From Bacteroidales bacterium (GTDB taxonomy: Bacteria; Bacteroidota; Bacteroidia; Bacteroidales; UBA932): a stretch of 64,000 bases of DNA. Under the pieces are notes generated by a model. The model saw only the letters and a list, made by a program, of their open reading frames with translations. It was not told the origin of the DNA and made no database searches. This document shows positions 1 through 64,000 of the stretch, in pieces. Position 1 is the stretch's first letter. Every line of letters begins with the position of its first letter. The stretch is from the NCBI GenBank assembly GCA_017535125.1, contig JAFXUS010000002.1, positions 12,365 through 76,364 of the forward strand, in the 5' to 3' direction. A program made the position numbers and the translations under genes.

Positions 1-617
1 CGCCGCACGCCCTCGACGGCCTCCGGCGTCGTCCAGATGATGGGCTTGTCCACGACCTTCTCGCCGTAGGCCTTGTAGAACTTGATGGGGGAGGTCCAGG
101 TCTGGATCAGCCCGGCGTTGCTGCATTCACCCGCCTTCTGCAGGCGCGCGAAGGCCTCCTTGTGGCCGTAGGCGAACCAGAAGTCGCAGCAGACCAGCGC
201 GTTCGCGTTCTCGGGTCTCTCGAGGTCCGCGAACATCCTGTCGGCGTCGAAGTTCAGCGTGTCCACGTGGTAGACCGGGAACTCGCCGCGCACGCCGGGG
301 GAGTACTCCCGCATGGCGAAGTCCACGCCGGCCTTCAGCCGCTTCCCGTCGGCCCACAGTTCCATCTTCCCGGGGAAGGTGTTGATGTCGATGGTGAAGG
401 GTTGCAGCACGACCTCGTCGGCCCCGACCCTGCGGTATTCCTTCTCGAGGTATTTCCCGGCCTTGTTGGCGCCGCCGCGGGCGTAGCCGCGGCCCTGATA
501 TTTCGCGGAGCTCAGCTCTCTGACGATGCGTTTGTAGTGCGGCAGGTCCTGCGCACCCAGCTGCACGGCGGACAGCGCCAGCAGGGATGCGGTAAGCAGG
601 AAGAGGATCTTTTTCAT
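1..617 (-). CDS. M28-family metallopeptidase, N-terminal part (cut by window edge)
   Basis: Reading leftwards from ATG at 617, 205 codons are visible before the window ends. The N-terminus MKKILFLLTASLLALSAVQ with a following GAQD is a Sec signal peptide, so the protein is exported. The mature start (YKRIVRELSSAKYQGRGYA) is the usual opening of Bacteroidales M28 aminopeptidase-like exopeptidases, where a helix and the L-S-S-x-x-x-Q-G-R-G motif precede the PA-like insert and the zinc-binding catalytic domain. The metal ligands lie beyond the window, so activity cannot be checked. It starts 12 bp past the stop of the alkD-like gene and is probably cotranscribed with it. Confidence 0.7.
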   Translation of the reverse strand, partial: MKKILFLLTASLLALSAVQLGAQDLPHYKRIVRELSSAKYQGRGYARGGANKAGKYLEKEYRRVGADEVVLQPFTIDINTFPGKMELWADGKRLKAGVDFAMREYSPGVRGEFPVYHVDTLNFDADRMFADLERPENANALVCCDFWFAYGHKEAFARLQKAGECSNAGLIQTWTSPIKFYKAYGEKVVDKPIIWTTPEAVEGVR

Positions 618-628
618 ATGGTTAGGGG

Positions 629-1378
629 TTATTGTTCCGGTGGTTTGAGCCAGGCCCGGCGCTCGGCCTCAGGGAACTTTTCGATGGCGTAGCGGAGGGC
701 GGTGCGGGGCATGGTGCGGTAGCGGGTCTGCAGGAAGGTCTCCAGGGCAGATTTGTCGCGCTTGCCGGCTTCGCGGAGGAGCCAGCCGACGGCCTTGTGG
801 ATGAGGTCGTGCGGGTGGTGCAGGAGGATGTCGGCGATGGCGAAGGTGTCGTCCAGCTGGCCGTGGCGGATGAAGGTCATGGTGCTGACGATGCCGATGC
901 GCTGCTCCCAGATGGTTTTCCCGTTGCGCGCAAGCTCGTATAGCAGCGTGCGGTCCTTGTCGAGCAGCCAGACGCCGAGCAGAGGATAGCAGGACAGGTC
1001 CACCAGGTCCCAGTTGTTGATATACTGGGTATGGGTAAGGTAGAAATCGACGCAGTGCTGGCGGAGACCCCCGATCGGGTCGGGGGTGACGTCATGCCCG
1101 GCAGCGACCGGGCATCTTTTCGCGTGAGCGAAGATCTCTACGAGGGTCAGGAGGGCGGCGAGTCTCACTTCGTGGTATTCGCTCGCAATGCAGGTCTCCA
1201 GGTCCTCGAAGCTCGTCTGCCGCCAGCATTCCTTGACCACGGTGCGCGTCACGGGCACCTTGATGCCCAGGAAGCGGTCGCCCTCGCCATACTGCCCCGG
1301 CCCCGTCTTGAAGAAGCGGGACAGGCCTGCGACCTGCGACGGGTCGGCATGGGCCAGCATTTCTGAGAGAAGCTTCAT
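629..1378 (-). CDS. AlkD-like DNA alkylation repair protein with a repeat-derived insert
   Basis: 249 residues. The protein matches the HEAT-repeat DNA glycosylases of the AlkD family, which remove N3- and N7-alkylpurines without base flipping. Visible landmarks are LSRFFKTGPGQYGEGDRFLG (about residues 19-38), YINNWDLVDLSCYPLLG and DLIHKAVGWLLREAGKRD, ending RYAIEKFPEAERRAWL. Residues 82-105 (IFAHAKRCPVAAGHDVTPD and onward) are encoded by a pair of palindromic repeat units at 1066-1135; family members I recall have about 11 residues between the corresponding VE and VDFYL positions, so this one is longer there by roughly 15. The reading frame stays open. ATG at 1378 is preceded by a TATCTTTG promoter box at 1391-1384. 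Function of the interrupted protein is inferred, not known. Confidence 0.85.
   Translation of the reverse strand: MKLLSEMLAHADPSQVAGLSRFFKTGPGQYGEGDRFLGIKVPVTRTVVKECWRQTSFEDLETCIASEYHEVRLAALLTLVEIFAHAKRCPVAAGHDVTPDPIGGLRQHCVDFYLTHTQYINNWDLVDLSCYPLLGVWLLDKDRTLLYELARNGKTIWEQRIGIVSTMTFIRHGQLDDTFAIADILLHHPHDLIHKAVGWLLREAGKRDKSALETFLQTRYRTMPRTALRYAIEKFPEAERRAWLKPPEQ
1066..1135. repeat. Palindromic repeat pair inserted in the alkD-like gene
   Basis: Palindrome 1 has arms ACCCCCGA (1067-1074) and TCGGGGGT (1080-1087). Palindrome 2 has arms ATGCCCGG (1094-1101) and CCGGGCAT (1108-1115). They meet head to head at the shared TGACGTCA. A small hairpin TTCGC/GCGAA follows (1119-1132). On the minus strand the order ATCTTCGC, GCGAAAAGAT, palindrome, ATGACG is the same as in the unit upstream of the CobW gene at 46034-46077, which marks it as one dispersed family. 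Confidence 0.8.
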
Positions 1379-1383
1379 ACTGA

Positions 1384-1391
1384 CAAAGATA
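1384..1391 (-). promoter_or_regulatory. -7 promoter box for alkD-like gene
   Basis: TATCTTTG read on the minus strand, 5 bp before the ATG at 1378. It matches the Bacteroidota TAnnTTTG box. The mRNA leader would be nearly absent. The box lies back to back with the promoter at 1398-1406. Confidence 0.6.
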
Positions 1392-1397
1392 AATTGT

Positions 1398-1406
1398 TAT
1401 TTTTGC
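1398..1406 (+). promoter_or_regulatory. -7 promoter box for bile-acid symporter family gene
   Basis: TATTTTTGC matches TAnnTTTGC exactly and lies 17 bp before the ATG at 1424. This also argues against the longer reading frame that would begin at 1394, upstream of the predicted transcription start. Confidence 0.65.
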
Positions 1407-1423
1407 ATTCAGAAACGATTCAC

Positions 1424-2407
1424 ATGGGAATGCTGAAAAAAATAAGCGATTTCTTGAGCGGCGAGGCCAGTATCTTCATCATCCTGACCGCGGTCGTCAC
1501 GTTCTTCTTCCCGCAGCTCTTCGCATGGGTAAAAGGGGACATGCAGACCATCATCCTCGGCATCATCATGCTGACCATGGGGCTGACCCTCACGCCCCAG
1601 GATTTCAAGCTGCTGGCGCAGCGCCCGTTCGACATCCTCATCGGCGCGGCGGCGCAGTTCACCATCATGCCGCTGGTGGCTTTCTCGCTCTCCTGGCTCT
1701 TCAGCCAGGTGCCAGCGTTCGCGCCCTACAGTACCGCCATGGCCATCGGCATCATCCTCGTGGGCTGCTGCCCGGGCGGCGTGTCGAGCAACATCATGTC
1801 CTTCCTGTGCAAGGGGGACGTGGCCTATTCCGTCGGCATGACCTGCGCCTCCACGCTGCTGGCGCCCGTGCTCACGCCGCTGCTGGTGCTCGCGCTGGCG
1901 GGGGAGCGGGTGGACGTGGACGCCTGGGGCATGTTCCGCCAGATTCTCATCGTGACCATCATTCCCATCGCCATCGGTTTCGTGCTGAACCTCTGGCTGG
2001 GGCACAAGGCCGTCTTCAAGAAAATCCAGGGCTGCATGCCGGGCGTGTCGGTCATCTGCCTGGCCTGCATCGTGGGCGGCGTCATCACGACCGTCCATGA
2101 CCCGCTGGTGGAGAACGGCGTCGTGCTGTTCCTGCTGACCTTCGCCATGGTGTTCTGCCACAATACGATCGGCTATGTGCTGGGCTATACGGTGGGGCGG
2201 CTGTTCCATTTCAGCACCGCCAAGAAGCGCACCATCTCCATCGAGGTAGGTATGCAGAATGCCGGTCTGGGCACGAACCTCGCCATGACCTTCTTCGTGG
2301 CTACGAACCCGATGGCCGTCGTTCCCTGCGCCATCTCCTGCGCCTGGCACAGCATCAGCGGCACCATCCTGGCCAATATCTTCGCAAGGAAATCAGCGTC
2401 TGTCTAG
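1424..2407 (+). CDS. Bile acid:sodium symporter (BASS) family transporter
   Basis: 327 residues from ATG at 1424 (MGMLKKISDFLSGEASIF). About nine to ten hydrophobic segments cover the whole length. Typical BASS/SBF landmarks are MLTMGLTLTPQDFKLL, GIILVGCCPGGVSSNIMSFL with the GCCPGG(x)xSN cation-site motif, and EVGMQNAGLGTNLA near the C-terminus with the conserved E-x-G-x-Q-N-A/S. The family imports bile acids, pantothenate or small organic anions with Na+; the substrate cannot be told here. The end overlaps the convergent acetyltransferase gene by 15 bp. An upstream in-frame start would precede the promoter box at 1398-1406, so 1424 (or 1430) is preferred. Confidence 0.85.
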   Translation: MGMLKKISDFLSGEASIFIILTAVVTFFFPQLFAWVKGDMQTIILGIIMLTMGLTLTPQDFKLLAQRPFDILIGAAAQFTIMPLVAFSLSWLFSQVPAFAPYSTAMAIGIILVGCCPGGVSSNIMSFLCKGDVAYSVGMTCASTLLAPVLTPLLVLALAGERVDVDAWGMFRQILIVTIIPIAIGFVLNLWLGHKAVFKKIQGCMPGVSVICLACIVGGVITTVHDPLVENGVVLFLLTFAMVFCHNTIGYVLGYTVGRLFHFSTAKKRTISIEVGMQNAGLGTNLAMTFFVATNPMAVVPCAISCAWHSISGTILANIFARKSASV

Positions 2408-2926
2408 GCGCATGACCTTCACCGGGCGGTCGCTGCCGAGCTGGAGGCGGCTGCAGTAGTTGATCTCGCCGGTGTCGCGGAAGCCGCATTTCTCCATGAC
2501 GCGGCCGGAGGCCGGGTTGTCCACGAAGAAATCGCTCCAGAGCGTCTGGAAGCCCTTTTCGTTGAAGCAATAGTCGATGAGCAGCCGCAGCGCCTCGGTG
2601 CAGATGCCGCGGTTCCAGTAGGGGCGTGCCACCCAATAGCCCGCTTCGGCGTCGTTCTCGCCGATGTCGATGTTGCTCTCGCCATGCGCGAAATAGCCGA
2701 TGCAGCCGATAGCTTCGCCGGTATCCTTGAGCTCGATGGCCCAGGTCTCGTCGTTGTTGAAAACGGTCCGGATGATCTCCAGACTCTCCTCCACGCTTTG
2801 GTGCGCCGGCCAGCCGGCCCGCGGGCCGACTTCCGGATCGGAGGCGTATTTATACAGTGCCGCAGCATCGCTTTCGCGCCACGGGCGCAGCAGGATGCGG
2901 CCTGTTTCCATGAAGCTGTCTTTCAA
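2393..2926 (-). CDS. GNAT family N-acetyltransferase (RimJ/RimL type)
   Basis: 177 residues. METGRILLRPWRESDAAALY is the standard opening of the RimJ/RimL-like acetyltransferase 3 family, which transfers acetyl from acetyl-CoA to amino groups of proteins or small molecules. The acetyl-CoA pocket region is RPYWNRGICTEALRLLIDYC, and the core strand VMEKCGFRDTGEI follows. No substrate can be assigned. Start ATG at 2926 (a second Met at residue 6 is possible). The gene begins just 1 bp after the stop of the ypfJ-like gene, so the two form an operon. Its 3' end overlaps the convergent symporter gene. Confidence 0.85.
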   Translation of the reverse strand: MKDSFMETGRILLRPWRESDAAALYKYASDPEVGPRAGWPAHQSVEESLEIIRTVFNNDETWAIELKDTGEAIGCIGYFAHGESNIDIGENDAEAGYWVARPYWNRGICTEALRLLIDYCFNEKGFQTLWSDFFVDNPASGRVMEKCGFRDTGEINYCSRLQLGSDRPVKVMRLDRR

Positions 2927-2927
2927 T

Positions 2928-3794
2928 CTAGAGTTGGCTGTAGGCCGGGCTGAAGGTGTCGCCCTGGCTGGGATCGCCGGTACGGAAACCCTTCATCAGC
3001 CAGCGCTCGCGCTGGTCGGAGGTGCCGTGGTTGAAGGTTTCGGGCGTGGTGTAGCCGCGGGCCTTCTTCTGCAGGTAGTCGTCGCCGATCTTGGAGGCCA
3101 CCGCCTGTCCTTCCTCGATGTCGCCCGGCTCCAGGGAATGGTACATCTGGTTGTCGTGGTAGGCCCACACGCCGGCGTAGAAGTCGGCCTGCAGCTCCAG
3201 CCGGACGCTGATCTGGTTGGCCTGGGCCTCGCTCACGCGCTGCATCTGCTGGTGCGCGCTCTGCAGCGTGCCGAGCAGGTACTGCACGTGGTGTCCGACT
3301 TCATGGGCGATGACGTACGCGTAGGCGAAGTCGCCGTCCGCGCCGATCTGCCGCTTCATCGTGGTGAAGAAGGAGAGGTCGATATAGACCGTCTGGTCCG
3401 CGCTGTTGTAGAAGGGGCCCATCTGGGCGGAGGCGGTGCCGCTGCCGGTCTGCACGTAATCATTGTAAAGGACGAGCTTCGGCGGATCGTAGCGACGGCC
3501 GTTCTGCTGGAAGATCTTGGTCCAGACGTCTTCGGTGCCGGCGAGGATCTGCTTGGCGAAGACGGCGAGCTCTTCCTCCTCGGCCGTCGGAGTGCGGCCG
3601 CTCTGGCTCACGATTTCTGTGCCATTCATCTGGTTGACCTGCTGGATGACTTCCGCGGGGTCGCCGCCCATCAGCAGGGTGATCAGTCCGACAATGATGA
3701 GGCCGCCCAGGCCCAGGCCGCCGGCTGTTTTGCCGACGGACATACCACGCCGGTCATCGACGTTGGTACTCTGTCTTCTTCCGTCAAGTTGCAT
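2928..3794 (-). CDS. YpfJ-type neutral zinc metallopeptidase
   Basis: 288 residues. Full-length member of the membrane-anchored neutral zinc metallopeptidase family (E. coli YpfJ, Pfam Zn_peptidase). The order is: short basic N-terminus with RRG, one transmembrane glycine-rich helix (GLGLGGLIIVGLITLLMGG, about 25-43), then an extracytoplasmic catalytic domain with HEVGHHVQ as the HExxH zinc site and E-L-Q-A-D-F-Y-A-G-V-W downstream supplying the third ligand. The C-terminus F-N-H-G-T-S-D-Q-R-x-R-W is the usual family end. The physiological substrate of the family is not established. A TATATTTG box at 3823-3816 precedes the gene. Confidence 0.85.
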   Translation of the reverse strand: MQLDGRRQSTNVDDRRGMSVGKTAGGLGLGGLIIVGLITLLMGGDPAEVIQQVNQMNGTEIVSQSGRTPTAEEEELAVFAKQILAGTEDVWTKIFQQNGRRYDPPKLVLYNDYVQTGSGTASAQMGPFYNSADQTVYIDLSFFTTMKRQIGADGDFAYAYVIAHEVGHHVQYLLGTLQSAHQQMQRVSEAQANQISVRLELQADFYAGVWAYHDNQMYHSLEPGDIEEGQAVASKIGDDYLQKKARGYTTPETFNHGTSDQRERWLMKGFRTGDPSQGDTFSPAYSQL

Positions 3795-3815
3795 AGTGTT
3801 GTGGTTCTAGACACA

Positions 3816-3823
3816 CAAATATA
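3816..3823 (-). promoter_or_regulatory. -7 promoter box for the ypfJ-like/acetyltransferase operon
   Basis: TATATTTG on the minus strand, 21 bp before the ATG at 3794; exact match to TAnnTTTG. Confidence 0.6.
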
Positions 3824-3877
3824 GAATTTTTACAGGAATCTTATTTCGCACAGGCTGGCTTTTTTCAAAAATATTGC

Positions 3878-3886
3878 TACCTTTGC
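3878..3886 (+). promoter_or_regulatory. -7 promoter box for tRNA-Thr
   Basis: TACCTTTGC, exact TAnnTTTGC match, ends 9 bp before the first base of the tRNA. Confidence 0.7.
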
Positions 3887-3895
3887 AGTCCCATT

Positions 3896-3968
3896 GCCAC
3901 TTTAGCTCAGTCGGTAGAGCAGCGCATTCGTAACGCGCAGGTCAACAGTTCAAGTCTGTTAAGTGGCT
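3896..3968 (+). tRNA. tRNA-Thr (anticodon CGT)
   Basis: The acceptor arms GCCACTT and AAGTGGC pair fully. The D arm is GCTCAGTCGGTAGAGC and the T loop contains GTTCAAG. The 7-base anticodon loop TTCGTAA places CGT at 3929-3931, reading ACG (Thr). The anticodon stem GCGCA/CGCGC has one A-C mismatch. The 3' CCA is not encoded (TCA follows). A terminator hairpin starts 3 bp downstream. Confidence 0.9.
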
Positions 3969-3970
3969 CA

Positions 3971-4003
3971 AAATGAAGTCTGGCATGTTGCCGGACTTCA
4001 TTT
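3971..4003. terminator. Bidirectional terminator between tRNA-Thr and the cysteine desulfidase gene
   Basis: Arms AAATGAAGTCTGGCA (3971-3985) and TGCCGGACTTCATTT (3989-4003) pair over 15 bp with one G-T and a 3-base loop, followed by a T run to 4006. On the minus strand the stem includes the stop codon of the desulfidase gene, so the last bases of that gene are part of the terminator. Confidence 0.8.
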
Positions 4004-5275
4004 TTTGTGCGTCATGATGTCCAGGACCATCTTGTCCGTCTCCTGCATGCCCACGGAGCCGAGGCGCGTCAGGTTGTGGATACAGCGGTCCACGTCGTCC
4101 TCGATCAATCCCTCCACGCTGCTGACCGAATGGTTCTGCACGGCCAGCATTGCGCTCAGTACGGCGGTGGACACGCCGCTGCTGACTTTCAGCGCACAGC
4201 TGGGTTTGGCACCGTCGCAGACCATGCCCGCCAGGTTGGCGATCATGTTCTTGACGCTGGCGGACACCTGCTCGTAGCCGCCACCCATCAGGTAGGTCAT
4301 GCCGCAGCTGCTGCCGGTCGAGGCCACCACGCAGCCGCACAGGCAGCTCAGGCGCCCGAGGCTCTGCTTGATGTAGATGGCCGTCAGGTGGCTCAGCACA
4401 AGGGCGCGCGTGAGTTCTTCTTCCGTATTATGATTTTCGCGCGCGAAGACCACCACGGGCAGTGTCGCGGCGATGCCCTGGTTGCCGCTCCCGGAGTTGC
4501 TCATCACGGGAATCATCGCGCCGGCCATGCGCGCGTCGCAGGCGCAGGAAGTGGCGCTGATGATGTGGCTGAAGATGCTGTCGCCCATGATGCCCTTGCC
4601 GAGCGGACGCGAGAGCGTCTTGCCGAGTTCGTGGCCGTAATTGCCCTTCAGGGCCTCTTCCGCCGCGGCTTCGTTGAGCCGGCGGGATTCGTTGATGAAT
4701 TCAAGGTCGGCGAGCGGCGCCGTGGTGGCGAATTCGAAGACACGGTGCAGCGTGAGATCGTTTTCGGCGGCTTCGGCCGCCTGTTTCCCCAGTTCCGCGC
4801 GGTGATCCCGGGTCGGGCGGCAAGGCCCTTCGAGGTACACCAGGCGCGTGTGTTCACGCGCGATGATGGCCTTCGAACTGCCGCCTTTCGCGCTGCAGCG
4901 CACCTCGATGTACAGCATTTCTTCGCTCTCCCGGGTAAGGGAGACGGAAAGCGGGTTTCCGGCCAGCCAGTCCTTCGCCTCCGCGACGGCCTCCGGACAG
5001 ACGTCCTTGAGCACTTCCAGTTTGTACTCGCTCTTGCCGATCAGGGCGCCCAGGGCGATGGCGATCGGCAGACCGGTCATCCCCGTGCCGGGAATGCCCA
5101 CGCCCATGGCGTTCTTGAGCATGTTGGCGCTGAGCAGGACGTCGATGCGTTCCGGCCGGCAGCCGAGGGCTTCCGTGGCATAGGCGGTGCAGAGAGCCAC
5201 CGCCGCGGGTTCGGTGCAGCCGACGGCCGGCACCACCTCCCGCTGGATGAGGGCAATGATTTGTTCGTTGGTCAT
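3998..5275 (-). CDS. cyuA: L-cysteine desulfidase (CyuA/YhaM, UPF0597 family)
   Basis: 425 residues. The family degrades L-cysteine to pyruvate, ammonia and hydrogen sulfide with a labile [4Fe-4S] cluster. The opening REVVPAVGCTEPAAVALCTAYA is diagnostic, with the first cluster-type Cys; further conserved segments are IPVMSNSGSGNQGIAATLPV and the Cys-rich SLGRLSCLCGCVVASTGSSC. Length agrees with the family. ATG at 5275 is chosen over the in-frame TTG at 5284, because the promoter box TATCTTTG (5289-5282) leaves almost no leader. It lies 17 bp after nhaA but has this promoter of its own. The stop codon is inside a terminator stem. Confidence 0.85.
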   Translation of the reverse strand: MTNEQIIALIQREVVPAVGCTEPAAVALCTAYATEALGCRPERIDVLLSANMLKNAMGVGIPGTGMTGLPIAIALGALIGKSEYKLEVLKDVCPEAVAEAKDWLAGNPLSVSLTRESEEMLYIEVRCSAKGGSSKAIIAREHTRLVYLEGPCRPTRDHRAELGKQAAEAAENDLTLHRVFEFATTAPLADLEFINESRRLNEAAAEEALKGNYGHELGKTLSRPLGKGIMGDSIFSHIISATSCACDARMAGAMIPVMSNSGSGNQGIAATLPVVVFARENHNTEEELTRALVLSHLTAIYIKQSLGRLSCLCGCVVASTGSSCGMTYLMGGGYEQVSASVKNMIANLAGMVCDGAKPSCALKVSSGVSTAVLSAMLAVQNHSVSSVEGLIEDDVDRCIHNLTRLGSVGMQETDKMVLDIMTHKK

Positions 5276-5281
5276 AACGAA

Positions 5282-5289
5282 CAAAGATA
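5282..5289 (-). promoter_or_regulatory. -7 promoter box for cyuA
   Basis: TATCTTTG on the minus strand, squeezed between the nhaA stop (5293) and the cyuA ATG (5275). The transcript would be leaderless or nearly so. Confidence 0.5.
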
Positions 5290-5292
5290 CAC

Positions 5293-6693
5293 TTATTTCT
5301 GCAATTTCGCTACGAGATTGATCAGCAACGTGCCGAGCAGGCCGGCGCAGAGGGAACCCATCAGGACGGCGATCTTGCCGGCGTCACGCAGGTGCATCAC
5401 CACGTCCGGAGCCTGCTCGCCGAAGGAGAGCGTGTCCACGAAGATGGACATGGTGAACCCGATGCCGCCGAGGCAGGCCACGGCGAAGAACATCGGCCAG
5501 GAGGCTTTCTCCGGCATGGCGCCGACCTTCAGCTTGATGGCGATCCAGCTGAACAGCGTGATGCCGACCGGCTTGCCGAGCAGCAGGCCGAGGAAGATGC
5601 CCATCGAGACGCTGCCGAGCAGGATGTCGTAGCTGAATACGTTGAAGTAGGACAGGTCGGTGATCTGCACGCCGGCGTTGGCCAGGGCGAAGATCGGCAT
5701 GATCAGGTAGTTGACCCAGGGGGCGAGGGCGTGCTCGACGCGGTAGCTCATGTCCATGGAGCGGTGCGCGACGCGCTCGAGACGGCGCAGGGCGTGCTTC
5801 TGCGGCCCGTTGGGGAAGGGTTCGTCGTCGATGCCGTCCATGTCCTCCAGCATGCGCAGGTAGTGGTTGCGCTTATGGATGTACTGCGCTTTGTTATAGC
5901 GCGAGGTGGCCGGGATGAGGAAGGCCATCACGACGCCGGACATCGTGGCATGGATGCCGCTGTAGAAGAACAGGGCCCATACGATGAAGGCGCAGAACAG
6001 GTACGGGAACATGCGTTTCTCGCCGATACGGCGGAGCAGCAGCGTGAACAGGATCACGAGAACGGCGATGCCGAGCAGCAGGAAATTGATCTGGCCGCCG
6101 TAGAACAGCGCTACGACGAGGATGGCGATGAGATCGTCCGCGATGGCGAGGGCCGTCAGGAAGACCTTCAGCGACACGGGGACCTTCGGTCCGAGCATCG
6201 AGAGGATGCAGACGGCGAAGGCGATGTCCGTGGCGGTCGGGATGCCCCAGCCGCTGGCGGCCATGGTGCCGTGGTTGATCAGGGTATAGATGAGCGCCGG
6301 CGCGATCACGCCGCCGAATGCGGCAATGACCGGCAGCATGGCTTTCTGCGGGGAGGAAAGCTCTCCGTGGGCCACTTCGCGACGGATCTCCAGCCCCACC
6401 GTGAAGAAGAATACGACCATCAGGATGTCGTTGATGAACTTCTCGACCGTCAGGTCGCGCGGGAACAGGAGATCGACGGCGCCGTCCGGGCTGTAGAGAT
6501 GCAGCTGCAGATGCGTTTCGAGGATATCGTGATAGAGTTCGTGCGTGAAGGGGAGGTTGGCGAGCAGCATGGCCACGAGGACGCATGCCATCAGCAGGAC
6601 GCCCTGGAACCAGGGCTTCTTGGAGAGGCGTCCGCTCCGCTTGTTGAATTCAAGGACACCTTTGTTCCAGGTATAGATCGGAATCAATTTCAT
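5293..6693 (-). CDS. nhaA: Na+/H+ antiporter NhaA
   Basis: 466 residues, about 12 transmembrane helices. It exchanges cytoplasmic Na+ (or Li+) for external protons. Family landmarks: FFFTVGLEIRREVAHGELSS, GWGIPTATDIAFAVCILSML, and ALAIADDLIAILVVALFY with the paired ion-binding Asp-Asp. The cytoplasmic stretch between helices carries an extra charged segment (HKRNHYLRMLEDMDGIDDEP), common in Bacteroidota NhaA. Start ATG at 6693. The upstream region contains the promoter palindrome at 6705-6736. Confidence 0.93.
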   Translation of the reverse strand: MKLIPIYTWNKGVLEFNKRSGRLSKKPWFQGVLLMACVLVAMLLANLPFTHELYHDILETHLQLHLYSPDGAVDLLFPRDLTVEKFINDILMVVFFFTVGLEIRREVAHGELSSPQKAMLPVIAAFGGVIAPALIYTLINHGTMAASGWGIPTATDIAFAVCILSMLGPKVPVSLKVFLTALAIADDLIAILVVALFYGGQINFLLLGIAVLVILFTLLLRRIGEKRMFPYLFCAFIVWALFFYSGIHATMSGVVMAFLIPATSRYNKAQYIHKRNHYLRMLEDMDGIDDEPFPNGPQKHALRRLERVAHRSMDMSYRVEHALAPWVNYLIMPIFALANAGVQITDLSYFNVFSYDILLGSVSMGIFLGLLLGKPVGITLFSWIAIKLKVGAMPEKASWPMFFAVACLGGIGFTMSIFVDTLSFGEQAPDVVMHLRDAGKIAVLMGSLCAGLLGTLLINLVAKLQK

Positions 6694-6704
6694 GTATATA
6701 AAAA

Positions 6705-6736
6705 ACTACCTTTGCGAATCGGGCCGCAAAGGTAGT
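6705..6736. promoter_or_regulatory. Palindrome made of two facing -7 boxes upstream of nhaA
   Basis: Arms ACTACCTTTGCG (6705-6716) and CGCAAAGGTAGT (6725-6736) are perfectly complementary over 12 bp with an 8-base loop. The minus-strand TACCTTTGC (6734-6726) is the expected promoter of nhaA. The plus-strand copy (6707-6715) points towards the 3' end of the exonuclease gene on the other strand, where no plus-strand gene exists. Confidence 0.6.
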
Positions 6737-6759
6737 AATTCTTAAATTATTTTCAAAAC

Positions 6760-7620
6760 TCAAAACAGCCGTCCGTTCCACTTGGCTGCCAGTTTCTCCC
6801 GCTTGAACTGTTCTTCCAGCTTGGCGAACTGGGCTTTGGTGTCCAGCGAAAAGCTGCCCTGCTGGATCCAGGAGTAATAGGAAGGCTCGGTCTCATAGAC
6901 GTAACGGGCCGTCTTGCCCTTGTGCTTGCCGAAATTGATGAGGATCTCGCCCTTGTCGTCCCGGATCAGGTGGCCGGAGAAATCCACATATTTCCTGCCG
7001 ACGAAGGAGGCGAGGGCGTTGACGTCGTTCTTGAGCACCTGCTCGCGGTATTTGTCCGGCTCCTTGTAACGGTCCAGCTGGGCCTTGAGCACTTCGTAGG
7101 TGGCCAGGGTGTCGGCCTCGGCGCTGTGGGCGTTCTCGAAGTCCTCGCCGCCGCAGTAGAAACGGTACGCGGCGCGCAGGTTGCGCGGCTCCATCGTATG
7201 GAAGATGTTCTGGACGTCCACCATCAGCGGGGCGTGCAGGTCCACCTGCAGGTCCTTGCCGGCCAGTTTGACGCGCTCGAACTCCTCGGCCAGCATGGGC
7301 AGGTCGAATTTGGCGGAATTGAAGCCCGCCAGGTCGCTGTCCTGCAGCCAGGAAGCGATTTCGCCCGCCAGCTCGAAGAAGGTGGGGCAGCCGGTCAGGT
7401 CCTCGTCCTTGATGCCGTTGACGGCGGATGCCTCCGGGTTCATGGGGCGCTGGCGGTTGCGGAGATAGTCCCAGGGCTTGATGCGCCAGGTCTTGACGCG
7501 CTCTTCGCCGCCCGGGAAAACCTTGACGAAACTCAGCTCGACGATGGAATCTTCAGGAATGTTCAGGCCGGTGCTCTCGATGTCGAAGAAGAGCAGCGGC
7601 CGGGTCAGGTTCAGCTGCAT
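6760..7620 (-). CDS. DnaQ-like 3'-5' exonuclease
   Basis: 286 residues. DEDDh exonuclease: ExoI FFDIESTGLN (Asp and Glu), ExoII GFNSAKFDLPML, and ExoIII AHSAEADT, where the His and last Asp complete the site; the fold fills residues 1-185. The C-terminal 90 residues (INFGKHKGKTARYVYETEPSYYSWI) match the small module seen after exonucleases of the exodeoxyribonuclease X type. It may be a proofreading subunit (epsilon-like) or a free repair exonuclease. It starts 5 bp after the dnaN stop and is transcribed with it, which favours a role in replication. Confidence 0.82.
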   Translation of the reverse strand: MQLNLTRPLLFFDIESTGLNIPEDSIVELSFVKVFPGGEERVKTWRIKPWDYLRNRQRPMNPEASAVNGIKDEDLTGCPTFFELAGEIASWLQDSDLAGFNSAKFDLPMLAEEFERVKLAGKDLQVDLHAPLMVDVQNIFHTMEPRNLRAAYRFYCGGEDFENAHSAEADTLATYEVLKAQLDRYKEPDKYREQVLKNDVNALASFVGRKYVDFSGHLIRDDKGEILINFGKHKGKTARYVYETEPSYYSWIQQGSFSLDTKAQFAKLEEQFKREKLAAKWNGRLF

Positions 7621-7624
7621 AGGC

Positions 7625-8746
7625 TTACGATACCATGATCGGCATCAGGATGCCGCAGATCTTCTCGCTCTCTTCTTCCTCTTCTGCCGGGACGATCAGC
7701 GCGGCGCGGCGCGGGTCGGCGAATTTCATCACGACGGTGCCGCAGGTCATGTTGGAGAGGATCTCGATGAGGAAGGAGGACTTGAACCCGATGCTCAGCT
7801 CGCCGCCGTTGTAGTCGCACTCGAGCTTCTCGTAGGCCGCCAGGGCGAAGCCCAGGTCCTGGGCCGTGATCTCGATCTGGCCGTTCTTGAGGTCGAACTT
7901 GATGTGGTTGGAGGCCTTGTTGGCGCAGACGGCCACGCGGCGCACCGTGTTGAGGAGCTGGTTGCGGTCGATCTTGAGGATGTTGGCGTTGTTCTGCGGG
8001 ATGACCTTGCGGTACTCCGGGAATTTGCCGACGATTAGGCGGCAGACCATCATCGTGCTGCCGAAGGTGAACACCACGGTGGAGGAGTCGAAGGCGATGC
8101 GCACGTCCTCGTCGTCCTTGTCCAGGATGGATTTCAGCACGCCGGCCGGCTTCTTGTGCAGGATGAAGGAGGCCTTCTCCGCGACCTGGAAGGCGCGGGT
8201 GGTGTAGCAGATGAGCTTATGCGAGTCGGAGGCCACGAGCGTGGTGCTCTCCGGATCCATGTCGAAGAAGATGCCGTTCATCGCCGGACGCATCTCATCG
8301 TCGGCGGTGGCGTAGATGGTGCTGCCGATGGCTTCCGTCAGCACGGTGGCGGGCACGGATGCCGCCAGCGCGTCGCTGCTCGCGCCCTTGATCTCGGGAT
8401 AGTCCGCGGCAGGGAAGTAGGGCAGGGAGGAATTACCGTTGCTCCAGATGCACTCGAAGGAGCCTTCGCCGGCGGTCTTGATCGTGATGGGCTGGTCGGG
8501 GAGGGCCTTCAGCAGGTCCATCATCTGCCGCGCGGGCACGGCGATGCTGCCTTCGTCGGCGATGCCGTCCACGGCCACGACGGTGCGGAGCGTGAGCTCC
8601 TGGTCGGAGGCGGTCACCTCCAGCTGTCCGTCCTTGAGGACGAAAAGGAAGTTCTCCAGGATGGGGAGGGCGGTCTTGGCGGGAATCGCCTTGGATACAT
8701 CGAGAATGCCCTTGAGCAGTCCGGCGCTAGAAACGTTGAATTCCAT
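7625..8746 (-). CDS. dnaN: DNA polymerase III sliding clamp, beta subunit
   Basis: 373 residues, the usual beta-clamp length, with three repeated clamp domains. Landmarks: MEFNVSSAGLLKGILDVSKA, ASDQELTLRTVV in domain 1, AVNR-like segments in the middle, and the C-terminal tail ICGILMPIMVS (family M-P-M-R/V end). Two subunits form the ring that tethers the replicative polymerase to DNA. Start ATG at 8746, with a TAAATTTGC promoter box at 8789-8781. Divergent from htrA; no dnaA or recF neighbours in the window. Confidence 0.95.
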   Translation of the reverse strand: MEFNVSSAGLLKGILDVSKAIPAKTALPILENFLFVLKDGQLEVTASDQELTLRTVVAVDGIADEGSIAVPARQMMDLLKALPDQPITIKTAGEGSFECIWSNGNSSLPYFPAADYPEIKGASSDALAASVPATVLTEAIGSTIYATADDEMRPAMNGIFFDMDPESTTLVASDSHKLICYTTRAFQVAEKASFILHKKPAGVLKSILDKDDEDVRIAFDSSTVVFTFGSTMMVCRLIVGKFPEYRKVIPQNNANILKIDRNQLLNTVRRVAVCANKASNHIKFDLKNGQIEITAQDLGFALAAYEKLECDYNGGELSIGFKSSFLIEILSNMTCGTVVMKFADPRRAALIVPAEEEEESEKICGILMPIMVS

Positions 8747-8780
8747 ATCAGTCTTTTTAAATATTCGTCTAATCGTTCTT

Positions 8781-8789
8781 GCAAATTTA
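8781..8789 (-). promoter_or_regulatory. -7 promoter box for dnaN
   Basis: TAAATTTGC on the minus strand, 34 bp before the ATG at 8746; exact TAnnTTTGC match. Confidence 0.65.
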
Positions 8790-8861
8790 CAAATTAATTC
8801 TCGGATTTTGGCATGTATTTTGACTTTTTACCGTCCGGACAAAATTTTAAATGCTAGATAT

Positions 8862-10283
8862 ATGAAAAAAGGTTTTCTGACAGTGGTTATCTCCATTCTC
8901 CTGAGTGGCCTGACCGCGTATGCGATCGTGAAGTCTTCGACCCCCGCGTCGGCTGACGGCCAGCAGATGGTTTACTCTTCCGACGGACAGACCGTGCGGA
9001 CTGTCAATTTGTCACTTTCCGATTATCCCGATTTTACCTATGCGGCCGAGAACGCCGTCGAGGCGGTGGTCTACGTCAAGGTGACCATCAAACCCCAGCA
9101 GCAACAGCAGCAGATCGATCCGTTCTTCCGCTTCTTCTTCGGCGACGACTACAACTACGGCGGCCGTGAGCGCCAGGGCAGCGGTTCCGGCGTGATCATC
9201 CGCCAGGATGGCTATATCGTCACGAACAACCACGTCGTGTCCGGCGCCACGACCATCCAGGTCACGCTGAACAACAACAAGACCTACGACGCCACCGTCA
9301 TCGGCACCGACCCGGCCACGGACGTCGCTTTGATCAAGATCGACGCCACCGGCCTGCCTACGCTGCAGTTCGCCGACTCCGACAAACTCCGCCTGGGCGA
9401 GTGGGTGCTGGCCATCGGCAGCCCGCTGGGAGAGGAGCTCCGCTCCACCATCACCGCCGGTATCGTCAGTGCCAAGGGCCGTTCGATGCCGAACTACAAC
9501 GGTGAATTCAAGATCGAATCCTTCATCCAGACCGATGCGGCCGTGAATCCCGGCAACTCCGGCGGCGCCCTCGTGAACAAGGAAGGCGAACTGGTGGGCA
9601 TCAATACCGCCATCGTCTCCACGACGGGTTCCTATACCGGCTACTCCTTCGCCGTCCCGTCCAACATCGTCAAGAAGGTCGTCTCCGACCTCATCGACTT
9701 CGGTTCCGTCAAGCGCGCGATGCTCGGCATCACCGGCGGCACCGTGAATGAGGAAATCGCCAAGAAGATGAAACTCGCCACGCCGGAAGGCGTCTATGTG
9801 AGCGAGGTGGTCAAGGGCGGCGCCGCCGACAAGGCGGGCATCAAGTCCGAGGACATCATCACCGAGATCGACGGCACCAGGATCACCACGATGCCGGAGC
9901 TCCAGGCCAAGGTGAACAGCTTCCACCCGGGCGACAAGGCCGTGGTCAAGGCCCTGCGCGACGGCAAGCCGATCAGCTTCAACGTCACCTTCCAGGACGG
10001 CAACATCGAGAACGGCACGGTCGGCAGCGACGGCACGGTGGCCTTCTACGGCGCCCAGCTCAAGGCCGTGGAGAACGGCGTGCAGATCGTCTCCGCCGGC
10101 AACGGCAAGGTGGCGCAGGCCGGCGGCGAGGACGGCTTCATTATCCGCTTCGTCAACGACCAGAAGGTGACCAAGCCGCAGGACGTCATCGACATCGCCA
10201 AGAAGAGCAAGCGCTCCATCTTCATCGAGGGCGTCACGGCGAGCGGCCGTCCCGGCTACTTCGGCTTCGGCAAGGACGAGTAA
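8862..10283 (+). CDS. HtrA/DegP-type periplasmic serine protease
   Basis: 473 residues. An N-terminal hydrophobic segment (FLTVVISILLSGLTAYAIV) exports or anchors it. A trypsin-like domain follows with His124 (TNNHVV), Asp154 (DPATDVALIKI) and Ser233 (NPGNSGGAL), so the catalytic triad is complete. Two PDZ regions follow (about 280-370 and 385-470); the second is divergent. A Gln run (about 79-84) followed by FFRFFFGDD is the usual loop LA region. Role: envelope stress protease/chaperone. ATG at 8862 is chosen since the open frame upstream runs antisense to dnaN. A terminator follows at 10308. Confidence 0.92.
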   Translation: MKKGFLTVVISILLSGLTAYAIVKSSTPASADGQQMVYSSDGQTVRTVNLSLSDYPDFTYAAENAVEAVVYVKVTIKPQQQQQQIDPFFRFFFGDDYNYGGRERQGSGSGVIIRQDGYIVTNNHVVSGATTIQVTLNNNKTYDATVIGTDPATDVALIKIDATGLPTLQFADSDKLRLGEWVLAIGSPLGEELRSTITAGIVSAKGRSMPNYNGEFKIESFIQTDAAVNPGNSGGALVNKEGELVGINTAIVSTTGSYTGYSFAVPSNIVKKVVSDLIDFGSVKRAMLGITGGTVNEEIAKKMKLATPEGVYVSEVVKGGAADKAGIKSEDIITEIDGTRITTMPELQAKVNSFHPGDKAVVKALRDGKPISFNVTFQDGNIENGTVGSDGTVAFYGAQLKAVENGVQIVSAGNGKVAQAGGEDGFIIRFVNDQKVTKPQDVIDIAKKSKRSIFIEGVTASGRPGYFGFGKDE

Positions 10284-10307
10284 GTCCTGTTGAAAACTAA
10301 CGGAAAA

Positions 10308-10340
10308 AATCCCGCGTGAGTGTGAAACTTACGCGGGATT
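10308..10340 (+). terminator. Hairpin after htrA
   Basis: Arms AATCCCGCGTGA (10308-10319) and TTACGCGGGATT (10329-10340) pair over 12 bp with one G-T and a 9-base loop. No long T run follows, so termination may be partial; the next gene, rpoD, starts 34 bp on. Confidence 0.6.
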
Positions 10341-10373
10341 GTTCCGTATAAATGGGCAGAGACAATTAGAGAT

Positions 10374-11234
10374 ATGAGACAGTTAAAGATCACGAAATCC
10401 ATCACCAACCGCGAAAGCGCGTCCCTGGACAAGTATCTCCAGGAGATCGGCCGCGAAGAGCTGGTATCCCCGGAAGAAGAAGTCGAACTCGCCCAGCGCA
10501 TCCGCAAGGGCGACCAGGAGGCGCTCGAGAAGCTGACCCGCGCCAACCTGCGTTTCGTCGTGTCCGTGGCGAAGCAGTACCAGAACCAGGGCCTGAGCCT
10601 GCCCGACCTGATCAACGAGGGCAATCTCGGCCTGATCAAGGCCGCCGAGAAGTTCGACGAGACCCGCGGTTTCAAGTTCATTTCCTACGCCGTGTGGTGG
10701 ATCCGCCAGAGCATCCTGCAGGCCCTCGCCGAACAGAGCCGCATCGTGCGCCTGCCGCTGAACCAGGTGGGCTCCCTCAATAAGATCAACAAGGCCCTCG
10801 GCAAATTCGAACAGGAGAACGAGCGCCAGCCGTCCACCGACGAGCTGGCCGACATGATCGATATTCCGAAAGACAAGATCGCCGATACCCTCCGCGTGTC
10901 CGGCCGCCACGTCAGCGTGGACGCGCCTTTCGTGGAAGGGGAGGACAACAGCCTCCTCGACGTGCTGCCCAACGACGACTCCCCGAGCGCCGACAAGGGC
11001 CTCACGAACGAGTCGCTGAGCACCGAGATCGAGCGCGCGCTACAGATCCTGACGCCGCGCGAGCGCGAAATCATCAAGTCCTTCTTCGGCATCGGCTGCC
11101 AGGAGATGACCCTCGAGGAGATCGGCGAGCGCCTGGACCTCACCCGCGAGCGTGTGCGCCAGATCAAGGAGAAGGCCATCCGCAAGCTCAAGAAGCCGTC
11201 CGCCAGCAAACTGCTCAAGACCTACCTCGGATAA
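10374..11234 (+). CDS. rpoD: Primary sigma factor RpoD
   Basis: 286 residues, the short Bacteroidota primary sigma without region 1.1 and the non-conserved insert. Region 1.2 ([19 protein letters not shown]), region 2 ([35 protein letters not shown]), region 3 (VRLPLNQVG) and region 4 ([36 protein letters not shown]) are intact. It should direct RNA polymerase to the TAnnTTTG promoters found all over this window. argS follows after 1 bp, so the two are probably cotranscribed. Confidence 0.95.
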
Positions 11235-11235
11235 G

Positions 11236-12966
11236 ATGACTCCGGAACTTTTCCTCGCTGCGAAGGCCTCAGAGGCCGTCAAAGCGCTGTATGGCGCCGA
11301 CGTCGAGCCGTCCGCCATGCAGGTCGCGGTGACCCGCAAGGAGTTCGAGGGCGATTTCACGCTGGTCGTGTTCCCGCTGCTGCGCACCTCGCGCAAGAGC
11401 CCGGACGCCACGGGCGTGGAGATTGGCGACTGGCTGGTCGCCAACTGCCCGGAAGTGGCCGCCTACAATTCCGTCAAGGGTTTCCTGAACCTAAGTCTGT
11501 CCAACCTCTACTGGCGCGAGGCCCTCGCGTCCATCGTGGAGGATGAGAACTACGGCCAGCTGCCCGCCACGGGCCGCCGCGTGATGGTCGAATTCTCCTC
11601 GCCGAACACCAACAAGCCCCTGCACCTGGGCCATATCCGCAACAACCTCCTCGGCGCTTCCGTTTCCGACCTGCTGAAGGCCGCGGGCGACGAGGTGATC
11701 AAGGCCACGCTCGTGAACGACCGCGGTGTGCACATCTGCAAGTCCATGTACGCCTGGCAGCAGCGCTTCAACGGCGCTACGCCGGAGAGTACGGGCAAGA
11801 AGGGCGACCACCTCGTGGGCGACTGCTATGTGGAGTTCGCCAAGATGGAGAAGGAGGATCCGTCCGTGATGGACAAGGTGCACGAGATGCTCGTGCAATG
11901 GGAGGAGGGCGATCCCGACGTCCGCAAGCTCTGGGAGATGATGAACGGCTGGGTGTTCGACGGCTTCGAGCAGACCTACAAGGCCCTCGGCATCACCTTC
12001 GACCGCACCTACTACGAGCATGACACCTACCTGCTCGGCAAGGAGCTGGTGCAGAAAGGGCTCGATATGGGCGTGCTGGTGCGCGACCCGGACGGCTCCG
12101 TGTGGTGCGACCTGACCGCCGACGGCCTGGACCGCAAGCTCCTGCTGCGTTCCGACGGCACTTCCGTGTACATTACGCAGGATCTCGGCACCGCCGAGCG
12201 CCGCTTCAGCGAATTTAAGCTCGATTCGCACATCTACGTGGTGGGCGACGAGCAGAACTACCATTTCCAGGTCCTCAAGCTCATCCTCAAGAAGCTGGGC
12301 TTTGACTGGGCCGACCAGATCTTCCACCTGTCCTACGGCATGGTGGAACTCCCCGAGGGCAAGATGAAGTCCCGCGAGGGTACGGTGGTGGACGCCGACG
12401 ACCTCATCGAGAAGATGTACGAGGAGGCGAAGGCCACGTCCGAGGAGAGCGGCAAGCTCGAGGGCATCGCCGACGAAGAGAAGGAGCGCCTGTACCACAT
12501 GATCGGTCTGGGCGCGCTCAAGTATTTCATCCTCAAGGTGGATCCCAAGAAGAAGATGCTCTTCAACCCCAAGGAGTCCATCGATTTCAACGGCAACACC
12601 GGCCCCTTCATCCAGTACACGCACGCCCGCATCTGCTCCATCCTGCGCAAGGCCGCGGAGCAGAACCTGGCCGCCGCGCTGAATCCGGCCGTGGAGCTGA
12701 GCCCGAAGGAAATCCGTCTCGTCAAGATCCTGGGCGCATACCAGCAGAAGGTCGCGGAAGCGGCCGCGGCGCTGTCGCCCGCCGTCATCGCGAACTACTG
12801 CTATGACCTGGCGAAGGAATTCAACCAGTACTACCACGACACGCCGATCCTCAAGGAGCCGGACCAGGAGGTCCTGAAGATGCGTCTGGAGCTGATCTCC
12901 ACGCTCGCCGGCGTCCTGCGGCGCGGCATGAAGATCCTGGGCATTGACTTACCTGAGCGAATGTAA
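11236..12966 (+). CDS. argS: Arginyl-tRNA synthetase
   Basis: 576 residues; class I enzyme charging tRNA-Arg. The Arg N domain (residues 1-100) is followed by the HIGH-type motif HLGHIRNN after VEFSSPNTNKP. The second signature is KMKSREGTVVDADDLI. The C-terminal DALR anticodon-binding domain starts near NTGPFIQYTHARICSIL and ends GMKILGIDLPERM. ATG at 11236 follows the rpoD stop by one base; the frame open further upstream lies inside rpoD and is not used. The last 23 bp overlap the YgiQ-type gene. Confidence 0.95.
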   Translation: MTPELFLAAKASEAVKALYGADVEPSAMQVAVTRKEFEGDFTLVVFPLLRTSRKSPDATGVEIGDWLVANCPEVAAYNSVKGFLNLSLSNLYWREALASIVEDENYGQLPATGRRVMVEFSSPNTNKPLHLGHIRNNLLGASVSDLLKAAGDEVIKATLVNDRGVHICKSMYAWQQRFNGATPESTGKKGDHLVGDCYVEFAKMEKEDPSVMDKVHEMLVQWEEGDPDVRKLWEMMNGWVFDGFEQTYKALGITFDRTYYEHDTYLLGKELVQKGLDMGVLVRDPDGSVWCDLTADGLDRKLLLRSDGTSVYITQDLGTAERRFSEFKLDSHIYVVGDEQNYHFQVLKLILKKLGFDWADQIFHLSYGMVELPEGKMKSREGTVVDADDLIEKMYEEAKATSEESGKLEGIADEEKERLYHMIGLGALKYFILKVDPKKKMLFNPKESIDFNGNTGPFIQYTHARICSILRKAAEQNLAAALNPAVELSPKEIRLVKILGAYQQKVAEAAAALSPAVIANYCYDLAKEFNQYYHDTPILKEPDQEVLKMRLELISTLAGVLRRGMKILGIDLPERM

Positions 12967-14674
12967 TATTCCCACCTCCGTCAAGGAGGTCCAGCAGCTC
13001 GGCTGGGACTGGATCGACATCATCTTCTTCACCGGAGACGCTTTCGTCGATCATCCCAGTTTCGGCACGGCCTGCATCGCGCGGTACCTGGAGAAAGCCG
13101 GGTACCGCGTCGCGGTCGTACCCCAGCCGAACTGGCGCGACGACCTGCGGGATTTCCGCAAGCTGGGCGCGCCGCGGCTATATTTCGCGGTCAACGCCGG
13201 GGCCATGGATTCTATGGTGAACCACTACACCGCGGCGAAGCGCCTGCGGCATGACGACGCCTACACGCCCGAAGGGAAATTCGGGCAGCGGCCGGACCGC
13301 GCCGTGACCGTTTATACGAAGATCCTGAAGCAACTGTGGCCGGACGTGCCGGTGGTGATCGGTGGCGTCGAGGCCTCCCTGCGGCGCCTCACGCACTACG
13401 ACTACTGGGACAACCGCCTGATGCCCTCGATTCTCGTGGACAGCGGCGCCGACTGGCTCTGCTATGGGATGGGCGAGCGTCCGATGCTGGAACTGACGAA
13501 GGCCATCGAAGCCGGAAGGAACATTCGGCAAATAGAACAAATTCCGCAAATAGCATTTTACAGAAAAGGCGCAGCGAAGACCGGAACGGAGCCGCTTCTG
13601 CTGCATTCATATGAGGAATGTTGTGCGGATAAGAAGGCGTTCGCGGAGAATTTCCATGAAATCGAGATCCAGGCGAACGTGCTACACGCACAGACGCTGA
13701 TCGAGCCGGTGGGGAAGGGCTACGTGCAGGTGAATCCGCCGTATCCTCCGGCGACGACGGAGGAGATGGACGCCTGCTGGGACCTGCCGTTCACCAAGCG
13801 GCCGCACCCGCGCTACAAAGGCAAGCGCATCCCTGCCTACGACATGATCAAGGACTCGATCATCACGCACCGCGGTTGCTTCGGCGGATGTAACTTCTGC
13901 ACGATCGCGGCGCATCAGGGAAAATTCATCCAGTCCCGCAGCGAGAAGTCCATCCTGGATGAAGTGCGGCGGTTGGCGGCGATGCCCGAATTCCACGGAA
14001 ACATCTCCGACCTCGGCGCTCCCACGGCCAATATGTACGGCATGCACGGCAAGAATACGGATCTCTGCGCGAAATGCCGCCGGCAGTCCTGCCTCTTCCC
14101 GGGCCCCTGCCCGAACCTCGACCGCAACCACGAACGCGTGCTGAAGCTCTACCGCGCCGTGGACGCCGTCAAGGGCGTGCGGCACAGCTACATCGGCAGC
14201 GGCGTGCGCTACGACCTCTTCCTTGACGAGAAGGGCTTCATCGATGAGACGGGCAAGCCTTACCTGCGCGAACTCATGCTCAAGCACACGTCCGGCCGCC
14301 TCAAGGTGGCTCCGGAGCACACGGAGGACAAGGTCCTGAACTACATGGGCAAGCCGTCGTTCCGCCTCTTCGAGCGCCTGCGGACGGAGTTCGACAAGAT
14401 CAACCGGGAGAACGGGACGCACACCGAACTGGTGCCGTATTTCATCTCCTCGCACCCGGGGTGCCGCCTCGAAGACATGCGCCGCCTCGCGGCAAATCCA
14501 TACCTGAAAGGCATTTGGATGGAACAGGTCCAGGACTTCATGCCCACCCCGATGACGACCTCCTCCGTGATGTTCTGGAGCGGCCTGGATCCCCGTACGA
14601 TGAAGCCTGTGTGGACCGAAAAGGATATGTTGAAAAAAAAGGAACAAAAGGCGCTTTTTTTTAAGAAAAAGTAG
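12944..14674 (+). CDS. YgiQ-family radical SAM protein
   Basis: 576 residues. The order is an N-terminal cobalamin-binding-like domain (GDAFVDHPSFGTACIARYLE), then the radical SAM core with CX3CX2C in RGCFGGCNFC, then the family segments GKFIQSRSEKSIL, SDLGAPTANMYGMHGKN, the Cys-rich CAKCRRQSCLFPGPCPN, IGSGVRYDLFL and LKVAPEHTEDKVL. The reaction is unknown. The start is a TTG at 12944 inside the end of argS: the conserved N-terminus (IPTSVKEVQQLGWD) must be included and no ATG is available, so translation is probably coupled to argS. A short direct repeat (ATTCSGCAAATAG twice, 13528-13558) makes one AT-rich patch but keeps the frame. Confidence 0.88.
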   Translation: MTYLSECNIPTSVKEVQQLGWDWIDIIFFTGDAFVDHPSFGTACIARYLEKAGYRVAVVPQPNWRDDLRDFRKLGAPRLYFAVNAGAMDSMVNHYTAAKRLRHDDAYTPEGKFGQRPDRAVTVYTKILKQLWPDVPVVIGGVEASLRRLTHYDYWDNRLMPSILVDSGADWLCYGMGERPMLELTKAIEAGRNIRQIEQIPQIAFYRKGAAKTGTEPLLLHSYEECCADKKAFAENFHEIEIQANVLHAQTLIEPVGKGYVQVNPPYPPATTEEMDACWDLPFTKRPHPRYKGKRIPAYDMIKDSIITHRGCFGGCNFCTIAAHQGKFIQSRSEKSILDEVRRLAAMPEFHGNISDLGAPTANMYGMHGKNTDLCAKCRRQSCLFPGPCPNLDRNHERVLKLYRAVDAVKGVRHSYIGSGVRYDLFLDEKGFIDETGKPYLRELMLKHTSGRLKVAPEHTEDKVLNYMGKPSFRLFERLRTEFDKINRENGTHTELVPYFISSHPGCRLEDMRRLAANPYLKGIWMEQVQDFMPTPMTTSSVMFWSGLDPRTMKPVWTEKDMLKKKEQKALFFKKK

Positions 14675-14675
14675 T

Positions 14676-14684
14676 TATACTTGC
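14676..14684 (+). promoter_or_regulatory. Probable -7 box for the small conserved gene at 14720
   Basis: TATACTTGC, one mismatch to TAnnTTTGC, 36 bp before the ATG at 14720 and just after the radical SAM stop. Confidence 0.4.
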
Positions 14685-14719
14685 ACCATAGTTTTTACTT
14701 TAACCCAAACCAAAAATAT

Positions 14720-15088
14720 ATGGCACAAGATAACAGAAGACGTCACATTGTCAGCTATGAAAACATGTCTCCCGAAGTGGCTGCGGCATTCGCGGAGAAG
14801 TATCCGAAAGGATTCAACGACTATCTTCCTGACCTTAACAAATATACGAAACCGGACGGCACGCCCTTCTATGCCGTCCTGATTGAACTTCCCGAGGACA
14901 TCTATCTCGTGAAGATCAAGGTGCAGATCGACAACCCCGATGACATTGAGCGCTGGCTCGAAGGTGAAGAGGAGGCCGAGGTGGAGTCCGTGGCCGGTAC
15001 CTCTTCCGCTCCTGAAGGCGAGGGCGACACCCTGCCGGATGACAATATCTCCCAGTACGGCGGCGACGACGACGGAGCCGACGCGTAG
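14720..15088 (+). CDS. Small conserved Bacteroidales protein of unknown function
   Basis: 122 residues. I do not know its function. The N-terminal two thirds (MAQDNRRRHIVSYENMSPEV, then a compact alpha/beta stretch to VKIKVQIDNPDDIERWL) look like a folded, soluble domain without signal peptide or membrane segment. The last 40 residues are acidic and low complexity (EGEEEAEVESVAGT, GGDDDGADA), likely disordered. Similar small proteins occur in other Bacteroidales, as far as I recall. The stop TAG overlaps by one base the GTG start of the chloride channel gene (TAGTG), so the two are translationally coupled, which hints at a shared operon but not at a shared role. Confidence 0.75.
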   Translation: MAQDNRRRHIVSYENMSPEVAAAFAEKYPKGFNDYLPDLNKYTKPDGTPFYAVLIELPEDIYLVKIKVQIDNPDDIERWLEGEEEAEVESVAGTSSAPEGEGDTLPDDNISQYGGDDDGADA

Positions 15089-16833
15089 TGGTGAAGTTCT
15101 CCCTGAACAATATCTCCGAGCGCAGCAAGCTCCTGCTGCTCAGCTTGATGGTCGGCGTACTCTCCGGGTGCGCCGCCTCGCTTTTGGTGTGGGCCATCCA
15201 CAGCCTGGGGCAGTTGCTCAACCAGGGATTCCACGGTGAGTACGCCTGGCAGAACCTCATCCTGCCGGGTGTCGGTATGCTGATCTCCCTGCTGCTGGTA
15301 CGTTACGTGGTCCGGGACAATATCGGCCACGGCGTGACCAAGGCCTTGCTGGCCGTGTCCCGCAATGATTCCAAGATCAAGCCGCACAATACCTGGTCCT
15401 CGATGCTGACCTCCAGCATCACCATCGGCTTCGGCGGTTCCGTGGGTGCCGAGGCGCCCATCGTCTATACGGGCGCGGCCATCGGTTCCAACCTGGGCCG
15501 GGTCTTCGGCCTTTCCTACCGCAATATCACGCTCCTGCTGGGTTGCGGCGCGGCCGGGGCCGTGGCGGGCATCTTCAAGGCGCCGCTGGCCGGCGTGCTG
15601 TTCACGCTGGAGATCCTGCTCTTCAACGTGTCCATGAAGTCGCTGCTGCCGCTGCTGCTGTCCACCATCTCCGCGACCGTGGTCGCGTATGCCTTCCGCG
15701 GGCAGATGCCGGTCTTCGCCTGCACGCTGACGCCGTTCTCGATGGGGAACATCCCTTTCTACATCGTGCTGGGCATCTTCGGTGGCCTGGGCTCGCTTTA
15801 TTTCATGCGGACGACGCTCTTGCTGGAAGACAAGATCGGCAAGCTCCGCAGTCCCTATCTGCGCTGGGCGCTCTGCGCCATGGCGCTGGGCCTGCTGATT
15901 TTCCTTTTCCCGCCGCTCTACGGCGAGGGCTATAATTCCCTCGGCGCGCTGCTGAACGGCGAGGAACTGAACCTGGAAGGCCGCAGTGTGCTCTCTTTCC
16001 TGCTGGACTGGAAATGGGGCGTGCCGCTCTGCTTCGCGCTCATCTTCTTCCTGAAGGTGATGGCGATGACGGCGACCAACGCGGGCGGAGGAGTCGGCGG
16101 CACCTTCGGTCCGACGCTGTTCGCCGGCGCCATTCTGGGCTTCGTGATCGCCCGCTGCATCAATCTGCTGGGCTTCAGCGTCCCGGAGCAGAATTTCGTG
16201 CTGGTGGGCATGGCGGCGCTGATGGCGGGCGTGATGCAGGCGCCGATGACGGCCATCTTCCTCATCGCCGAGATCTCCGGCGGCTATGAACTGCTGATTC
16301 CGCTGATCCTGACGGCCACCGTCGCGTTCGGTACGGTGCGCCTGTTCGAGAAATATTCTATCTATACCAAGCGTATCGCGCAGAGCGGCGACCTGCTGAC
16401 GCACGACAGCGACCAGGCCGTGCTGACGCTGATGCGGCTGGACGACCTGATCCGGGACAAGTATCCGCGGGTGCAGATCGACGCTACGCTGCGGGAGGTT
16501 GCCTCCGTGGTGGCCGATTCGGATGCCGCCGTGCTGGCGGTGATCGACAAGGAGGGGCGTTTCCAGGGGATGATCGATCTCGCGACGGCGCGCAAGCCGC
16601 TGCTGGATCCGTCCAAGTATGATTCCTGGCACGTTTACAATATCATGGAGTCGGCGCCCGAGTATATTTCGGTGGGGGAGAAGATGGAGTCGGTGATGGC
16701 GAAGTTCGACCGCACCGGCGCCTGGCGTCTGCCGGTCATCGACGCCGAGCGCAAATATCTCGGCTTCGTGTCCCGCTCCCGCCTGCTTACCGCCTACCGC
16801 GCGGAGCTGAAAGAAATCGCCTCGGAGGACTAA
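15088..16833 (+). CDS. ClC-family chloride channel/antiporter with CBS domains
   Basis: 581 residues. Ten or more hydrophobic segments to about residue 430 hold the ClC selectivity motifs: GSVGAEAP (117-124), in which Glu122 occupies the gating-glutamate position of the G-x-E-x-P motif, and [12 protein letters not shown] further on. The C-terminal 150 residues form a CBS pair ([20 protein letters not shown], then [20 protein letters not shown]) for nucleotide sensing. It conducts or exchanges chloride or related anions (fluoride is possible) at the inner membrane. The start is GTG at 15088 overlapping the previous stop; a second GTG follows directly. Confidence 0.88.
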
Positions 16834-16855
16834 TTTTGCCGCCGGCCATACTATT

Positions 16856-17308
16856 ATGCGAGTAGTGATTCAACGGGTGTCTTCTGCGTCGGTGACGATC
16901 GACGGTCAGGTCCGGTCGGCGATCGGGCAGGGACTGCTGGTGCTGCTGGGGATCGGTCCGGAGGACGGGGCGGAGGATATCGACTGGTTGGTGCGGAAGG
17001 TGGCCGGGCTGCGGATTTTCAATGACGATGCGGGCGTGATGAATCGGAGTGTCGTAGAGGTCGGGGGAGAGGCGCTGGTCGTCAGCCAGTTCACGCTGAT
17101 GGCCTCGACCAAAAAAGGTAACCGGCCGTCCTATATCGGTGCCGCCGGTCACGAACATGCGATTCCCATGTATGAGGCTTTCTGCGCGGCGCTTTCCGCC
17201 GCCATCGGCCGTCCGGTCGGTACCGGCGAATTCGGCGCCGACATGAAGGTCTCCCTCCTGAACGACGGCCCTGTCACCATCTGCATCGATTCCCGGAACC
17301 GGATCTGA
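16856..17308 (+). CDS. dtd: D-aminoacyl-tRNA deacylase
   Basis: 150 residues, full length for DTD. It hydrolyses D-aminoacyl-tRNA (for example D-Tyr-tRNA) and thus keeps D-amino acids out of proteins. Both catalytic signatures are visible: SQFTLMA (residues about 78-84) and [11 protein letters not shown] near the C-terminus (the GPVT motif carrying the cis-Pro). The N-terminus [17 protein letters not shown] is canonical. Its stop codon abuts the inverted stop of the decayed glycosyltransferase gene on the other strand. Confidence 0.95.
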
Positions 17309-17798
17309 TTATTCCCGTTCGAGCGCCTGGTGGAACATCGAGATCAGCGCCTCGATGGTCTTGTCGTTGTCGTAGTTGCGGCCAGTTGACGAAATTATGC
17401 TTGGGGAAACCCAGGTTGGCAGAAACGTTGTGGGGGTACAGGTGGAAGGTCGCCGTGAGGGGTTTGCCCATCTTGCGCGCCATAGCGACTACCACGTTTT
17501 CCAGCGGCATCGCTTCCTGAATGTGGACGATGTCCGCCCATGCCAGTGCTTCCGCGATCTTCTTCCGGTCAATCTCGGCGTAGGCGAAGCCGTTGGCGTA
17601 GATGACGGGCTCGAAGATGGGGAACTTCCAGTGGCCGAGCGGGAATTCAGGTTGGGGACCGTCGGGATTGGGATTGCCAATCGCCATCAGGCGGGCGTCC
17701 ACACCATGCTCGCGCAGTTTTCGTATCGTATTGTGGATGGAAACACTCAGGCCGTTTCCTTCGTTAAATGCATTGTTACAGACAAATAGTACCTTCAT
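17309..17798 (-). pseudogene. Glycosyltransferase family 4 gene with internal deletion
   Basis: From ATG at 17798 the first 135-140 codons (MKVLFVCNNAFNEGNGLSVS ... NLGFPKHNFVNWP) are clearly paralogous to the intact glycosyltransferase at 18680-19831. The sequence then jumps, near 17390, to the C-terminal end of the same family: in another frame YDNDKTIEALISMFHQALER then E-stop (TAA at 17311-17309), matching YDINKSAEALIAMFNQALES of the paralog. About 220 codons are missing and the two remnants are out of frame by one base. The unshifted frame reads on into the dtd gene. Either a real deletion or a misassembly between paralogs; the exact abutment of its original stop to dtd supports a once-intact gene here. 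Confidence 0.8.
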
Positions 17799-17807
17799 AG
17801 TTTGTTA

Positions 17808-18683
17808 TCAGAAGATACGCTGGACGAAGTCTTCAAAGTTGGCTATCCAGTTGTACCATTCGTGGCCGCCCGGGTTTACGACGAACTCGTGCGGGAAGCC
17901 GCTCCGGACCATGCGTTTCTCGAGCGCCATCATGTGGCGGTAGAAGAAATCTTCTTCCGCCGTGTAGATGACATAGAGTTTAGGTGGGTCGGAGAACTGC
18001 TCTTTCTGCTTCCAGCGCAGGCCGGAATACACGTCGCGGTGGAATTTGCCGGCCATCGCTTTCGCATAGGGCGAGAACAATCCCACGTAGTCGAAGGCGT
18101 GCGGATAATCGGCCGACAGGTAGATCGCCTGGAGGCCGCCGTTGGACATGCCCGCGATGGCGCGGGCGTATTTCCTTTCTATGGTGCGGTAGCGCTGCTG
18201 CGTGAAGCGCACCACGTCGTCGATGAAATAGCGCTCCACTTCGCCGTCCACCGTCCAGAAGGCCGGCAGGGCGCGCAGGCAGCGGCTATTGGAGTAATCC
18301 TTGTCGCTGTTGTAGCGGTTCATGTTGGGCATGACCAGGATGAAATCCTTCGCCAGACCTGCGGTCCGCATGGAATCCAGGCGGTGGAAGACGTTCGCGC
18401 TGTCAATCCAGGTCTTCTCGTTGCCGCGCGCGCCGTGGAAGAGGTAGAGCACAGGATAGCGCCGGAGCGTGTCCCGATAGTAATCCTTCGGCAGATAGAC
18501 AACCATACGCCGCTGCGTGACATGCTTTTCGCTGCTGGGATAATAAACCGCTTCGATGAAGCCCCCGTATGCGGGCATTTCCTCGATTTCCCGGCTTTCC
18601 GGGCCACGGTAGAAACGCGCCTCGGTACTGCAGGCACAAAGTCCGCTCACCAGCGCAAGCAGGAGGAAGAAACGCTTCATCAT
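17808..18683 (-). CDS. Putative esterase lipoprotein (alpha/beta hydrolase)
   Basis: 291 residues. The signal peptide MMKRFFLLLALVSGLCAC ends in a lipobox-like LCAC, so the protein is probably a lipoprotein. The body is an esterase D/feruloyl-esterase-like alpha/beta hydrolase: oxyanion-side YLFHGARGNEKTW, nucleophile elbow GMSNGG (Ser), and a C-terminal PGGHEWYNW with the catalytic His. Substrate unknown; deacylation of an acylated sugar would fit the glycosyltransferase neighbours. ATG at 18683 overlaps the TGA of the upstream glycosyltransferase (ATGA), so the genes are translationally coupled. Confidence 0.82.
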   Translation of the reverse strand: MMKRFFLLLALVSGLCACSTEARFYRGPESREIEEMPAYGGFIEAVYYPSSEKHVTQRRMVVYLPKDYYRDTLRRYPVLYLFHGARGNEKTWIDSANVFHRLDSMRTAGLAKDFILVMPNMNRYNSDKDYSNSRCLRALPAFWTVDGEVERYFIDDVVRFTQQRYRTIERKYARAIAGMSNGGLQAIYLSADYPHAFDYVGLFSPYAKAMAGKFHRDVYSGLRWKQKEQFSDPPKLYVIYTAEEDFFYRHMMALEKRMVRSGFPHEFVVNPGGHEWYNWIANFEDFVQRIF

Positions 18684-19831
18684 GCTTTTGATTCAAGCGC
18701 CTGGTTGAACATCGCGATCAGGGCCTCGGCGGACTTGTTGATATCGTATTTGCTGGCGGAATCGGCGTACAGCTGCCCCATCCGATTGCGCTCCTCGGGG
18801 TGCTCGATCCACCAGTCGATCCGCTCCGCCAGCGCCTTGCTGTCGTAAACGGGATAGAGACTCTCCGGACAGAGCGCGAAGACCGGCGTGCCGATCAGTT
18901 CGCCCTGCGCGATGACGGGCACGGCGCCCTGCTGCACGGCCTCGAGGCAGGAAAGGCCCTCGACCTCCACCCAGGCGCAGTGGATATAGAGGTAGGATTT
19001 GCGGGCCAGTTCGTGGAGCTCGTCATGCGTGTAGAAGCCGAACGAGGCGGGAATTTTAAGGACGCCCTCCTTGTACAAGTCTTCGGCCATCTTCTTATAA
19101 TACTTTACCTTGGGGCCGTTTCCGGCAAAAATCAGACGAATGCGGTCGGCGTAGCGGCTGTAGCGCATGGCCTGCAGGAGCGTGTCCTGCGATTTCTCTT
19201 TGGCCAGGCGGCCGACGCACAGCAGGTCGATCGTGCCGTCGGGCGACACGGGGTTCGCCTGGATCGGCTCATCAGGAATGTCGATGCCGTTGGAAATCAC
19301 ATGCAGGCGGGACTTGAAACCTTCTTTTTGCAGGACGTCGCGGACCACGGGCGTCGGACACTGGACGTCGGAGGTGTAGTCATAGACAAAACGCCTCCAC
19401 AGATACGTCAACGGTGGATTCCAGATGCTCTTCTTGGGGCAACCCAGGCTTGCCGTGAAGTTTTGGGCAAAGATGTGGAAGGTCGAGGTGATGGCCTTGT
19501 TCATCTTCCGGGCCATCTTCAGGACCGGCCCCTCCAGCGGCATGCCTTCCTGGATGTGGACGATATCCGCCCATTCCACAGCTTTCCTGATGACCTTCCT
19601 GTCGATCTTGGCGAAAGCGCATCCGTTGTTATAGAGAAGCGGTTCGAATATGGGGTATTTCCAGTGCTCCAGCGGAAAATCGGGCTGCGGGCCATCGGGA
19701 TCCGAGTTGGCGATCGCCATCAGACGGGCGTCCACGCCATGTTCGCGAAGCGCCTTGATCATTTTCCTGACGGCAACGCTCTGGCCGTTCCCGGGGTGAT
19801 ATGCGTTATTGCAGACAAATAGGACTTTCAT
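18680..19831 (-). CDS. Glycosyltransferase family 4 protein
   Basis: 383 residues. GT-B fold glycosyltransferase. The N-terminal domain opens MKVLFVCNNAYHPGNGQSVA with the glycine-rich acceptor-side motif, followed by ADIVHIQEGMPLEGPVLKMA. The C-terminal donor domain has LLCVGRLAKEKSQDTLLQAM and the E-x7-E region EVEGLSCLEAVQQGAVPVIA. It moves a sugar from a nucleotide donor to an unknown acceptor, probably a cell-surface glycan. ATG at 19831 is preferred to an ATG-like start 21 bp upstream since the promoter box TATCTTTGC (19857-19849) overlaps that longer N-terminus. It leads the esterase and the decayed paralog in one operon. Confidence 0.85.
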   Translation of the reverse strand: MKVLFVCNNAYHPGNGQSVAVRKMIKALREHGVDARLMAIANSDPDGPQPDFPLEHWKYPIFEPLLYNNGCAFAKIDRKVIRKAVEWADIVHIQEGMPLEGPVLKMARKMNKAITSTFHIFAQNFTASLGCPKKSIWNPPLTYLWRRFVYDYTSDVQCPTPVVRDVLQKEGFKSRLHVISNGIDIPDEPIQANPVSPDGTIDLLCVGRLAKEKSQDTLLQAMRYSRYADRIRLIFAGNGPKVKYYKKMAEDLYKEGVLKIPASFGFYTHDELHELARKSYLYIHCAWVEVEGLSCLEAVQQGAVPVIAQGELIGTPVFALCPESLYPVYDSKALAERIDWWIEHPEERNRMGQLYADSASKYDINKSAEALIAMFNQALESKA

Positions 19832-19848
19832 TACATTCCAAATGGTCT

Positions 19849-19857
19849 GCAAAGATA
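19849..19857 (-). promoter_or_regulatory. -7 promoter box for the glycosyltransferase/esterase operon
   Basis: TATCTTTGC on the minus strand, 17 bp before the ATG at 19831; exact consensus. Confidence 0.65.
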
Positions 19858-19870
19858 CACATTTATTCTC

Positions 19871-21016
19871 TTATTCCCGCATGAAGAGTTCTTCGGTCAT
19901 GCGCTCGACGCCGGAGTCGGCGATCTCGCGGCCACGGGTGCCTTCGGCGAAGTTCGCCTGGGCTTTCTTATACCAGGATAGGGCCGTCCTGTAGTCTTTC
20001 TTGTACTCGTAGCACTGCGCGATCACGTAGTAGGCCGCGTAGTGTTTCGGGCTGAATTCCAGCATCTTCTGGTATTCCGCGATGCAGCGGTCGAGCGCGC
20101 CGTTCTTATAGGAAGAGATAGCGTAGTTCTGATGCGCGGTGGCGAGGACCTTGGGATCCGGAGCGAGTCGCGCCAGCGCCTTGTCGAACCATACTTCCCA
20201 GCCCGACTGGCGGCTGTCCGCGATCAGCTGGCCGATGGTCAGCGCCACGTTCACATCGGACGAGTCCCGCTGCCAGGCCAGTTCGAATTCCCGGATGGCG
20301 TCCCGCAGGATGCCGGTTTTCTGGGCGCAGAGGCCCAGATAATAGTGGACAGCGTAGCCGTCGTCGCCGAGTTCGTGCATATGCAGGAAATCGGCCTCGG
20401 CTTCGTCGTACTGCTGTTTGCTATAGCGGGCGATGCCGCGGATCGGCAGGATGGTCAGGTTGTCCGGCTCCTCGGCGAGGAAGGCGTCCGTCAGCGCGAG
20501 GACTTCGTCATACTGCTCCCGCCCCAGCAGGATGTTGCTGAGCTTGCTGAGCACCGCGTCGTTGTGCTGCCGACGGGCCAGCGCCCGGCGATAGTACCAT
20601 TCCGCGGAATCGCGGCGTTCCAGCTGGTTGAAGGCGTCTCCGACCATGGAGATCACCTGCGTGATGGAGTCCCGCTGGAGGATGTCGCGCCCGAAGCCGA
20701 TGGCCCCTTCGTACTGTTTGGCGCGGTACAGCAGGTTCATCAGGCGGAGCTTGAAGAGCAGCTTGTCCGGCTGCATGTCTGCGAGCAGGCTGTATTGCGA
20801 GAGGGCTTCGGCGGCGTTGCCGCTCTGGTAATGGCAGTCCGCCAGCTCCTCCAGCAATTCCAGGCGGGGCCCCTGCTCGGCCATCATCTGTGTCAGGGAC
20901 GCGATGGCCTCATCATATTTCCACAGCTGCTTGAGCTCCCGCACCGAGCCGAGGTCCTGGGCCGCCAGCGTGGCTGCGGACAGGAACAGCAGGATGAGGG
21001 AGACTCTGCAGCGCAT
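19871..21016 (-). CDS. Exported tetratricopeptide-repeat protein
   Basis: 381 residues. A signal peptide (MRCRVSLILLFLSAATLAAQ) is followed by about nine TPR-like helical repeats through to the C-terminus, for example DLGSVRELKQLWKYDEAIAS, AEWYYRRALARRQHNDAVLS and YAAYYVIAQCYEYKKDYRTA. No catalytic domain. TPR arrays bind partner proteins; this one acts in the periplasm. It is the third gene of the blaI-like/M56 operon (11 bp after the M56 stop), so it may serve the same envelope-sensing pathway. That link is from position only. Confidence 0.8.
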   Translation of the reverse strand: MRCRVSLILLFLSAATLAAQDLGSVRELKQLWKYDEAIASLTQMMAEQGPRLELLEELADCHYQSGNAAEALSQYSLLADMQPDKLLFKLRLMNLLYRAKQYEGAIGFGRDILQRDSITQVISMVGDAFNQLERRDSAEWYYRRALARRQHNDAVLSKLSNILLGREQYDEVLALTDAFLAEEPDNLTILPIRGIARYSKQQYDEAEADFLHMHELGDDGYAVHYYLGLCAQKTGILRDAIREFELAWQRDSSDVNVALTIGQLIADSRQSGWEVWFDKALARLAPDPKVLATAHQNYAISSYKNGALDRCIAEYQKMLEFSPKHYAAYYVIAQCYEYKKDYRTALSWYKKAQANFAEGTRGREIADSGVERMTEELFMRE

Positions 21017-21027
21017 GGGTAAGTAGT

Positions 21028-22569
21028 TTATTGTTTTTTGGAAGTGATCAGAATGACACCGTACTTAGCTTCTTCGCCGTAATTCTCGAGTGCAGCCTTA
21101 TCTTTCAGGATTTCCATCGACTCGATGGTGGAAGGATCGATCTCCTTGAGTTTGCTGACATCGCATTTAATGCCGTCTAGGAAGACCAGCGGAGATCCTT
21201 CGCCGTCCTTATACGTAAAGGAGATACCGACATTACCGGGCATGTTGCTGTATGAGAGTACACCCTCAAACTGCTTTGCCTCCTCGGTATTCTGGGCTTG
21301 GGTGCTTGAGGAGTTGGAATCGCCGCCCCGCAGCTTGAAGACGATCGGGAAGGCGTAGGTGACGTTGACGGGCTTTCCGTCGACAAGGCCGGGCTCCCAT
21401 TTCGGAGAAGAGGAGATCACGCGCACGGCCTCGGCGTCGAGCAGTTCGTTCACGCCACGCAGGACCTTGACGTCGCGGACTTCACCGTCGGAGCAGATCT
21501 TGAACTGGACCATCACACGGCCCTGGATACCGGATTCAAAGGCTTCCTTGGGGTATTTCAGATTCGCGTTGACCCATTTGGCGAATTCGCCGGCTTCATT
21601 GCCGTTGAATTTCGGCTTGATTTCCAGATTGGCGTAGGGAACGCTGTCCTCTGCGGGCGGGTTCTGGTTGGTCACAACAGGAGTGGTGAAAGGCGCTTCA
21701 GCAATGGACGCGCTTTCAGAAGAGATGATCCGGGCGCGGGCGGGGTTGCAGACGAACATCGTCGCGGCGAGGAGGGGAAGGACGGCGACGTACGCAAAGC
21801 GGACGCGCGCGGGGGTTTGTTTCTTGTGCATCATGGTAATTCTTTGTTTTAGCTTGGCGTGGTTGAAGCCGTTGGCCAGGGAGAAACGCTGCTCTCCCAC
21901 GGCTTTCCTAACCAACAATAATTGATATGAGGTTGCATCGATGCCTTTTCGGATGAGGCCTTCGTCGGCCTCGTACTCGTGCAGGAGCTTCAGCTCCGCG
22001 CGGGCGATCCACACCAGCGGGTTGAACCAGTGCACGGCGGCCACGGCGGTCATCAGCAGGATGTCCAGCGAGTGGCGGTTCTGCACGTGCTGCAGTTCGT
22101 GCCCGAGGATGGCGGGATATTTCTCATAGTCGGCGCGGCTCATCACCACGTTCCGGCCCCAGCTGAAGGAGGGCACGTCGCGGTCCACCAGCGTCAGGCG
22201 GCAGCCGTCGCAGGGTTCCTGGGAGCCGCTGCGGATGATCCGGCGCGTCCGCGCCATGGAGACCAGGCTGAGCACCAGGATGACCGTCACGCCGGCGGCG
22301 TAGAGCACGGGAATCCAGGGGAAAGGGGCGGAGGCCGCTTCGGCCACGTCCATCATTTCCAGCTCGCCCACCTCTACGGAAAAGGTTTCCGGCAGGATGA
22401 CGGTCCGCAGGCGCAGCAGCGGCAGCAGGTGGCAGGCCACCGTGCCGAGCAGCAGCGCGATCCGGTTGAAGCGGAAGAAGGACGTGCGGCGCATCACCAG
22501 CAGGAAGAAGGCGTAGAAGATGGCCAGGTACAGGCTGGCGCGCGCGATATAGAGTAAGGTGGCTGTCAT
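21028..22569 (-). CDS. BlaR1-like M56 metallopeptidase fused to TonB and a plug-like tail
   Basis: 513 residues in three parts. Residues 1-290 are an M56 membrane peptidase: transmembrane helices near 10-25, 35-50 and 88-105, zinc motif HELQH (157-161) and the third-ligand region LLHEYEADEGLIRKG, then a helix near 265-280. Residues about 310-415 are a TonB C-terminal domain (FAKWVNANLKYPKEAFESGI, GRVMVQFKICSDGEVRDVKV). Residues 440-513 resemble the plug segment of a SusC-type TonB-dependent receptor (IESMEILKDKAALENYGEEA). The family senses a signal and cleaves its BlaI-type repressor; the TonB part may pull on an outer-membrane partner. The ATG overlaps the repressor stop (ATGA). Confidence 0.85.
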   Translation of the reverse strand: MTATLLYIARASLYLAIFYAFFLLVMRRTSFFRFNRIALLLGTVACHLLPLLRLRTVILPETFSVEVGELEMMDVAEAASAPFPWIPVLYAAGVTVILVLSLVSMARTRRIIRSGSQEPCDGCRLTLVDRDVPSFSWGRNVVMSRADYEKYPAILGHELQHVQNRHSLDILLMTAVAAVHWFNPLVWIARAELKLLHEYEADEGLIRKGIDATSYQLLLVRKAVGEQRFSLANGFNHAKLKQRITMMHKKQTPARVRFAYVAVLPLLAATMFVCNPARARIISSESASIAEAPFTTPVVTNQNPPAEDSVPYANLEIKPKFNGNEAGEFAKWVNANLKYPKEAFESGIQGRVMVQFKICSDGEVRDVKVLRGVNELLDAEAVRVISSSPKWEPGLVDGKPVNVTYAFPIVFKLRGGDSNSSSTQAQNTEEAKQFEGVLSYSNMPGNVGISFTYKDGEGSPLVFLDGIKCDVSKLKEIDPSTIESMEILKDKAALENYGEEAKYGVILITSKKQ

Positions 22570-22931
22570 TTCTTCTTGTTTTCTATGGTTGCGATCAGGG
22601 CTTTCAGCTCCTCGATGTCCATCTTGTCGTCCTCGACGAACTGGGACACGAGCATGGCGTAGGAATTCGCGTAATAACGCTCGACCAGGTCGCCGACCGT
22701 CGAGCCGCGGTACTCCTTCTCGGAGATGACGGGGGAATAACAGAAGCTGTTCGCCATGGGCTTGCGCGTAAGGAATCCCTTGTCTTCCAGGAACTTGACT
22801 TGCGTCGCCACGGTGTTGTACGAAGGCTTCGGTTCGGGCATCCGGGCCACGATGTCCCGGATGAACAGGTCGCCGTTCTGCCAGACGATCTGCATGATTT
22901 CTTCTTCCTTTGCAGTGAGTTTCGCTCTCAT
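22566..22931 (-). CDS. BlaI/MecI/CopY-family transcriptional repressor
   Basis: 121 residues. Winged-helix repressor: LTAKEEEIMQIVWQNGDLFI, recognition helix region PKPSYNTVATQVKFLEDKGF, wing LTRKPMANSFCYSPVIS, then a helical dimerization tail with the cleavage-prone region used by M56 partners. It would repress its own operon until the membrane peptidase cuts it. ATG at 22931 is chosen; an upstream in-frame ATG at 22961 lies above the promoter box. A perfect dyad sits between box and ATG (22933-22947) and is the obvious operator. Confidence 0.9.
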   Translation of the reverse strand: MRAKLTAKEEEIMQIVWQNGDLFIRDIVARMPEPKPSYNTVATQVKFLEDKGFLTRKPMANSFCYSPVISEKEYRGSTVGDLVERYYANSYAMLVSQFVEDDKMDIEELKALIATIENKKK

Positions 22932-22932
22932 A

Positions 22933-22947
22933 TGAAAACTGTTTTCA
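22933..22947. promoter_or_regulatory. Probable operator of the BlaI-like repressor
   Basis: TGAAAACTGTTTTCA: 7-bp perfect arms around one central base, placed between the -7 box and the repressor ATG, over the expected transcription start. This is where a dimeric autorepressor would block the promoter. It differs from the TACA/TGTA core of classical BlaI sites. Confidence 0.65.
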
Positions 22948-22949
22948 CT

Positions 22950-22958
22950 GCAAATATA
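22950..22958 (-). promoter_or_regulatory. -7 promoter box of the blaI-like operon
   Basis: TATATTTGC on the minus strand, exact consensus, 3 bp upstream of the operator dyad. Confidence 0.7.
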
Positions 22959-23021
22959 CAAACAAAAACCAAAACTCCTAATGTTTTTCGGAGTTTTCCT
23001 AAATTATTTCGGATAAAATTG

Positions 23022-23075
23022 GAGATTCGCCGATCAAGTCGGCGAATGACGGGACTGGGTCGGCGAATGGCGGAG
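23022..23075. repeat. REP-like palindrome downstream of tex
   Basis: GAGATTCGCCGA, loop TCAAG, TCGGCGAATGAC: arms ATTCGCCGA (23025-23033) and TCGGCGAAT (23039-23047). A half copy, GTCGGCGAATGGCGG, follows at about 23059-23073. It has the GAGAT...ATGAC frame of the dispersed family and lies between the tex stop and the blaI-like promoter. Confidence 0.7.
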
Positions 23076-23080
23076 ACGGA

Positions 23081-25216
23081 TTATTTCACCAGCCTGAGGG
23101 ATATGCGGCCGCGGTCGAGATCGACGGCCGTGACGGCCACGCGCACCTGCTGGTGCAGCTTGACCACCTTGGTAGGGTCGGTGCCTCGGGGACCCATCTG
23201 CGAGACGTGCACCAGGCCGTCGTCGTGGATGCCGATGTCCACGAAGGCGCCGAAATTGGTGATGTTCGTGACGATGCCCGGCAGTTCCATGCCGGGTTTG
23301 AGGTCCTCGATGCCGTGGATGTCCTCGGCGAAGGAGAATTCGGCCGCCTGCTCGCGCGGGTCGAGTCCCGGCTTCGCCAGCTCCTTGAGGATGTCGTTCA
23401 CGGTCGGCAGGCCGGCCGTCGGGGTCACGAAATCGGCCGCCTGGATTTTCGCGCACAGCTCCGCGTTGCCTACCAGCTCCTTCGTGCTGACGCCCAATGA
23501 TTGGGCCATCTTGTCCACGATGCCGTAGGATTCGGGATGCACGGCGGAGTTGTCCAGCGGATTCTCCGCCCCGCGGATGCGCAGGAAGCCTGCGCACTGC
23601 TCGAAGGCCTTGGGCCCGAGGCGCGGCACCTGCTTCAGCTCCGCACGGCTGCGGAAGCCGCCGTTCTCGCTGCGGTACGCGATGATGTTTTCCGCCAGGG
23701 CGGGACCGATGCCGGCCACGTAGGCCAGCAGGTAGGGGGAGGCGGTGTTGAGGTTCACGCCCACGGCGTTTACGCAGCTCTCGACGGCGTTGTCCAGCTG
23801 CTCCCTGAGCAGCGCCTGGTCCACGTCGTGCTGATACTGCCCGATGCCGAGGTTCTTGGGGTCGATTTTCACGAGCTCTGCGAGCGGATCCATCAGGCGG
23901 CGGCCGATCGACACGGCGCCGCGCACGGTCACGTCCTCGTCCGGGAACTCCTGCCGCGCGATTTCAGAAGCGCTGTAGATGGACGCACCGTCCTCGCTGA
24001 CGGTCCAGACCTTGCAGCCTTCGGGCAGCTGGATGCGGCGCATGAAATCCTCCGTCTCGCGGGAAGCGGTGCCGTTGCCGATGGCGACGGCCTGGATGCC
24101 GTAGCGGTTCAGCATGTCCTGCACGGCCATGATGGCCTTGACCTTCTCGTTCTGCGGGGGATGGGGGTAGATGATGGTATGGTGCAGTAGCTTTCCCTGC
24201 TCGTCCAGGCAGGCGATCTTGCAGCCGTTGCGGAAGCCGGGGTCGATGGCCATGGTGCGCTTCTGGCCGACGGGGGCGGAGAGCAGCAGCTGGCGCAGGT
24301 TCTCCCCGAATACGCGGATGCTCTCGCGGTCGGCCTTTTCCTTGGCTTCGCGGATCACCTCGCCGCTGATGGACGGCTCCAGCAGTCGCTTGTAGGCGTC
24401 CGCGACGGCTTCCTTGACCTGCTCGGCCGCCGCGCCGGCGGGATAGCCGTGCGCCTGGCAGAAGTCGTAGTAAATCTTGGCGCCGCATTTCTCGGCGTCG
24501 GCGTCGATGCCGACGCTCAGGAATCCTTCGTTCTGCGCGCGCAGGATGGCGAGCAGATTATGCGACGGGATGCGCTCCAGCGGCATCTTGAAGTCGAAAT
24601 AGCTCCGGTATTTCGCGGCATCGGCGCTGTCGCGCCCGGCCTTCGTGACCGTCGCGACCACCCGGCGGTGCCGGAAAATGGCGCGCAGGTTTTCACGGAT
24701 CACCGCGGTTTCGCTCAGGCGCTCCGCCACGATGTCGCGCGCCCCTGCGAGGGCCGTCTCCACGTCCGGCACCTTGTCGCCGGTGAACTTGCGGGCATCG
24801 GCCTCAGGGTTGCGCGTCTTGCCGTTCCATAGCAGGTCTGCAAGCGGTTCCAGGCCCAGTTCGCGGGCTGCGGTGGCGCGGGTACGGCGCTTCGGCCGCC
24901 AGGGGAGGTAGAGGTCTTCCAGCTCGGTCGCGTCCACGCAGTTCTCGATTTTCGCGCGCAGCTCGTCCGTGAGCGCGCCCGCCTCGCCGATGACCTTGAG
25001 GATGGTCTCCTTGCGCTTGTCCATTTCGAAGAAAACGTCCACCCAGTGGCGCACTTCGGCCACTTCGGCGTCATCCATGCCGCCCGTCTTCTCTTTGCGG
25101 TAGCGGCTGATGAAGGGGATGGTGTCGCCGTCCGCGAAAAGTTCGGCGCAGTTCTCGACCTGCCAGTCCTTCAGGCTGAGGAGGCTGGCGATGTGCTGGA
25201 TATAGAGTTCTTTCAT
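23081..25216 (-). CDS. tex: Tex-family RNA-binding transcription accessory protein
   Basis: 711 residues. Domain order: N-terminal helical Tex domain (GDTIPFISRYRKEKTGGMDD), YqgF/RuvC-like fold (KRTMAIDPGFRNGCKIACLD), helix-hairpin-helix pair (LLAYVAGIGPALAENIIAYR, FRSRAELKQVPRLGPKAFEQ), and a C-terminal S1 domain (GIVTNITNFGAFVDIGIHDD, ending RGRISLRLVK). Tex binds nucleic acids and affects transcription and stalled elongation; details outside a few species are unclear. The ATG overlaps the TGA of the GT2 gene upstream (ATGA). Confidence 0.93.
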   Translation of the reverse strand: MKELYIQHIASLLSLKDWQVENCAELFADGDTIPFISRYRKEKTGGMDDAEVAEVRHWVDVFFEMDKRKETILKVIGEAGALTDELRAKIENCVDATELEDLYLPWRPKRRTRATAARELGLEPLADLLWNGKTRNPEADARKFTGDKVPDVETALAGARDIVAERLSETAVIRENLRAIFRHRRVVATVTKAGRDSADAAKYRSYFDFKMPLERIPSHNLLAILRAQNEGFLSVGIDADAEKCGAKIYYDFCQAHGYPAGAAAEQVKEAVADAYKRLLEPSISGEVIREAKEKADRESIRVFGENLRQLLLSAPVGQKRTMAIDPGFRNGCKIACLDEQGKLLHHTIIYPHPPQNEKVKAIMAVQDMLNRYGIQAVAIGNGTASRETEDFMRRIQLPEGCKVWTVSEDGASIYSASEIARQEFPDEDVTVRGAVSIGRRLMDPLAELVKIDPKNLGIGQYQHDVDQALLREQLDNAVESCVNAVGVNLNTASPYLLAYVAGIGPALAENIIAYRSENGGFRSRAELKQVPRLGPKAFEQCAGFLRIRGAENPLDNSAVHPESYGIVDKMAQSLGVSTKELVGNAELCAKIQAADFVTPTAGLPTVNDILKELAKPGLDPREQAAEFSFAEDIHGIEDLKPGMELPGIVTNITNFGAFVDIGIHDDGLVHVSQMGPRGTDPTKVVKLHQQVRVAVTAVDLDRGRISLRLVK

Positions 25217-25938
25217 TTCGCGGGTCGGAGTTTGCGGAAGCGCAGGCCCAGCACGCCCCAGAAGGCTTCACCGAAGATGCCGCTGGACATCTTCGACGTC
25301 CCTTCCGTGCGGTTGATGAAGATGACCGGCACTTCTTTGATCTGGAAGCCGAGCTTCCTGGCGGTGTATTTCATCTCGATCTGGAAGCCGTAGCCTTTCA
25401 TCTTCACGGCATCCAGGTCGATGGTCTCCAGGACCTTGCGGGAATAGCAGACGAATCCGGCCGTGCTGTCATAGATTTTGAACCCCAACGCCACGCGCAC
25501 GTACATCGAAGCGCAGTAGGACATCATGATGCGTCCCAGCGGCCAGTTGACGACGTTGATGCCGTCGCAATAGCGCGAGCCGATCGACAGGTCGGCGCCG
25601 TCCTGCGAGCAGGCGGCCAGCAGGCGGGGGAGATCGGCGGGGTTATGGGAAAAATCGGCATCCATCTCGAACACATAGTCGTAGTCGCGCTCCAGAGCCC
25701 ATTTGAAGCCGGTCACGTAGGCTGTGCCGAGGCCCAGCTTGCCGCTGCGCTCCACCAGGTGCAGGCGTTCGGGATAGACCGCCTGGAGGCTCCTGACCAC
25801 AGCAGCCGTCCCGTCGGGGGAGCCGTCGTCGATCACCAGAATCTGGTAGTCGCCCTCGAGAGCGAGCACCGCCTGGATGATCTTGGAGATGTTCTCGATT
25901 TCGTTGTATGTCGGGATGATGACGAGTTTCTTTTCCAT
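25213..25938 (-). CDS. Polyprenol-phosphate mannosyltransferase-like GT2 (Dpm1-type)
   Basis: 241 residues. Soluble GT-A family 2 glycosyltransferase of the dolichol-phosphate mannose synthase subgroup: VIIPTYNEIENISKIIQAVL, nucleotide-sugar site VIDDGSPDGTAAVV, DxD-region FEMDADFSHNPADLPRLL, and GSRYCDGINVVNWPLGR. It would transfer a hexose from GDP- or UDP-sugar to a polyprenyl phosphate at the inner membrane. The C-terminal segment TEGTSKMSSGIFGEAFWGVL is conserved in the subgroup. A TATATTTG box (25952-25945) flanked by a small dyad TTTCAC/GTGAAA precedes the ATG at 25938. Confidence 0.87.
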   Translation of the reverse strand: MEKKLVIIPTYNEIENISKIIQAVLALEGDYQILVIDDGSPDGTAAVVRSLQAVYPERLHLVERSGKLGLGTAYVTGFKWALERDYDYVFEMDADFSHNPADLPRLLAACSQDGADLSIGSRYCDGINVVNWPLGRIMMSYCASMYVRVALGFKIYDSTAGFVCYSRKVLETIDLDAVKMKGYGFQIEMKYTARKLGFQIKEVPVIFINRTEGTSKMSSGIFGEAFWGVLGLRFRKLRPAK

Positions 25939-25944
25939 ATTTCA

Positions 25945-25952
25945 CAAATATA
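25945..25952 (-). promoter_or_regulatory. -7 promoter box of the GT2-tex operon
   Basis: TATATTTG on the minus strand, 6 bp before ATG 25938. TTTCAC (25940-25945) and GTGAAA (25953-25958) flank it as a 6-bp inverted repeat. Confidence 0.55.
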
Positions 25953-25975
25953 GTGAAAAATGGCAAGAAATGGGA

Positions 25976-26464
25976 TTACTTGTCCAGGAAAATCTGCCAG
26001 TCCGGGTAGTGGTAGGTCAGGACGCCGGTCAGGATGATGGTGACGACGGCCACGGCGATCCAGAGCGGCCACAGCCGGCGAATGGTCTCGTTTTTGCGCC
26101 AGCGCAGGGCCCAGTAGACGGACAGGATGACGGAGGCGGTGTAGATGACGATGTCCAGCGGCAGGATCTCGTGCCGCACGAAGATCCAGTACGAATAGAA
26201 AACGGCCACGACCACGGGCATGACCGCCAGGCCGGCCAGGATGGGCGCGCCGAACTCCTTGATGTCGCGGCGACTGATCACGAGGTAGATCGCGAACAGA
26301 AGCATGGGGTAGAAGTTCATCTTCATGTGCGCCATGACGCTCTCCGTGACCGGGAAAATGTAGCCCCAGAAATGGTTGAAGAAGGGGAGATGGTGCACGA
26401 AATGCATGCTGGTGCCGAAGATGACCAGCAGGATGGTTGCGATGACGGCTTCTTTACGGGACAT
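25976..26464 (-). CDS. DUF6512-type integral membrane protein
   Basis: 162 residues with about five hydrophobic segments and no catalytic motif. Conserved-looking family segment: FWGYIFPVTESVMAHMKMNF, reminiscent of the DUF6512 signature (P-V-N/T-E-S-V-x-x-H-x-K near residues 35-55). Function unknown. ATG at 26464 is preferred over ATG 26482, because the promoter box TATCTTTGC (26491-26483) abuts the latter directly. Confidence 0.65.
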   Translation of the reverse strand: MSRKEAVIATILLVIFGTSMHFVHHLPFFNHFWGYIFPVTESVMAHMKMNFYPMLLFAIYLVISRRDIKEFGAPILAGLAVMPVVVAVFYSYWIFVRHEILPLDIVIYTASVILSVYWALRWRKNETIRRLWPLWIAVAVVTIILTGVLTYHYPDWQIFLDK

Positions 26465-26482
26465 GGCGTTTCTTTTTGTCAT

Positions 26483-26491
26483 GCAAAGATA
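26483..26491 (-). promoter_or_regulatory. -7 promoter box of the DUF6512 gene
   Basis: TATCTTTGC on the minus strand, 18 bp before ATG 26464; exact consensus. Confidence 0.6.
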
Positions 26492-26536
26492 CCTCGTTCT
26501 ACATGCAACCGAGTTGCAATTTCAAAAAATAGTTCC

Positions 26537-26545
26537 TATATTTGC
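26537..26545 (+). promoter_or_regulatory. -7 promoter box for tRNA-Ser
   Basis: TATATTTGC, with a -33-like TTG at 26514-26516 spaced 20 bp upstream. One of the clearest complete Bacteroidota promoters in the window. Confidence 0.75.
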
Positions 26546-26555
26546 AGTCCCATTT

Positions 26556-26643
26556 GGAGAGATGCTCGAGTGGCTGAAGAGGCACGTCTGGAAAGCGTGT
26601 GACCGTCCAAAGCGGTTCCAGGGTTCGAATCCCTGTCTCTCCG
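26556..26643 (+). tRNA. tRNA-Ser (anticodon GGA)
   Basis: The acceptor arms GGAGAGA and TCTCTCC are complementary. The anticodon loop CTGGAAA puts GGA at 26590-26592 (reads UCC/UCU). A long variable arm of class II type (CCGTCCAAAGCGG) follows, then T arm AGGGTTCGAATCCCT. CCA is not encoded. A strong terminator starts right after it. Confidence 0.95.
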
Positions 26644-26644
26644 C

Positions 26645-26677
26645 AAAAAGCCCTGCAGAATAACTGCAGGGCTTTTT
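26645..26677. terminator. Bidirectional terminator between tRNA-Ser and the DUF5692 gene
   Basis: Arms AAAAAGCCCTGCAG (26645-26658) and CTGCAGGGCTTTTT (26664-26677), perfect over 14 bp with a 5-base loop and T/A flanks on both strands. It can end both the tRNA transcript and the convergent hypB-hypA operon. Confidence 0.9.
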
Positions 26678-26699
26678 CGTGTGTGCAGGTGTCTGTCGG

Positions 26700-27797
26700 C
26701 TAGTCGACGACGGCGCGGGCCATGGCGTCTTTGTAGTATTTCTGGTCCACGAAGACGTCCTGTTTGTACGGGTTGATGTGGCGCTTCCGGGAGATGCAGA
26801 TGATCCAGCACAGGGCCGCGCAGTTGGTGATGAGCGCGAGGGCGCTGATCACGACCATCATCGTGGGATTGGCCGCCACGACAGACGGGTCCACGGTGGT
26901 GCCCACGACGGCAGCCTCACCGCCGGCGGCAGCGTAAAGTTGCTCGATGGTGGCGGTGCCGTTCGGATAGAGGACGGGCAGGGTAGCCCAGGAGAACCAC
27001 TGACGGCCGTCCTTGAAGGTCTCCTGGAAGAGCGGGAACACCTGTGCGAACATGCACCAGATCGCCAGGGTGTTGGCGCGGTTCTGAATCCAGCCGCCGC
27101 GGTTCCAGCAGAGGGCCGCGATGGTCGGGGCGAGCAGCAGGGCGACGCCGCAGTACCAGGAGTGCGTGGGCAGGCAGTTGTAGGTGTAAGCGAAGTTCCA
27201 GATGTCATAGACCAGGATGTACACCCAGGTCATGTCGGCCCAGATCATATCCTTCTTGTCCTTGGACGGATAGACGTTCCACCAGGCAGTCATGCAGAAG
27301 ATGTTCAGCAGACCGGCCACGCCGTTCATCACGTTGTGCCAGCCGCCGTACTGCCAGACACCTTCGGAGGTGAGCCACCACTTGTTCCATCCCATGGCGG
27401 CGCTTTCAAAGTCGGAAGCGCAGGCGATCAGGATGTTGATGGCCACGATGATGAAGGGGAAGGGCTTGAACCAGTGCTTGGCGCCGATGCCCCATTTGTA
27501 CTTGATCATCATGAAGCCGATGCACCCGGCCGTGGCGGCGTACAGCTTGGCATAGTGGAACCAGCCCTGCATGTAGACGTGGGTCTGGTTCTCCAGCGCC
27601 CACTGGGCCCCGCTCTTGACGCCGAAGAGGATGGCGAGGAAATAGACGGTGAGGGCCAGCGGGATGACCAGGAAGGTGACGATGCCGCCGAACTTGGTGC
27701 GGCGGGCGAATTCATTGAACAGGATGAGTCCCGCCAGGACGACGAGAAGCATCAGCCATTGCGAGAGGGCATGCGCCCCATAGACTTGAAAAAACAT
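26700..27797 (-). CDS. DUF5692-type polytopic membrane protein
   Basis: 365 residues, about nine to ten transmembrane segments. I believe this is the DUF5692 family, whose function is unknown. The N-terminus MFFQVYGAHALSQWLMLLVV opens with a helix. Aromatic and His-rich loops stand out: THVYMQGWFHYAKLY, WNKWWLTSEGVWQYGGWHN and NCLPTHSWYCG, which could hold a metal or quinone. The C-terminus is short and soluble (KRHINPYKQDVFVDQKYYKD). It is the last gene of the hypB-hypA operon, 12 bp after the small membrane protein gene. Confidence 0.6.
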   Translation of the reverse strand: MFFQVYGAHALSQWLMLLVVLAGLILFNEFARRTKFGGIVTFLVIPLALTVYFLAILFGVKSGAQWALENQTHVYMQGWFHYAKLYAATAGCIGFMMIKYKWGIGAKHWFKPFPFIIVAINILIACASDFESAAMGWNKWWLTSEGVWQYGGWHNVMNGVAGLLNIFCMTAWWNVYPSKDKKDMIWADMTWVYILVYDIWNFAYTYNCLPTHSWYCGVALLLAPTIAALCWNRGGWIQNRANTLAIWCMFAQVFPLFQETFKDGRQWFSWATLPVLYPNGTATIEQLYAAAGGEAAVVGTTVDPSVVAANPTMMVVISALALITNCAALCWIICISRKRHINPYKQDVFVDQKYYKDAMARAVVD

Positions 27798-27809
27798 AGG
27801 ATAAGGTTA

Positions 27810-28133
27810 TTAGTAGGATAAAACATGTTTTTCTTTGATCAGGGCCATGACGGCCCAGAGGGCGGTGATGACCAGGGACATGGGCACGCCGACCGTGAGC
27901 ATCTCCCGGAGCATCACCGCACCGCCGCCCTCGACCCCGAGGGCGGTGAAGAAGGGGAAGCGCCAGGTGAGTTCGCCGTTAATGACGTGGTCCACGATGA
28001 GCATGATGCTGCCGCCCCAGAGCATGAGCTCCAGGGAAGCCAGATTGCGGCCGATGAAGCCGTCTTTCCGGCCCCGCTTGCGCAGGACGCTGGTGGCGAT
28101 AGCCTGAACCAGGGGAACAACAAAACAAGCCAT
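27810..28133 (-). CDS. Small membrane protein of the hyp operon
   Basis: 107 residues, with three likely transmembrane segments (about 1-15, 33-50, 75-97) and a basic loop (RKRGRKDGFIGRN) on what should be the cytoplasmic side. No known motif that I recognise. It lies 4 bp downstream of hypA and 12 bp before the DUF5692 gene, so it is made together with both and may form a membrane complex with the latter. Confidence 0.65.
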   Translation of the reverse strand: MACFVVPLVQAIATSVLRKRGRKDGFIGRNLASLELMLWGGSIMLIVDHVINGELTWRFPFFTALGVEGGGAVMLREMLTVGVPMSLVITALWAVMALIKEKHVLSY

Positions 28134-28137
28134 GATT

Positions 28138-28479
28138 CTAAACTTCTATTTCTTTGATTTCTACTTCGTTACCTTTCAATAAATACGTCCTGTCGCTCTG
28201 GCAGTTCGGACAGGTTTTCCCATATTGCACGGTCGGATATTCGCATTGGCAGCTCTCGCAGTAGCTGACGGCCGGGAGCAGGTTCACCTTGAGCTCGCAG
28301 CCCCGCAGCATCTCCTCCTTGTCGGCCGCCCAGCGCCAGCAGTCCGTCAGGTACTCCGGCACCACCGTCGACACCTCCCCGATATTCATCACCACCGCCG
28401 ACACCTTCTGCACGCCGTTCGCCTCAGCCGCCTCCTTGACGTCCTTGATGATATAAAACACAATCCCTAATTCGTGCAT
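28138..28479 (-). CDS. hypA: Nickel metallochaperone HypA
   Basis: 113 residues. The N-terminus MHELGI has the Met-His-Glu motif whose His2 binds nickel. The zinc domain has two CxxC pairs, YCESCQCEYP and TCPNCQSD, as in HypA/HybF. It normally hands nickel to [NiFe]-hydrogenase (or to urease) together with HypB. No hydrogenase gene is present in the window. A REP-like palindrome lies just upstream (28487-28516), between it and the oxidoreductase gene. Confidence 0.92.
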   Translation of the reverse strand: MHELGIVFYIIKDVKEAAEANGVQKVSAVVMNIGEVSTVVPEYLTDCWRWAADKEEMLRGCELKVNLLPAVSYCESCQCEYPTVQYGKTCPNCQSDRTYLLKGNEVEIKEIEV

Positions 28480-28486
28480 GGTGCAA

Positions 28487-28516
28487 GAGATTCGCCGGTC
28501 GGGGCCGGCGAATGAC
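28487..28516. repeat. REP-like palindrome between the oxidoreductase gene and hypA
   Basis: GAGATTCGCCGG, loop, CCGGCGAATGAC: arms ATTCGCCGG (28490-28498) and CCGGCGAAT (28505-28513), 9 bp perfect. It shares the GAGATTCGCCG...CGGCGAATGAC core with the copy at 23022. In the mRNA it would form a hairpin inside the operon and could set the level of the downstream genes. Confidence 0.7.
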
Positions 28517-28521
28517 GGTGT

Positions 28522-31353
28522 TTATTTGGTTTCTTTTTTGAACAGAATCTTTCCGGTACGTTTGACCATGTAGGGCAGGATACCGCTGAACTTGTCCTCG
28601 GACGTACGCATGACGCTCGCTTCCGGATGCTCGCGGTACAGGTGGATGGCGTCGAAACCGCACTTGGTCGTGCAGATGCCGCAGCCGATGCAGCGGTTCT
28701 CGTCCACGACGGAAGCGCCGCAGCTCAGGCAGCGCGCCGTCTCCTTGCGCACCTGTTCCTCCGTCAGCGTGCGTGCATACTCCTGGAACGGCAGCTTGTC
28801 TTCGTAAGAGCCCGGATCCTGGCGGGAGCCGTTGTCGTAGGATTCGACCCGGATGTCCTGCTTGTTCAATTCGATGAAGTCGCGGCGATTGCGCCCGATG
28901 GTCATGTGGCCGTGCTGCACGAAACGGTGCAGGGACTCGGCGGCTTCCTTGCCGGCCGCGATGGCGTCGATGGCGAATTTCGGACCGGTGAAGACGTCGC
29001 CGCCCACGAAGATGTCCGGTTCCGCCGTCTGGTAGGTGAGCTTGTCCGCCACCGGGTACACGCCGCGGAAGAACTCCACCTTCGTGTCCTTCAGCAGATC
29101 CTTCAGTACGACGGTCTGGCCGATGGCGAAGATGACCAGGTCGGCGTCGAGCGTGATGAGTTCGTTCTCGTCGTATTCCGGCGCAAACTTGTGCTCGGCG
29201 TTGAATACGGAGGTGCACTTCTTGAAGACGATGCCGCTCACCTTTCCGTCGCCGAGAACCTCTTTCGGGCCCCAGCCCGGATTCAGCACGACGCCGTCCC
29301 CGCGGGCCTCGCGCCGCTCCTCCGGCGAAGCGGGCATGATATCTTCGGTCTCGAGCGAAAGCATCGTGACGGACGAGGCGCCGCTGCGCTTGGCCACGCG
29401 GGCCGCGTCGATCGCGACGTTGCCGCCGCCGACCACCACTACCTTGCCGCTGAGGGCGCGGTCGCCGCAATTGGCGTCGTGCAGGAAATCGATGGCCGTG
29501 GTCGTGCCGGGAAGCGTATCTCCCGGAATGCCGGGCAATTTCCCGCCCTGGCAGCCGATGGCCACATAGAAGCCCTGGTATCCCTCTTCCCGCAGTCCGG
29601 CGATGGTCACGTCCTTGCCGACTTCCACGCCCGTGCGGATGTCCACGCCGATCTCGCGCATGATGTCGATCTCCGCCTTCAGGACGTCCTTGCCGAGCTT
29701 GTAGGATGGAATTCCGTAGCGTAGCATGCCGCCCGGCTCCGCATGCCTCTCGAAAACCGTCGGCTTGTAGCCCATGGTCGCGAGGTAATAGGCGCAGCTC
29801 AGACCGGCCGGCCCGCCGCCGATGACGGCGATCTTCTGCGGCCAGCGCTCTTCCACGTTGGAACAGATGTTCACCTCCGGAACGAAGCGGGTGTCCGCGT
29901 TCAGATCCTGCTCCGCGATGAACTTCTTGACGGCGTCGATCGCGATGGGCTGGTCGATGGTGCCGCGCGTGCAGGCGTCCTCGCAGCGGCGGTTGCAGAT
30001 ACGGCCGCAGACGGCGGGGAAGGGGTTTTCCCGCTTGATGAGTTCCAGCGCCTCGGTGTATTTGCCTTCGGCGGCCTTCTTCAGGTAGCCCTGGACGGCG
30101 ATGTGCGCAGGGCAGGCCGTCTTGCAGGGGGCCGTACCGGTGGGGTAGCAGTTGATGCGGTTCCGGTCCCGGTAGTCCTCGTTCCATTTCTCCGGACCCC
30201 ATTTGACGGCATCCGGCAGTTCCTGCTTGGGGTAGGTTTGGGGGCCGTTCTTCGTGCAGAGCTTCTGGCCCAGTTTCACGGCTCCGGCCGGACAATACTC
30301 TACGCAGCGGCCGCAGGCGACGCAGTTCTTCGGGTCCACCTTCGCGACGTAGGCGCTGCGGGACATGTTGGGGGTATTGAACAGCTGCGAGGTGCGCAAT
30401 GCGTTGCAGATCTTGACGTTGCAGTTGCAGATTGCGAAGATCTTGCCCTCGCCGTCGATGTTGGTGACCTGGTGCACGAAGCCGTGGTCCTCGGCTTTCC
30501 GGAGAATGGCCATGGCCTCGTCGTAGGTAATATCGTGACCGCGGCCCGTCTCACGGAGGTAATCGGCCATGTCACCCACGCCGATGCACCAGTCGCGGTA
30601 GTCGTCGGCGCAGCCTTCGTCCAGTTTCTTGCGGCCATAACGGCACGAGCAGATGCCCACGCCGATGTGGCCTTCGTATTTCTTGAGCCAGTAGGAGATA
30701 TGCTCGATGTCGATGGACTGGTTCTCCATGGAGATGGCCTTCTCCACCGGAATCACGTGCATGCCGATGCCGGAACCGCCCATCGGGACCATGGGGGTGA
30801 TCTTCTCCAGCGGCAGGAAGGTCATGCGCTCGAAGAACATCGCCAACTCGGGATGCCGGTCCATGAGCTCCGTGTTCATGTTGGTGTATTCGGCGCTGCC
30901 GGGCACGAACATCGGGACCCAGTAGATGCGGTCCCTGCGTTCGTAGGTGGTGCCGGGAACCGGACCGTCCTTCGTGTATTTGTCGCCGTAGTCGTATTCC
31001 AGCATGCCGAAATAGGCGAGCTTGTCCAGGAGCTCGTCGAAACTGGCGTCGTCCGGCGTGTAGTGCTTCCCGGCATTCATCTCATGCAGCTCGGCATAGG
31101 TGTGGTGCTTGCGGACCTTGAAGAAGTTGCCGGGCAGCATGTCCAGCAGCAGGTCCAGCGAGGCCTCCCGGGTTGCGGCGTCCATCTCGTCCTCGAAGAT
31201 GCATGCGAGGCCCCAGTATTCCGGAGCGTCGGAATCCATCTTGATCTTGCCCGGGACGCGGTCCGTCACGTGACGGACGAACTTGAGCAGTTTGGGATTC
31301 GGGTTCTTGTCCCCCTTGTGCTTGGGAACAAATTTGGTGGACATCTGGGGCAT
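28522..31353 (-). CDS. Large Fe-S/FAD oxidoreductase, GltD-like, in the hyp operon
   Basis: 943 residues. Part 1 (1-330): a domain with many cysteines (ICSCRYGRKKLDEGCADDYR, FAICNCNVKICNALRT) that I cannot name. Part 2 (about 345-375): a 4Fe-4S motif CVACGRCVEYCPAGA. Part 3 (about 410-860): a glutamate-synthase small-subunit fold with CKTACPAHIAVQGYL, CGRICNRRCEDACTRG, the FAD site IAVIGGGPAGLSCAYYLATM and the NAD(P) site VVVVGGGNVAIDAARVAKR. Part 4: C-terminal ferredoxin-like CLSCGASVVDENRCIGCGIC plus TTKCGFDAI. It likely moves electrons between NAD(P)H and a ferredoxin-type or membrane partner. It starts 3 bp after the hypB stop; the partner and reaction are not known. Confidence 0.78.
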   Translation of the reverse strand: MPQMSTKFVPKHKGDKNPNPKLLKFVRHVTDRVPGKIKMDSDAPEYWGLACIFEDEMDAATREASLDLLLDMLPGNFFKVRKHHTYAELHEMNAGKHYTPDDASFDELLDKLAYFGMLEYDYGDKYTKDGPVPGTTYERRDRIYWVPMFVPGSAEYTNMNTELMDRHPELAMFFERMTFLPLEKITPMVPMGGSGIGMHVIPVEKAISMENQSIDIEHISYWLKKYEGHIGVGICSCRYGRKKLDEGCADDYRDWCIGVGDMADYLRETGRGHDITYDEAMAILRKAEDHGFVHQVTNIDGEGKIFAICNCNVKICNALRTSQLFNTPNMSRSAYVAKVDPKNCVACGRCVEYCPAGAVKLGQKLCTKNGPQTYPKQELPDAVKWGPEKWNEDYRDRNRINCYPTGTAPCKTACPAHIAVQGYLKKAAEGKYTEALELIKRENPFPAVCGRICNRRCEDACTRGTIDQPIAIDAVKKFIAEQDLNADTRFVPEVNICSNVEERWPQKIAVIGGGPAGLSCAYYLATMGYKPTVFERHAEPGGMLRYGIPSYKLGKDVLKAEIDIMREIGVDIRTGVEVGKDVTIAGLREEGYQGFYVAIGCQGGKLPGIPGDTLPGTTTAIDFLHDANCGDRALSGKVVVVGGGNVAIDAARVAKRSGASSVTMLSLETEDIMPASPEERREARGDGVVLNPGWGPKEVLGDGKVSGIVFKKCTSVFNAEHKFAPEYDENELITLDADLVIFAIGQTVVLKDLLKDTKVEFFRGVYPVADKLTYQTAEPDIFVGGDVFTGPKFAIDAIAAGKEAAESLHRFVQHGHMTIGRNRRDFIELNKQDIRVESYDNGSRQDPGSYEDKLPFQEYARTLTEEQVRKETARCLSCGASVVDENRCIGCGICTTKCGFDAIHLYREHPEASVMRTSEDKFSGILPYMVKRTGKILFKKETK

Positions 31354-31356
31354 AGG

Positions 31357-32040
31357 TTATCGGTTTTGTGTGTTTTTCCAGGAAATGACTTCGCCGTACA
31401 GCCAGTCCGCGAAGGCCTCGACGCCCTCTCCGGTCTTGGCGCAGAGCGGGAAGATGCGCGCCTTGGGGTTGCGCCGGAGGATGTATTCCCGGCACTTCTC
31501 CAGGTCGAAATCAAAGTAGGGAAGCACGTCGATCTTGTTGATGACGACGGTGTCGCAGACGGAGAACATCAGCGGATACTTCAGCGGTTTGTCGTCGCCT
31601 TCCGGTACGCTGAGTATCATCGCGTTGCGCACGGCCCCGGTGTCGAATTCGGCCGGACAGACGAGGTTGCCCACGTTCTCCAGGACCACCAGGTCCAGTT
31701 CCGGCAGGTCCACGCCCGCCAGCCCCTGGCGGGTCATCTCCGCGTCCAGGTGGCACATGCCGCCCGTGTGGAGCTGGATCGACGGAATACCGGTGGCTTC
31801 CCTGATCTTGACAGCGTCGACGTCACTGTCGATGTCGGCTTCCATCACGGCGATGCGGAGCCGGTCCTTGAGCAGGCTGAGCGTGCGGATCAGGGTGGTG
31901 GTCTTGCCGCTGCCGGGGGAAGACATGAGGTTCAGGAGATAGACGCCCCGGGACTTCAGTTCCTGGCGCAGTGCGTCGGCGTCCGCGTTGTTGTCCGCAA
32001 AGACGCTTTTCTTGATTTCGATGATCTTGACAGGATTCAT
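31357..32040 (-). CDS. hypB: Nickel-insertion GTPase HypB
   Basis: 227 residues. SIMIBI GTPase: P-loop SSPGSGKTTTLIRTL, switch region AVMEADIDSDVDAVK, metal-binding GGMCHLDAEM (the Cys-His pair of the HypB GTPase-domain site), VVLENVGNLVCPAEFD, and NKID specificity motif. There is no N-terminal His-rich tail. It hydrolyses GTP to release nickel delivered with HypA. ATG at 32040 is chosen, as a longer frame would begin above the promoter-like box TATCTTCGC (32065-32057). First gene of the operon hypB, oxidoreductase, hypA, two membrane proteins. Confidence 0.93.
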   Translation of the reverse strand: MNPVKIIEIKKSVFADNNADADALRQELKSRGVYLLNLMSSPGSGKTTTLIRTLSLLKDRLRIAVMEADIDSDVDAVKIREATGIPSIQLHTGGMCHLDAEMTRQGLAGVDLPELDLVVLENVGNLVCPAEFDTGAVRNAMILSVPEGDDKPLKYPLMFSVCDTVVINKIDVLPYFDFDLEKCREYILRRNPKARIFPLCAKTGEGVEAFADWLYGEVISWKNTQNR

Positions 32041-32056
32041 TATGTGGTTGTTCTCT

Positions 32057-32065
32057 GCGAAGATA
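32057..32065 (-). promoter_or_regulatory. Probable -7 box of the hypB operon
   Basis: TATCTTCGC on the minus strand, one mismatch to TAnnTTTGC, 16 bp before ATG 32040. The same variant precedes the CobW-type gene (46077-46069). Confidence 0.45.
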
Positions 32066-32095
32066 CACATATTCTACGATTTATCCTATTATTCC

Positions 32096-32103
32096 TATAT
32101 TTG
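32096..32103 (+). promoter_or_regulatory. -7 box before the lipoprotein remnant
   Basis: TATATTTG, exact consensus, only 4 bp before the ATG at 32108, so a transcript would begin at or inside the start codon. Confidence 0.4.
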
Positions 32104-32107
32104 TATC

Positions 32108-32338
32108 ATGAAACATTTGCAACTTCTCCTCTGCGCCGCGCTGGCAGTGCTCAGCGCCTGCGCGCCGGCGGATCCGATGACCGTCCGCACGCAATCCGGC
32201 CTGGCAGCCCTATACGCCGCAGAACGGCGAATGCTTCATCTTTGATTACGAATGCAGCGTGCGCCGCAACTTCGACCGGCCGTTGCAGGGAATCCTGAAC
32301 GACTGCTGCTTCAAGCAGTTGGACGCCTTCCGCAAATA
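32108..32338 (+). pseudogene. Frameshifted short lipoprotein remnant
   Basis: ATG at 32108 opens with a lipoprotein signal (MKHLQLLLCAALAVLSACAP) and runs 46 codons to a stop at 32243-32245. In another frame a protein-like stretch continues past it, GECFIFDYECSVRRNF then DRPLQGILNDCCFKQLDAFR, ending at TAG 32336-32338. The two parts look like the ends of one decayed or deleted small exported protein. I do not recognise the family. It could also be a genuine 46-residue lipoprotein. Confidence 0.4.
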
Positions 32339-32426
32339 GCTGCCGTTCCTTGCCTTACCGCGCGCAGGCGCCGCAAGCGAAGCGACCTGCGGCCATCCCC
32401 CTTTCAGGGGGCGCAGGGGGTTGTTT
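32339..32426. other. GC-rich intergenic stretch with a small hairpin
   Basis: No gene. It holds purine/pyrimidine runs and a hairpin CCCCCT-TTC-AGGGGG at about 32399-32413; similar GC-rich blocks occur after the tmRNA (34051-34070). Nothing else is visible. Confidence 0.4.
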
Positions 32427-32460
32427 ATTACCTGGCGATTATGTCTAATCGCCAGGTAAT
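32427..32460. terminator. 15-bp perfect hairpin spanning the porin stop codon
   Basis: Arms ATTACCTGGCGATTA (32427-32441) and TAATCGCCAGGTAAT (32446-32460), loop TGTC. Read on the minus strand it begins within the last ten codons of the porin gene and includes its TAA. It lacks a clear T run, so it may act as an mRNA 3'-end stabiliser as well as a terminator. Confidence 0.7.
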
Positions 32461-33444
32461 GCCGATGTCGAAATTGTCGATGCCGATGCTGCTGCTCTTG
32501 AAGTAAACGGCGTGCAGGCGCAGGCGGTCGCGGTTGGGCAGGGGGAAGAACTCGATGCCGCAGCCTGCGTAGATGTTGCGTGTGCCGGGGGCGACGGCCA
32601 CGTCGAGCGGCCGGCCCTGGGCGTCCACGTTGGCGATGTCGTTGCTCTCGTAGCCTCCCTTGGCGCAGAGGTTGAACTTGCCGACGGTCCAGATGATCTT
32701 GGAGATGACGGTGTAGTCGGAGAAGAAGTTCTTCTGGCCGAAACCGGCGCGGTTCATCCATTCCACGTCGATGGCCAGGTTGCCGAAGATGAAGCGGTTG
32801 CCCAGCGCGATGTAGTTGATGAAACGGTTATACTCGTCCTGCACGAAGTTGACGCTCCAGAGGGTGTTCCACCAGGAGGTGAACTTGCCGAACCAGGCCA
32901 GGTTGTAGGCGTACAGGTTCTGGAAACCCAGCGAGAGAGGAGAGTTGCAGAACTGGAAGGCGAGGGTCTGCCCCGGGAGGAATTCGTACTCGGCGTTGAC
33001 GCCAAAGGCGAAGCCCTGGTAGAGGTTGTTGCAGAAATTGCTGTAGTAATAGACGTCGATCGGGACGGCGTCGAATTCGTAGCCGCCGATGAAGAGGGCG
33101 TTCTTGCCGGCCGTCAGGGCGAGCTTGGGCGTCGCCTGCCAGCGGAGATACAGGAAGTCGGTGGCATTGAACATGTTGCGCTCGTCGAACACCTTCTTGT
33201 TCAGTCGCTGACGGATGCGGAAATCCAGCTTGTCGGTGAGCGATCCGCGGATATTGAGGTTGAAATGGTCGCCGGTGAACTGGTTCTTGTACTGCCCGCC
33301 GTCCCACTCCTGATGGAAGGAGGCGCGTGTGTCAAAATAAAGCTGGGTGATCTTCGGCTGCGCCGTAGCGCTGGTGCACAGAAGCAACAGTATTGTAGTC
33401 ATTCCGGACGCGATCCGGAATCTATAAACAAGGTTTCCAATCAT
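32428..33444 (-). CDS. Outer-membrane porin-like beta-barrel protein
   Basis: 338 residues (324 if started at the internal Met15, ATG at 33402). The start region MTTILLLLCTSATAQ is a signal peptide. The mature part alternates polar and hydrophobic residues in beta strands (KLDFRIRQRLNKKVF, DFLYLRWQATPKLALTAGKN, NIYAGCGIEFFPLPN) and ends in R at a strand-like DNFDIGITWRLDIIAR. This resembles phosphate-selective-porin-type 16-18-stranded barrels of Bacteroidota; substrate unknown. The 5' end carries a REP-like palindrome (33398-33423); its GGAATGAC supplies the ATG at 33402. Its promoter is unclear; TATTTTCGC at 33472-33464 is a weak candidate. A hairpin spans the stop codon. Confidence 0.72.
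   Translation of the reverse strand: MIGNLVYRFRIASGMTTILLLLCTSATAQPKITQLYFDTRASFHQEWDGGQYKNQFTGDHFNLNIRGSLTDKLDFRIRQRLNKKVFDERNMFNATDFLYLRWQATPKLALTAGKNALFIGGYEFDAVPIDVYYYSNFCNNLYQGFAFGVNAEYEFLPGQTLAFQFCNSPLSLGFQNLYAYNLAWFGKFTSWWNTLWSVNFVQDEYNRFINYIALGNRFIFGNLAIDVEWMNRAGFGQKNFFSDYTVISKIIWTVGKFNLCAKGGYESNDIANVDAQGRPLDVAVAPGTRNIYAGCGIEFFPLPNRDRLRLHAVYFKSSSIGIDNFDIGITWRLDIIAR
33398..33423. repeat. REP-like palindrome in the 5' part of the porin gene
   Basis: Arms ATTCCGGA (33401-33408) and TCCGGAAT (33414-33421), flanked by GTC and CT, that is GTCAT...ATCT on the plus strand. On the coding strand the ATG inside GGAATGAC is in frame with the porin and could be its start codon. Confidence 0.65.
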
Positions 33445-33495
33445 CGTTCTTCGTTTTTCGACAGCGAAAATAGCAAATTAAACCGAAAAATGTTC

Positions 33496-33504
33496 TAACT
33501 TTGC
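33496..33504 (+). promoter_or_regulatory. -7 promoter box for tRNA-Val and tmRNA
   Basis: TAACTTTGC, exact consensus, ends 9 bp before tRNA-Val. Confidence 0.7.
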
Positions 33505-33513
33505 AACCCCTTC

Positions 33514-33591
33514 GGGAGATTAGCTCAGTTGGTTCAGAGCACTTGCCTTACAAGCAAGGGGTCACTGGTTCGAACCCAGTATCTCCCACCA
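33514..33591 (+). tRNA. tRNA-Val (anticodon TAC)
   Basis: The acceptor arms GGGAGAT and ATCTCCC pair fully, and ACCA at 33588-33591 means CCA is encoded. The anticodon stem CTTGC/GCAAG closes loop CTTACAA with TAC at 33549-33551. The T arm is CTGGTTCGAACCCAG. The tmRNA starts 6 bp later, so both are likely cut from one transcript. Confidence 0.95.
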
Positions 33592-33597
33592 TCATTC

Positions 33598-33989
33598 GGG
33601 GATGTTCTGGTTTTGACAGCACTGATTTCGGATGGTAAGCACGTCGGGCGTAGGGGGCTGGCCCGTTAATCCCAGTCTTCGAGCCATAACTGGCAACTAC
33701 AATTATTCATACGCTTGCTAATCTCTCAGAGATTCGCATCAATCGATTCCGCCAAGGCTGCGGAACGACGTATATCCCTCCAGCTTTAGGCCGGTTCAGT
33801 CTGGATCCAGGGGTATCATCAAAACCGGATGCGCGGGGCAGACGCCTCTAGGACCCGCTAAGATTCAGAGGATAAGCCCGCGGTGGCCTGCCTTCCGGCA
33901 GCTTCGGGCCGACAATCAAAGAAAGGATAAGCGTGTAGAAAGCTACCTGGGACTTTGTTTGGACGGCGGTTCGACTCCGCCCATCTCCA
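33598..33989 (+). ncRNA. ssrA: tmRNA (SsrA)
   Basis: The tRNA-like ends pair: GGGGATG (33598-33604) with CATCTCC (33982-33988), one G-T. The T arm GGCGGTTCGACTCCGCC and the 3' segment AGGATAAGCGTGTAGAAAGC are typical of Bacteroidota tmRNA. The mRNA-like part offers a tag frame GGC AAC TAC AAT TAT TCA TAC GCT TGC TAA (33692-33721), giving GNYNYSYAC. Tags known to me in this phylum end in ALAA or AMAA, so this end is odd. tmRNA rescues stalled ribosomes and marks the nascent chain for proteolysis. CCA is not encoded. Confidence 0.92.
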
Positions 33990-33991
33990 CA

Positions 33992-34025
33992 AAAAGGGGC
34001 ACTGGCAATCGCCAGCGCCCCTTTT
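33992..34025 (+). terminator. Terminator after tmRNA
   Basis: Arms AAAAGGGGCACTGGC (33992-34006) and GCCAGCGCCCCTTTT (34011-34025) pair with one mismatch; the loop is AATC and the 3' arm ends in T4. Confidence 0.85.
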
Positions 34026-34050
34026 GCGGAGATAGACGCTTTCGCTATGA

Positions 34051-34070
34051 GCGGGGGATGGTTCCCCCGC
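34051..34070. terminator. Short GC hairpin after the dipeptidase gene
   Basis: GCGGGGGA (34051-34058), loop TGGT, TCCCCCGC (34063-34070). It lies 30 bp past the minus-strand dipeptidase stop and may end that transcript; no T run. Confidence 0.45.
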
Positions 34071-34099
34071 AACCCCCTCGGTCGCTGCGCTCCGAAATG

Positions 34100-34975
34100 C
34101 TACTTCAAGTCCCGGACGGGGAAGGTGAAGTGCGTTTCGGGGTAGGGCTCGTTCGCGAGGGTGAAGTGCCACCACTCGGAGTCGAGGGTCTTGAAGCCAT
34201 GACGCACCATCGCATCGCGCAGGATCATGCGGTTGGCGTACTGCTGCGGCGTGATGGTGGCGGTATGGTCCGGATGCGACTCTTCGCCGAACCAGTCGAA
34301 GGTGCCGCCCATGTCGACCTCTTTCTCCGTGACCATGTCGAAGAGTGTCAGATCCACCGTGGAGCCGCGCGTGTGGCCGGATTTCTCCATGATGTACTCC
34401 TGCTCGAAGAGCACGGACTTGTCCAGATTGGGGTAGAAATACGGCTTCATCAGCGTGTCGGAGACGTCCGCCGCCCAGCGGACGAAATGGTCCACCGCGC
34501 ACTGCGGCCGATAGGCGTCGTAGATCTTGAGGCGATAGCCCATCGCCAGCACGTCGTCGCTGACGGCGCGCAGCGAATCGGCTGCCTCCCGCGTGAGGAG
34601 CGCCGTCGGCTGCTTGTAGCCGTCGATGCGCGTGCCGACGAAATTGTAGGTGGAGTAATAGCGGATCTCCAGGATGGCGTCCGGAATGATTTCCGTAATC
34701 TCCACGAAATCGTCATAATTGGCCTCCGGGGCCTCCTTGGCTTTGCCCCAAAGGCCGAATCCGCTGCGAATCATGCGCGAATGCCGGCGGGCGTCGCCTT
34801 TCACCTGGGCGAGCGAGGCGGAGGAAATGCCGTCGATGCCCTTGATTTTGTTCTCGAATTTGGCGATGCCGATATAAGCCGGCCGCAGGCGGTGTTCGCT
34901 GGCTGCCCAGAAGAGCACCAGCACCACGATGGCTGCCAGGATGAGCAGCAGTTTGGAGGACCTTTTCCGTTTCAT
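34100..34975 (-). CDS. VanX/DdpX-type D-alanyl-D-alanine dipeptidase (M15D)
   Basis: 291 residues. An N-terminal membrane anchor or uncleaved signal (KLLLILAAIVVLVLFWAA) precedes a 60-residue linker. The M15D domain follows: DAILEIRYYSTYNFVGTRID, YDAYRP, the zinc and catalytic motifs SGHTRGSTVDLTL (H-x6-D), DMGGTFDWFGEESHPD and EWWHFTL (E-x2-H). Such enzymes split D-Ala-D-Ala, as in peptidoglycan recycling or vancomycin resistance. No vanH, vanA or two-component genes are near, so housekeeping cell-wall dipeptide turnover is more likely. Confidence 0.87.
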   Translation of the reverse strand: MKRKRSSKLLLILAAIVVLVLFWAASEHRLRPAYIGIAKFENKIKGIDGISSASLAQVKGDARRHSRMIRSGFGLWGKAKEAPEANYDDFVEITEIIPDAILEIRYYSTYNFVGTRIDGYKQPTALLTREAADSLRAVSDDVLAMGYRLKIYDAYRPQCAVDHFVRWAADVSDTLMKPYFYPNLDKSVLFEQEYIMEKSGHTRGSTVDLTLFDMVTEKEVDMGGTFDWFGEESHPDHTATITPQQYANRMILRDAMVRHGFKTLDSEWWHFTLANEPYPETHFTFPVRDLK

Positions 34976-35000
34976 AGCGTAAATGTACGCATTTATTTTT

Positions 35001-35008
35001 TATATTTG
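35001..35008 (+). promoter_or_regulatory. -7 promoter box of the pilus operon
   Basis: TATATTTG, exact consensus. The predicted 5' leader contains a hairpin TGCTCTC (35011-35017)/GAGAGCA (35025-35031) right at the transcript start, followed by the ATG at 35038. Confidence 0.65.
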
Positions 35009-35037
35009 TATGCTCTCTCAAATGGAGAGCAGTTAGT

Positions 35038-36291
35038 ATGTATTACTGCAATTCATTCCTAAAGCTTGCCTTTGCCGCGGCGTTGCTTCTTACAGGTTCT
35101 TCCGTCCGTGCGCAGATTATCGATCGCCCCTGGTATGCGGGCGTCCAGGGCGGCACTTCCTTCGGACAATCCACCTTCAGCAGCATCACCGAACACCAGA
35201 TTCATTGGGGCTTGCAGGGTGGTCTTTTCGCGGGTTACCGCATCAACCGCGTCTTCTCGCTGGAAGCAGCCTTCCAGTACGGCGCCCAGACCCAGGCCGC
35301 GTTGGACTGCTGCCCGTACTGGCTGTCGGCCGTTGACGGTACGCGTTTCGCGGTCGCCGTCCTCGATGAACCGGGCTGGTACTACAAGGACCTCAGCACC
35401 CGCACCCAATGGGGCAGGGCGGCCCTGCAGGCCAATGTCAACCTGATCGGGATCTTCGCCAAGAACTCCCGCTGGGCGCTGAACCTCAGCCCGCAGATCG
35501 CTGCCGTCACGACGCAAACGAAACTCATTACCCCGGATAAGACGACGCTGAACCCCCGCCAGTGGCACCTCAGCTACGGCGGCCAGGTCTCCCTGGGCTA
35601 CCGCATCAGCGACCGCATCGGCGCGGCGCTCTACGGCGGTGTGGCCGGCCTGGCAGGGGAGCGATTCGACAATATGCCCTATCACGGCCATGATACCAAC
35701 CTCCTCTGGGATGCCGGCGTGAAGCTGAGCTTCCACTTCGGGAAATATCCGAAAAAAGGCCCGAGTGCTGCGGAACTGGAAGCAGCCCGCCTGGCGGCGG
35801 AAGAGGCCGCCCGGGCCGCCAGGGAGGCGGAGGAAGCCCGGCTCAGGGCTGCTGAGGAAGCCGCCAGGGCTGAAGCTGCTGCCCGTGAAATAGCGGCGCG
35901 GGAGGAAGCCGAACGTCTGGCCCGCGAGCAGGCCGAGCGTGAAGCCGCGGACGCGAGGGAGCGCGCCTTCCGGACGCCGATCCCGACCGTTTATTTCGCC
36001 AACGACAGCAAGCATGTCGTCGATACTTATGATGCTGGTCTGGAGGAGGCGCTTGCCATCCTGCAGCAGTATCCCGATTTCAATCTCGAGATTCATGCCT
36101 ATTGTTCGCGAAGCGGTAGCAAAGCCTACAACGAGAAGCTCTCCGAGCAGCGTATGGAGGCCGTCCGGGCCTGGTTCGCGGAGCATGGCATTTCCACTGA
36201 CCGCATGGCGGAAGCCTACTTCCACGGCATCGATTACAACGCGCCCAGCGCCGATGAGGCCCGCCGCGCGGAACTCAAATTCGTAAAATAA
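35038..36291 (+). CDS. OmpA-family outer-membrane protein, first gene of the pilus operon
   Basis: 417 residues. A signal peptide (LAFAAALLLTGSSVRAQ) is followed by an eight-stranded-type barrel (about 25-240: YAGVQGGTSFGQSTF, AGYRINRVFSLEAAFQYGAQ, LGYRISDRIGAALYGGVAG). A long Ala/Glu/Arg coiled coil (about 245-310, AELEAARLAAEEAARAAREA) leads to a C-terminal OmpA/MotB peptidoglycan-binding domain (PTVYFANDSKHVVDTYDAGL ... NEKLSEQRMEAVRAWF). OmpA-type proteins head many Bacteroidota type V pilus operons and may anchor them to the wall. It is separated by 6 bp from the next gene. Confidence 0.85.
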   Translation: MYYCNSFLKLAFAAALLLTGSSVRAQIIDRPWYAGVQGGTSFGQSTFSSITEHQIHWGLQGGLFAGYRINRVFSLEAAFQYGAQTQAALDCCPYWLSAVDGTRFAVAVLDEPGWYYKDLSTRTQWGRAALQANVNLIGIFAKNSRWALNLSPQIAAVTTQTKLITPDKTTLNPRQWHLSYGGQVSLGYRISDRIGAALYGGVAGLAGERFDNMPYHGHDTNLLWDAGVKLSFHFGKYPKKGPSAAELEAARLAAEEAARAAREAEEARLRAAEEAARAEAAAREIAAREEAERLAREQAEREAADARERAFRTPIPTVYFANDSKHVVDTYDAGLEEALAILQQYPDFNLEIHAYCSRSGSKAYNEKLSEQRMEAVRAWFAEHGISTDRMAEAYFHGIDYNAPSADEARRAELKFVK

Positions 36292-36297
36292 GCAGCC

Positions 36298-37218
36298 ATG
36301 AAGACAAGAAATATTTTTGCGGCGCTTGCCGCCACCCTGCTGCTCGGCGGCTGCTTCCAGGACGTCCACGAAATCAATCCCGGCAAGAACGTCGGCTATG
36401 TGGTCCCCGAACTACAATGGGCCAATCCTGCCCTCGCAGGTACCGGAATCCATGACTTGCTCGTCGTGGTAAATGGCGAGAGCGAGGCTTACACCAAGCA
36501 TTACACGAATGTTCGCGACCTCGCCCGCGAACCGCTGGAGGTCCCCGCGGGGGAGAGTAGCGTCATGGTCCTCGCCAACGCCACCGAAGCCGACGGATTC
36601 CAGGTCAGTGGCCTGCCGGCGACGAAGTTTACCATGGCTGAAATGATGCTTTGGGTCCCTATGGTCAGTCCCGCCCAAAACTGCTATGCGGCGACCTCTC
36701 CCGTCAAACTAAAGAGCGGTCAGCTCCTATGTCCTCCTATGCCGTTGCAGCCCGTTCTTCCTTCCCTGACCATGAGCTTGAGCAACATTCCGGATGAATT
36801 CAAGGTTCTGGTCGTCCAGGGAGACGTGGCCGATCACGTCCGTCTTGTCGAGCAGGATGGCCGCGTCGGCGTCGCCAGCACGGAACAAGGAGACGACCGG
36901 GTCCTGGGCCTGGTGGACGGAACTCCGCGCTCCGTTCTGACACTTCCCACCGTCGCCGGCAAAACGGAAAACACCATCACCTTCGAGGTCTTCGCACCTG
37001 AAACTCCTGCCGGAAACGCGACCGTCAGACCCCGGCAGGGCATGGTCGATTACGCGTTAATCCTTGCCTTCGTCGTGCAGGTCGCCAAACCGCTGGAGTG
37101 CGGGATGACGTACAAGATGGACCTGGACTTCAACACCATGATACCCAAAATGTATCTTGACTCTTATACCATCAGTGACTGGGAAGTCGGCTTCACCTAC
37201 AACGGTCGCGTTTATTAG
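36298..37218 (+). CDS. Pilus-operon lipoprotein, DUF5119/Mfa2-like
   Basis: 306 residues. Lipoprotein signal MKTRNIFAALAATLLLGGC (Cys19). The rest is beta-rich with no enzyme motif (LLVVVNGESEAYTKHYTNVR, AGESSVMVLANATEADGF, PSLTMSLSNIPDEFKVLVVQ). Its position between the OmpA gene and fimbrillins, its length and the lipobox fit the FimB/Mfa2-type anchor or DUF5119 group that caps type V pili at the cell surface. The sequence match I can recall is weak, so the family is tentative. The next gene starts 3 bp after its stop. Confidence 0.6.
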   Translation: MKTRNIFAALAATLLLGGCFQDVHEINPGKNVGYVVPELQWANPALAGTGIHDLLVVVNGESEAYTKHYTNVRDLAREPLEVPAGESSVMVLANATEADGFQVSGLPATKFTMAEMMLWVPMVSPAQNCYAATSPVKLKSGQLLCPPMPLQPVLPSLTMSLSNIPDEFKVLVVQGDVADHVRLVEQDGRVGVASTEQGDDRVLGLVDGTPRSVLTLPTVAGKTENTITFEVFAPETPAGNATVRPRQGMVDYALILAFVVQVAKPLECGMTYKMDLDFNTMIPKMYLDSYTISDWEVGFTYNGRVY

Positions 37219-37221
37219 CAA

Positions 37222-38127
37222 ATGAATAAAAACATCATAATGAAAAAGAATGCATTCCTTGCATCTGCTGCAGTGCTCCTTGCTCTTACGGCCTGCAACA
37301 CCCTGGATCCGGCTCGCCCGGAAGCCAAAGCCATTACCATCGATGCCGCCATCGGCGTGCCCACGCGCGCCACGACGACCGGCAACAGCGAAAAATTCGA
37401 CATGGGCGACAAGGTGGTACTGTTCGTATGGACGGGCAGCGCATCCGCCATTCCGCCGTTGCCTTTATGGAACGGCATTGAGCACGAACTGCAGTCCGAC
37501 GGCTCCTGGAAGCCCGCCAGCGCCATGTACTGGCAGGACTTCACCAGCGCGCATTACTTCCTGGGCGTCTATCCCGCCCGGAGCATCAGTGATTTCAAGG
37601 CTGACAGTTTCATGCTCAAGGCCGACGACTACGTGGCCAGCGACCTGCTGGTCGCGACGGAGATCAGCGGCCTGACGGCTTCTGATAATCCCGTCAAGCT
37701 GAACTTCAAGCACCTGATGGCGCGCCTCCAGGTGAACATGATTTTTCGCAACCAGTTCGCCGGTACGCCGACGGTCGCCGTCGCCGCAAAAGCGGCCTCC
37801 GGCTGCACCGTGGACTATCTTGCAGGCACCGTGGCAGCGGGCGAACAGGGGAGCGTCGCGCTCGCGAAGCTTGCCGCTCCCGCAGACGGTTACGCGCTGA
37901 GTTGCGGTGGCATCATGATTCCGCAGAGCGGCTTCCGCACCGTCACCCTGACCATCGACGGCACCGACTATGTCTATACCAATGACGAGGATATCCAGCT
38001 CGCTTCCGGCAAGGTCACGGTGCTCAATCTTACCGTCGGCCGCGACAAGATTGAGCTGGTCTCCGACGTCACCATCGCCGACTGGACCTCCGGCTCTACC
38101 CTCGACGGCGAAGCCCAGGATGAATAG
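37222..38127 (+). CDS. Fimbrillin-family lipoprotein (probable pilus subunit)
   Basis: 301 residues. The N-terminus MNKNIIMKKNAFLASAAVLL ... LTAC has a lipobox; the start may be ATG 37222 or 37240. The mature part is a plain fimbrillin (Mfa-like_1) of two beta domains: ITIDAAIGVPTRATTTG, EKFDMGDKVVLFVWTGSA, ASAMYWQDFTSAHYFLGVYP, LNFKHLMARLQVNMIF, and the C-terminal ASGKVTVLNLTVGRDKIELV ... IADWTSG. It is the shortest of the four paralogs and lacks any extra domain, so it is the best candidate for the stalk subunit, polymerised by donor strand exchange after protease trimming. Confidence 0.85.
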   Translation: MNKNIIMKKNAFLASAAVLLALTACNTLDPARPEAKAITIDAAIGVPTRATTTGNSEKFDMGDKVVLFVWTGSASAIPPLPLWNGIEHELQSDGSWKPASAMYWQDFTSAHYFLGVYPARSISDFKADSFMLKADDYVASDLLVATEISGLTASDNPVKLNFKHLMARLQVNMIFRNQFAGTPTVAVAAKAASGCTVDYLAGTVAAGEQGSVALAKLAAPADGYALSCGGIMIPQSGFRTVTLTIDGTDYVYTNDEDIQLASGKVTVLNLTVGRDKIELVSDVTIADWTSGSTLDGEAQDE

Positions 38128-38133
38128 TTCAGA

Positions 38134-38160
38134 GTCATTCCGGGCTTGACCCGGAATCTC
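38134..38160. repeat. REP-like palindrome between two fimbrillin genes
   Basis: A 27-bp unit GTCAT...ATCTC with arms ATTCCGGG and CCCGGAAT around CTTGA. It is identical base for base to the second unit inside iorA (50599-50625), 12 kb away. Confidence 0.8.
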
Positions 38161-38178
38161 TAACCAAAGACGAAAAAG

Positions 38179-39705
38179 ATGAAAATATATAAAACATTAA
38201 TCCTTGTTGCCCTTATTCTTCCGGTTTCCTGCCAGAAGGAGTCACCTGGCAGCACCGGCTTGCGGATGCGGGTCGAGGCCTCCCTGGCGAGCGAGACTAA
38301 GGGCAGCCTGACGACGGCCGACCTGACGGACTTCTACCTGCAGGTCGTCTCCGACGATGCGGCCTATAGCTACCTCGAACACGCCTCGAAGGACGGCAGT
38401 GGCGTCTGGAAGACCCCTATGGCCCTTTTCTGGAAGGACGAGACCACGCCCGTCAGCTACTGCGCCGCCCGTTTCGGGTCGTATTCTTTTACGGCGGACG
38501 AATTCAAGAACGGCGTGGACCTCCAGGTCCCGGCGGACCAGGGCACGCAGGAGCAGCTGAACGCCGCCGACCTGCTGACGATGCCCGCCGCGAGCAAGAA
38601 GTTCACCGACACCGCCGGCGGCACCCTGCCCGTCGCCCTGTCCCACGGCCTGGCGAAGGTGACCGTCACCCTCACCCTCGGGCCGAAATTCTACGACAAC
38701 AACTACACCCGGGCGGAGAATCCTGTCAAGGATTTCACCGTGTCAGGAACCAATCTCGCTTTCACCTTCCAGCCGCAGACCGGGGCCGTAAGTGCCACGG
38801 CGGACACGAAAGCGGACATCCTCGCGCTGGCAGGAGCTTTCACCCCCGGCACGGCCGAATCCAAGTCCGCCACGGCCACCTACGAGGCCATCCTGGTGCC
38901 GCAGACGCTGGCCGCGGGTGCGCTGAAGCTGACTTTCAAGGTGGGGGATTACGGCTACGAATGGAGCAATGCCGCGGCCATCACCCTGGAGACCGGCAAG
39001 ACCAGCGACCTGGCCGTTAGCGTTACCACCGCTCCTCCTGTGGATCCATACAACGGCCACGCTTACGTAAATATGGGCAATGGTCTTAAGTGGGCCACCT
39101 GCAATGTTGGAGCAGAGAACCCGGAGGATTATGGCGATTACTTCGCCTGGGGAGAGACCGCACCAAAAGCGGAATATAATTGGGGCACTTACCAATGGAT
39201 GGAGGACGGACAGTCCAGTTGGAAGCGCATAACGAAGTACACATTCGCCGATAACCAGAAAGACGGAACGTGGTGGTATGACGGTGACACCTTCAAGGGA
39301 GATAAGGGAGACGGTGTAGAGCACAAAGACTTTGCGTCCTACGATTATGAAGATGACGCGGCCCGTGCCAACTGGGACGGTAACTGGCGTACTCCGACGG
39401 ATGCGGAGTGGACCTGGCTGCGCGAGAACTGCACCTGGGACTGGAAGACCACCGATGACGGTTATGCCCACAACGGAATGCTCGTGACCAGCAACGTCAA
39501 CGGCAACACCATCTTCCTGCCTGCCGCGGGGTGCCGGGACAATGCCAGCCTCACCAATGATGGCTCCAGCGGCTACTACTGGTCTTCCTCCCTCACCGAG
39601 GACTACTCGGGTGGCGCAAGGTACGTGTACATCTTTTCGGGTGGAGTCTACAGGAACACCTCCAGCCGCTTCTGCGGTCAGTCCGTGCGTCCCGTCAATG
39701 ATTAG
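38179..39705 (+). CDS. Fimbrillin-type lipoprotein with C-terminal FISUMP domain; carries variable region A
   Basis: 508 residues. Signal and lipobox (MKIYKTLILVALILPVSC). Residues 25-280 are fimbrillin-like (RMRVEASLASETKGSLTTAD; VSYCAARFGSYSFTADEF; LPVALSHGLAKVTVTLTLGP). Residues 290-508 form a FISUMP (Fibrobacter succinogenes major paralogous) domain with C-type-lectin-like fold: YVNMGNGLKWATCNVGAENP, NWRTPTDAEWTWLRENC, GYYWSSS and the end SVRPVND. Residues 452-506 are encoded by the variable segment 39532-39696. The domain order suits a pilus-tip adhesin: fimbrillin for assembly, lectin-like head for ligand binding. A 27-bp palindrome precedes it. Confidence 0.85.
   Translation: MKIYKTLILVALILPVSCQKESPGSTGLRMRVEASLASETKGSLTTADLTDFYLQVVSDDAAYSYLEHASKDGSGVWKTPMALFWKDETTPVSYCAARFGSYSFTADEFKNGVDLQVPADQGTQEQLNAADLLTMPAASKKFTDTAGGTLPVALSHGLAKVTVTLTLGPKFYDNNYTRAENPVKDFTVSGTNLAFTFQPQTGAVSATADTKADILALAGAFTPGTAESKSATATYEAILVPQTLAAGALKLTFKVGDYGYEWSNAAAITLETGKTSDLAVSVTTAPPVDPYNGHAYVNMGNGLKWATCNVGAENPEDYGDYFAWGETAPKAEYNWGTYQWMEDGQSSWKRITKYTFADNQKDGTWWYDGDTFKGDKGDGVEHKDFASYDYEDDAARANWDGNWRTPTDAEWTWLRENCTWDWKTTDDGYAHNGMLVTSNVNGNTIFLPAAGCRDNASLTNDGSSGYYWSSSLTEDYSGGARYVYIFSGGVYRNTSSRFCGQSVRPVND
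39532..39696 (+). other. Variable region A (putative DGR target)
   Basis: 55 codons at the very C-terminus of the gene. Against region B (43417-43581), 18 codons change amino acid and all keep the same third base (C or T), for example ACC/TAC, AAT/GGT, GAC/TCC, ATC/TGC and TTT/GGT. The other differences (TCC/TCG, GCA/GCC, GGT/GGC, CAG/AAG) also fit an A in a common template. The conserved 3' block AGTCCGTGCGTCCCGTC would correspond to the initiation site of mutagenic homing. Position at the protein end is the usual one for DGR targets. Confidence 0.72.
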
Positions 39706-39710
39706 CGAAT

Positions 39711-42146
39711 ATGAGAATGAAAAAACATATACCCCTGATCGCCGCAGCCCTCCTGCTGCTGCCGGGCTGCCTCAAGGAACCCGACGCCGGCACCATCACT
39801 GTCGAGGCGACCGTCGGACCGGCCACCAAAGTGGCCTACGACGGCGCCAAGTCCAGCTTTGCCGCCGGCGACCGGATCGCCGTCTATGCCTGGACGGGCA
39901 GCGCCGCCGAGGTCCCGGCCACCCGGGTGGTGGACGGCGTGGTGAACAGCTACGACGGAAGCGCCTGGACGCCGGCTTCCCTGATGCGCTGGCGCAACGG
40001 CTTCGACGCCCACTATTTCCTGGGCGTCAGCCCGGTCCACGCCATCAGCAGTTTCACCGCCGACGCTTATCCCGTCGATCCGGCGGACTACGCTGCCTCC
40101 GACCTGCTCTTCGCCGCCAACCTGGGCGGCGTGAAGTCCGGCGACGGCGCGGTGAAGCTGGCCTTCCGGCACGCGATGGCCAAACTCAATGTCAACCTGA
40201 CTTTCCGCAGCCAGTGGACGAGTACGCCGGAAGTGGGCGCCGTGACCGTCAGCGCGAAGCAGACGGCCTCCGTCAACTACCTCAGCCAGAGCGTTGGCGC
40301 CACGGGCGACGCGGCTGCCGTGTCCCTGCCGGCCCTGACGGCGAACAGCAGCTACAGCGCCATCCTGGCGCCGCAGGACGGCGTCCGGAAGATCACCGTC
40401 ACCATCGCCGGCAAGGACTATGTCTATACGGCAGGGGAGGACATCCCCCTCGCGTCCGGGCAGGTGACGACGGTGAACCTGGCGGTCGGCCGGGACCAGT
40501 ACGTGCTGGAACTCGCCTCCGGCATCACGATCGGCGACTGGGTGGATGATGCGGCTCTCCCGGATGTCGAAGTGCCGTTTTTCACCAACGCTGTCAAGAT
40601 ACCGGCTGGGCTTGTGCTTTCTTTCCCTGATGTCGACGGCCGGGGCGTCGAAGGAATTCGCCTGATCCCACGCTACAGAAAGGAAACGGGCGATATGGTT
40701 TCATTGACCTCCATCGCGTCCCCTGCGGAATTGTTCACCGGGAGCGGAGGAAAAGTGTTCGACGCTGTGGGCCTGCCCCGGGGGACATCTGCCGCGCTCG
40801 TTTATGCGCAGGCGTCCGACAAGGGCACGGATCCGTTCGAAAACGGCGCGCTGAGCATTTCCGGGCTCAGCGGGACTCCGTCTCTGGATGAGATCACGTT
40901 TGCTCCGGTGCCGGTCTATACCGAAGATTCGGATGTTGAAGGGAAATTGCTCGCTATCCTGAACGCCGTGGCCGATGCCAAACCGGAAGATTATAATGTT
41001 GATGGCGACCTGATCCCGGCGTCTCTTTCCGATAACACGAGACCGGCGTTTAAGGAAGTGACGGAAGAGCAAGCCACGACCATTCATGCTCTTTGGAATC
41101 AGTTCTCTATGCTGAAGACATGCTCCTCTTCCGTCGTTGAACGTGCGTTATTTGAACTCTATGCTACTTTGGACGGTAATTCAACCCTTGCCGCCAAGGC
41201 GACAGTCCCGAATGCATACAAAATGGCTATTGGGATCAGGTCGGTCATCGATCAATACTGTTCCGTCACGATTACATCTGGCGTGACGATATCCCTCACT
41301 CTGAAGGATGAATACCAGGGCTTTCCTGCCGATGTCATGCTCCCGGCCGGCGCTGTCGGGATTGCATTTGATCCTGCGGACGGCGTATTAAAGGCAGCCT
41401 CCCGGGTTGTCGCCCGGGAAGACTTCGTCTATCCGGCGAGTCGCCAGTATTTCGCGGACAGCCCGCTGCGCGTCTCGAATACGGCCGTTCCGACCGGTAT
41501 GGGAGATTGGACCTGGAATGCAGTCCTGGATGCTTTCACCGACGGTGCTTCCGTCACAAACTCCACGGTCTCGGCCGCCCAGGAAACCCCGGTCCGGCCC
41601 GGTGTCGCCCGGCTTGATGTCCAGGTGGCCGGGCTGGATCAGAATGAGGATTATCTGGATAACGAGGATGAGGCGATAAACGTCTGGGACGGCTACTCGT
41701 TGACGGCCATCCTGATCGGCGGCCAGAGAGCGGTCGGGTGGGATTTTGCACCCAAGGGAACGAAGAAGTATTCCATGTATGGCCGGATCCCCGACGGAGA
41801 GGTCTCGACCATTAAACGGGATGTCCCTTCCGCCGTGCACGCTTTCTATCTGCTGCCTTCCGGGCAGTCTGCCGTCAACGTTGCCCTGGAGTTCGTCAAC
41901 AACGGAGCGTCTTTTACGGATGCAGGGAACAATCCCATCTATCATGGATGTGCTTTCTACCTGCTGGGAACCTTGAAAACTGCTGATGGTCAGCCGCTTT
42001 TCAAGAGAGGCGGCAAGGTGACTGCCACATTCACGATCCGGCCTGTCAGCGGTTTCAGCAAAGCGGTACAGATCCTTCCCGATCTGAATGCCACAACGGA
42101 ATACGAGGGTGCTTTTACGATTACTTTGAATACGGAAGATGAATAA
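39711..42146 (+). CDS. Large fimbrillin-type lipoprotein with unknown C-terminal domain
   Basis: 811 residues. Lipobox in MKKHIPLIAAALLLLPGC. Residues 25-285 are a fimbrillin unit paralogous to the neighbours (AGDRIAVYAWTGSAAEVPAT, FDAHYFLGVSPVHAISSF, LAFRHAMAKLNVNLTF, VTTVNLAVGRDQYVLELASG). The remaining 525 residues are beta-rich, without FISUMP or lectin landmarks, and I do not recognise them (SLTSIASPAELFTGSGGKVF; WDGYSLTAILIGGQRAVGWD; YHGCAFYLLGTLKTADGQPL). The stretch from 40600 to 42140 is slightly less GC-rich than the rest of the operon. Probably a tip or adaptor subunit. Its end overlaps the next ATG by 8 bp. Confidence 0.78.
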   Translation: MRMKKHIPLIAAALLLLPGCLKEPDAGTITVEATVGPATKVAYDGAKSSFAAGDRIAVYAWTGSAAEVPATRVVDGVVNSYDGSAWTPASLMRWRNGFDAHYFLGVSPVHAISSFTADAYPVDPADYAASDLLFAANLGGVKSGDGAVKLAFRHAMAKLNVNLTFRSQWTSTPEVGAVTVSAKQTASVNYLSQSVGATGDAAAVSLPALTANSSYSAILAPQDGVRKITVTIAGKDYVYTAGEDIPLASGQVTTVNLAVGRDQYVLELASGITIGDWVDDAALPDVEVPFFTNAVKIPAGLVLSFPDVDGRGVEGIRLIPRYRKETGDMVSLTSIASPAELFTGSGGKVFDAVGLPRGTSAALVYAQASDKGTDPFENGALSISGLSGTPSLDEITFAPVPVYTEDSDVEGKLLAILNAVADAKPEDYNVDGDLIPASLSDNTRPAFKEVTEEQATTIHALWNQFSMLKTCSSSVVERALFELYATLDGNSTLAAKATVPNAYKMAIGIRSVIDQYCSVTITSGVTISLTLKDEYQGFPADVMLPAGAVGIAFDPADGVLKAASRVVAREDFVYPASRQYFADSPLRVSNTAVPTGMGDWTWNAVLDAFTDGASVTNSTVSAAQETPVRPGVARLDVQVAGLDQNEDYLDNEDEAINVWDGYSLTAILIGGQRAVGWDFAPKGTKKYSMYGRIPDGEVSTIKRDVPSAVHAFYLLPSGQSAVNVALEFVNNGASFTDAGNNPIYHGCAFYLLGTLKTADGQPLFKRGGKVTATFTIRPVSGFSKAVQILPDLNATTEYEGAFTITLNTEDE

Positions 42147-44346
42147 ATTCGCATTATACATGTTGGCAGCCGCCCTCGTGTTGGTCGCCTGCACCAAAGA
42201 CCCGGCCTTCCGGGACGCCGGCGGCATCACCGTCGAGGCCAGCATCGGCCCGCTGACCAAGGTGGCCACCACCGGCGCCGCGTCCAGCTTCGAGACCGGC
42301 GATCGGATCGCCGTCTATGCCTGGACGGGCAGCGCGACGGCGGTCCCGGCGGAGCGCGTCGTGGACGGCATCGTGAATACCCTCGGCGGCGACGGGAAGT
42401 GGACGCCTGCGTCCCAGATGCGCTGGAAAGTCGGCTCCGACGCCCATTATTTCCTGGGCGTCAGCCCGGTGCGGGCGATCAGCGATTTCACGGCGGACGC
42501 GTTCGCCCTGTCGGGCGTTTACGCCACGGACGACCTGCTGGTCGCGCGTAAGCTTGACGGCGTCAAGCCCGGCTCCGGCGCGGTGGCGCTGAGTTTCGCC
42601 CATGCGATGGCGCAGCTGACGGTAAACGTCAAGGTCCGCAACGAGTTCGGTGCATCACCCGCGGTCAGCGTCTCCGTTTCCGCGAAGAGCGGCGCCACCG
42701 TGAACTACCTCACGCAGGCCGTCACGGCCACGGGCGATGCTTCCGCGTTGTCCCTGACGGCCGCAGCTTCCGCCCCGAGCGGCTACACGCACAGTTTCAG
42801 CGGTATCCAGGTGCCGCAAACCGGCGTCAGGACCATCACATTGACCGTCGCCGGTAAGGAATTCGTTTATGAGGCAGCGGAGGACATCCCCTTGACGTCC
42901 GGCCACCACACCACCCTCGGGCTCGTCCTCGGCAAGGACAGGCTGGAGCTCTCCGGCGTTTCCGTCTCCGAATGGACCGCCGGAACAGCCCTCTCAGGCG
43001 GGGATGCTTCCGTCACGAAGATCAACGGCCACGAATTCGTGGATATGGGAAATGGTCTCCTCTGGGCCACCTGCAACGTGGGTGCGGAGAATCCCTGGGA
43101 TTATGGCGATTATTTTGCCTGGGGCGAAACGACAACGAAAGCCACCTATATTTGGAGCACGTATATATGGGGTGACGGCACTACCTTCACAAAATACACC
43201 GTTGACGGCACGACCGTACTGGAAGCGGCCGACGACGCTGCGACGGCCAACTGGGGTGGTAACTGGCGTACGCCGACGGATGCCGAGTGGACCTGGCTGC
43301 GCGAAAACTGCGACTGGGAATGGACGGGTGATTACCTTGGTGACGGCTCCAACAAGGCTGGCAGAATTGTGACCAGTCCCATCAACGGCAACCAGATCTT
43401 CCTGCCTGCCGCGGGGTTCCGGGGCGGTGCCAGCCTCTACGGTGATGGCTCCTACGGCTACTACTGGTCTTCCTCGCTCTACGAGTCCAGCTCGAATGGC
43501 GCCAGGTACGTGCTCTGCGGTTCGGGTGGAGTCGGCAGGAACTACGACAGCCGCTACTACGGCAAGTCCGTGCGTCCCGTCGTCGGCGATCCTCTCCTTC
43601 CTCCAGCCCTCGGCGACCTCTACTACAGCGACGGCACCTGGAGTCCAACGCTCATCGAGGGCAAGACGCCCATCGGCGTGATCGCCTACCTGGACCAGCT
43701 GGACCCTTACGACGACGAGATCTCGGAGAACGGCACTATCGTTGGTGGCTCAGCATTTGAGGGCCACGGCCTGGTGCTCTGCCTGAAGAACGCGGCGAGC
43801 CATGTCAAGTGGAGCACGGAAGAGGTCTCTAAATTCCCCGGACAGGAAGTAACAAATGTGGACGGGCTGAAGCGTAAGACAAGCGCAAGCGGTTATACCA
43901 ATACTGCGACGCTGACATCGGACGCAGAGACTGCTGCCAAATATCCTGCCGCTGCGGCTGCAAGGAACTACACGGACCTGCCGGCGCCTGCCGGCTCGAC
44001 GGGCTGGTTCCTGCCCAGCGCACAACAGTTGGTGAGGATACAGGAGAGCCTTGGTGGAGTGAATGTGGGCGACATCACATGGGACGGTTATTATGACACG
44101 AGCCATTCTGGCGCCGACAAATGGGAGGCTGCACTGGCCAAGGCGGGAGAAAAAGGTACGGCCTACGACAGCGTGAACGATGCCTGGCTGTGGTACTGGA
44201 CAAGTTCCGAGGAAAAATACGATTTTGCCATGGCTATGATCATTGACGCAACGGGTACTGGAATGGGCTATGGTTTCGCCTGGGAAGGTTTCCTTAAGGG
44301 CTACCAGGATGACAGAGCTCGCGTCCGTCCCGTCCTCGCCTTTTAG
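42139..44346 (+). CDS. Fimbrillin-type lipoprotein with FISUMP and a second lectin-like domain; carries variable region B
   Basis: 735 residues. Lipobox in MNKFALYMLAAALVLVAC. Fimbrillin unit at about 25-285 (ITVEASIGPLTKVATTG, DAHYFLGVSPVRAISDF, LSFAHAMAQLTVNVKV). FISUMP domain at 290-485 (FVDMGNGLLWATCNVGAENP, NWRTPTDAEWTWLRENC, GYYWSSS, SVRPVVGD) with variable region B at 427-481. Then a second lectin-like module at about 490-735 of the DUF1566/Lcl kind (GWFLPSAQQLVRIQESLGGV, WYWTSSEEKYDFAMAM, ending RARVRPVLAF). It would be the largest, two-headed tip adhesin of the pilus. Overlaps the previous gene by 8 bp; two hairpins follow. Confidence 0.85.
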   Translation: MNKFALYMLAAALVLVACTKDPAFRDAGGITVEASIGPLTKVATTGAASSFETGDRIAVYAWTGSATAVPAERVVDGIVNTLGGDGKWTPASQMRWKVGSDAHYFLGVSPVRAISDFTADAFALSGVYATDDLLVARKLDGVKPGSGAVALSFAHAMAQLTVNVKVRNEFGASPAVSVSVSAKSGATVNYLTQAVTATGDASALSLTAAASAPSGYTHSFSGIQVPQTGVRTITLTVAGKEFVYEAAEDIPLTSGHHTTLGLVLGKDRLELSGVSVSEWTAGTALSGGDASVTKINGHEFVDMGNGLLWATCNVGAENPWDYGDYFAWGETTTKATYIWSTYIWGDGTTFTKYTVDGTTVLEAADDAATANWGGNWRTPTDAEWTWLRENCDWEWTGDYLGDGSNKAGRIVTSPINGNQIFLPAAGFRGGASLYGDGSYGYYWSSSLYESSSNGARYVLCGSGGVGRNYDSRYYGKSVRPVVGDPLLPPALGDLYYSDGTWSPTLIEGKTPIGVIAYLDQLDPYDDEISENGTIVGGSAFEGHGLVLCLKNAASHVKWSTEEVSKFPGQEVTNVDGLKRKTSASGYTNTATLTSDAETAAKYPAAAAARNYTDLPAPAGSTGWFLPSAQQLVRIQESLGGVNVGDITWDGYYDTSHSGADKWEAALAKAGEKGTAYDSVNDAWLWYWTSSEEKYDFAMAMIIDATGTGMGYGFAWEGFLKGYQDDRARVRPVLAF
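43417..43581 (+). other. Variable region B (putative DGR target)
   Basis: 55 codons aligned without gaps to region A. They encode the strand-loop end of the FISUMP fold (GGASLYGDGSYGYYWSSS and onward to SVRPV). Fixed blocks between the two copies include GGCTACTACTGGTCTTCCTC and TCGGGTGGAGTC; differences sit almost only at the first two bases of NNC/NNT codons. Unlike region A it lies inside the gene, followed by another 254 residues. Confidence 0.72.
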
Positions 44347-44356
44347 CCCGATACCC

Positions 44357-44429
44357 GCTACTGTGGGTGTTTTTCCCCACAGTAGCCGTGTTCCCGGGCA
44401 CTACTGTGGGGGATTTTACCCACAGTGGT
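44357..44429. terminator. Two tandem related hairpins after the pilus operon
   Basis: Hairpin 1: GCTACTGTGGG (44357-44367)/CCCACAGTAGC (44376-44386) with an 8-base loop rich in T. Hairpin 2: ACTACTGTGGG (44400-44410)/CCCACAGTGGT (44419-44429), one G-T, loop GGATTTTA. The two share the CTACTGTGGG...CCCACAGT core, so they look like a duplication. They probably end the pilus transcript. Confidence 0.7.
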
Positions 44430-44441
44430 CGATAAATTGAT

Positions 44442-44449
44442 TATATTTG
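44442..44449 (+). promoter_or_regulatory. -7 promoter box for the DUF6150-like gene
   Basis: TATATTTG, exact consensus, 20 bp before ATG 44470. Confidence 0.6.
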
Positions 44450-44469
44450 TAAGCAAATACTGTATTACC

Positions 44470-44808
44470 ATGAAGAAGTTATTGATTGTTTTTGCGCTGT
44501 TCCTGCTGGGTGCAGTGGCGGCGAACGCCCAGGCGGTCTATAAGACCAGCTCCAAGAGCGATGCGAACGTGAAAGTGTACGTGACCTCGACCAAGAGCGA
44601 GGCCGATCTGGTGGTGTACCAGTGCAGCTCCAAGAGCGAGGCCTCCGGCAACCAGGGATACTGGTATTTCGTCAGTTCCGCGAGCGACGCCAAGAAGAAG
44701 GTCTATTTCACCGACACCAAGTCCGACGCCGACATCGTGATTTATTATACCCGGACCAAATCCGAAGCCTGCTGGCAGAACCGCAGCAAGTCCGGAAAGA
44801 TGGACTAA
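44470..44808 (+). CDS. Small exported DUF6150-like repeat protein
   Basis: 112 residues. Signal peptide MKKLLIVFALFLLGAVAANAQ. The mature protein is six copies of a 12-14-residue unit with the core (V/I)Y-x-T-x-(S/T)-K-S-(E/D)-A: VYKTSSKSDA, VYVTSTKSEA, VYQCSSKSEA, YFVSSASDA, VYFTDTKSDA, YYTRTKSEA. I recall this pattern as DUF6150; its role is unknown. Each unit probably forms one beta strand plus a turn. ATG 44470 is chosen over an upstream frame start because of the signal peptide and the promoter. It overlaps the convergent CobW gene by 4 bp. Confidence 0.72.
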   Translation: MKKLLIVFALFLLGAVAANAQAVYKTSSKSDANVKVYVTSTKSEADLVVYQCSSKSEASGNQGYWYFVSSASDAKKKVYFTDTKSDADIVIYYTRTKSEACWQNRSKSGKMD

Positions 44809-46025
44809 GCGTCCGCTAAACAGCTATCCATCAGCACCTCGATCGCCTCGCGGTCGAGGTGTTGTCCGATAAAGACAATCTTGTTCATCCGGTCGCCGTA
44901 TTCGGGATCCCAGTCGCGGCGCAGCTTGGCGTCGCGGCGCATCATCTCCTGCAGCTCGTCGCGCGGCATCGTGGCGAACCAGTAGCCGGCGTCCTTGAGG
45001 GTTTTCTGCTTGCCTGCCGTCTCGAAGAGGTAGCATTTGTCCGTGTCGGCGCTGAAGTAGCAGAGGCCCTTGCAGCGGATGATCTCCTTGGGCCACTTCT
45101 TCGCGACGAAGTAGTCGAACTTGTTGATGTCCAGCGCGGGACGGGAATAATAGACATAGGTCCCGATGCCGTATTCCTCGGCCTCGCCCTCGTCCTCATC
45201 ATGATGGTGATGGTGGTGGTGATGCTCATGCTCGTCATGATCGTCGTCATCATCGTCATCATCGTCATCGTCGTGGTCATTGCCCTCGATCTCGGCGATC
45301 CAGGCGGCGCTGGTGGCCACCTGGTCGAAATCGAAGAGACCCGTGTGCAGGAGCTTGTCCAGCTCGATGTCGCCGTAGTCGCAGGTCAGGATCTCCGCCT
45401 TGGGCTGCAGGGCGCGGACGATGCTCTTCACGCGCCCGAGCTCGTCGGGCGTCAGCTCGGAGGCCTTGTTGAGCAGGATGATGTTGCAGAATTCGATCTG
45501 CTCGATCACGAGGTTCTCGATGTCTTCCTCGTCGATGTTTTCGCGCTGCAGTGCCGCTCCGCAGCCGAATTCGTCCTTCATGCGCAGGGCGTCCACGACC
45601 GTGACGATGCAGTCCAGCGTGGGGATGGCGACGCCCGGATAGGACGGGCGCGCGAGCTGCGGGTAGGAGTTGATAGTCTGCGCGATGGGCGCCGGCTCGC
45701 AGATGCCGCTCGCCTCGATGGCGATGTAGTCGAAGCGCTTCATGCGGGAGATCTCTTCCAGCTGCGCGACGAGGTCCATCTTCAGCGTGCAGCAGATGCA
45801 GCCGTTCTGCAGGGCCACGAGGCTGTCGTCCGTCTGGCCGACCACGCCGCCTTTCTCGATCAGGTCCGCGTCGATGTTCACTTCGCCGAGGTCATTGACG
45901 ATCACCGCGAATTTGATTCCGCGGCGATTGGTTAAAATGCGATTCAGGAGGGTCGTCTTGCCGCTGCCCAGATAGCCGGTGATCAGCAGTACCGGCAGGA
46001 GTTTATTTTCTAATTCGATATTCAT
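44805..46025 (-). CDS. CobW/ZNG1-type GTP-dependent metallochaperone
   Basis: 406 residues. COG0523 GTPase: P-loop TGYLGSGKTTLLNRIL, the metal-binding GCICCTLKMDL (CxCC), EASGICEPAPIAQTI and the NKASELT-type base-specificity motif. The linker to the C-terminal CobW_C domain is a striking acidic-histidine run (about 252-282: ten or more Asp, then eight His), which should bind zinc or nickel. Such proteins deliver metal to client enzymes, often under zinc shortage. A REP-like palindrome and the box TATCTTCGC (46077-46069) lie upstream. The start ATG is at 46025. Confidence 0.87.
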   Translation of the reverse strand: MNIELENKLLPVLLITGYLGSGKTTLLNRILTNRRGIKFAVIVNDLGEVNIDADLIEKGGVVGQTDDSLVALQNGCICCTLKMDLVAQLEEISRMKRFDYIAIEASGICEPAPIAQTINSYPQLARPSYPGVAIPTLDCIVTVVDALRMKDEFGCGAALQRENIDEEDIENLVIEQIEFCNIILLNKASELTPDELGRVKSIVRALQPKAEILTCDYGDIELDKLLHTGLFDFDQVATSAAWIAEIEGNDHDDDDDDDDDDDHDEHEHHHHHHHHDEDEGEAEEYGIGTYVYYSRPALDINKFDYFVAKKWPKEIIRCKGLCYFSADTDKCYLFETAGKQKTLKDAGYWFATMPRDELQEMMRRDAKLRRDWDPEYGDRMNKIVFIGQHLDREAIEVLMDSCLADA

Positions 46026-46033
46026 ATTCTTTC

Positions 46034-46077
46034 GTCATCCCCGACTTGATCGGGGATCTTTTCGCAACGCGAAGATA
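46034..46077. repeat. REP-like palindrome and hairpin upstream of the CobW gene
   Basis: Arms ATCCCCGA (46037-46044) and TCGGGGAT (46050-46057) around CTTGA, preceded by GTC. A second small hairpin TTCGC/GCGAA (46061-46073) overlaps the promoter-like TATCTTCGC on the minus strand. The composite order equals that in the alkD-like gene. Confidence 0.7.
46069..46077 (-). promoter_or_regulatory. Probable -7 box of the CobW gene
   Basis: TATCTTCGC on the minus strand, same variant as before hypB. The leader to ATG 46025 would contain the palindrome 46037-46057. Confidence 0.4.
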
Positions 46078-46129
46078 CAATTTTTTTTGAGATTCCGGGC
46101 CGCCCGTCTGGAAGACTCCGTCCGCGGCG

Positions 46130-47068
46130 CTACAGCAGGAAGAACAGGGAGACGCCGATCATGCTGACGGTCACGCCGAGGATTTCCTTCGGCGTGATCT
46201 TTTGTTTGTAGATCAGGGCGTAGGGGAGGATGATGAGCACGGGGGTGAGGGCCATCAGGGTGGAGGCGATGCCGGCGCGGGCGTACTGTACGGCCATGAG
46301 CGACAGCGACACGCCAATGAAGGGCCCGAAGAGGGTGGTGAGGCCTGTGAAGCGCATCCCGGCGCGGTCCTTCAGGGCGGCGCGAAGCTGCGGCAATTGG
46401 CCCAGGAGGGCCATCCAGACGAAGAAGCCGACCATGCCCGTGAGGGAACGTATCATCGTAGACGCGAAAGGCATGGCCCAGCTGAACGCCTCCGGCGCAT
46501 CCGCGGGCAGTGCCGCCTCGTAGTGCTGCATGCCGATCTTGCTGAGCACGAGTCCCACGCCCTGTCCCATGCCGGCGCCGACGCCGAGCAGCACGCCCTT
46601 CAGCGGCAGCTTCAGCGAGAGCCGGTGTCCGTCCTGCGAGCGGCTGAGGATGGAGATGGCGATACCCGACAGGGTGACGGCCATCGCGAGCCAGGAGCGC
46701 CAGGACAGCGTTTCGCCGAGCAGGGCCCAGCCCGCGATGGCGGCGAAGAGGGGCGCGAGCGTCATGAAAAGCTGCCCGAATCGGGCGCCGATCACGACGT
46801 AGGAATTGAAGAGGCAGAAGTCGCCGAAAACGTAGCCCACCAGGGCCGAGAGGCCCATCCAGAGCCAGGTCCTGCCGTCGGCGAATGCCGGGTAAGGATG
46901 TCCGATGACGATCCACAGCAGGCCTGCGAGCAGGACGGCGGAGAGGATCATGCGGAAGAGGTTGGTGCTCATGGCGCCGATGCGCCGGCTGGCCTCGTTG
47001 GCGAAAAGCGCCGTCGCGGTCCAGGTCACGGCGACGACAAGCGAAATGATTTCTCCCAGATACTGCAT
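46130..47068 (-). CDS. EamA/DMT-family transporter
   Basis: 312 residues with ten hydrophobic segments in two EamA repeats (first: EIISLVVAVTWTATALFANE ... SWLAMAVTLSGIAISIL; second: KGVLLGVGAGMGQGVGLVLS ... PKEILGVTVSMIGVSLFFLL). Drug/metabolite transporters of this kind export amino acids, nucleotides or other metabolites; no substrate can be read. ATG at 47068 is chosen. The same frame stays open far upstream, antisense to the Dcu gene, but there it has no promoter or protein-like content. The promoter box TATTTTTGC is at 47098-47090. Confidence 0.85.
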   Translation of the reverse strand: MQYLGEIISLVVAVTWTATALFANEASRRIGAMSTNLFRMILSAVLLAGLLWIVIGHPYPAFADGRTWLWMGLSALVGYVFGDFCLFNSYVVIGARFGQLFMTLAPLFAAIAGWALLGETLSWRSWLAMAVTLSGIAISILSRSQDGHRLSLKLPLKGVLLGVGAGMGQGVGLVLSKIGMQHYEAALPADAPEAFSWAMPFASTMIRSLTGMVGFFVWMALLGQLPQLRAALKDRAGMRFTGLTTLFGPFIGVSLSLMAVQYARAGIASTLMALTPVLIILPYALIYKQKITPKEILGVTVSMIGVSLFFLL

Positions 47069-47089
47069 GCGGATACTTACTAACGGTGC

Positions 47090-47098
47090 GCAAAAATA
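47090..47098 (-). promoter_or_regulatory. -7 promoter box of the EamA gene
   Basis: TATTTTTGC on the minus strand, 21 bp before ATG 47068. Back to back with the Dcu promoter. Confidence 0.6.
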
Positions 47099-47112
47099 CA
47101 AAAGAAATTCAG

Positions 47113-47121
47113 TATATTTGC
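47113..47121 (+). promoter_or_regulatory. -7 promoter box of the Dcu transporter gene
   Basis: TATATTTGC, exact consensus, 28 bp before ATG 47150. Confidence 0.65.
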
Positions 47122-47149
47122 ATATCACACGCTGATTAATAACGCTTCT

Positions 47150-48526
47150 ATGTCTCTCGTCATGATTATCGAACTGCTGATCGTGCTGGCCGCCCTCTAT
47201 GTCGGCTCGCGCTACGGCAGCCTGGCGCTCGGCGCCATTTCCGGCATCGGTCTCGCCATCCTCGTGTTCGGCTTCGGCCTCAAGCCCGGCACGCCGCCCA
47301 CGGACGTTATTTATATCATCATCGCCGCCGTGACCTGCGCGGGTACGCTGCAGGCGTCCGGCGGTATGGACTGGATGATCCAGGTGGCCGAGAAGATGCT
47401 GCGCAAGCACCCGGACCATATCACCTTCCTGGGACCGCTGACGACCTTTTTCCTGACGGTGCTGGTGGGTACGGGCCATGTAGTTTATACCATTATGCCC
47501 ATCATCTGCGACATCGCGCTCAAGAAGAATATCCGGCCGGAGCGCCCCTGCGGCGTGTCCTCCATCGCTTCGCAGGTGGGCATCACCTGCTCGCCGATCG
47601 CCGCCGCCGTGGTTGCCTTCGTGACGATTTCCAACGCCAACGGCTTCATGGTCAGCATCCCGCAGGTGCTGATGGTCACGATTCCTTCCTGCCTCTGCGG
47701 CCTGATGTGCGCCGCGCTGGCATCCTACAAGCGCGGCAAAGACCTGGACAAGGACGCCGATTTCATCATGCGCAAGGAGGATCCCGAATTGTACAAGTAC
47801 ATGTATGGCAATAACGCCACCACGCTGGACAAGGTGATCAGTAAGGAAGCCAAGGCTTCCGTGTTCATTTTCCTGGGCGCGCTGCTCGTCATCGTGGGCT
47901 TCGCATTCTGCCAGATGATCCACGTGCAGGACGGCCGCACGCTGGCGGAGGCCATCAACCTGCCGAAGATGAACATCATCATCCAGATCATCATGCTGAC
48001 GGCCGCGGCCGCGAACATTATGTTCTGCAAGGCGCAGCCCAAGAAGGCCGTCGGCGGCGCCGTGTGGCAGTCCGGCATGGTGGCCGTGGTGGCCATCTAC
48101 GGCATCGCCTGGCTGGCAGACACCTATTTCGGCAACTACCTGGACGAGATGAAGCTGATGCTGGCCGACCTTGTGACGAACTATCCCTGGTCCATCGCCT
48201 TCGTGTTCTTCCTCGTGTCCGTGCTGATCAACAGCCAGGGCGCCGTGGTCGTGGCGATGCTGCCGCTCGCGTATGAGCTGGGCATCGCTGGGCCGGTACT
48301 GCTGGGCGTGCTGCCGAGCGTGTACGGTTATTTCTTCATCCCGAATTATCCTTCGGACATCGCTACGGTCAACTTCGACCGTTCCGGCACGACCAAGATC
48401 GGCAAGTACCTGCTCAACCACAGTTTCATGATGCCGGGCCTGATTTGCGTCATCGTGTCCACCGTGGTGGGTTATCTTGTTACAAATGTAGCCTTCCACG
48501 GTTACTTCATGAGTTTCGTCCACTAG
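47150..48526 (+). CDS. Anaerobic C4-dicarboxylate transporter (DcuA/DcuB family)
   Basis: 458 residues, ten or more membrane segments. Family landmarks: RYGSLALGAISGIGLAILVF, VTCAGTLQASGGMDWMIQVA, GTGHVVYTIMPIICDIA, RPERPCGVSSIASQVGITCS with a proline/serine-rich site, and the C-terminal FIPNYPSDIATVNFDRSGTT plus KIGKYLLNHSFMMPGL. Dcu proteins exchange fumarate, malate or aspartate for succinate, which fits fumarate respiration in a gut anaerobe. DcuA and DcuB cannot be told apart here. Confidence 0.92.
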   Translation: MSLVMIIELLIVLAALYVGSRYGSLALGAISGIGLAILVFGFGLKPGTPPTDVIYIIIAAVTCAGTLQASGGMDWMIQVAEKMLRKHPDHITFLGPLTTFFLTVLVGTGHVVYTIMPIICDIALKKNIRPERPCGVSSIASQVGITCSPIAAAVVAFVTISNANGFMVSIPQVLMVTIPSCLCGLMCAALASYKRGKDLDKDADFIMRKEDPELYKYMYGNNATTLDKVISKEAKASVFIFLGALLVIVGFAFCQMIHVQDGRTLAEAINLPKMNIIIQIIMLTAAAANIMFCKAQPKKAVGGAVWQSGMVAVVAIYGIAWLADTYFGNYLDEMKLMLADLVTNYPWSIAFVFFLVSVLINSQGAVVVAMLPLAYELGIAGPVLLGVLPSVYGYFFIPNYPSDIATVNFDRSGTTKIGKYLLNHSFMMPGLICVIVSTVVGYLVTNVAFHGYFMSFVH

Positions 48527-48573
48527 GATTCTTTGTTTTTATTGCTATCTTTCGGAAGTTAACTGATCATACC

Positions 48574-49809
48574 GTGAAAACCATTTTTCGAATCCTGACT
48601 TTTTTGTGCCTGTTGGCCGGTCCCGTGGCCTTCGGACAGACTGATACGCTGCGCTATTCCGTGCGCGGCACCGTCGTGGACGCGATCGGCGGCAAGCCGC
48701 TGGGCTACGTGTCCGTGACCCTTCCCGGTACCAACTATGCGACCGTGACCAATCAGGACGGCGTTTTCGTGATCAAATCCGACACGGCACCGCGTTTCGT
48801 GTCCTTCTCGCTGATGGGTTATAAATCGCAGACCGTCCCGGCCGATCATGAGCAGATGATGCGCATCCAGCTGAATCGCGGACAGTTCACGCTCGATCCT
48901 GCCCGGGTGGTCACCGGAGATCCGCTGACCATCCTCCGGGATGCCATCTACAAGATTACGGTGAACTGCCCCGACCAGGCGGAACTGTTCGACTGCTTCT
49001 ACCGCGAGACCGTCCAGAAGCGCCAGCGCTTCATCTACGTCTCCGAAGCGGTCACCAAGATGTACAAGACGCCGTTCCGGGTCAATTTCGGCCGTGATCG
49101 CGCCGCGGTGGAGAAGAGCCGCCTGCTCACGAGCCCCCGCAAGTCCGACACCCTGTCCGTCAAGGTCCTCGGCGGCCCCGTGCAGGCCGTGGATCTGGAT
49201 CTGGTCAAGACGCGCCAGTTCTTCCTGGACGAGGAGTACCTGGAGATGTTCCACCTGGAGATGATGGACCCCGTGATGCTGGACGACCGCCGTCAGTTCG
49301 TCATCCGGCTCACGCCCATCGAGCAGAAGGAATTCGCACTGCATGAGGGAACGATCTACATCGACCAGGAGACGATGTCCTTCTCGCGCATCGAGATGTC
49401 CCTGGACGTGTCCGACCCCGAGAAAGCCACCCGCGCGATGCTGATCAGCAAACCGATGGACATCCGATTCCGGCCCAAGGAAATGTCGCTGCTGCTGAAC
49501 TACAAGCGGGAGGACGGCAAGAGCCGCCTGAGCTACGCCCGCACGGTTTTCCGTTTCAACTGCAATGCCCGCAAGCGTGTGTTCAACACGGATTATACGG
49601 CCATCGTGGAGATGGTGGTCACCAACCGCTATTCCGGCGAAGCCGTGCTGCCGATCGACCGTAAGGAGGCCTTCCGCAGCAACGACATCCTGGCGGACAA
49701 GACGCAGGCCTATTTCGATCCGGATTTCTGGAAGGACTACAACATCATCGAACCGACCGAAAGTCTTGAAAACGCCATCGGCAGACTGAAGCGGGGAGAG
49801 AGCAATTAG
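48574..49809 (+). CDS. Exported protein with CarboxypepD_reg-like domain
   Basis: 411 residues from a GTG at 48574, chosen because a signal peptide starts there (VKTIFRILTFLCLLAGPVAF, cut near GQTD) and no ATG fits. Residues 30-105 are a carboxypeptidase-regulatory-like beta sandwich (VRGTVVDAIGGKPLGYVSVT, TNQDGVFVIKSD). The rest is a conserved Bacteroidota region of unknown function (FDCFYRETVQKRQRFIYVSE; GTIYIDQETMSFSRIEMSLD; YFDPDFWKDYNIIEPTESL). It resembles the plug-less group of outer-membrane-associated proteins seen near TonB receptors. TATCTTTCG at 48546 is a weak promoter candidate. Confidence 0.75.
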   Translation: MKTIFRILTFLCLLAGPVAFGQTDTLRYSVRGTVVDAIGGKPLGYVSVTLPGTNYATVTNQDGVFVIKSDTAPRFVSFSLMGYKSQTVPADHEQMMRIQLNRGQFTLDPARVVTGDPLTILRDAIYKITVNCPDQAELFDCFYRETVQKRQRFIYVSEAVTKMYKTPFRVNFGRDRAAVEKSRLLTSPRKSDTLSVKVLGGPVQAVDLDLVKTRQFFLDEEYLEMFHLEMMDPVMLDDRRQFVIRLTPIEQKEFALHEGTIYIDQETMSFSRIEMSLDVSDPEKATRAMLISKPMDIRFRPKEMSLLLNYKREDGKSRLSYARTVFRFNCNARKRVFNTDYTAIVEMVVTNRYSGEAVLPIDRKEAFRSNDILADKTQAYFDPDFWKDYNIIEPTESLENAIGRLKRGESN

Positions 49810-49832
49810 TTCCGTGTTTTCTTGTAATCTTG

Positions 49833-49859
49833 ACCGGAATAAATTATATTTGTTCCGGT
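49833..49859. promoter_or_regulatory. Inverted repeat around the iorA promoter
   Basis: ACCGGAA (49833-49839) and TTCCGGT (49853-49859) flank the -7 box TATATTTG (49845-49852). A dimeric regulator bound here would cover the box. It might also be a weak terminator of the gene upstream. Confidence 0.5.
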
Positions 49860-49874
49860 TAGTTTTTGTGTATC

Positions 49875-51521
49875 ATGTCAGAGAAACGCTTGCTTTTGGG
49901 CGATGAAGCCGTGGCATTAGGCGCTTTGCATGCCGGTCTGTCCGGCGTCTATGCCTATCCCGGCACGCCGTCGACCGAAATTACCGAATACATCCAGCAG
50001 AGTCCGTTCGCGCGGGAGCGCGGCGTGCGCAGCCGTTGGTGCACCAACGAGAAGACGGCCATGGAGGCCGCCCTCGGCATGTCGTACGCCGGCAAGCGCG
50101 CCCTTGTGTGTATGAAGCACGTGGGCATGAACGTGTGCGCGGACGCCTTCGTGAACGCCGCCGTCACGGGCGTGAAGGGCGGCCTGGTGGTGCTGGCTGC
50201 CGATGACCCGTCGATGCATTCTTCGCAGAACGAGCAGGATTCCCGCTTCTACGGGAAATTCGCCCTCGTGCCCGTGCTGGAGCCGTCCGACCAGCAGGAA
50301 GCCTATGACATGATGGCGGTCGCGTTCGCGCTCTCCGAGTCGCTGAAACTGCCCGTGCTGATGCGTCTGGTCACGCGCCTGGCGCATTCCCGTGCCGCCG
50401 TGGCGGTGGGGGAGCCGCTCGCGCAGAACGCCCTGGATCCCGATTCCGAGCGCACGCACTGGGTGCTGCTGCCCGGCAACGCCAAGCGGCAGTATGCCTC
50501 GCTCGTGGCAAAGCAGCCGGAGATCCTCGGCCTCGCCGAGGCATCGTCGTACAATTGCTTGGAGATCCCCAATCAGGTCGGGGATGACTCAAAAAATAGT
50601 CATTCCGGGCTTGACCCGGAATCTCCAACAACTGGAATTATCGCCTCCGGCATTGCTTATAATTATGTCCGCGAAGCCGCTCCGGCGGGGAAATTCCCGC
50701 TGCTGAAGCTCTCGCAATACCCTCTTCCCGCGAAGCAGATCCGCGAACTGGCGGCGCATTGCAGCCGCATCCTCGTGGTCGAGGACGGCCAGCCCTTCGT
50801 TGAAGAGCAGGTCCGTGCGCTGCTGGGGGCAGGCTATCCCGTTTGCGGGCGCCTGACCGGCGACCTGCCCCGCACCGGCGAACTGACGCCGGACTGCGTG
50901 GCAGCGGCGCTCGGCGTGCCCTGCGGTCCCGCCTTCGCCCCGGCCCGCAACCTCGCCCCGCGTCCGCCCCAGCTCTGCCAGGGCTGCGGCCACCGCGACG
51001 TCTATACGGCGCTGAACCAGGTGGCCGCGGAGTATCCGGATGCCCGCATCTTCGGCGACATCGGCTGCTACACCCTCGGCGCGCTGCCGCCGTTCCGCGC
51101 CATCGATACCTGCGTGGACATGGGTGCGTCCATCACCATGGCCAAGGGAGCCGCCGACGCCGGCGTGTATCCTGCCATCGCCGTGATCGGCGACTCTACC
51201 TTCACGCATTCCGGCATGACCGGCCTGCTGGATGCCGTCAACGACGGCTCCGACATCACGGTCATCATCAGCGACAACCTCACGACCGCCATGACCGGCG
51301 GACAGGATTCTGCGGGCACGCATAAGTTCGAGGCCATCTGCCTCGCCCTGGGCGTGGAGCGTGAGCACCTGCACGTGGTCGTGCCCCTGCCGGCGAACAT
51401 GCCGGAGATTACGCGCATCCTGCGCGAGGAAATCAATTACCACGGCGTGTCCGTCATCATTCCGCAGCGCGAGTGCATGCAGACGCTCGGCCGCAAGCTC
51501 CGTCAGAAAAAGCAGCAGTAG
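49875..51521 (+). CDS. iorA: Indolepyruvate:ferredoxin oxidoreductase, alpha subunit, with repeat-derived insert
   Basis: 548 residues. The enzyme decarboxylates aryl-pyruvates to aryl-acetyl-CoA, reducing ferredoxin. PFOR domain I comes first (LLLGDEAVALGALHAGLSGV; AYPGTPSTEITEY), then the TPP domain (LCQGCGHRDVYTALNQVA, GDIGCYTLGALPP, VIGDSTFTHSGMTGLLDAVN). The C-terminal ferredoxin domain common in longer IorA proteins is absent; the chain ends QRECMQTLGRKLRQKKQQ. Residues 230-251 (EIPNQVGDDSKNSHSGLDPE and on) are a pair of palindromic repeats read in frame, in the linker between the domains. ATG at 49875. Confidence 0.9.
   Translation: MSEKRLLLGDEAVALGALHAGLSGVYAYPGTPSTEITEYIQQSPFARERGVRSRWCTNEKTAMEAALGMSYAGKRALVCMKHVGMNVCADAFVNAAVTGVKGGLVVLAADDPSMHSSQNEQDSRFYGKFALVPVLEPSDQQEAYDMMAVAFALSESLKLPVLMRLVTRLAHSRAAVAVGEPLAQNALDPDSERTHWVLLPGNAKRQYASLVAKQPEILGLAEASSYNCLEIPNQVGDDSKNSHSGLDPESPTTGIIASGIAYNYVREAAPAGKFPLLKLSQYPLPAKQIRELAAHCSRILVVEDGQPFVEEQVRALLGAGYPVCGRLTGDLPRTGELTPDCVAAALGVPCGPAFAPARNLAPRPPQLCQGCGHRDVYTALNQVAAEYPDARIFGDIGCYTLGALPPFRAIDTCVDMGASITMAKGAADAGVYPAIAVIGDSTFTHSGMTGLLDAVNDGSDITVIISDNLTTAMTGGQDSAGTHKFEAICLALGVEREHLHVVVPLPANMPEITRILREEINYHGVSVIIPQRECMQTLGRKLRQKKQQ
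50562..50625. repeat. Palindromic repeat pair inserted in iorA
   Basis: Unit 1 (50562-50588) has arms ATCCCC/GGGGAT within GAGAT...ATGAC. A 10-bp spacer TCAAAAAATA follows. Unit 2 (50599-50625) is inverted, GTCAT...ATCTC, with arms ATTCCGGG/CCCGGAAT. The head-to-head order is the same as in the alkD-like gene. The frame is kept and no stop arises. Confidence 0.85.
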
Positions 51522-51523
51522 CC

Positions 51524-52105
51524 ATGAAGATCGATATCAAACTTTCCGGCGTCGGAGGGCAGGGAATCCTCTCGATTGCGACCGTTATCGGTGAGGCCGC
51601 CACGGCCGCGGGCCTGCAGCTCAAGCAGGCGGAGGTGCATGGTATGAGCCAGCGCGGCGGAGACGTGCAGAGCGACCTGCGTCTTTCCACGGACGCCATC
51701 TGCAGTGACCTGATCCCGCTCGGGCAGGCTGACCTCATCATCTCCATGGAGCCGATGGAGGCGCTGCGCTATTTGCCGTACCTGGCGCCGACCGGCGCCG
51801 TGGTCACGGCCAGCCGCCCGTTCGTCAATATCCCGAATTATCCCGAAGAGGCGGCGCTGCTCGCCGAACTGGATGCGCTGCCGCATGTGGTGCGCCTGGA
51901 CATCGACGCGCTCGCCCGCGAGAAGGGGCTCCCCAAGAGCGCCAACATGATCCTGCTCGGGATGGCCGCGCCGTCGCTGCCCCTGCTGCAGCCCGCGCAG
52001 CTGCGCGACGCCATCGCCCGCGTCTTCGCCCGTAAGGGGGAAGCGGTGGTGAATGCCAACCTGGAAGCTTTCGACCTGGGCTTCGAACATGCCAAGAACA
52101 GTTAG
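51524..52105 (+). CDS. iorB: Indolepyruvate:ferredoxin oxidoreductase, beta subunit
   Basis: 193 residues; the PFOR gamma-type domain that pairs with IorA. Landmarks: MKIDIKLSGVGGQGILSIAT (glycine-rich CoA-side motif), KQAEVHGMSQRGGDVQSDLR and PKSANMILLGM. It starts 2 bp after the iorA stop. Together they make aryl-acetyl-CoA from aromatic amino-acid transamination products. Confidence 0.93.
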   Translation: MKIDIKLSGVGGQGILSIATVIGEAATAAGLQLKQAEVHGMSQRGGDVQSDLRLSTDAICSDLIPLGQADLIISMEPMEALRYLPYLAPTGAVVTASRPFVNIPNYPEEAALLAELDALPHVVRLDIDALAREKGLPKSANMILLGMAAPSLPLLQPAQLRDAIARVFARKGEAVVNANLEAFDLGFEHAKNS

Positions 52106-52115
52106 TCAGTAAGAT

Positions 52116-53426
52116 ATGATTTGGAATCCCAACAAAGAGTGCATGCCGCGCGAGCAGATGCGGCTGCTGCAGGGCAAACGCCTCCACAAGATCGTGGAGT
52201 ACGTCTATCATAACGTGCCCTTCTACCGCAACAAGCTGCAGGAGATGGACCTCAGTCCGGAGGACATCCAGACGATCGACGACATCGTGAAGCTGCCGTT
52301 CACGACCAAGAAGGACCTGCGGGACAACTATCCCTTCGGCCTCCAGGCGGCGCCGCAGAGCGAAATCATCCGTATCCACGCGTCTTCCGGCACCACGGGC
52401 AATCCGACCATCGTCGGCTACACCCGCAAGGACATCAGCATCTGGAGCGAGTGCATGGCGCGTTCGTTGAGCGCCTACGGCGTCACGAGCGACGACATTT
52501 TCTCCGTGTCTTACGGTTATGGCCTGTTCACGGGCGGTCTCGGCGCACACAACGGCGTGGAGATGATCGGCGCCTCCGTCGTGCCCGCTTCGACCGGCAA
52601 TACCGAGAAGCATGCGCGCCTGATCCGCGACCTCGGCATCACGGGCATCGCCTGCACGCCGTCCTACGCGCTGTATCTGGCGGAGACGATGGACAAGCTG
52701 GGGATTTCCAAGGAGGAGATCAAGCTCCGCGTGGGTGCGTTCGGCGCCGAGCCGTGGACGGAGAACATGCGTACCGAGATCCAGGACCGCCTGGGCCTGA
52801 AGGGCTTCAACCTGTACGGCCTGAGCGAGGTCATGGGACCGAGCGTGAGCTACGAGTGCGACGAGCAGCATGGATCCCACATCAACGAGGACCACTTCTT
52901 CCCGGAGATCATCGATCCGGTCACGCTGGAGCCGGTGCCCGCCGGGCAGACGGGCGAGCTGGTGTTTACGACCCTCACCAAGGAGGGCATGCCGGTCATC
53001 CGCTATCGCACGCGCGACCTCTGCGCGCTCCTGCCGGGCGAGTGCCCCTGCGGGCGCACCAACGTGCGCATGTCCGCCATCCAGGGCCGTACGGACGACA
53101 TGCTCATCATCCGCGGCATCAACGTCTTCCCGTCCCAGGTGGAGAGCGTGGTGCTGACGATGAAGGAGTTCGCTCCGGTCTATATGCTCATCGTGGACCG
53201 CGTCAACAACCTCGACACCCTGGTGGTGCAGGTGGAGCTGCGGCCCGACGTCTTCAACGCGACCCTCGACACGCCGGCCGCCATCGAGGAGCTCGAGCAG
53301 GGCTTCGCGGGCAAGCTGCGCAGCGTGCTGAGCATCAACGCCAAGGTGCAGATCAAGGCCCCCGGCACCATCGAGCGTAGCCAGGGCAAGAGCTCGCACG
53401 TCATCGACAAACGTAAACTCTATTGA
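52116..53426 (+). CDS. paaK: Phenylacetate-CoA ligase
   Basis: 436 residues. Adenylate-forming enzyme of the PaaK group: N-terminal MIWNPNKECMPREQMRLLQG, AMP/ATP motif IHASSGTTGNPTIVGYT, LYGLSEVMGPSVSYEC, TLTKEGMPVIRYRTRDL and the C-terminal QGRTDDMLIIRGINVFPSQV with KAPGTIERSQGKSSHV. It interconverts aryl acetate, CoA and ATP with aryl-acetyl-CoA. In this operon it can run towards arylacetate plus ATP after IorAB, or towards aromatic amino-acid synthesis from imported arylacetates. 10 bp after iorB. Confidence 0.92.
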   Translation: MIWNPNKECMPREQMRLLQGKRLHKIVEYVYHNVPFYRNKLQEMDLSPEDIQTIDDIVKLPFTTKKDLRDNYPFGLQAAPQSEIIRIHASSGTTGNPTIVGYTRKDISIWSECMARSLSAYGVTSDDIFSVSYGYGLFTGGLGAHNGVEMIGASVVPASTGNTEKHARLIRDLGITGIACTPSYALYLAETMDKLGISKEEIKLRVGAFGAEPWTENMRTEIQDRLGLKGFNLYGLSEVMGPSVSYECDEQHGSHINEDHFFPEIIDPVTLEPVPAGQTGELVFTTLTKEGMPVIRYRTRDLCALLPGECPCGRTNVRMSAIQGRTDDMLIIRGINVFPSQVESVVLTMKEFAPVYMLIVDRVNNLDTLVVQVELRPDVFNATLDTPAAIEELEQGFAGKLRSVLSINAKVQIKAPGTIERSQGKSSHVIDKRKLY

Positions 53427-53437
53427 CACTGAATACT

Positions 53438-53866
53438 ATGACCATCAGACAGTTATCTATCTTTATCGAGAACCAGTCCGGCACCTTGCAGAAGGTGCTG
53501 GAGCAGATTCGCAAGTCCGACATCCAGATCATTGCCTGCACGATCGCCGACACGGCGGAGTACGGTCTGTTCCGTATCATCTGCAGCGAGCCCGAGCGTG
53601 CCTGCAAGGAGTTGAAGGCGGCCGGCGTGGCCGTCGCCATTTCCGACGTCTATGCTATCGAGCTGGACAACCAGCCCGGCGGGGCCGCCAACGTGGTGAG
53701 CGTGTTCAGTGAGGCCGGCATCGGCATCACCTACATGTACGCTTTCCTGTTGGACGGCCGCGGCATCTTGATCTTCAAGACGTCCCAGACTGCCGAGACC
53801 GAGGCCGCCATCCGCGCCCACGGCCTCCGCTGCCTGTCGGAAGCTGATTTGCCGGTTAACGCTTAG
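53438..53866 (+). CDS. Tandem ACT-domain protein of the ior operon
   Basis: 142 residues, two ACT domains (MTIRQLSIFIENQSGTLQKV, and NQPGGAANVVSVFSEAGIGI with the G-x-x-x-x-V loop). ACT pairs bind amino acids; a protein of this kind commonly follows paaK in anaerobes and probably senses aromatic amino acids. ATG 53438 is preferred over a TTG 15 bp upstream. The 3' end overlaps the convergent glycerate kinase gene by 11 bp. Confidence 0.88.
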   Translation: MTIRQLSIFIENQSGTLQKVLEQIRKSDIQIIACTIADTAEYGLFRIICSEPERACKELKAAGVAVAISDVYAIELDNQPGGAANVVSVFSEAGIGITYMYAFLLDGRGILIFKTSQTAETEAAIRAHGLRCLSEADLPVNA

Positions 53867-54872
53867 ATAGCGCCGCCTTGATATTAGCGGCGGCGATTTC
53901 TGGTTTCATAGCGTCCTGGAGGGGGAGATTGGCGGGGGAGACGGGAATGAGATCGGCGAAGCCGGCTTCCAGCAGTGCGTCGGCGTCTGCGATGGCGCCG
54001 GAGGCGAGTGCGACGGGGATGCCGCGGGCGCGGCGGAGGACGCCGCAGGGGACCTTGCCGAGCAGGGTCTGGGCATCCGAGCGGCCTTCGCCGGTAAGAA
54101 TCCAATCTGCATCTTGAATGGCCTGGTCGAACCCGACCAGGTCCATTATTTTATCCACGCCGCTGGTCATGACGGCGCCGGCGTAAGCCATCAGGGCGCC
54201 ACCCAGGCCGCCAGCCGCGCCGGCACCGGGAAGGGCGGAGACGTCCGTTCCCGTTTCCCGGGCGAAGAGCCCGGCGAGCTCCGTCATTCGCTGCTCCAGC
54301 AGTTCCACGTCAGCGGGAGATGCCCCTTTTTGGGGCGCGAAGACGCGGGCGGCGCCGTCCGGGCCGATGAAGGGCGCCCGCACGTCGCAGAGCAGTTCGA
54401 AATCGGCCTCTTGCAGTGCCTGGCGTATGCCCGGGACCGCGAGCATGCCGGCGCCGCCGTCGCAGGTAGCGCTGCCGCCCAGTCCGATGAGGAAGCGGCG
54501 GCAGCCGTCCCGGTACGCCGCCAGGATCAGTTCGCCGACGCCGCGGGTGGTGGCCGTCAGCGGATTCCTTTCCGCGGGGAAAAGCAGCCCCAGCCCGCAG
54601 GCCTGGGCGACCTCAATGATCGCCAGATCGCGCGCAGTGCCGTATTTCGCGCGGATGCGCCGCCCCAGCGGGTCGGAGACGGTTGCCTCGCGCAGTTCGC
54701 CGCCCAGCGCGTCCGTGAGGATCTCCAGCGTCCCTTCGCCGCCGTCGGCGAGGGGAAGCGTCACGACCTCCGCGTCCGGCCAGGCCGCGCGGATCCCCGC
54801 CGCCATGGCGGATGCCACCTCCCGGGCCGGGAGGCAACCTTTGTACGAATCCGGTGCGATGACGATTTTCAT
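53856..54872 (-). CDS. Glycerate kinase (GarK/GlxK family)
   Basis: 338 residues. Class II glycerate kinase: MKIVIAPDSYKGCLPAREVA, LADGGEGTLEILTDALGG, AACGLG-like segment VAQACGLGLLFPAERNPLTA, FLIGLGGSATCDGGAGML, GAGAAGGLGGALMAYAGA and ILTGEGRSDAQTLLGKVP. It phosphorylates D-glycerate to 2-phosphoglycerate, feeding lower glycolysis. Start ATG 54872, promoter TAACTTTGC at 54887-54879. Confidence 0.93.
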   Translation of the reverse strand: MKIVIAPDSYKGCLPAREVASAMAAGIRAAWPDAEVVTLPLADGGEGTLEILTDALGGELREATVSDPLGRRIRAKYGTARDLAIIEVAQACGLGLLFPAERNPLTATTRGVGELILAAYRDGCRRFLIGLGGSATCDGGAGMLAVPGIRQALQEADFELLCDVRAPFIGPDGAARVFAPQKGASPADVELLEQRMTELAGLFARETGTDVSALPGAGAAGGLGGALMAYAGAVMTSGVDKIMDLVGFDQAIQDADWILTGEGRSDAQTLLGKVPCGVLRRARGIPVALASGAIADADALLEAGFADLIPVSPANLPLQDAMKPEIAAANIKAALSKR

Positions 54873-54878
54873 GCTATT

Positions 54879-54887
54879 GCAAAGTTA
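54879..54887 (-). promoter_or_regulatory. -7 promoter box of the glycerate kinase gene
   Basis: TAACTTTGC on the minus strand, exact consensus, 6 bp before ATG 54872. Confidence 0.6.
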
Positions 54888-54900
54888 GTCAAATAAAATG

Positions 54901-54908
54901 TATCTTTG
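54901..54908 (+). promoter_or_regulatory. -7 promoter box of the nitroreductase gene
   Basis: TATCTTTG, exact consensus, 26 bp before ATG 54935. Confidence 0.6.
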
Positions 54909-54934
54909 TCCAGACCGTTAATAACCATTTATCC

Positions 54935-55543
54935 ATGAAAACCAATGTATTGATTGCTGCGCTCGTCGCACTTTCCTTTTTGGCCGGCTGTACGGCGCAG
55001 CAGGCGCCCGTCGCGTCGCTGGACGACCTTTTCCTGACCCGCCGGAGCATCCGCTCCTATGAGCCCGGCCGGACCATTTCCGAAGCGCAGGTGCGCGAGC
55101 TGCTGACCGCGGCGCAGAATGCCCCTTCCTGGGCGAATCAGCAGCCGAGCAAGTATTACGTGGCCATCAGCCCCGAGAAGCAGGCGGCCGTGCTGGAAAT
55201 GATCGGCGGCAACAAGGACCGCGTGCTCAATGCGCCCGTGATGATTGTGTCCACCTTCGAGAAGGGCAAATCCGGCTTCTTCCGCGGCAATCCCGCCAAT
55301 GACGCCGGCGATTTCTGGGGCGCCTACGACAACGGCCTCAGCAACGCCTATCTCATCCTGAAGGCCCGCGACATGGGCTTCGACACCCTGATCATGGGCA
55401 TGCGTGAATCCGACAAGCTCCGCGAACTCTTCAACATCCCCGAGAACGAAGCCATTCTGGCCGTCATCGCCCTCGGCTACCGTGCCGAAGAGCCCAACAT
55501 GCCCGTCCACCGTCCGCTGGACGAGGTGGTCAAGTTCTTCTAG
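54935..55543 (+). CDS. Nitroreductase-family lipoprotein
   Basis: 202 residues. Lipoprotein signal MKTNVLIAALVALSFLAGC (Cys19). Nitroreductase fold with FMN-binding TRRSIRSYEPGRTISEAQVR and AAQNAPSWANQQPSKYYVAI; C-terminal LAVIALGYRAEEPNMP. A surface-anchored nitroreductase would act outside the cytoplasm, where NAD(P)H is absent, so its electron donor is unclear. Its stop TAG (55541-55543) shares the CTAG with the stop of the convergent YolD-like gene. Confidence 0.85.
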   Translation: MKTNVLIAALVALSFLAGCTAQQAPVASLDDLFLTRRSIRSYEPGRTISEAQVRELLTAAQNAPSWANQQPSKYYVAISPEKQAAVLEMIGGNKDRVLNAPVMIVSTFEKGKSGFFRGNPANDAGDFWGAYDNGLSNAYLILKARDMGFDTLIMGMRESDKLRELFNIPENEAILAVIALGYRAEEPNMPVHRPLDEVVKFF

Positions 55544-55749
55544 AACGCTTCGTCCCCGTACATTTCCGGCTGATCGGCGAGGTGCTGGTCAGCCGTTTTG
55601 TCGATGACGCCGTCGAAGCCGGTGAGGGCGGCGAAGGGGGCGAACTGCGCGGCGCGCTCGGCCCTGGACATGCGGGGATGGCGCCGCGGATCCGGGTCCG
55701 GGTGCGGCAGGGTGATGATGTCGTCGTAGCGATGGTCGAAATCCGTCAT
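55540..55749 (-). CDS. YolD-like small protein paired with the Y-family polymerase
   Basis: 69 residues. Core MSRAERAAQFAPFAALTGFD resembles the YolD-like proteins encoded next to UmuC/UvrX-type polymerases in Firmicutes and some Bacteroidota. It may be a subunit or regulator of the polymerase (UmuD-like position), but no activity is known to me. ATG 55749 overlaps the polymerase TGA (ATGA), so it is translationally coupled. The stop CTAG is shared with the nitroreductase gene. Confidence 0.7.
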   Translation of the reverse strand: MTDFDHRYDDIITLPHPDPDPRRHPRMSRAERAAQFAPFAALTGFDGVIDKTADQHLADQPEMYGDEAF

Positions 55750-57233
55750 GCCTTGTGTCCTCCTACCTGTTTGTTGCGTTCGCGCCCGGTGGCGCCTTCG
55801 TCGAAGTTGGTGCCCGTGAGAATGGCGTTCTTGCCGTATTTCCGCCGGATGGCGAGAATGGCCTCCTGGCGGCTGCGCTCGCGCGTGGCATCCTCCGCCG
55901 GCTCCTCGAAAAGATCCAGCTGGACGGCCTGCACCTTGGATTCGTCCACCAGGTGGGCCGCCACCACGTACATGCGCCGAACCAGCAGCTGACGGTCCAC
56001 GATGCGGTCGAAAAGGTCCAGCACGGCCTCGGCGATCATGCGGGTGGAAGAGGTCGGGCGGGGCAGGTTGACGGAGCCGTGGGCCGGCTTCGGAACGGGG
56101 CGTCCGTACCAGTCCTGGGAGACGGGACCCTTGTAGCGTGCCTTGATGGCCGGATCCGTGAGGCTGGTCACGTCGTAGCCGACGCTCAGGACCATCTGGT
56201 CCGTGACCAGCCCCTTCTCCACCAGGCTGAGCACGAGTTGTTCCGTCATTTCGTGGATGACCACGCGCGCTTTCTTGAAGGTATAGGGCTCGGTCAGCAC
56301 CTGCCCGCTCTGCAGGCTGCTGGTCGCGGGACGGTAGGCCCGGATGTCGGCCATGGTGCAGGGCTCCCAGCCCCAGGCGTGGTCGATCAGCAGTTCGGCA
56401 TTGACGCCGAACAATTTGTACAGGAACTCCTGGTTGTATTTCTCGTAGGGCTGGCCCAGCGAGCAGCGGGCCACGTCGCCGAGGGTGTAGAGTCCGTTGG
56501 ATTCCAGTTTTGCGGCGATGCCGCGCCCGATGCGCCAGAAGTCCGTCAGGGGGCGGTGGGTCCAGTATTTCCGGCGGTAGCCCATTTCGTCCAGCTCCGC
56601 GATGCGCACCCCGTCCGCGTCCGCCGGGCTGTGCTTCGCCTCGATGTCCATCGCAATCTTGCAGAGGTACAGGTTCGGACCGATGCCGGCCGTGGCGGTG
56701 ATGCCCGTTTCCGCGAGCACCTCGCGGACGAGCTTGCGTGCAAAATCGTGCGCGGAGAGCTTGTAGGCCTTCAGGTAGTCGGTGGCGTCGATGAAGACCT
56801 CGTCGATGGAATAGACCTGGATGTCCTCGGGCGAGACGTAGCGTAGGTAGATGCCGTAAATCCGGGCGCTGACTTCCATGTAGTGCGCCATCCGCGGCGG
56901 CGCGACGACGTAGTCCAGCTCCAGCGACGGGTCGGCCTGGAGCTGGGAATGGATGCTGCTCTTGCCGCTGAACCGCCGTCCGGGAGCGTTGGCGCGCCGG
57001 TCGGCATTGATGCGGCGAACCGCCTGCACGACTTCGAAGAGCCGCGCGCGCCCGGCGATGCCGTAACTCTTGAGCGACGGCGAGACGGCCAGGCAGATGG
57101 TCTTCTCCGTGCGCGTCGGGTCCGCCACCACGAGGTGGGTGTCCAGCGGGTCCAGTCCCATCGCCACGCACTCCGCGGAGGCGTAGAACGACTTCAGGTC
57201 GATGGCGATGTAGGTGCGGGTCGGGGATGACAT
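55746..57233 (-). CDS. Y-family DNA polymerase (UmuC/UvrX-like)
   Basis: 495 residues. Translesion polymerase: catalytic carboxylates in YIAIDLKSFYASAEC and YSIDEVFIDATDYL, with steric-gate region and the fingers; HhH segment FWRIGRGIAAKLESNGLYTL; little-finger domain from about 285 (GWEPCTMADIRAYRPATSSL). The C-terminal 100 residues (VQAVQLDLFEEPAEDATRE) contain a beta-clamp-binding-like QLDLF motif, matching DnaN of this window in principle. No obvious LexA site. Promoter TAAATTTG (57245-57238) lies 4 bp from the ATG. Confidence 0.9.
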   Translation of the reverse strand: MSSPTRTYIAIDLKSFYASAECVAMGLDPLDTHLVVADPTRTEKTICLAVSPSLKSYGIAGRARLFEVVQAVRRINADRRANAPGRRFSGKSSIHSQLQADPSLELDYVVAPPRMAHYMEVSARIYGIYLRYVSPEDIQVYSIDEVFIDATDYLKAYKLSAHDFARKLVREVLAETGITATAGIGPNLYLCKIAMDIEAKHSPADADGVRIAELDEMGYRRKYWTHRPLTDFWRIGRGIAAKLESNGLYTLGDVARCSLGQPYEKYNQEFLYKLFGVNAELLIDHAWGWEPCTMADIRAYRPATSSLQSGQVLTEPYTFKKARVVIHEMTEQLVLSLVEKGLVTDQMVLSVGYDVTSLTDPAIKARYKGPVSQDWYGRPVPKPAHGSVNLPRPTSSTRMIAEAVLDLFDRIVDRQLLVRRMYVVAAHLVDESKVQAVQLDLFEEPAEDATRERSRQEAILAIRRKYGKNAILTGTNFDEGATGRERNKQVGGHKA

Positions 57234-57237
57234 ATCA

Positions 57238-57245
57238 CAAATTTA
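57238..57245 (-). promoter_or_regulatory. -7 promoter box of the polymerase operon
   Basis: TAAATTTG on the minus strand, only 4 bp before ATG 57233, so the message would be leaderless. Confidence 0.45.
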
Positions 57246-57257
57246 GCATTATTTATT

Positions 57258-57265
57258 TATATTTG
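57258..57265 (+). promoter_or_regulatory. -7 promoter box of the Gfo/Idh/MocA gene
   Basis: TATATTTG, exact consensus, 22 bp before ATG 57288; divergent from the polymerase promoter. Confidence 0.65.
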
Positions 57266-57287
57266 TAGGAAACAACCACATACCGTT

Positions 57288-58250
57288 ATGATCAGAATCG
57301 CCATCGTCGGAAGCGGCTGGATCGTGCCCGACATGCAGAAGGCCATGCAGGCCGTCCAGGATTATGAGATCGTTGCCATCTGCGCCCGCAGCCTGGAGAA
57401 GGCCGGCCGCTTCGGCATCCCGAATCTCTACACCGACTACGCGGAAATGCTGACCCGCACCGACATCGATTTCGTCTATGTCGCGCTGCCCAATTCGCTC
57501 CACTTCAGCGCGGCGAAGCAGGCCCTGCTGGCCGGCAAGAACGTCCTTTGCGAGAAGCCTTTCACTTCGACCGTGGAGCAGGCGGCGGAGCTGTTTGCAA
57601 TCGCGAAAGAGCGTGATCTATACATCTTTGAGGCCATCTCCAACATCCACCTGCCGAACTTCTTCAAAGTGCGCGAGCTGCTGCCGCAGATCGGCCCCGT
57701 GCGCCTGGTGCACGCCGACTACGACGAACATTTCGGCCGCTACGACGAATACCTCGCCGGTGCGGAGATTCCCGTACTCACGCAGGAGTATGAGGGCGGC
57801 GCACTGCGCGATATCAACATCTACTGCCTGCACATCGTACTGGCGCTCTACGGCCGTCCGGACACGGTCTATTATGCCGCCAACAGCACCGGGCGCCATG
57901 CCGTCGCCACTTCCGGCGCGGCCACGCTGACCTGGAAGAGCGGCGTGACGGCCGTCTGCACGGCCTCGATGGACTCCGACGGCCTGCGCGGCTTCTACTT
58001 CCAGGGGGAGAAGGGCGCCATCCGCGTCTATGGACTCCCGAATTTCTTCACGAAAGTGGAGCTGATGCTGCCCGGGCAGGAGCCGCAGTACTTCGAACTG
58101 AACCGCTACGAGCACCGGCTCTGCCACCAGCTGGAGGTTTACCGCGACATCTTTCTCGCCCGCGACCGCAAGGCACAGGAAGCACTGCAGGCGCAGACGA
58201 TGCTGATCATGGAGACGATCGTGCGTCTCGAACAATCCATGCCGCAGTAA
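57288..58250 (+). CDS. Gfo/Idh/MocA-family oxidoreductase
   Basis: 320 residues. N-terminal Rossmann domain IRIAIVGSGWIVPDMQKAMQ, the conserved VLCEKPFTSTVEQAAELF (E-K-P) and a C-terminal beta-sheet domain with EYEGGALRDINIYCLHIVLA, the D-x-x-x-H-type substrate site. It should oxidise or reduce a sugar or cyclitol with NAD(P). No substrate indicated. The M15 peptidase gene follows after 3 bp. Confidence 0.88.
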   Translation: MIRIAIVGSGWIVPDMQKAMQAVQDYEIVAICARSLEKAGRFGIPNLYTDYAEMLTRTDIDFVYVALPNSLHFSAAKQALLAGKNVLCEKPFTSTVEQAAELFAIAKERDLYIFEAISNIHLPNFFKVRELLPQIGPVRLVHADYDEHFGRYDEYLAGAEIPVLTQEYEGGALRDINIYCLHIVLALYGRPDTVYYAANSTGRHAVATSGAATLTWKSGVTAVCTASMDSDGLRGFYFQGEKGAIRVYGLPNFFTKVELMLPGQEPQYFELNRYEHRLCHQLEVYRDIFLARDRKAQEALQAQTMLIMETIVRLEQSMPQ

Positions 58251-58253
58251 GCC

Positions 58254-58868
58254 ATGCGCGCGCTGACACTCCTGCTCGGCTGCCTGCTCGTCACGGCGTT
58301 CCGGCCCGTCTTCACGGCGGAGCCGATCCCGCCGCAGGTGGAAGCGCGTATGCGGGGGAGCAGCTACCCGTACGGGGCGGCCGTCAGTTTGAGCGAATTG
58401 CGCTACCTGCGCCTGTCCTATTACGATTTCAACGGCGTGCCGCAGACCGGCGAGATGGTGTGCAACGCCGCCATCGCGCAGGATCTCCTGGAGATCTTCC
58501 AGGCCCTCTACGAAGCGGAATACCCCATCCGGAGCATCCGGCTGGTGGATGATTTCGGGGCGTCGGACGACGCCTCCATGCTCGCGGACAATACGTCCTG
58601 CTTCAATTACCGTCTGGTCCCTGGCCAGAGCAACATGTCCCGCCATGCGCTCGGCATGGCGGTGGACGTGAATCCCTTCGAGAATCCTTACATCGATACG
58701 AAAGGCGTGGTCCGGCCGCCGGAGGCGGAGCGCTATGTGGACCGCACGGCGGACTTCCCGCACAAGATCGACCGGGACGACCTCTGCTGCCGCCTCTTCC
58801 TCGCGCACGGATTCATCTGGGGCGGGGGATGGGCGCGTTCGAAAGACTACCAACATTTCCAGAAATAA
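58254..58868 (+). CDS. M15-family D,D-carboxypeptidase-like metallopeptidase
   Basis: 204 residues. An N-terminal signal peptide (MRALTLLLGCLLVTAFRPVF) is followed by the M15 peptidase domain: MVCNAAIAQDLLEIFQALYE, NYRLVPGQSNMSRHALGMAV with zinc ligands in SRHALGMAVDVNP (H-x6-D) and the C-terminal IWGGGWARSKDYQHF, where the final H is the third ligand. It trims peptidoglycan stem peptides in the periplasm. Cotranscribed with the oxidoreductase and, 20 bp later, with the GH9 gene. Confidence 0.87.
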   Translation: MRALTLLLGCLLVTAFRPVFTAEPIPPQVEARMRGSSYPYGAAVSLSELRYLRLSYYDFNGVPQTGEMVCNAAIAQDLLEIFQALYEAEYPIRSIRLVDDFGASDDASMLADNTSCFNYRLVPGQSNMSRHALGMAVDVNPFENPYIDTKGVVRPPEAERYVDRTADFPHKIDRDDLCCRLFLAHGFIWGGGWARSKDYQHFQK

Positions 58869-58888
58869 ACCAATTAACCATATCCGTT

Positions 58889-61420
58889 ATGAGAAATACC
58901 TGTTTGTCATTCCTTCCTTTGCTGTTGCTGGCCGCCTGCTGCCGTCCTGCCGCATCGGACTTGAAACTCAACGACCTGGAGTATTTCGAGCGCCAGGGCG
59001 TGAACGTGCTGGTCTATAGCAATACCTTCTCCGGCGGCTTCAACGACGAGAAGAACTCCGGCATCGAGATCATCCATCATGGCGTGCGCACCGTCCAGGG
59101 CGGCGCCGTGCGCCTCTCCAACACGCCGGAGCAGTGGGACCTGGTCCCCGAGACGACCGTCCGCAACGTGAAGCGCGAGGATGGCGCCATCGAGGTGGGC
59201 CTGCGCTATCCGCACTATGATTTCGATTCGCGCATCGTCGCCACCGCCGTCGGCAATGCCGTCCGGATCGACGTCTATCTGGACAAGCCGCTGCCCGCCG
59301 AACTGGAAGGCGACGCCGGCTTCAACCTCGAATTCCTGCCTTCCCAGTACTGGAACAAGGCATACTTGATGGACGGCAAGGCCAACCGCTTCCCGCGCTA
59401 CGCCGCCAGCCTGACGACCACGCGTCCCAATGAGGAGAAGGTCTATCAGTACAAGGGGTATAAGACTTACGACGACCGCGGGACAGGGCGTTTCGTGGAT
59501 CCGCTTCCGCTCTCGACCGGCCATGAGCTCATCCTGGCGCCGGACGATCCGGAGCGCCTGATCAAGGTCAGCAGCGAGGATGCGGAGTTGAATCTCTACG
59601 ACGGCCGCCTGCTGGCGCAGAACGGCTGGTACGTGCTGCGCAGCCTGCTGCCTGCCGGCCAGACCGGCAAGGTGCTGAGCTGGACCGTGGAGCCGAACGC
59701 CATCCCCGGATGGACGCGCGAGCCGAACGTGGGCTTCTCACAGGTGGGCTACCTGCCCGGCCAGCAGAAGGTGGCGGTCATCGAGCTGGACAAGCTCGAC
59801 AAGCCGCGTGCGACCGCCGAGGTGTGGAAAGTGAAGGAGGACGGCACCACCGCCCGCGCCTTCTCCGGCCCGGTCAGGTCCTGGGGCATGTACTACAAGT
59901 ACAATTATGTCAAATTCGACTTCAGCGACGTGCGGGAGCCGGGTGTATATTTCCTGAAATACGGCGATGTGCAGACCAACGACTTCATCATCGGCGACGA
60001 CGTGCTGGACCGCATCACGGATGCCACGAGCGACGTCTGGATCCCGATCCACATGAACCACATGATGGTCAACGAGGCCTATCGCATCTGGCACGGAGAG
60101 CCGTTCAAGGAGGGTTACCTCCAGGCACCCGCCAACACGGACCACTTCGACCTCCACAGCCAGGGGCAGATTGACACCAAATACAAGGCGTACGAGCTGA
60201 TCCCCGGCCTGAACGTGGGCGGCTTCTTCGACGCCGGAGATTTCGATATCGAGACGGGCTCCAACATCAGCGTGGTCCGCAGTCTGGTGGAGGCGTGGGA
60301 GCTCTTCCGCAACAAACGCGACGAGACCTTCGTCAGCGAGGAGCAGCGCTATGTGGACCTGCACCGCCCGGACGGAGTGCCCGACGTGCTGCAGTACATC
60401 GAACACGGCGTGCTGAACCTGGTGGCCCAGGCCGAGAACATCGGCCACATGTCCCAGACGCTGTCCAACTCCGTGCTGGACAACTACCACCACCTCGGCG
60501 ACGCGGCCGCCATCACGGACGGTCTGCACTACGACCCGCGCCTAAAACCGTACCAGAAGTCGGCGGACGGCAAGTCCAGCGGCACGCCGGACGACATGTG
60601 GGCCTTCACGACCCGCAATCCCGGCCTGGACCTCCAGGCGGCGACCATGTTCGCGGCGGCCAGCCGCGCCCTGGCGGGTTACAACGATGACCTGGCCGGG
60701 CGTGCGCTCGCGCAGTCCAAGCGCCTGATGAAGGAGGGAACGGAGCTGCTCGCCAAGAGTCCGATGGGTGCCCGCATGCGCGGCCGCGGCGGCTTCGGCA
60801 ACATGTCCACCAACCTGCAGCTCTACGTCTCGACGGGCGAGCAGCACTACCTGGACGACTTCCAGGAGAAGATCTGGCCGGCGCTCGACCGGAACGTGGA
60901 ATTCTCCATCCAGCCTGCCCTGGACGCCATCCCGTACCTGGACGAAGCCTACAAGGAGAGACTCCGTCCCTATGTGGAAGAGTATAAGGTGTATCTGGAC
61001 AGCCTCGAATACGACAATCCTTACGGCGTTCCCATCGGCAAGGGCAACTGGGCGTCCAGCGGCTCCGTCGTGAGTTTCGGCACCACAGCCAGCTTCGCAA
61101 GCAAGTATTACCCGGACATCGTTAGCCCGGAATACGCGCTCAAAGCCGCCGGCTACATGTTTGGCTGCCACCCGTACCACAATTATTCCCTGGTGGCCGC
61201 GGTCGGCGCCACGCGCCCCAAGCAGGTGTTCTACGGCAACAACCGAGCGGACTTCTCCTTCATTCCGGGTAACGTCGCGCCGGGCGTGCTGTTCCGTCAC
61301 CCCGATCATTTCGAGAACTTCGACGACTGGCCGTTCCTGTGGGGCCAGAACGAAGGAACGATTGCCGGCAATACGGCGTATCTGATCTTCGGCGCCGCAC
61401 TGCAGCATCTTGTCAAATAA
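58889..61420 (+). CDS. GH9-family glycoside hydrolase lipoprotein
   Basis: 843 residues. Lipoprotein signal (MRNTCLSFLPLLLLAACC). The N-terminal 270 residues are a beta-rich domain, then an Ig-like CelD_N domain (FSQVGYLPGQQKVAVIELDK, about 290-390), then the (alpha/alpha)6 GH9 catalytic domain. The GH9 acidic residues are in VGGFFDAGDFDIETG (D-A-G-D, nucleophilic water activation) and the C-terminal WGQNEGTIAGNTAYLI (N-E, proton donor). GH9 enzymes are mostly endoglucanases, but exo-glucosaminidase-like and other activities occur. The N-terminus beginning MRNT is favoured over an upstream frame start. Terminator at 61441. Confidence 0.87.
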   Translation: MRNTCLSFLPLLLLAACCRPAASDLKLNDLEYFERQGVNVLVYSNTFSGGFNDEKNSGIEIIHHGVRTVQGGAVRLSNTPEQWDLVPETTVRNVKREDGAIEVGLRYPHYDFDSRIVATAVGNAVRIDVYLDKPLPAELEGDAGFNLEFLPSQYWNKAYLMDGKANRFPRYAASLTTTRPNEEKVYQYKGYKTYDDRGTGRFVDPLPLSTGHELILAPDDPERLIKVSSEDAELNLYDGRLLAQNGWYVLRSLLPAGQTGKVLSWTVEPNAIPGWTREPNVGFSQVGYLPGQQKVAVIELDKLDKPRATAEVWKVKEDGTTARAFSGPVRSWGMYYKYNYVKFDFSDVREPGVYFLKYGDVQTNDFIIGDDVLDRITDATSDVWIPIHMNHMMVNEAYRIWHGEPFKEGYLQAPANTDHFDLHSQGQIDTKYKAYELIPGLNVGGFFDAGDFDIETGSNISVVRSLVEAWELFRNKRDETFVSEEQRYVDLHRPDGVPDVLQYIEHGVLNLVAQAENIGHMSQTLSNSVLDNYHHLGDAAAITDGLHYDPRLKPYQKSADGKSSGTPDDMWAFTTRNPGLDLQAATMFAAASRALAGYNDDLAGRALAQSKRLMKEGTELLAKSPMGARMRGRGGFGNMSTNLQLYVSTGEQHYLDDFQEKIWPALDRNVEFSIQPALDAIPYLDEAYKERLRPYVEEYKVYLDSLEYDNPYGVPIGKGNWASSGSVVSFGTTASFASKYYPDIVSPEYALKAAGYMFGCHPYHNYSLVAAVGATRPKQVFYGNNRADFSFIPGNVAPGVLFRHPDHFENFDDWPFLWGQNEGTIAGNTAYLIFGAALQHLVK

Positions 61421-61440
61421 TACATTAAGAATGGAAAATG

Positions 61441-61474
61441 GCGGATTGCTCCTTGGGGCAATCCGCTTTTTTTT
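61441..61474 (+). terminator. Terminator after the GH9 gene
   Basis: GCGGATTGC (61441-61449)/GCAATCCGC (61458-61466), followed by eight T (61467-61474). The next promoter box starts 2 bp beyond it. Confidence 0.9.
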
Positions 61475-61475
61475 G

Positions 61476-61483
61476 TATTTTTG
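61476..61483 (+). promoter_or_regulatory. -7 promoter box of the binding protein/SpoIIE operon
   Basis: TATTTTTG, exact consensus, 19 bp before ATG 61503. Confidence 0.65.
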
Positions 61484-61502
61484 TATGTTCGACTCCGTTT
61501 TG

Positions 61503-62444
61503 ATGATGAAAAGATTATTCTTCCTCTTGCTGCTCTCGGCTTTTGCCTGGCGATTGTCTGCGCAGGAGACCTTTATTTTTACGCCTCAGTGGACGGCGCA
61601 GGCGCAGTTTGCTGGTTATTATGTCGCGCTTGAGAAAGGCTTTTACGACGAAGAGGGCGTGAATGTGCAGATCGTGCACCCTTCCGCCTCCCAGTCCGCC
61701 ATGGAACGCATCCGCACCGACCAGAGCCACGCCACCACGCTTCAGGTCGCGCAGGCCCTGGAAATCATCGACAGCGGCGTTCCCCTCGTGAACGTTCTTC
61801 AGACTTCGATGAACAACGCGCTTGTCATCGTGTCGCGCCGCGGCAAGGACCCGCTCAAGCAGCATGGTGCCCGCGTGGGCATCTGGAATGCAGGATTCGG
61901 CCAGATGGCCATCTGCATGAGCCAGATCGAACACCTGGATTACGAATGGATCCGGTTCGACACGAACGTGACCTTGTTCGTGTCGGGGGCCCTGGACGCC
62001 ACGCTCGCGATGAGTTACAACGAGTATTATCAGCTCCTCCAGACGGGCATGGACCTGACGGAGGAGAACGTATATCGTTTCTGCAACCACGGCTACAACG
62101 TCCAGGAGGATGGCGTCTATATGACGCTGAAGACCTACCGGAAAGAGAAGGACAAGGCGGAGCGCTTCGCCCGGGCCAGCCGTCGCGGCTGGGAATGGGC
62201 GGCGGAGCATCCGGAAGAAACGCTGGACATCGTGATGAAATACGTACAGCAGGAACACATCGCCACCAACCGCATCCTGCAGAAACTGATGCTGGAGGAG
62301 GTTCTCCGCCTCCAGATCGACCGGGAATCGGGTGAGCGGGAATTCCGCCTGCGGCCCGACATGGTGGAACTGGCCAGCAGCCTGATGCTCCAGTGCGGCA
62401 TGCTGAAGAACGCCATTACCTATGATCAATTGACTGCCCGATGA
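61503..62444 (+). CDS. NMT1/THI5-like substrate-binding protein
   Basis: 313 residues. Signal peptide MMKRLFFLLLLSAFAWRLSA. Periplasmic-binding fold of the NMT1 family (FTPQWTAQAQFAGYYVALEK; GFYDEEGVNVQIVHPS; TLQVAQALEIIDSGVPLVNV), which binds thiamine precursors, sulfonates and similar small ligands. No ABC permease or ATPase follows. Instead the last bases overlap the ATG of a SpoIIE-type sensor phosphatase (ATGA at 62441-62444), suggesting that ligand binding feeds into signalling. ATG 61503 or 61506; earlier in-frame starts lie at the promoter. Confidence 0.85.
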   Translation: MMKRLFFLLLLSAFAWRLSAQETFIFTPQWTAQAQFAGYYVALEKGFYDEEGVNVQIVHPSASQSAMERIRTDQSHATTLQVAQALEIIDSGVPLVNVLQTSMNNALVIVSRRGKDPLKQHGARVGIWNAGFGQMAICMSQIEHLDYEWIRFDTNVTLFVSGALDATLAMSYNEYYQLLQTGMDLTEENVYRFCNHGYNVQEDGVYMTLKTYRKEKDKAERFARASRRGWEWAAEHPEETLDIVMKYVQQEHIATNRILQKLMLEEVLRLQIDRESGEREFRLRPDMVELASSLMLQCGMLKNAITYDQLTAR

Positions 62445-64000
62445 ACAAGATAACGAATTTCACCCGGCGTTCGCTGGCCGCACGCCTCAGTATCTGGGTC
62501 GTCTCCCTGGCCGCCCTTATCTTCATCGCCGCCCTGACCTACCTGTTCCTCGAATCCCGCAAGGCGGTCAAGCGCGAGGCGGTCGAACATGCCACGCAAC
62601 TGCTGGACAATACCGTCCTGCGCGTCAACAATATCCTGGACAACGCCACCATCGCCGCGGACAACATCGACTGGCTGGTCTATCGCCATCTGGACAATCC
62701 GGACGCCATGTTCGACCTGAGCCGCAACGTGATACTCAACAATCCTGAACTGTACGGATGTTCCATCTCGTTCGAGCCGAATTTCTTCCCCAAGAAAGGG
62801 TTGTATTATTCCATCTATTCCTCCAACCGGGACGGATCCGTGTACAGCGAGCAGGAAGGAGATGACGAGTTCCAGTATTTCTACATGGACTGGTACCAGC
62901 TGCCGCGGCTGCTCAGCCAGCCCTGCTGGACCGAGCCCTATATGGACGTGAATGAGGAGACCCACGCAGCGGAAATGGTCACTTCCTACTGCAAGCCCCT
63001 GATCGGGGACGACGGAGCCTTTATCGGCAGCCTGTCGGTGGACCTGTCTCTCTCGTGGCTGTCCGAGACCATTTCGGCGGTGAAGCCTTATCCTAATTCC
63101 TACAGCATCGTGCTGGGCCGCGGCGGCACCTACCTGGTGCATCCCGACCCGGAGAAGCTGATGTACCAGACCATCTTCACCGAGACCCTCGAGACGCCGA
63201 ATCCTGCGATCAGCGCACTGGGACATGCGATGCTGGACGGTGAAGAAGGCATGCGCGTGCTGGAGATCGACGGGGAGACGAATTATGTCTTTTTCAAGCC
63301 CGTCAAGGCGACGAATTGGAGCGTGGCCATCATCTGCCCGCAGAAGGATATTTTCGGCGCTTTCGGCCATCTGCAGCGCATCGTGCTGGCTATCGTGTTG
63401 GTCGGCCTGCTGCTGATGTTCTACGGCTGCACGAAGTTGATCGCCCGGGAACTGAAGCCGCTGCGCAAGCTGGTCGATCAGACGGACACGATCGCCGCGG
63501 GCCGATTTGACGAGACGCTGCCGGAGCCCGCGCACGACGACGAGATCGGCCAGCTGTCCCGTTCGTTCGGGCACATGCAGGCTTCGCTGGTCAATTATAT
63601 CGACGAACTCACCGAGACGACCGCCAACAAGGAACGGATCGAAGGCGAGCTGCGTATCGCCCGCGAGATCCAGATGGGCATGGTGCCGCGGATCTTCCCG
63701 GCCTTCCCGCAGCGCAAGGACGTCGATCTGTACGCGCTCATGCGCCCGGCCAAGGAGGTCGGCGGCGACCTGTATGACTTCTTCATCCAGAAGGAGAAAC
63801 TGTACATGTGCGTCGGAGACGTGAGCGGAAAGGGCGTGCCGGCCAGCCTGTTCATGGCTGTCGCGCGCAACCTGTTCCGCGTCGTGGCGCAGCAGGAGCT
63901 GTCTCCCGAGCAGATCGCCCACCAGATCAATGAAGCCATCAGCGAGGACAACGAGCAGATGATGTTCATGACCATGTTCATCGGCATCGTCGATCTGGAG
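62441..64000 (+). CDS. Sensor phosphatase: Cache, HAMP and SpoIIE/PP2C domains (3' end missing)
   Basis: 520 codons are visible and the frame is still open at the window edge. Order: transmembrane helix about 16-40 (LSIWVVSLAALIFIAALTYL), extracytoplasmic double-Cache sensor 45-300 (GCSISFEPNFFPKKGLYYSI; SVDLSLSWLSETISAV; LGRGGTYLVHPDPEK), second helix 305-330, HAMP (LIARELKPLRKLVDQTDTIA), a short coiled linker, then the SpoIIE phosphatase from about 410 (RIAREIQMGMVPRIFPAFPQ, EVGGDLYDFFIQKEKLYMCV, GDVSGKGVPASLFMAVARNL). Such proteins dephosphorylate an anti-sigma-factor antagonist. Start ATG 62441 overlaps the upstream stop. Confidence 0.9.
   Translation, partial: MNKITNFTRRSLAARLSIWVVSLAALIFIAALTYLFLESRKAVKREAVEHATQLLDNTVLRVNNILDNATIAADNIDWLVYRHLDNPDAMFDLSRNVILNNPELYGCSISFEPNFFPKKGLYYSIYSSNRDGSVYSEQEGDDEFQYFYMDWYQLPRLLSQPCWTEPYMDVNEETHAAEMVTSYCKPLIGDDGAFIGSLSVDLSLSWLSETISAVKPYPNSYSIVLGRGGTYLVHPDPEKLMYQTIFTETLETPNPAISALGHAMLDGEEGMRVLEIDGETNYVFFKPVKATNWSVAIICPQKDIFGAFGHLQRIVLAIVLVGLLLMFYGCTKLIARELKPLRKLVDQTDTIAAGRFDETLPEPAHDDEIGQLSRSFGHMQASLVNYIDELTETTANKERIEGELRIAREIQMGMVPRIFPAFPQRKDVDLYALMRPAKEVGGDLYDFFIQKEKLYMCVGDVSGKGVPASLFMAVARNLFRVVAQQELSPEQIAHQINEAISEDNEQMMFMTMFIGIVDLE

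What the first reader, a model, noticed from the sequence alone, without database searches (positions are those of the whole stretch)
39532..43581. Two FISUMP domains carry a matched pair of DGR-like variable regions
Seen in sequence: 39532-39696 (region A) and 43417-43581 (region B) align over 55 codons without gaps. Eighteen codons change amino acid, and in all 18 the third base is the same C or T (TGC/TTC, GAC/GGC, AAT/GGT, ACC/TAC, AAT/GGT, AGC/TAC, ACC/TAC, GAC/TCC, TAC/AGC, GGT/AAT, TAC/CTC, ATC/TGC, TTT/GGT, TAC/GGC, ACC/TAC, TCC/GAC, TTC/TAC, TGC/TAC). The four remaining differences (TCC/TCG, GCA/GCC, GGT/GGC, CAG/AAG) can all come from an A in a common template. Just upstream, in 18 codons around NWRTPTDAEWTWLREN, the copies differ at three third positions only and no amino acid changes. 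Known: DGRs randomise template adenines, so AAC/AAT codons become NNC/NNT in the target, typically in C-type-lectin-like folds. Inference: both genes are targets of one DGR.
Basis: partly seen in the sequence, partly recalled or inferred. Interest (0 to 1): 0.93.

Follow-up and report, generated by a model that had tools for sequence, protein, structure and literature searches.

The report
Twin hypervariable regions in pilus adhesins
Two neighbouring pilus-type surface protein genes in a gut-type bacterium carry matched regions that look rewritten by a known bacterial mutation machine (a diversity-generating retroelement) whose own genes lie outside the stretch examined; this is a new example of a known kind of system.

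Summary
Window 39532-39696 and 43417-43581 align over 55 codons without gaps: 36 base differences, 33 at codon positions 1-2, and all 19 (not 18) amino-acid-changing codons keep the third base. Elsewhere in the same two genes only 13 of 40 and 63 of 176 changed codons do. Both genes encode Bacteroidales fimbrillin-like proteins with a FISUMP (C-type-lectin-like) domain. No template, DGR reverse transcriptase or accessory gene was found in the window, and its genome is not held. A template predicted from the two copies alone, searched in relatives, retrieved real templates beside DGR reverse transcriptases. The window's 36 difference sites fall on adenines of four such templates at 28-29 sites (P 2e-11 to 2e-10; the templates are kin). 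In genome G489 one template matches a copy on another contig with 0 non-adenine and 28 adenine mismatches. Best reading: two variable regions fed by one off-window DGR, diversifying two pilus-type adhesins. The window's own template and any ongoing variation remain unseen. FISUMP/Mfa and tip-pilin DGR targets are already in print.

The parts
39532..39696 (+). Variable region A, near the C-terminus of gene A (two codons and the stop follow); variable codons 1,3,4,8,9,13,22,24,25,27,33,34,35,40,43,44,47,48
   Evidence: Pairwise comparison with region B; difference sites coincide with adenines of relatives' templates
43417..43581 (+). Variable region B, internal in gene B; same 18 variable codons
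39511..39531 (+). 21 bases (IFLPAAG) just upstream of region A, identical in B at 43396-43416; likely 5' part of the template-matched block
   Evidence: templates read also have LPAAG just before the variable codons (L096, L118, L119)
38179..39705 (+). Gene A, 508 aa, lipobox LPVSC by eye: fimbrillin-like (type V pilin fold) domain plus C-terminal FISUMP domain
42139..44346 (+). Gene B, 735 aa, lipobox LVAC by eye: fimbrillin-like domain, FISUMP domain with region B, then about 250 further residues that are conserved in relatives
   Evidence: Pfam PF13149 E 5.9e-36, PF07603 E 3.4e-6 but below the family cut-off; alignment of relatives
43027..43581 (+). FISUMP domain of gene B, modelled alone; C-type-lectin-like fold likely
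39055..39702 (+). FISUMP domain of gene A
   Evidence: Located by motif; 66% identical to that of gene B in alignment A3
37222..38127 (+). Fimbrillin-like protein, 301 aa, probable pilus subunit of the same cluster
   Evidence: Pfam PF13149 E 1.7e-39; role inferred
39711..42146 (+). Fimbrillin-like protein, 811 aa, between the two variable genes
   Evidence: Pfam PF13149 E 4.9e-37
36298..37218 (+). 306 aa protein without family match, possible anchor or assembly subunit
   Evidence: No Pfam match at E 0.001 and no NCBIfam match at E 0.01; role inferred from position
35038..36291 (+). OmpA-like outer-membrane protein at the head of the cluster
   Evidence: Pfam PF00691 E 8.6e-9

Best explanation
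The two segments are variable regions of one diversity-generating retroelement (DGR) that acts from outside the window. Its template RNA, rich in AAC/AAT codons, is copied by a reverse transcriptase that misreads adenines, and the cDNA replaces the matching segment in each target gene. This keeps the backbone of the two copies nearly identical while scrambling the same 18 codons. The targets are two adhesin-type subunits of a type V (fimbrillin) pilus cluster, and the variable codons lie in a C-type-lectin-like FISUMP domain, so the result would be changing ligand binding. Shown: the pairwise pattern, its coincidence with adenines of relatives' templates, and the existence of such DGRs, one with a copy on another contig, in related genomes. 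Inferred: that the window's host has the DGR, that one template feeds both genes, that the segments are still being rewritten, the pilus-tip place and the binding role. The mechanism of DGRs themselves is established knowledge.
For: All 19 changed codons share the third base, 14 changing at both positions 1 and 2, and synonymous divergence is lower than in the rest of the genes. The predicted template peptide found real templates: 5 of 29 listed matches (L096, L113, L116, L118, L119; 9-16 Asn in the last 46 residues against at most 6 in the other loci parsed, 27 of 29 parsed) and 2 of the 20 loci given (L164, L179). L044, found before by a repeat scan, is another (21 adenine, 0 other mismatches in 100 bases). 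All 8 templates lie beside a reverse transcriptase related to that of G917 (in L044 only its start, at the contig end). Window difference sites on template adenines: 28 of 36 (G917, G572) and 29 of 36 (G489, G011), P 2e-11 to 2e-10; variable codons on AAY template codons: 14-15 of 18. These four templates are kin, so this is nearer one test than four. Distance precedent: G489 template versus a copy on another contig, 0 non-A and 28 A mismatches. Residue bias fits: 9 Tyr among 28 C-ending and 4 Gly among 8 T-ending variable codons (counted), in line with what is published for AAC and AAU with the BPP-1 enzyme (PMC12875486, passages).
Against: No template, DGR RT or accessory gene found in the 64 kb. 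The closest genome found, G004 (87% identity in one conserved protein), has a single RT by PF00078 that is not related to the DGR RTs by tblastn (L085), and no template was recognised among its matches that were examined. No sign of ongoing variation: same-species proteins P0133 (region B identical) and P0001 (region A identical apart from an 8-residue gap) show none, though they may come from the same sample. Remote FISUMP copies in G572, G489, G011 and RGIG9119, other than the G489 one above, differ from their genome's template at 11-25 non-A sites, so a FISUMP copy need not be a live target. The G917 template has no copy within 3 mismatches in its 1.5 Mb assembly.
Confidence: 0.82

Rival explanations
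1. Fossil pair: both segments were written by a DGR in the past, but the DGR has been lost or no longer serves this cluster, and the genes now evolve normally.
For: No DGR parts found in the window and no DGR RT in the nearest genome G004; no variation between the window and same-species proteins; remote FISUMP copies in relatives have drifted from their templates.
Against: The backbone of the two copies is almost undrifted (33 of 36 unchanged codons identical) while the other parts differ synonymously at 32 of 92 and 40 of 77, so any loss must be recent.
Confidence: 0.1
2. Ordinary paralogues under diversifying selection at ligand-contact residues, homogenised elsewhere by gene conversion.
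For: FISUMP genes are large families here (45 matches in G011), and the domain looks like a ligand-binding type of fold.
Against: Selection does not explain 19 of 19 changed codons keeping the third base with 14 changed at both other positions, nor their coincidence with template adenines in other genomes. Conversion would also even out the variable codons.
Confidence: 0.03
3. Two different DGRs (two templates) serve the two genes separately.
For: Different template types coexist in this group of bacteria.
Against: Regions A and B agree at 129 of 165 bases, and each difference can come from an adenine in a single template (by itself a weak test). Templates of other genomes differ from these regions at 17-30 non-A sites.
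Confidence: 0.05

Closest known systems
DGR targets with Fib_succ_major (FISUMP) and Mfa2 domains in human stool metagenomes (Ye 2014, PMC4159848, passages)
   Same: Lipoprotein with a fimbrillin-associated domain and a FISUMP-type domain as DGR target
   Different: There targets were called from template/variable-region pairs; here two targets lie in one cluster and no template is in the window
DGRs diversifying type V pilus tip pilins in Bacteroides (Macadangdang et al. 2024; seen only as one sentence and a reference in the review PMC12632263; the paper itself is not held)
   Same: Type V pilus subunits as targets
   Different: Details of that paper were not seen; here gene B has its variable region internal, followed by about 250 residues
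FISUMP-type DGRs found here in genomes G489, G572, G011, G917, G841, G546, G520 and in MAG RGIG9119 (L044)
   Same: Template codons and backbone resemble the window regions; order target, accessory, template, RT in G489, G572, G011 and G841
   Different: The four templates compared differ from the window at 17-30 non-A bases; whether their targets carry a fimbrillin domain was not tested

Membership tests
Diversity-generating retroelement (target side) | Copies differ almost only at positions that are adenine in their template | tested here: inconclusive
   Own template not held. By proxy, 28-29 of 36 difference sites are adenines in four relatives' templates
Diversity-generating retroelement (target side) | Variable codons of NNY type as from AAC/AAT, third base kept | tested here: met
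   18 variable codons, each with the same C or T third base in both copies; 19 of 19 changed codons keep it
Diversity-generating retroelement (target side) | Variable region in a C-type-lectin-like (or Ig-like) fold | tested here: inconclusive
Diversity-generating retroelement (cassette) | Template repeat | tested here: inconclusive
   None found in the 64 kb window; rest of genome not held
Diversity-generating retroelement (cassette) | DGR-type reverse transcriptase | tested here: inconclusive
   Four DGR RT frames find no RT in the window: hits are only the template part of the G917 frame on the two variable regions, and one at E 0.92; the G917 RT alone finds nothing at E 1. Rest of genome not held
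Diversity-generating retroelement (cassette) | Ongoing variation in the population | not testable with these tools
   No reads; two same-species proteins show no variation
Type V (fimbrillin) pilus subunit | Mfa/FimA-type pilin domain | tested here: met
   PF13149 above cut-off in both genes; gene A model aligns to BACOVA_04980, BF1861, Mfa3 and FimA; lipoboxes read by eye
Type V (fimbrillin) pilus subunit | Position at the pilus tip | not testable with these tools
   Inferred from the C-terminal binding-type domain only

The most novel reading that the evidence does not exclude
A single DGR located elsewhere in the genome rewrites two different subunits of one pilus cluster, so that one fibre or cell surface carries two independently varied lectin-like heads; in one of them the variable region is internal, followed by a further conserved domain, whereas DGR variable regions are usually C-terminal.
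Probability: 0.55. Interest if true: 0.6.

Novelty: new member of a known kind. Interest (0 to 1): 0.42.

Why it matters
It shows that DGR targets can be recognised without the retroelement in view, from two target copies alone, and that the template predicted from them can be used to find kindred retroelements. A large DGR survey says itself that it would not detect remote targets (PMC8144416, passage). It also points to paired diversification of adhesins in one pilus cluster of Bacteroidales.

Tried and rejected
Template search inside the window: best partial matches 52-67% of the 129 backbone sites, far from the two copies. Exact-pattern scans for a template in genome contigs and viral contigs found 0. 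A DGR-type repeat scan of the 84 loci then held (the window itself was over the script's length limit) gave one clear case, L044, plus low-scoring matches in L002, L019, L056, L063 and L080, which I discarded; the same scan on L085-L090 gave L086, and an AT-rich artefact in L044. RNA families: only tRNA and tmRNA in the window. The RT of G004 (L085) is not related to the DGR RTs; the DGR of G003 (L086) lies beside phage-like genes by eye and was set aside. P0121, 79% identical to the predicted template, is a cousin and not the window's own template: it conflicts at codons such as 6, 10 and 50 (by eye). Solved structures by sequence: 0 matches. Foldseek with the FISUMP domain: none below E 0.001. 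Tandem-repeat search in two of the odd RTs: nothing above threshold. Literature searches: 'diversity-generating retroelement' with 'FISUMP' 0 papers, with 'fimbrillin' 2, with Bacteroides, pilus and variable region 1.

In one search the L044 template was read one base out of frame; it was read in frame. My parser failed on two of the 29 loci (L105, L114). Matches that were given no locus were not examined.
Full report
OBSERVATION. The window (64 kb, 61% GC) encodes a cluster of surface proteins at 35038-44346. Genes A (38179-39705, 508 aa) and B (42139-44346, 735 aa) are both fimbrillin-like (PF13149) and both carry a FISUMP-type domain. Regions 39532-39696 and 43417-43581 align over 55 codons without gaps. 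There are 36 base differences, 33 of them at codon positions 1 and 2. Nineteen codons change the amino acid and all 19 keep the third base; 18 of these end in C or T in both copies.

NOT CHANCE. Independent codon choice gives log10 P = -6.0 (conditional on the observed amino acids). A better control is the rest of the same genes: changed codons keep the third base in 13 of 40 (rest of FISUMP) and 63 of 176 (fimbrillin part), against 19 of 19. Unchanged codons are synonymous variants in 32 of 92 and 40 of 77, against 3 of 36. So the backbone has been made alike recently while the 18 codons were scrambled. Across 1407 comparable pairs from 124 distinct regions the median share of kept third bases is 0.63 and 10 pairs reach 1.00; the window pair is one. 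Seven of the other nine are template/copy pairs, one is a copy/copy pair of G489, and one (L049/L059) has no template known to me. Within single loci there are 25 equal-length pairs (some of them the same place in overlapping loci); five reach 1.00: the window and four template/copy pairs, L119, L113, L096 and L044.

NO RETROELEMENT FOUND IN THE WINDOW. A scan with adenine allowed anywhere finds no template. Four DGR reverse transcriptase frames and two accessory proteins find nothing by tblastn, apart from the template part of the G917 frame matching the two variable regions and one hit at E 0.92; the G917 RT alone finds nothing at E 1. No genome is held for the window.

PREDICTING THE TEMPLATE. 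I set the variable codons to Asn, read a template peptide from the two copies and searched 398 genomes of the family of G004, the closest genome found (87% identity in one conserved protein, among 393 genomes of its order). Of 398 genomes 23 had a match at E 1e-6, with 29 matches listed. Five of the 29 are templates (L096, L113, L116, L118, L119); two loci could not be parsed and the other 22 are ordinary copies with at most 6 Asn in their last 46 residues. A second search of 200 genomes of G004's genus matched in 45 at E 1e-4; of the 20 loci given, two are templates: L164 (73% identical to the prediction, in one open frame with an RT) and L179. The matches without a locus were not examined. 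With L044 that makes 8 templates. Each lies beside a reverse transcriptase related to that of G917, 44-73% identical over the best segment in the seven other loci; in L044 only its start is held, at the contig end. The motif GLPIGNLTSQ is present in the RTs of G489, G011, G546, G520, G917 and G841 and of G572, and absent from the truncated one of L044. That this SQ motif marks DGR RTs is recalled. Cassettes of G489, G572, G011 and G841 read target, accessory, template, RT. The accessory of G572 has weak bAvd and MutS-I matches below cut-off; that of L044 has a MutS-I match above it.

DO THE WINDOW'S SITES FIT? Against the templates of G917, G489, G011 and G572 the window's 36 difference sites fall on A at 28, 29, 29 and 28 sites (51-56 A in 165; P 2e-11 to 2e-10). 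These templates are kin, so this is closer to one test than four. Non-A differences between these templates and the window are 17-30 of 109-114, so none is the window's own template. In four genomes (G572, G011, G489, RGIG9119) template versus cis copy has 0-2 non-A and 23-29 A mismatches.

ACTION AT A DISTANCE. With A free and up to 3 mismatches, the G489 template matches three places in G489 (itself, the cis copy with 1, and a copy on contig C17 with 0) and two in G572; none in G011, G917 or G004. The C17 copy has 28 of 54 adenines changed and none of the other bases; it lies over 5 kb inside its contig. This is a draft genome of unknown completeness. Against this, the G917 template finds only itself, and other remote FISUMP copies, for instance L097 in G572, have 11-25 non-A mismatches to their genome's template.

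IS IT STILL ACTIVE? Unknown. The same-species protein P0133 has region B identical, and P0001 has region A identical but for an 8-residue gap; both could come from the same sample. More distant relatives keep the backbone and change at the variable columns.

COMPARISON WITH THE LITERATURE. Ye 2014 (PMC4159848, passages) already lists DGR targets with Fib_succ_major and DUF1566 domains, including a lipoprotein with an Mfa2 domain. A 2025 review (PMC12632263, passages) states that DGRs diversify tip pilins in Bacteroides. Roux 2021 (PMC8144416, passages) notes that its survey would not detect remote targets. The residue bias (Tyr at C-ending, Gly at T-ending variable codons) agrees with PMC12875486 (passages). 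So this is a new member of a known kind. Less usual are two targets in one pilus cluster, an internal variable region, and recognition without the retroelement.

VERDICT. Two DGR variable regions, probably fed by one template outside the window: 0.82.

Noticed in passing
L155:6449-7936 (-), L156 (RT at about 3677-5100, +), L119:1767-3098 (+): The DGR reverse transcriptases of G489, G572 and G011 carry an insertion that looks like degenerate copies of the catalytic GRYVDDAYVVG loop just before an intact YVDD (by eye); those of G917 (L164) and G520 (L116) lack it. A tandem-repeat search of two of them found nothing above threshold.
   Followed up: partly
L038:8663-10702 and L038:10819-13221: Two adjacent genes that look like Ser/Thr kinase-FISUMP fusions (by eye) carry a matched pair of variable regions (20 changed codons, 19 with the same third base), without a template in view.
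   Followed up: partly
L164:298-2196 (-): In G917 the template repeat and the reverse transcriptase lie in one uninterrupted 633-codon frame; the same seems true of L158 in G546 (693-codon frame).
   Followed up: no
L158:178-11480: The DGR of G546 sits within a few kb of genes that look ParA-like and relaxase-like by eye, suggesting a mobile element.
   Followed up: no
window 43600-44343: Gene B continues after the variable FISUMP domain with about 250 residues ending in RVRPVLAF that resemble a second DUF1566/Lcl_C-type domain by eye; the only Pfam match reported there was a Big_3 stretch at E 0.074.
   Followed up: partly
window 38179-39705: P0001 is nearly identical to gene A over most of its length but diverges over about the first 120 residues, suggesting exchange of N-terminal parts.
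   Followed up: no
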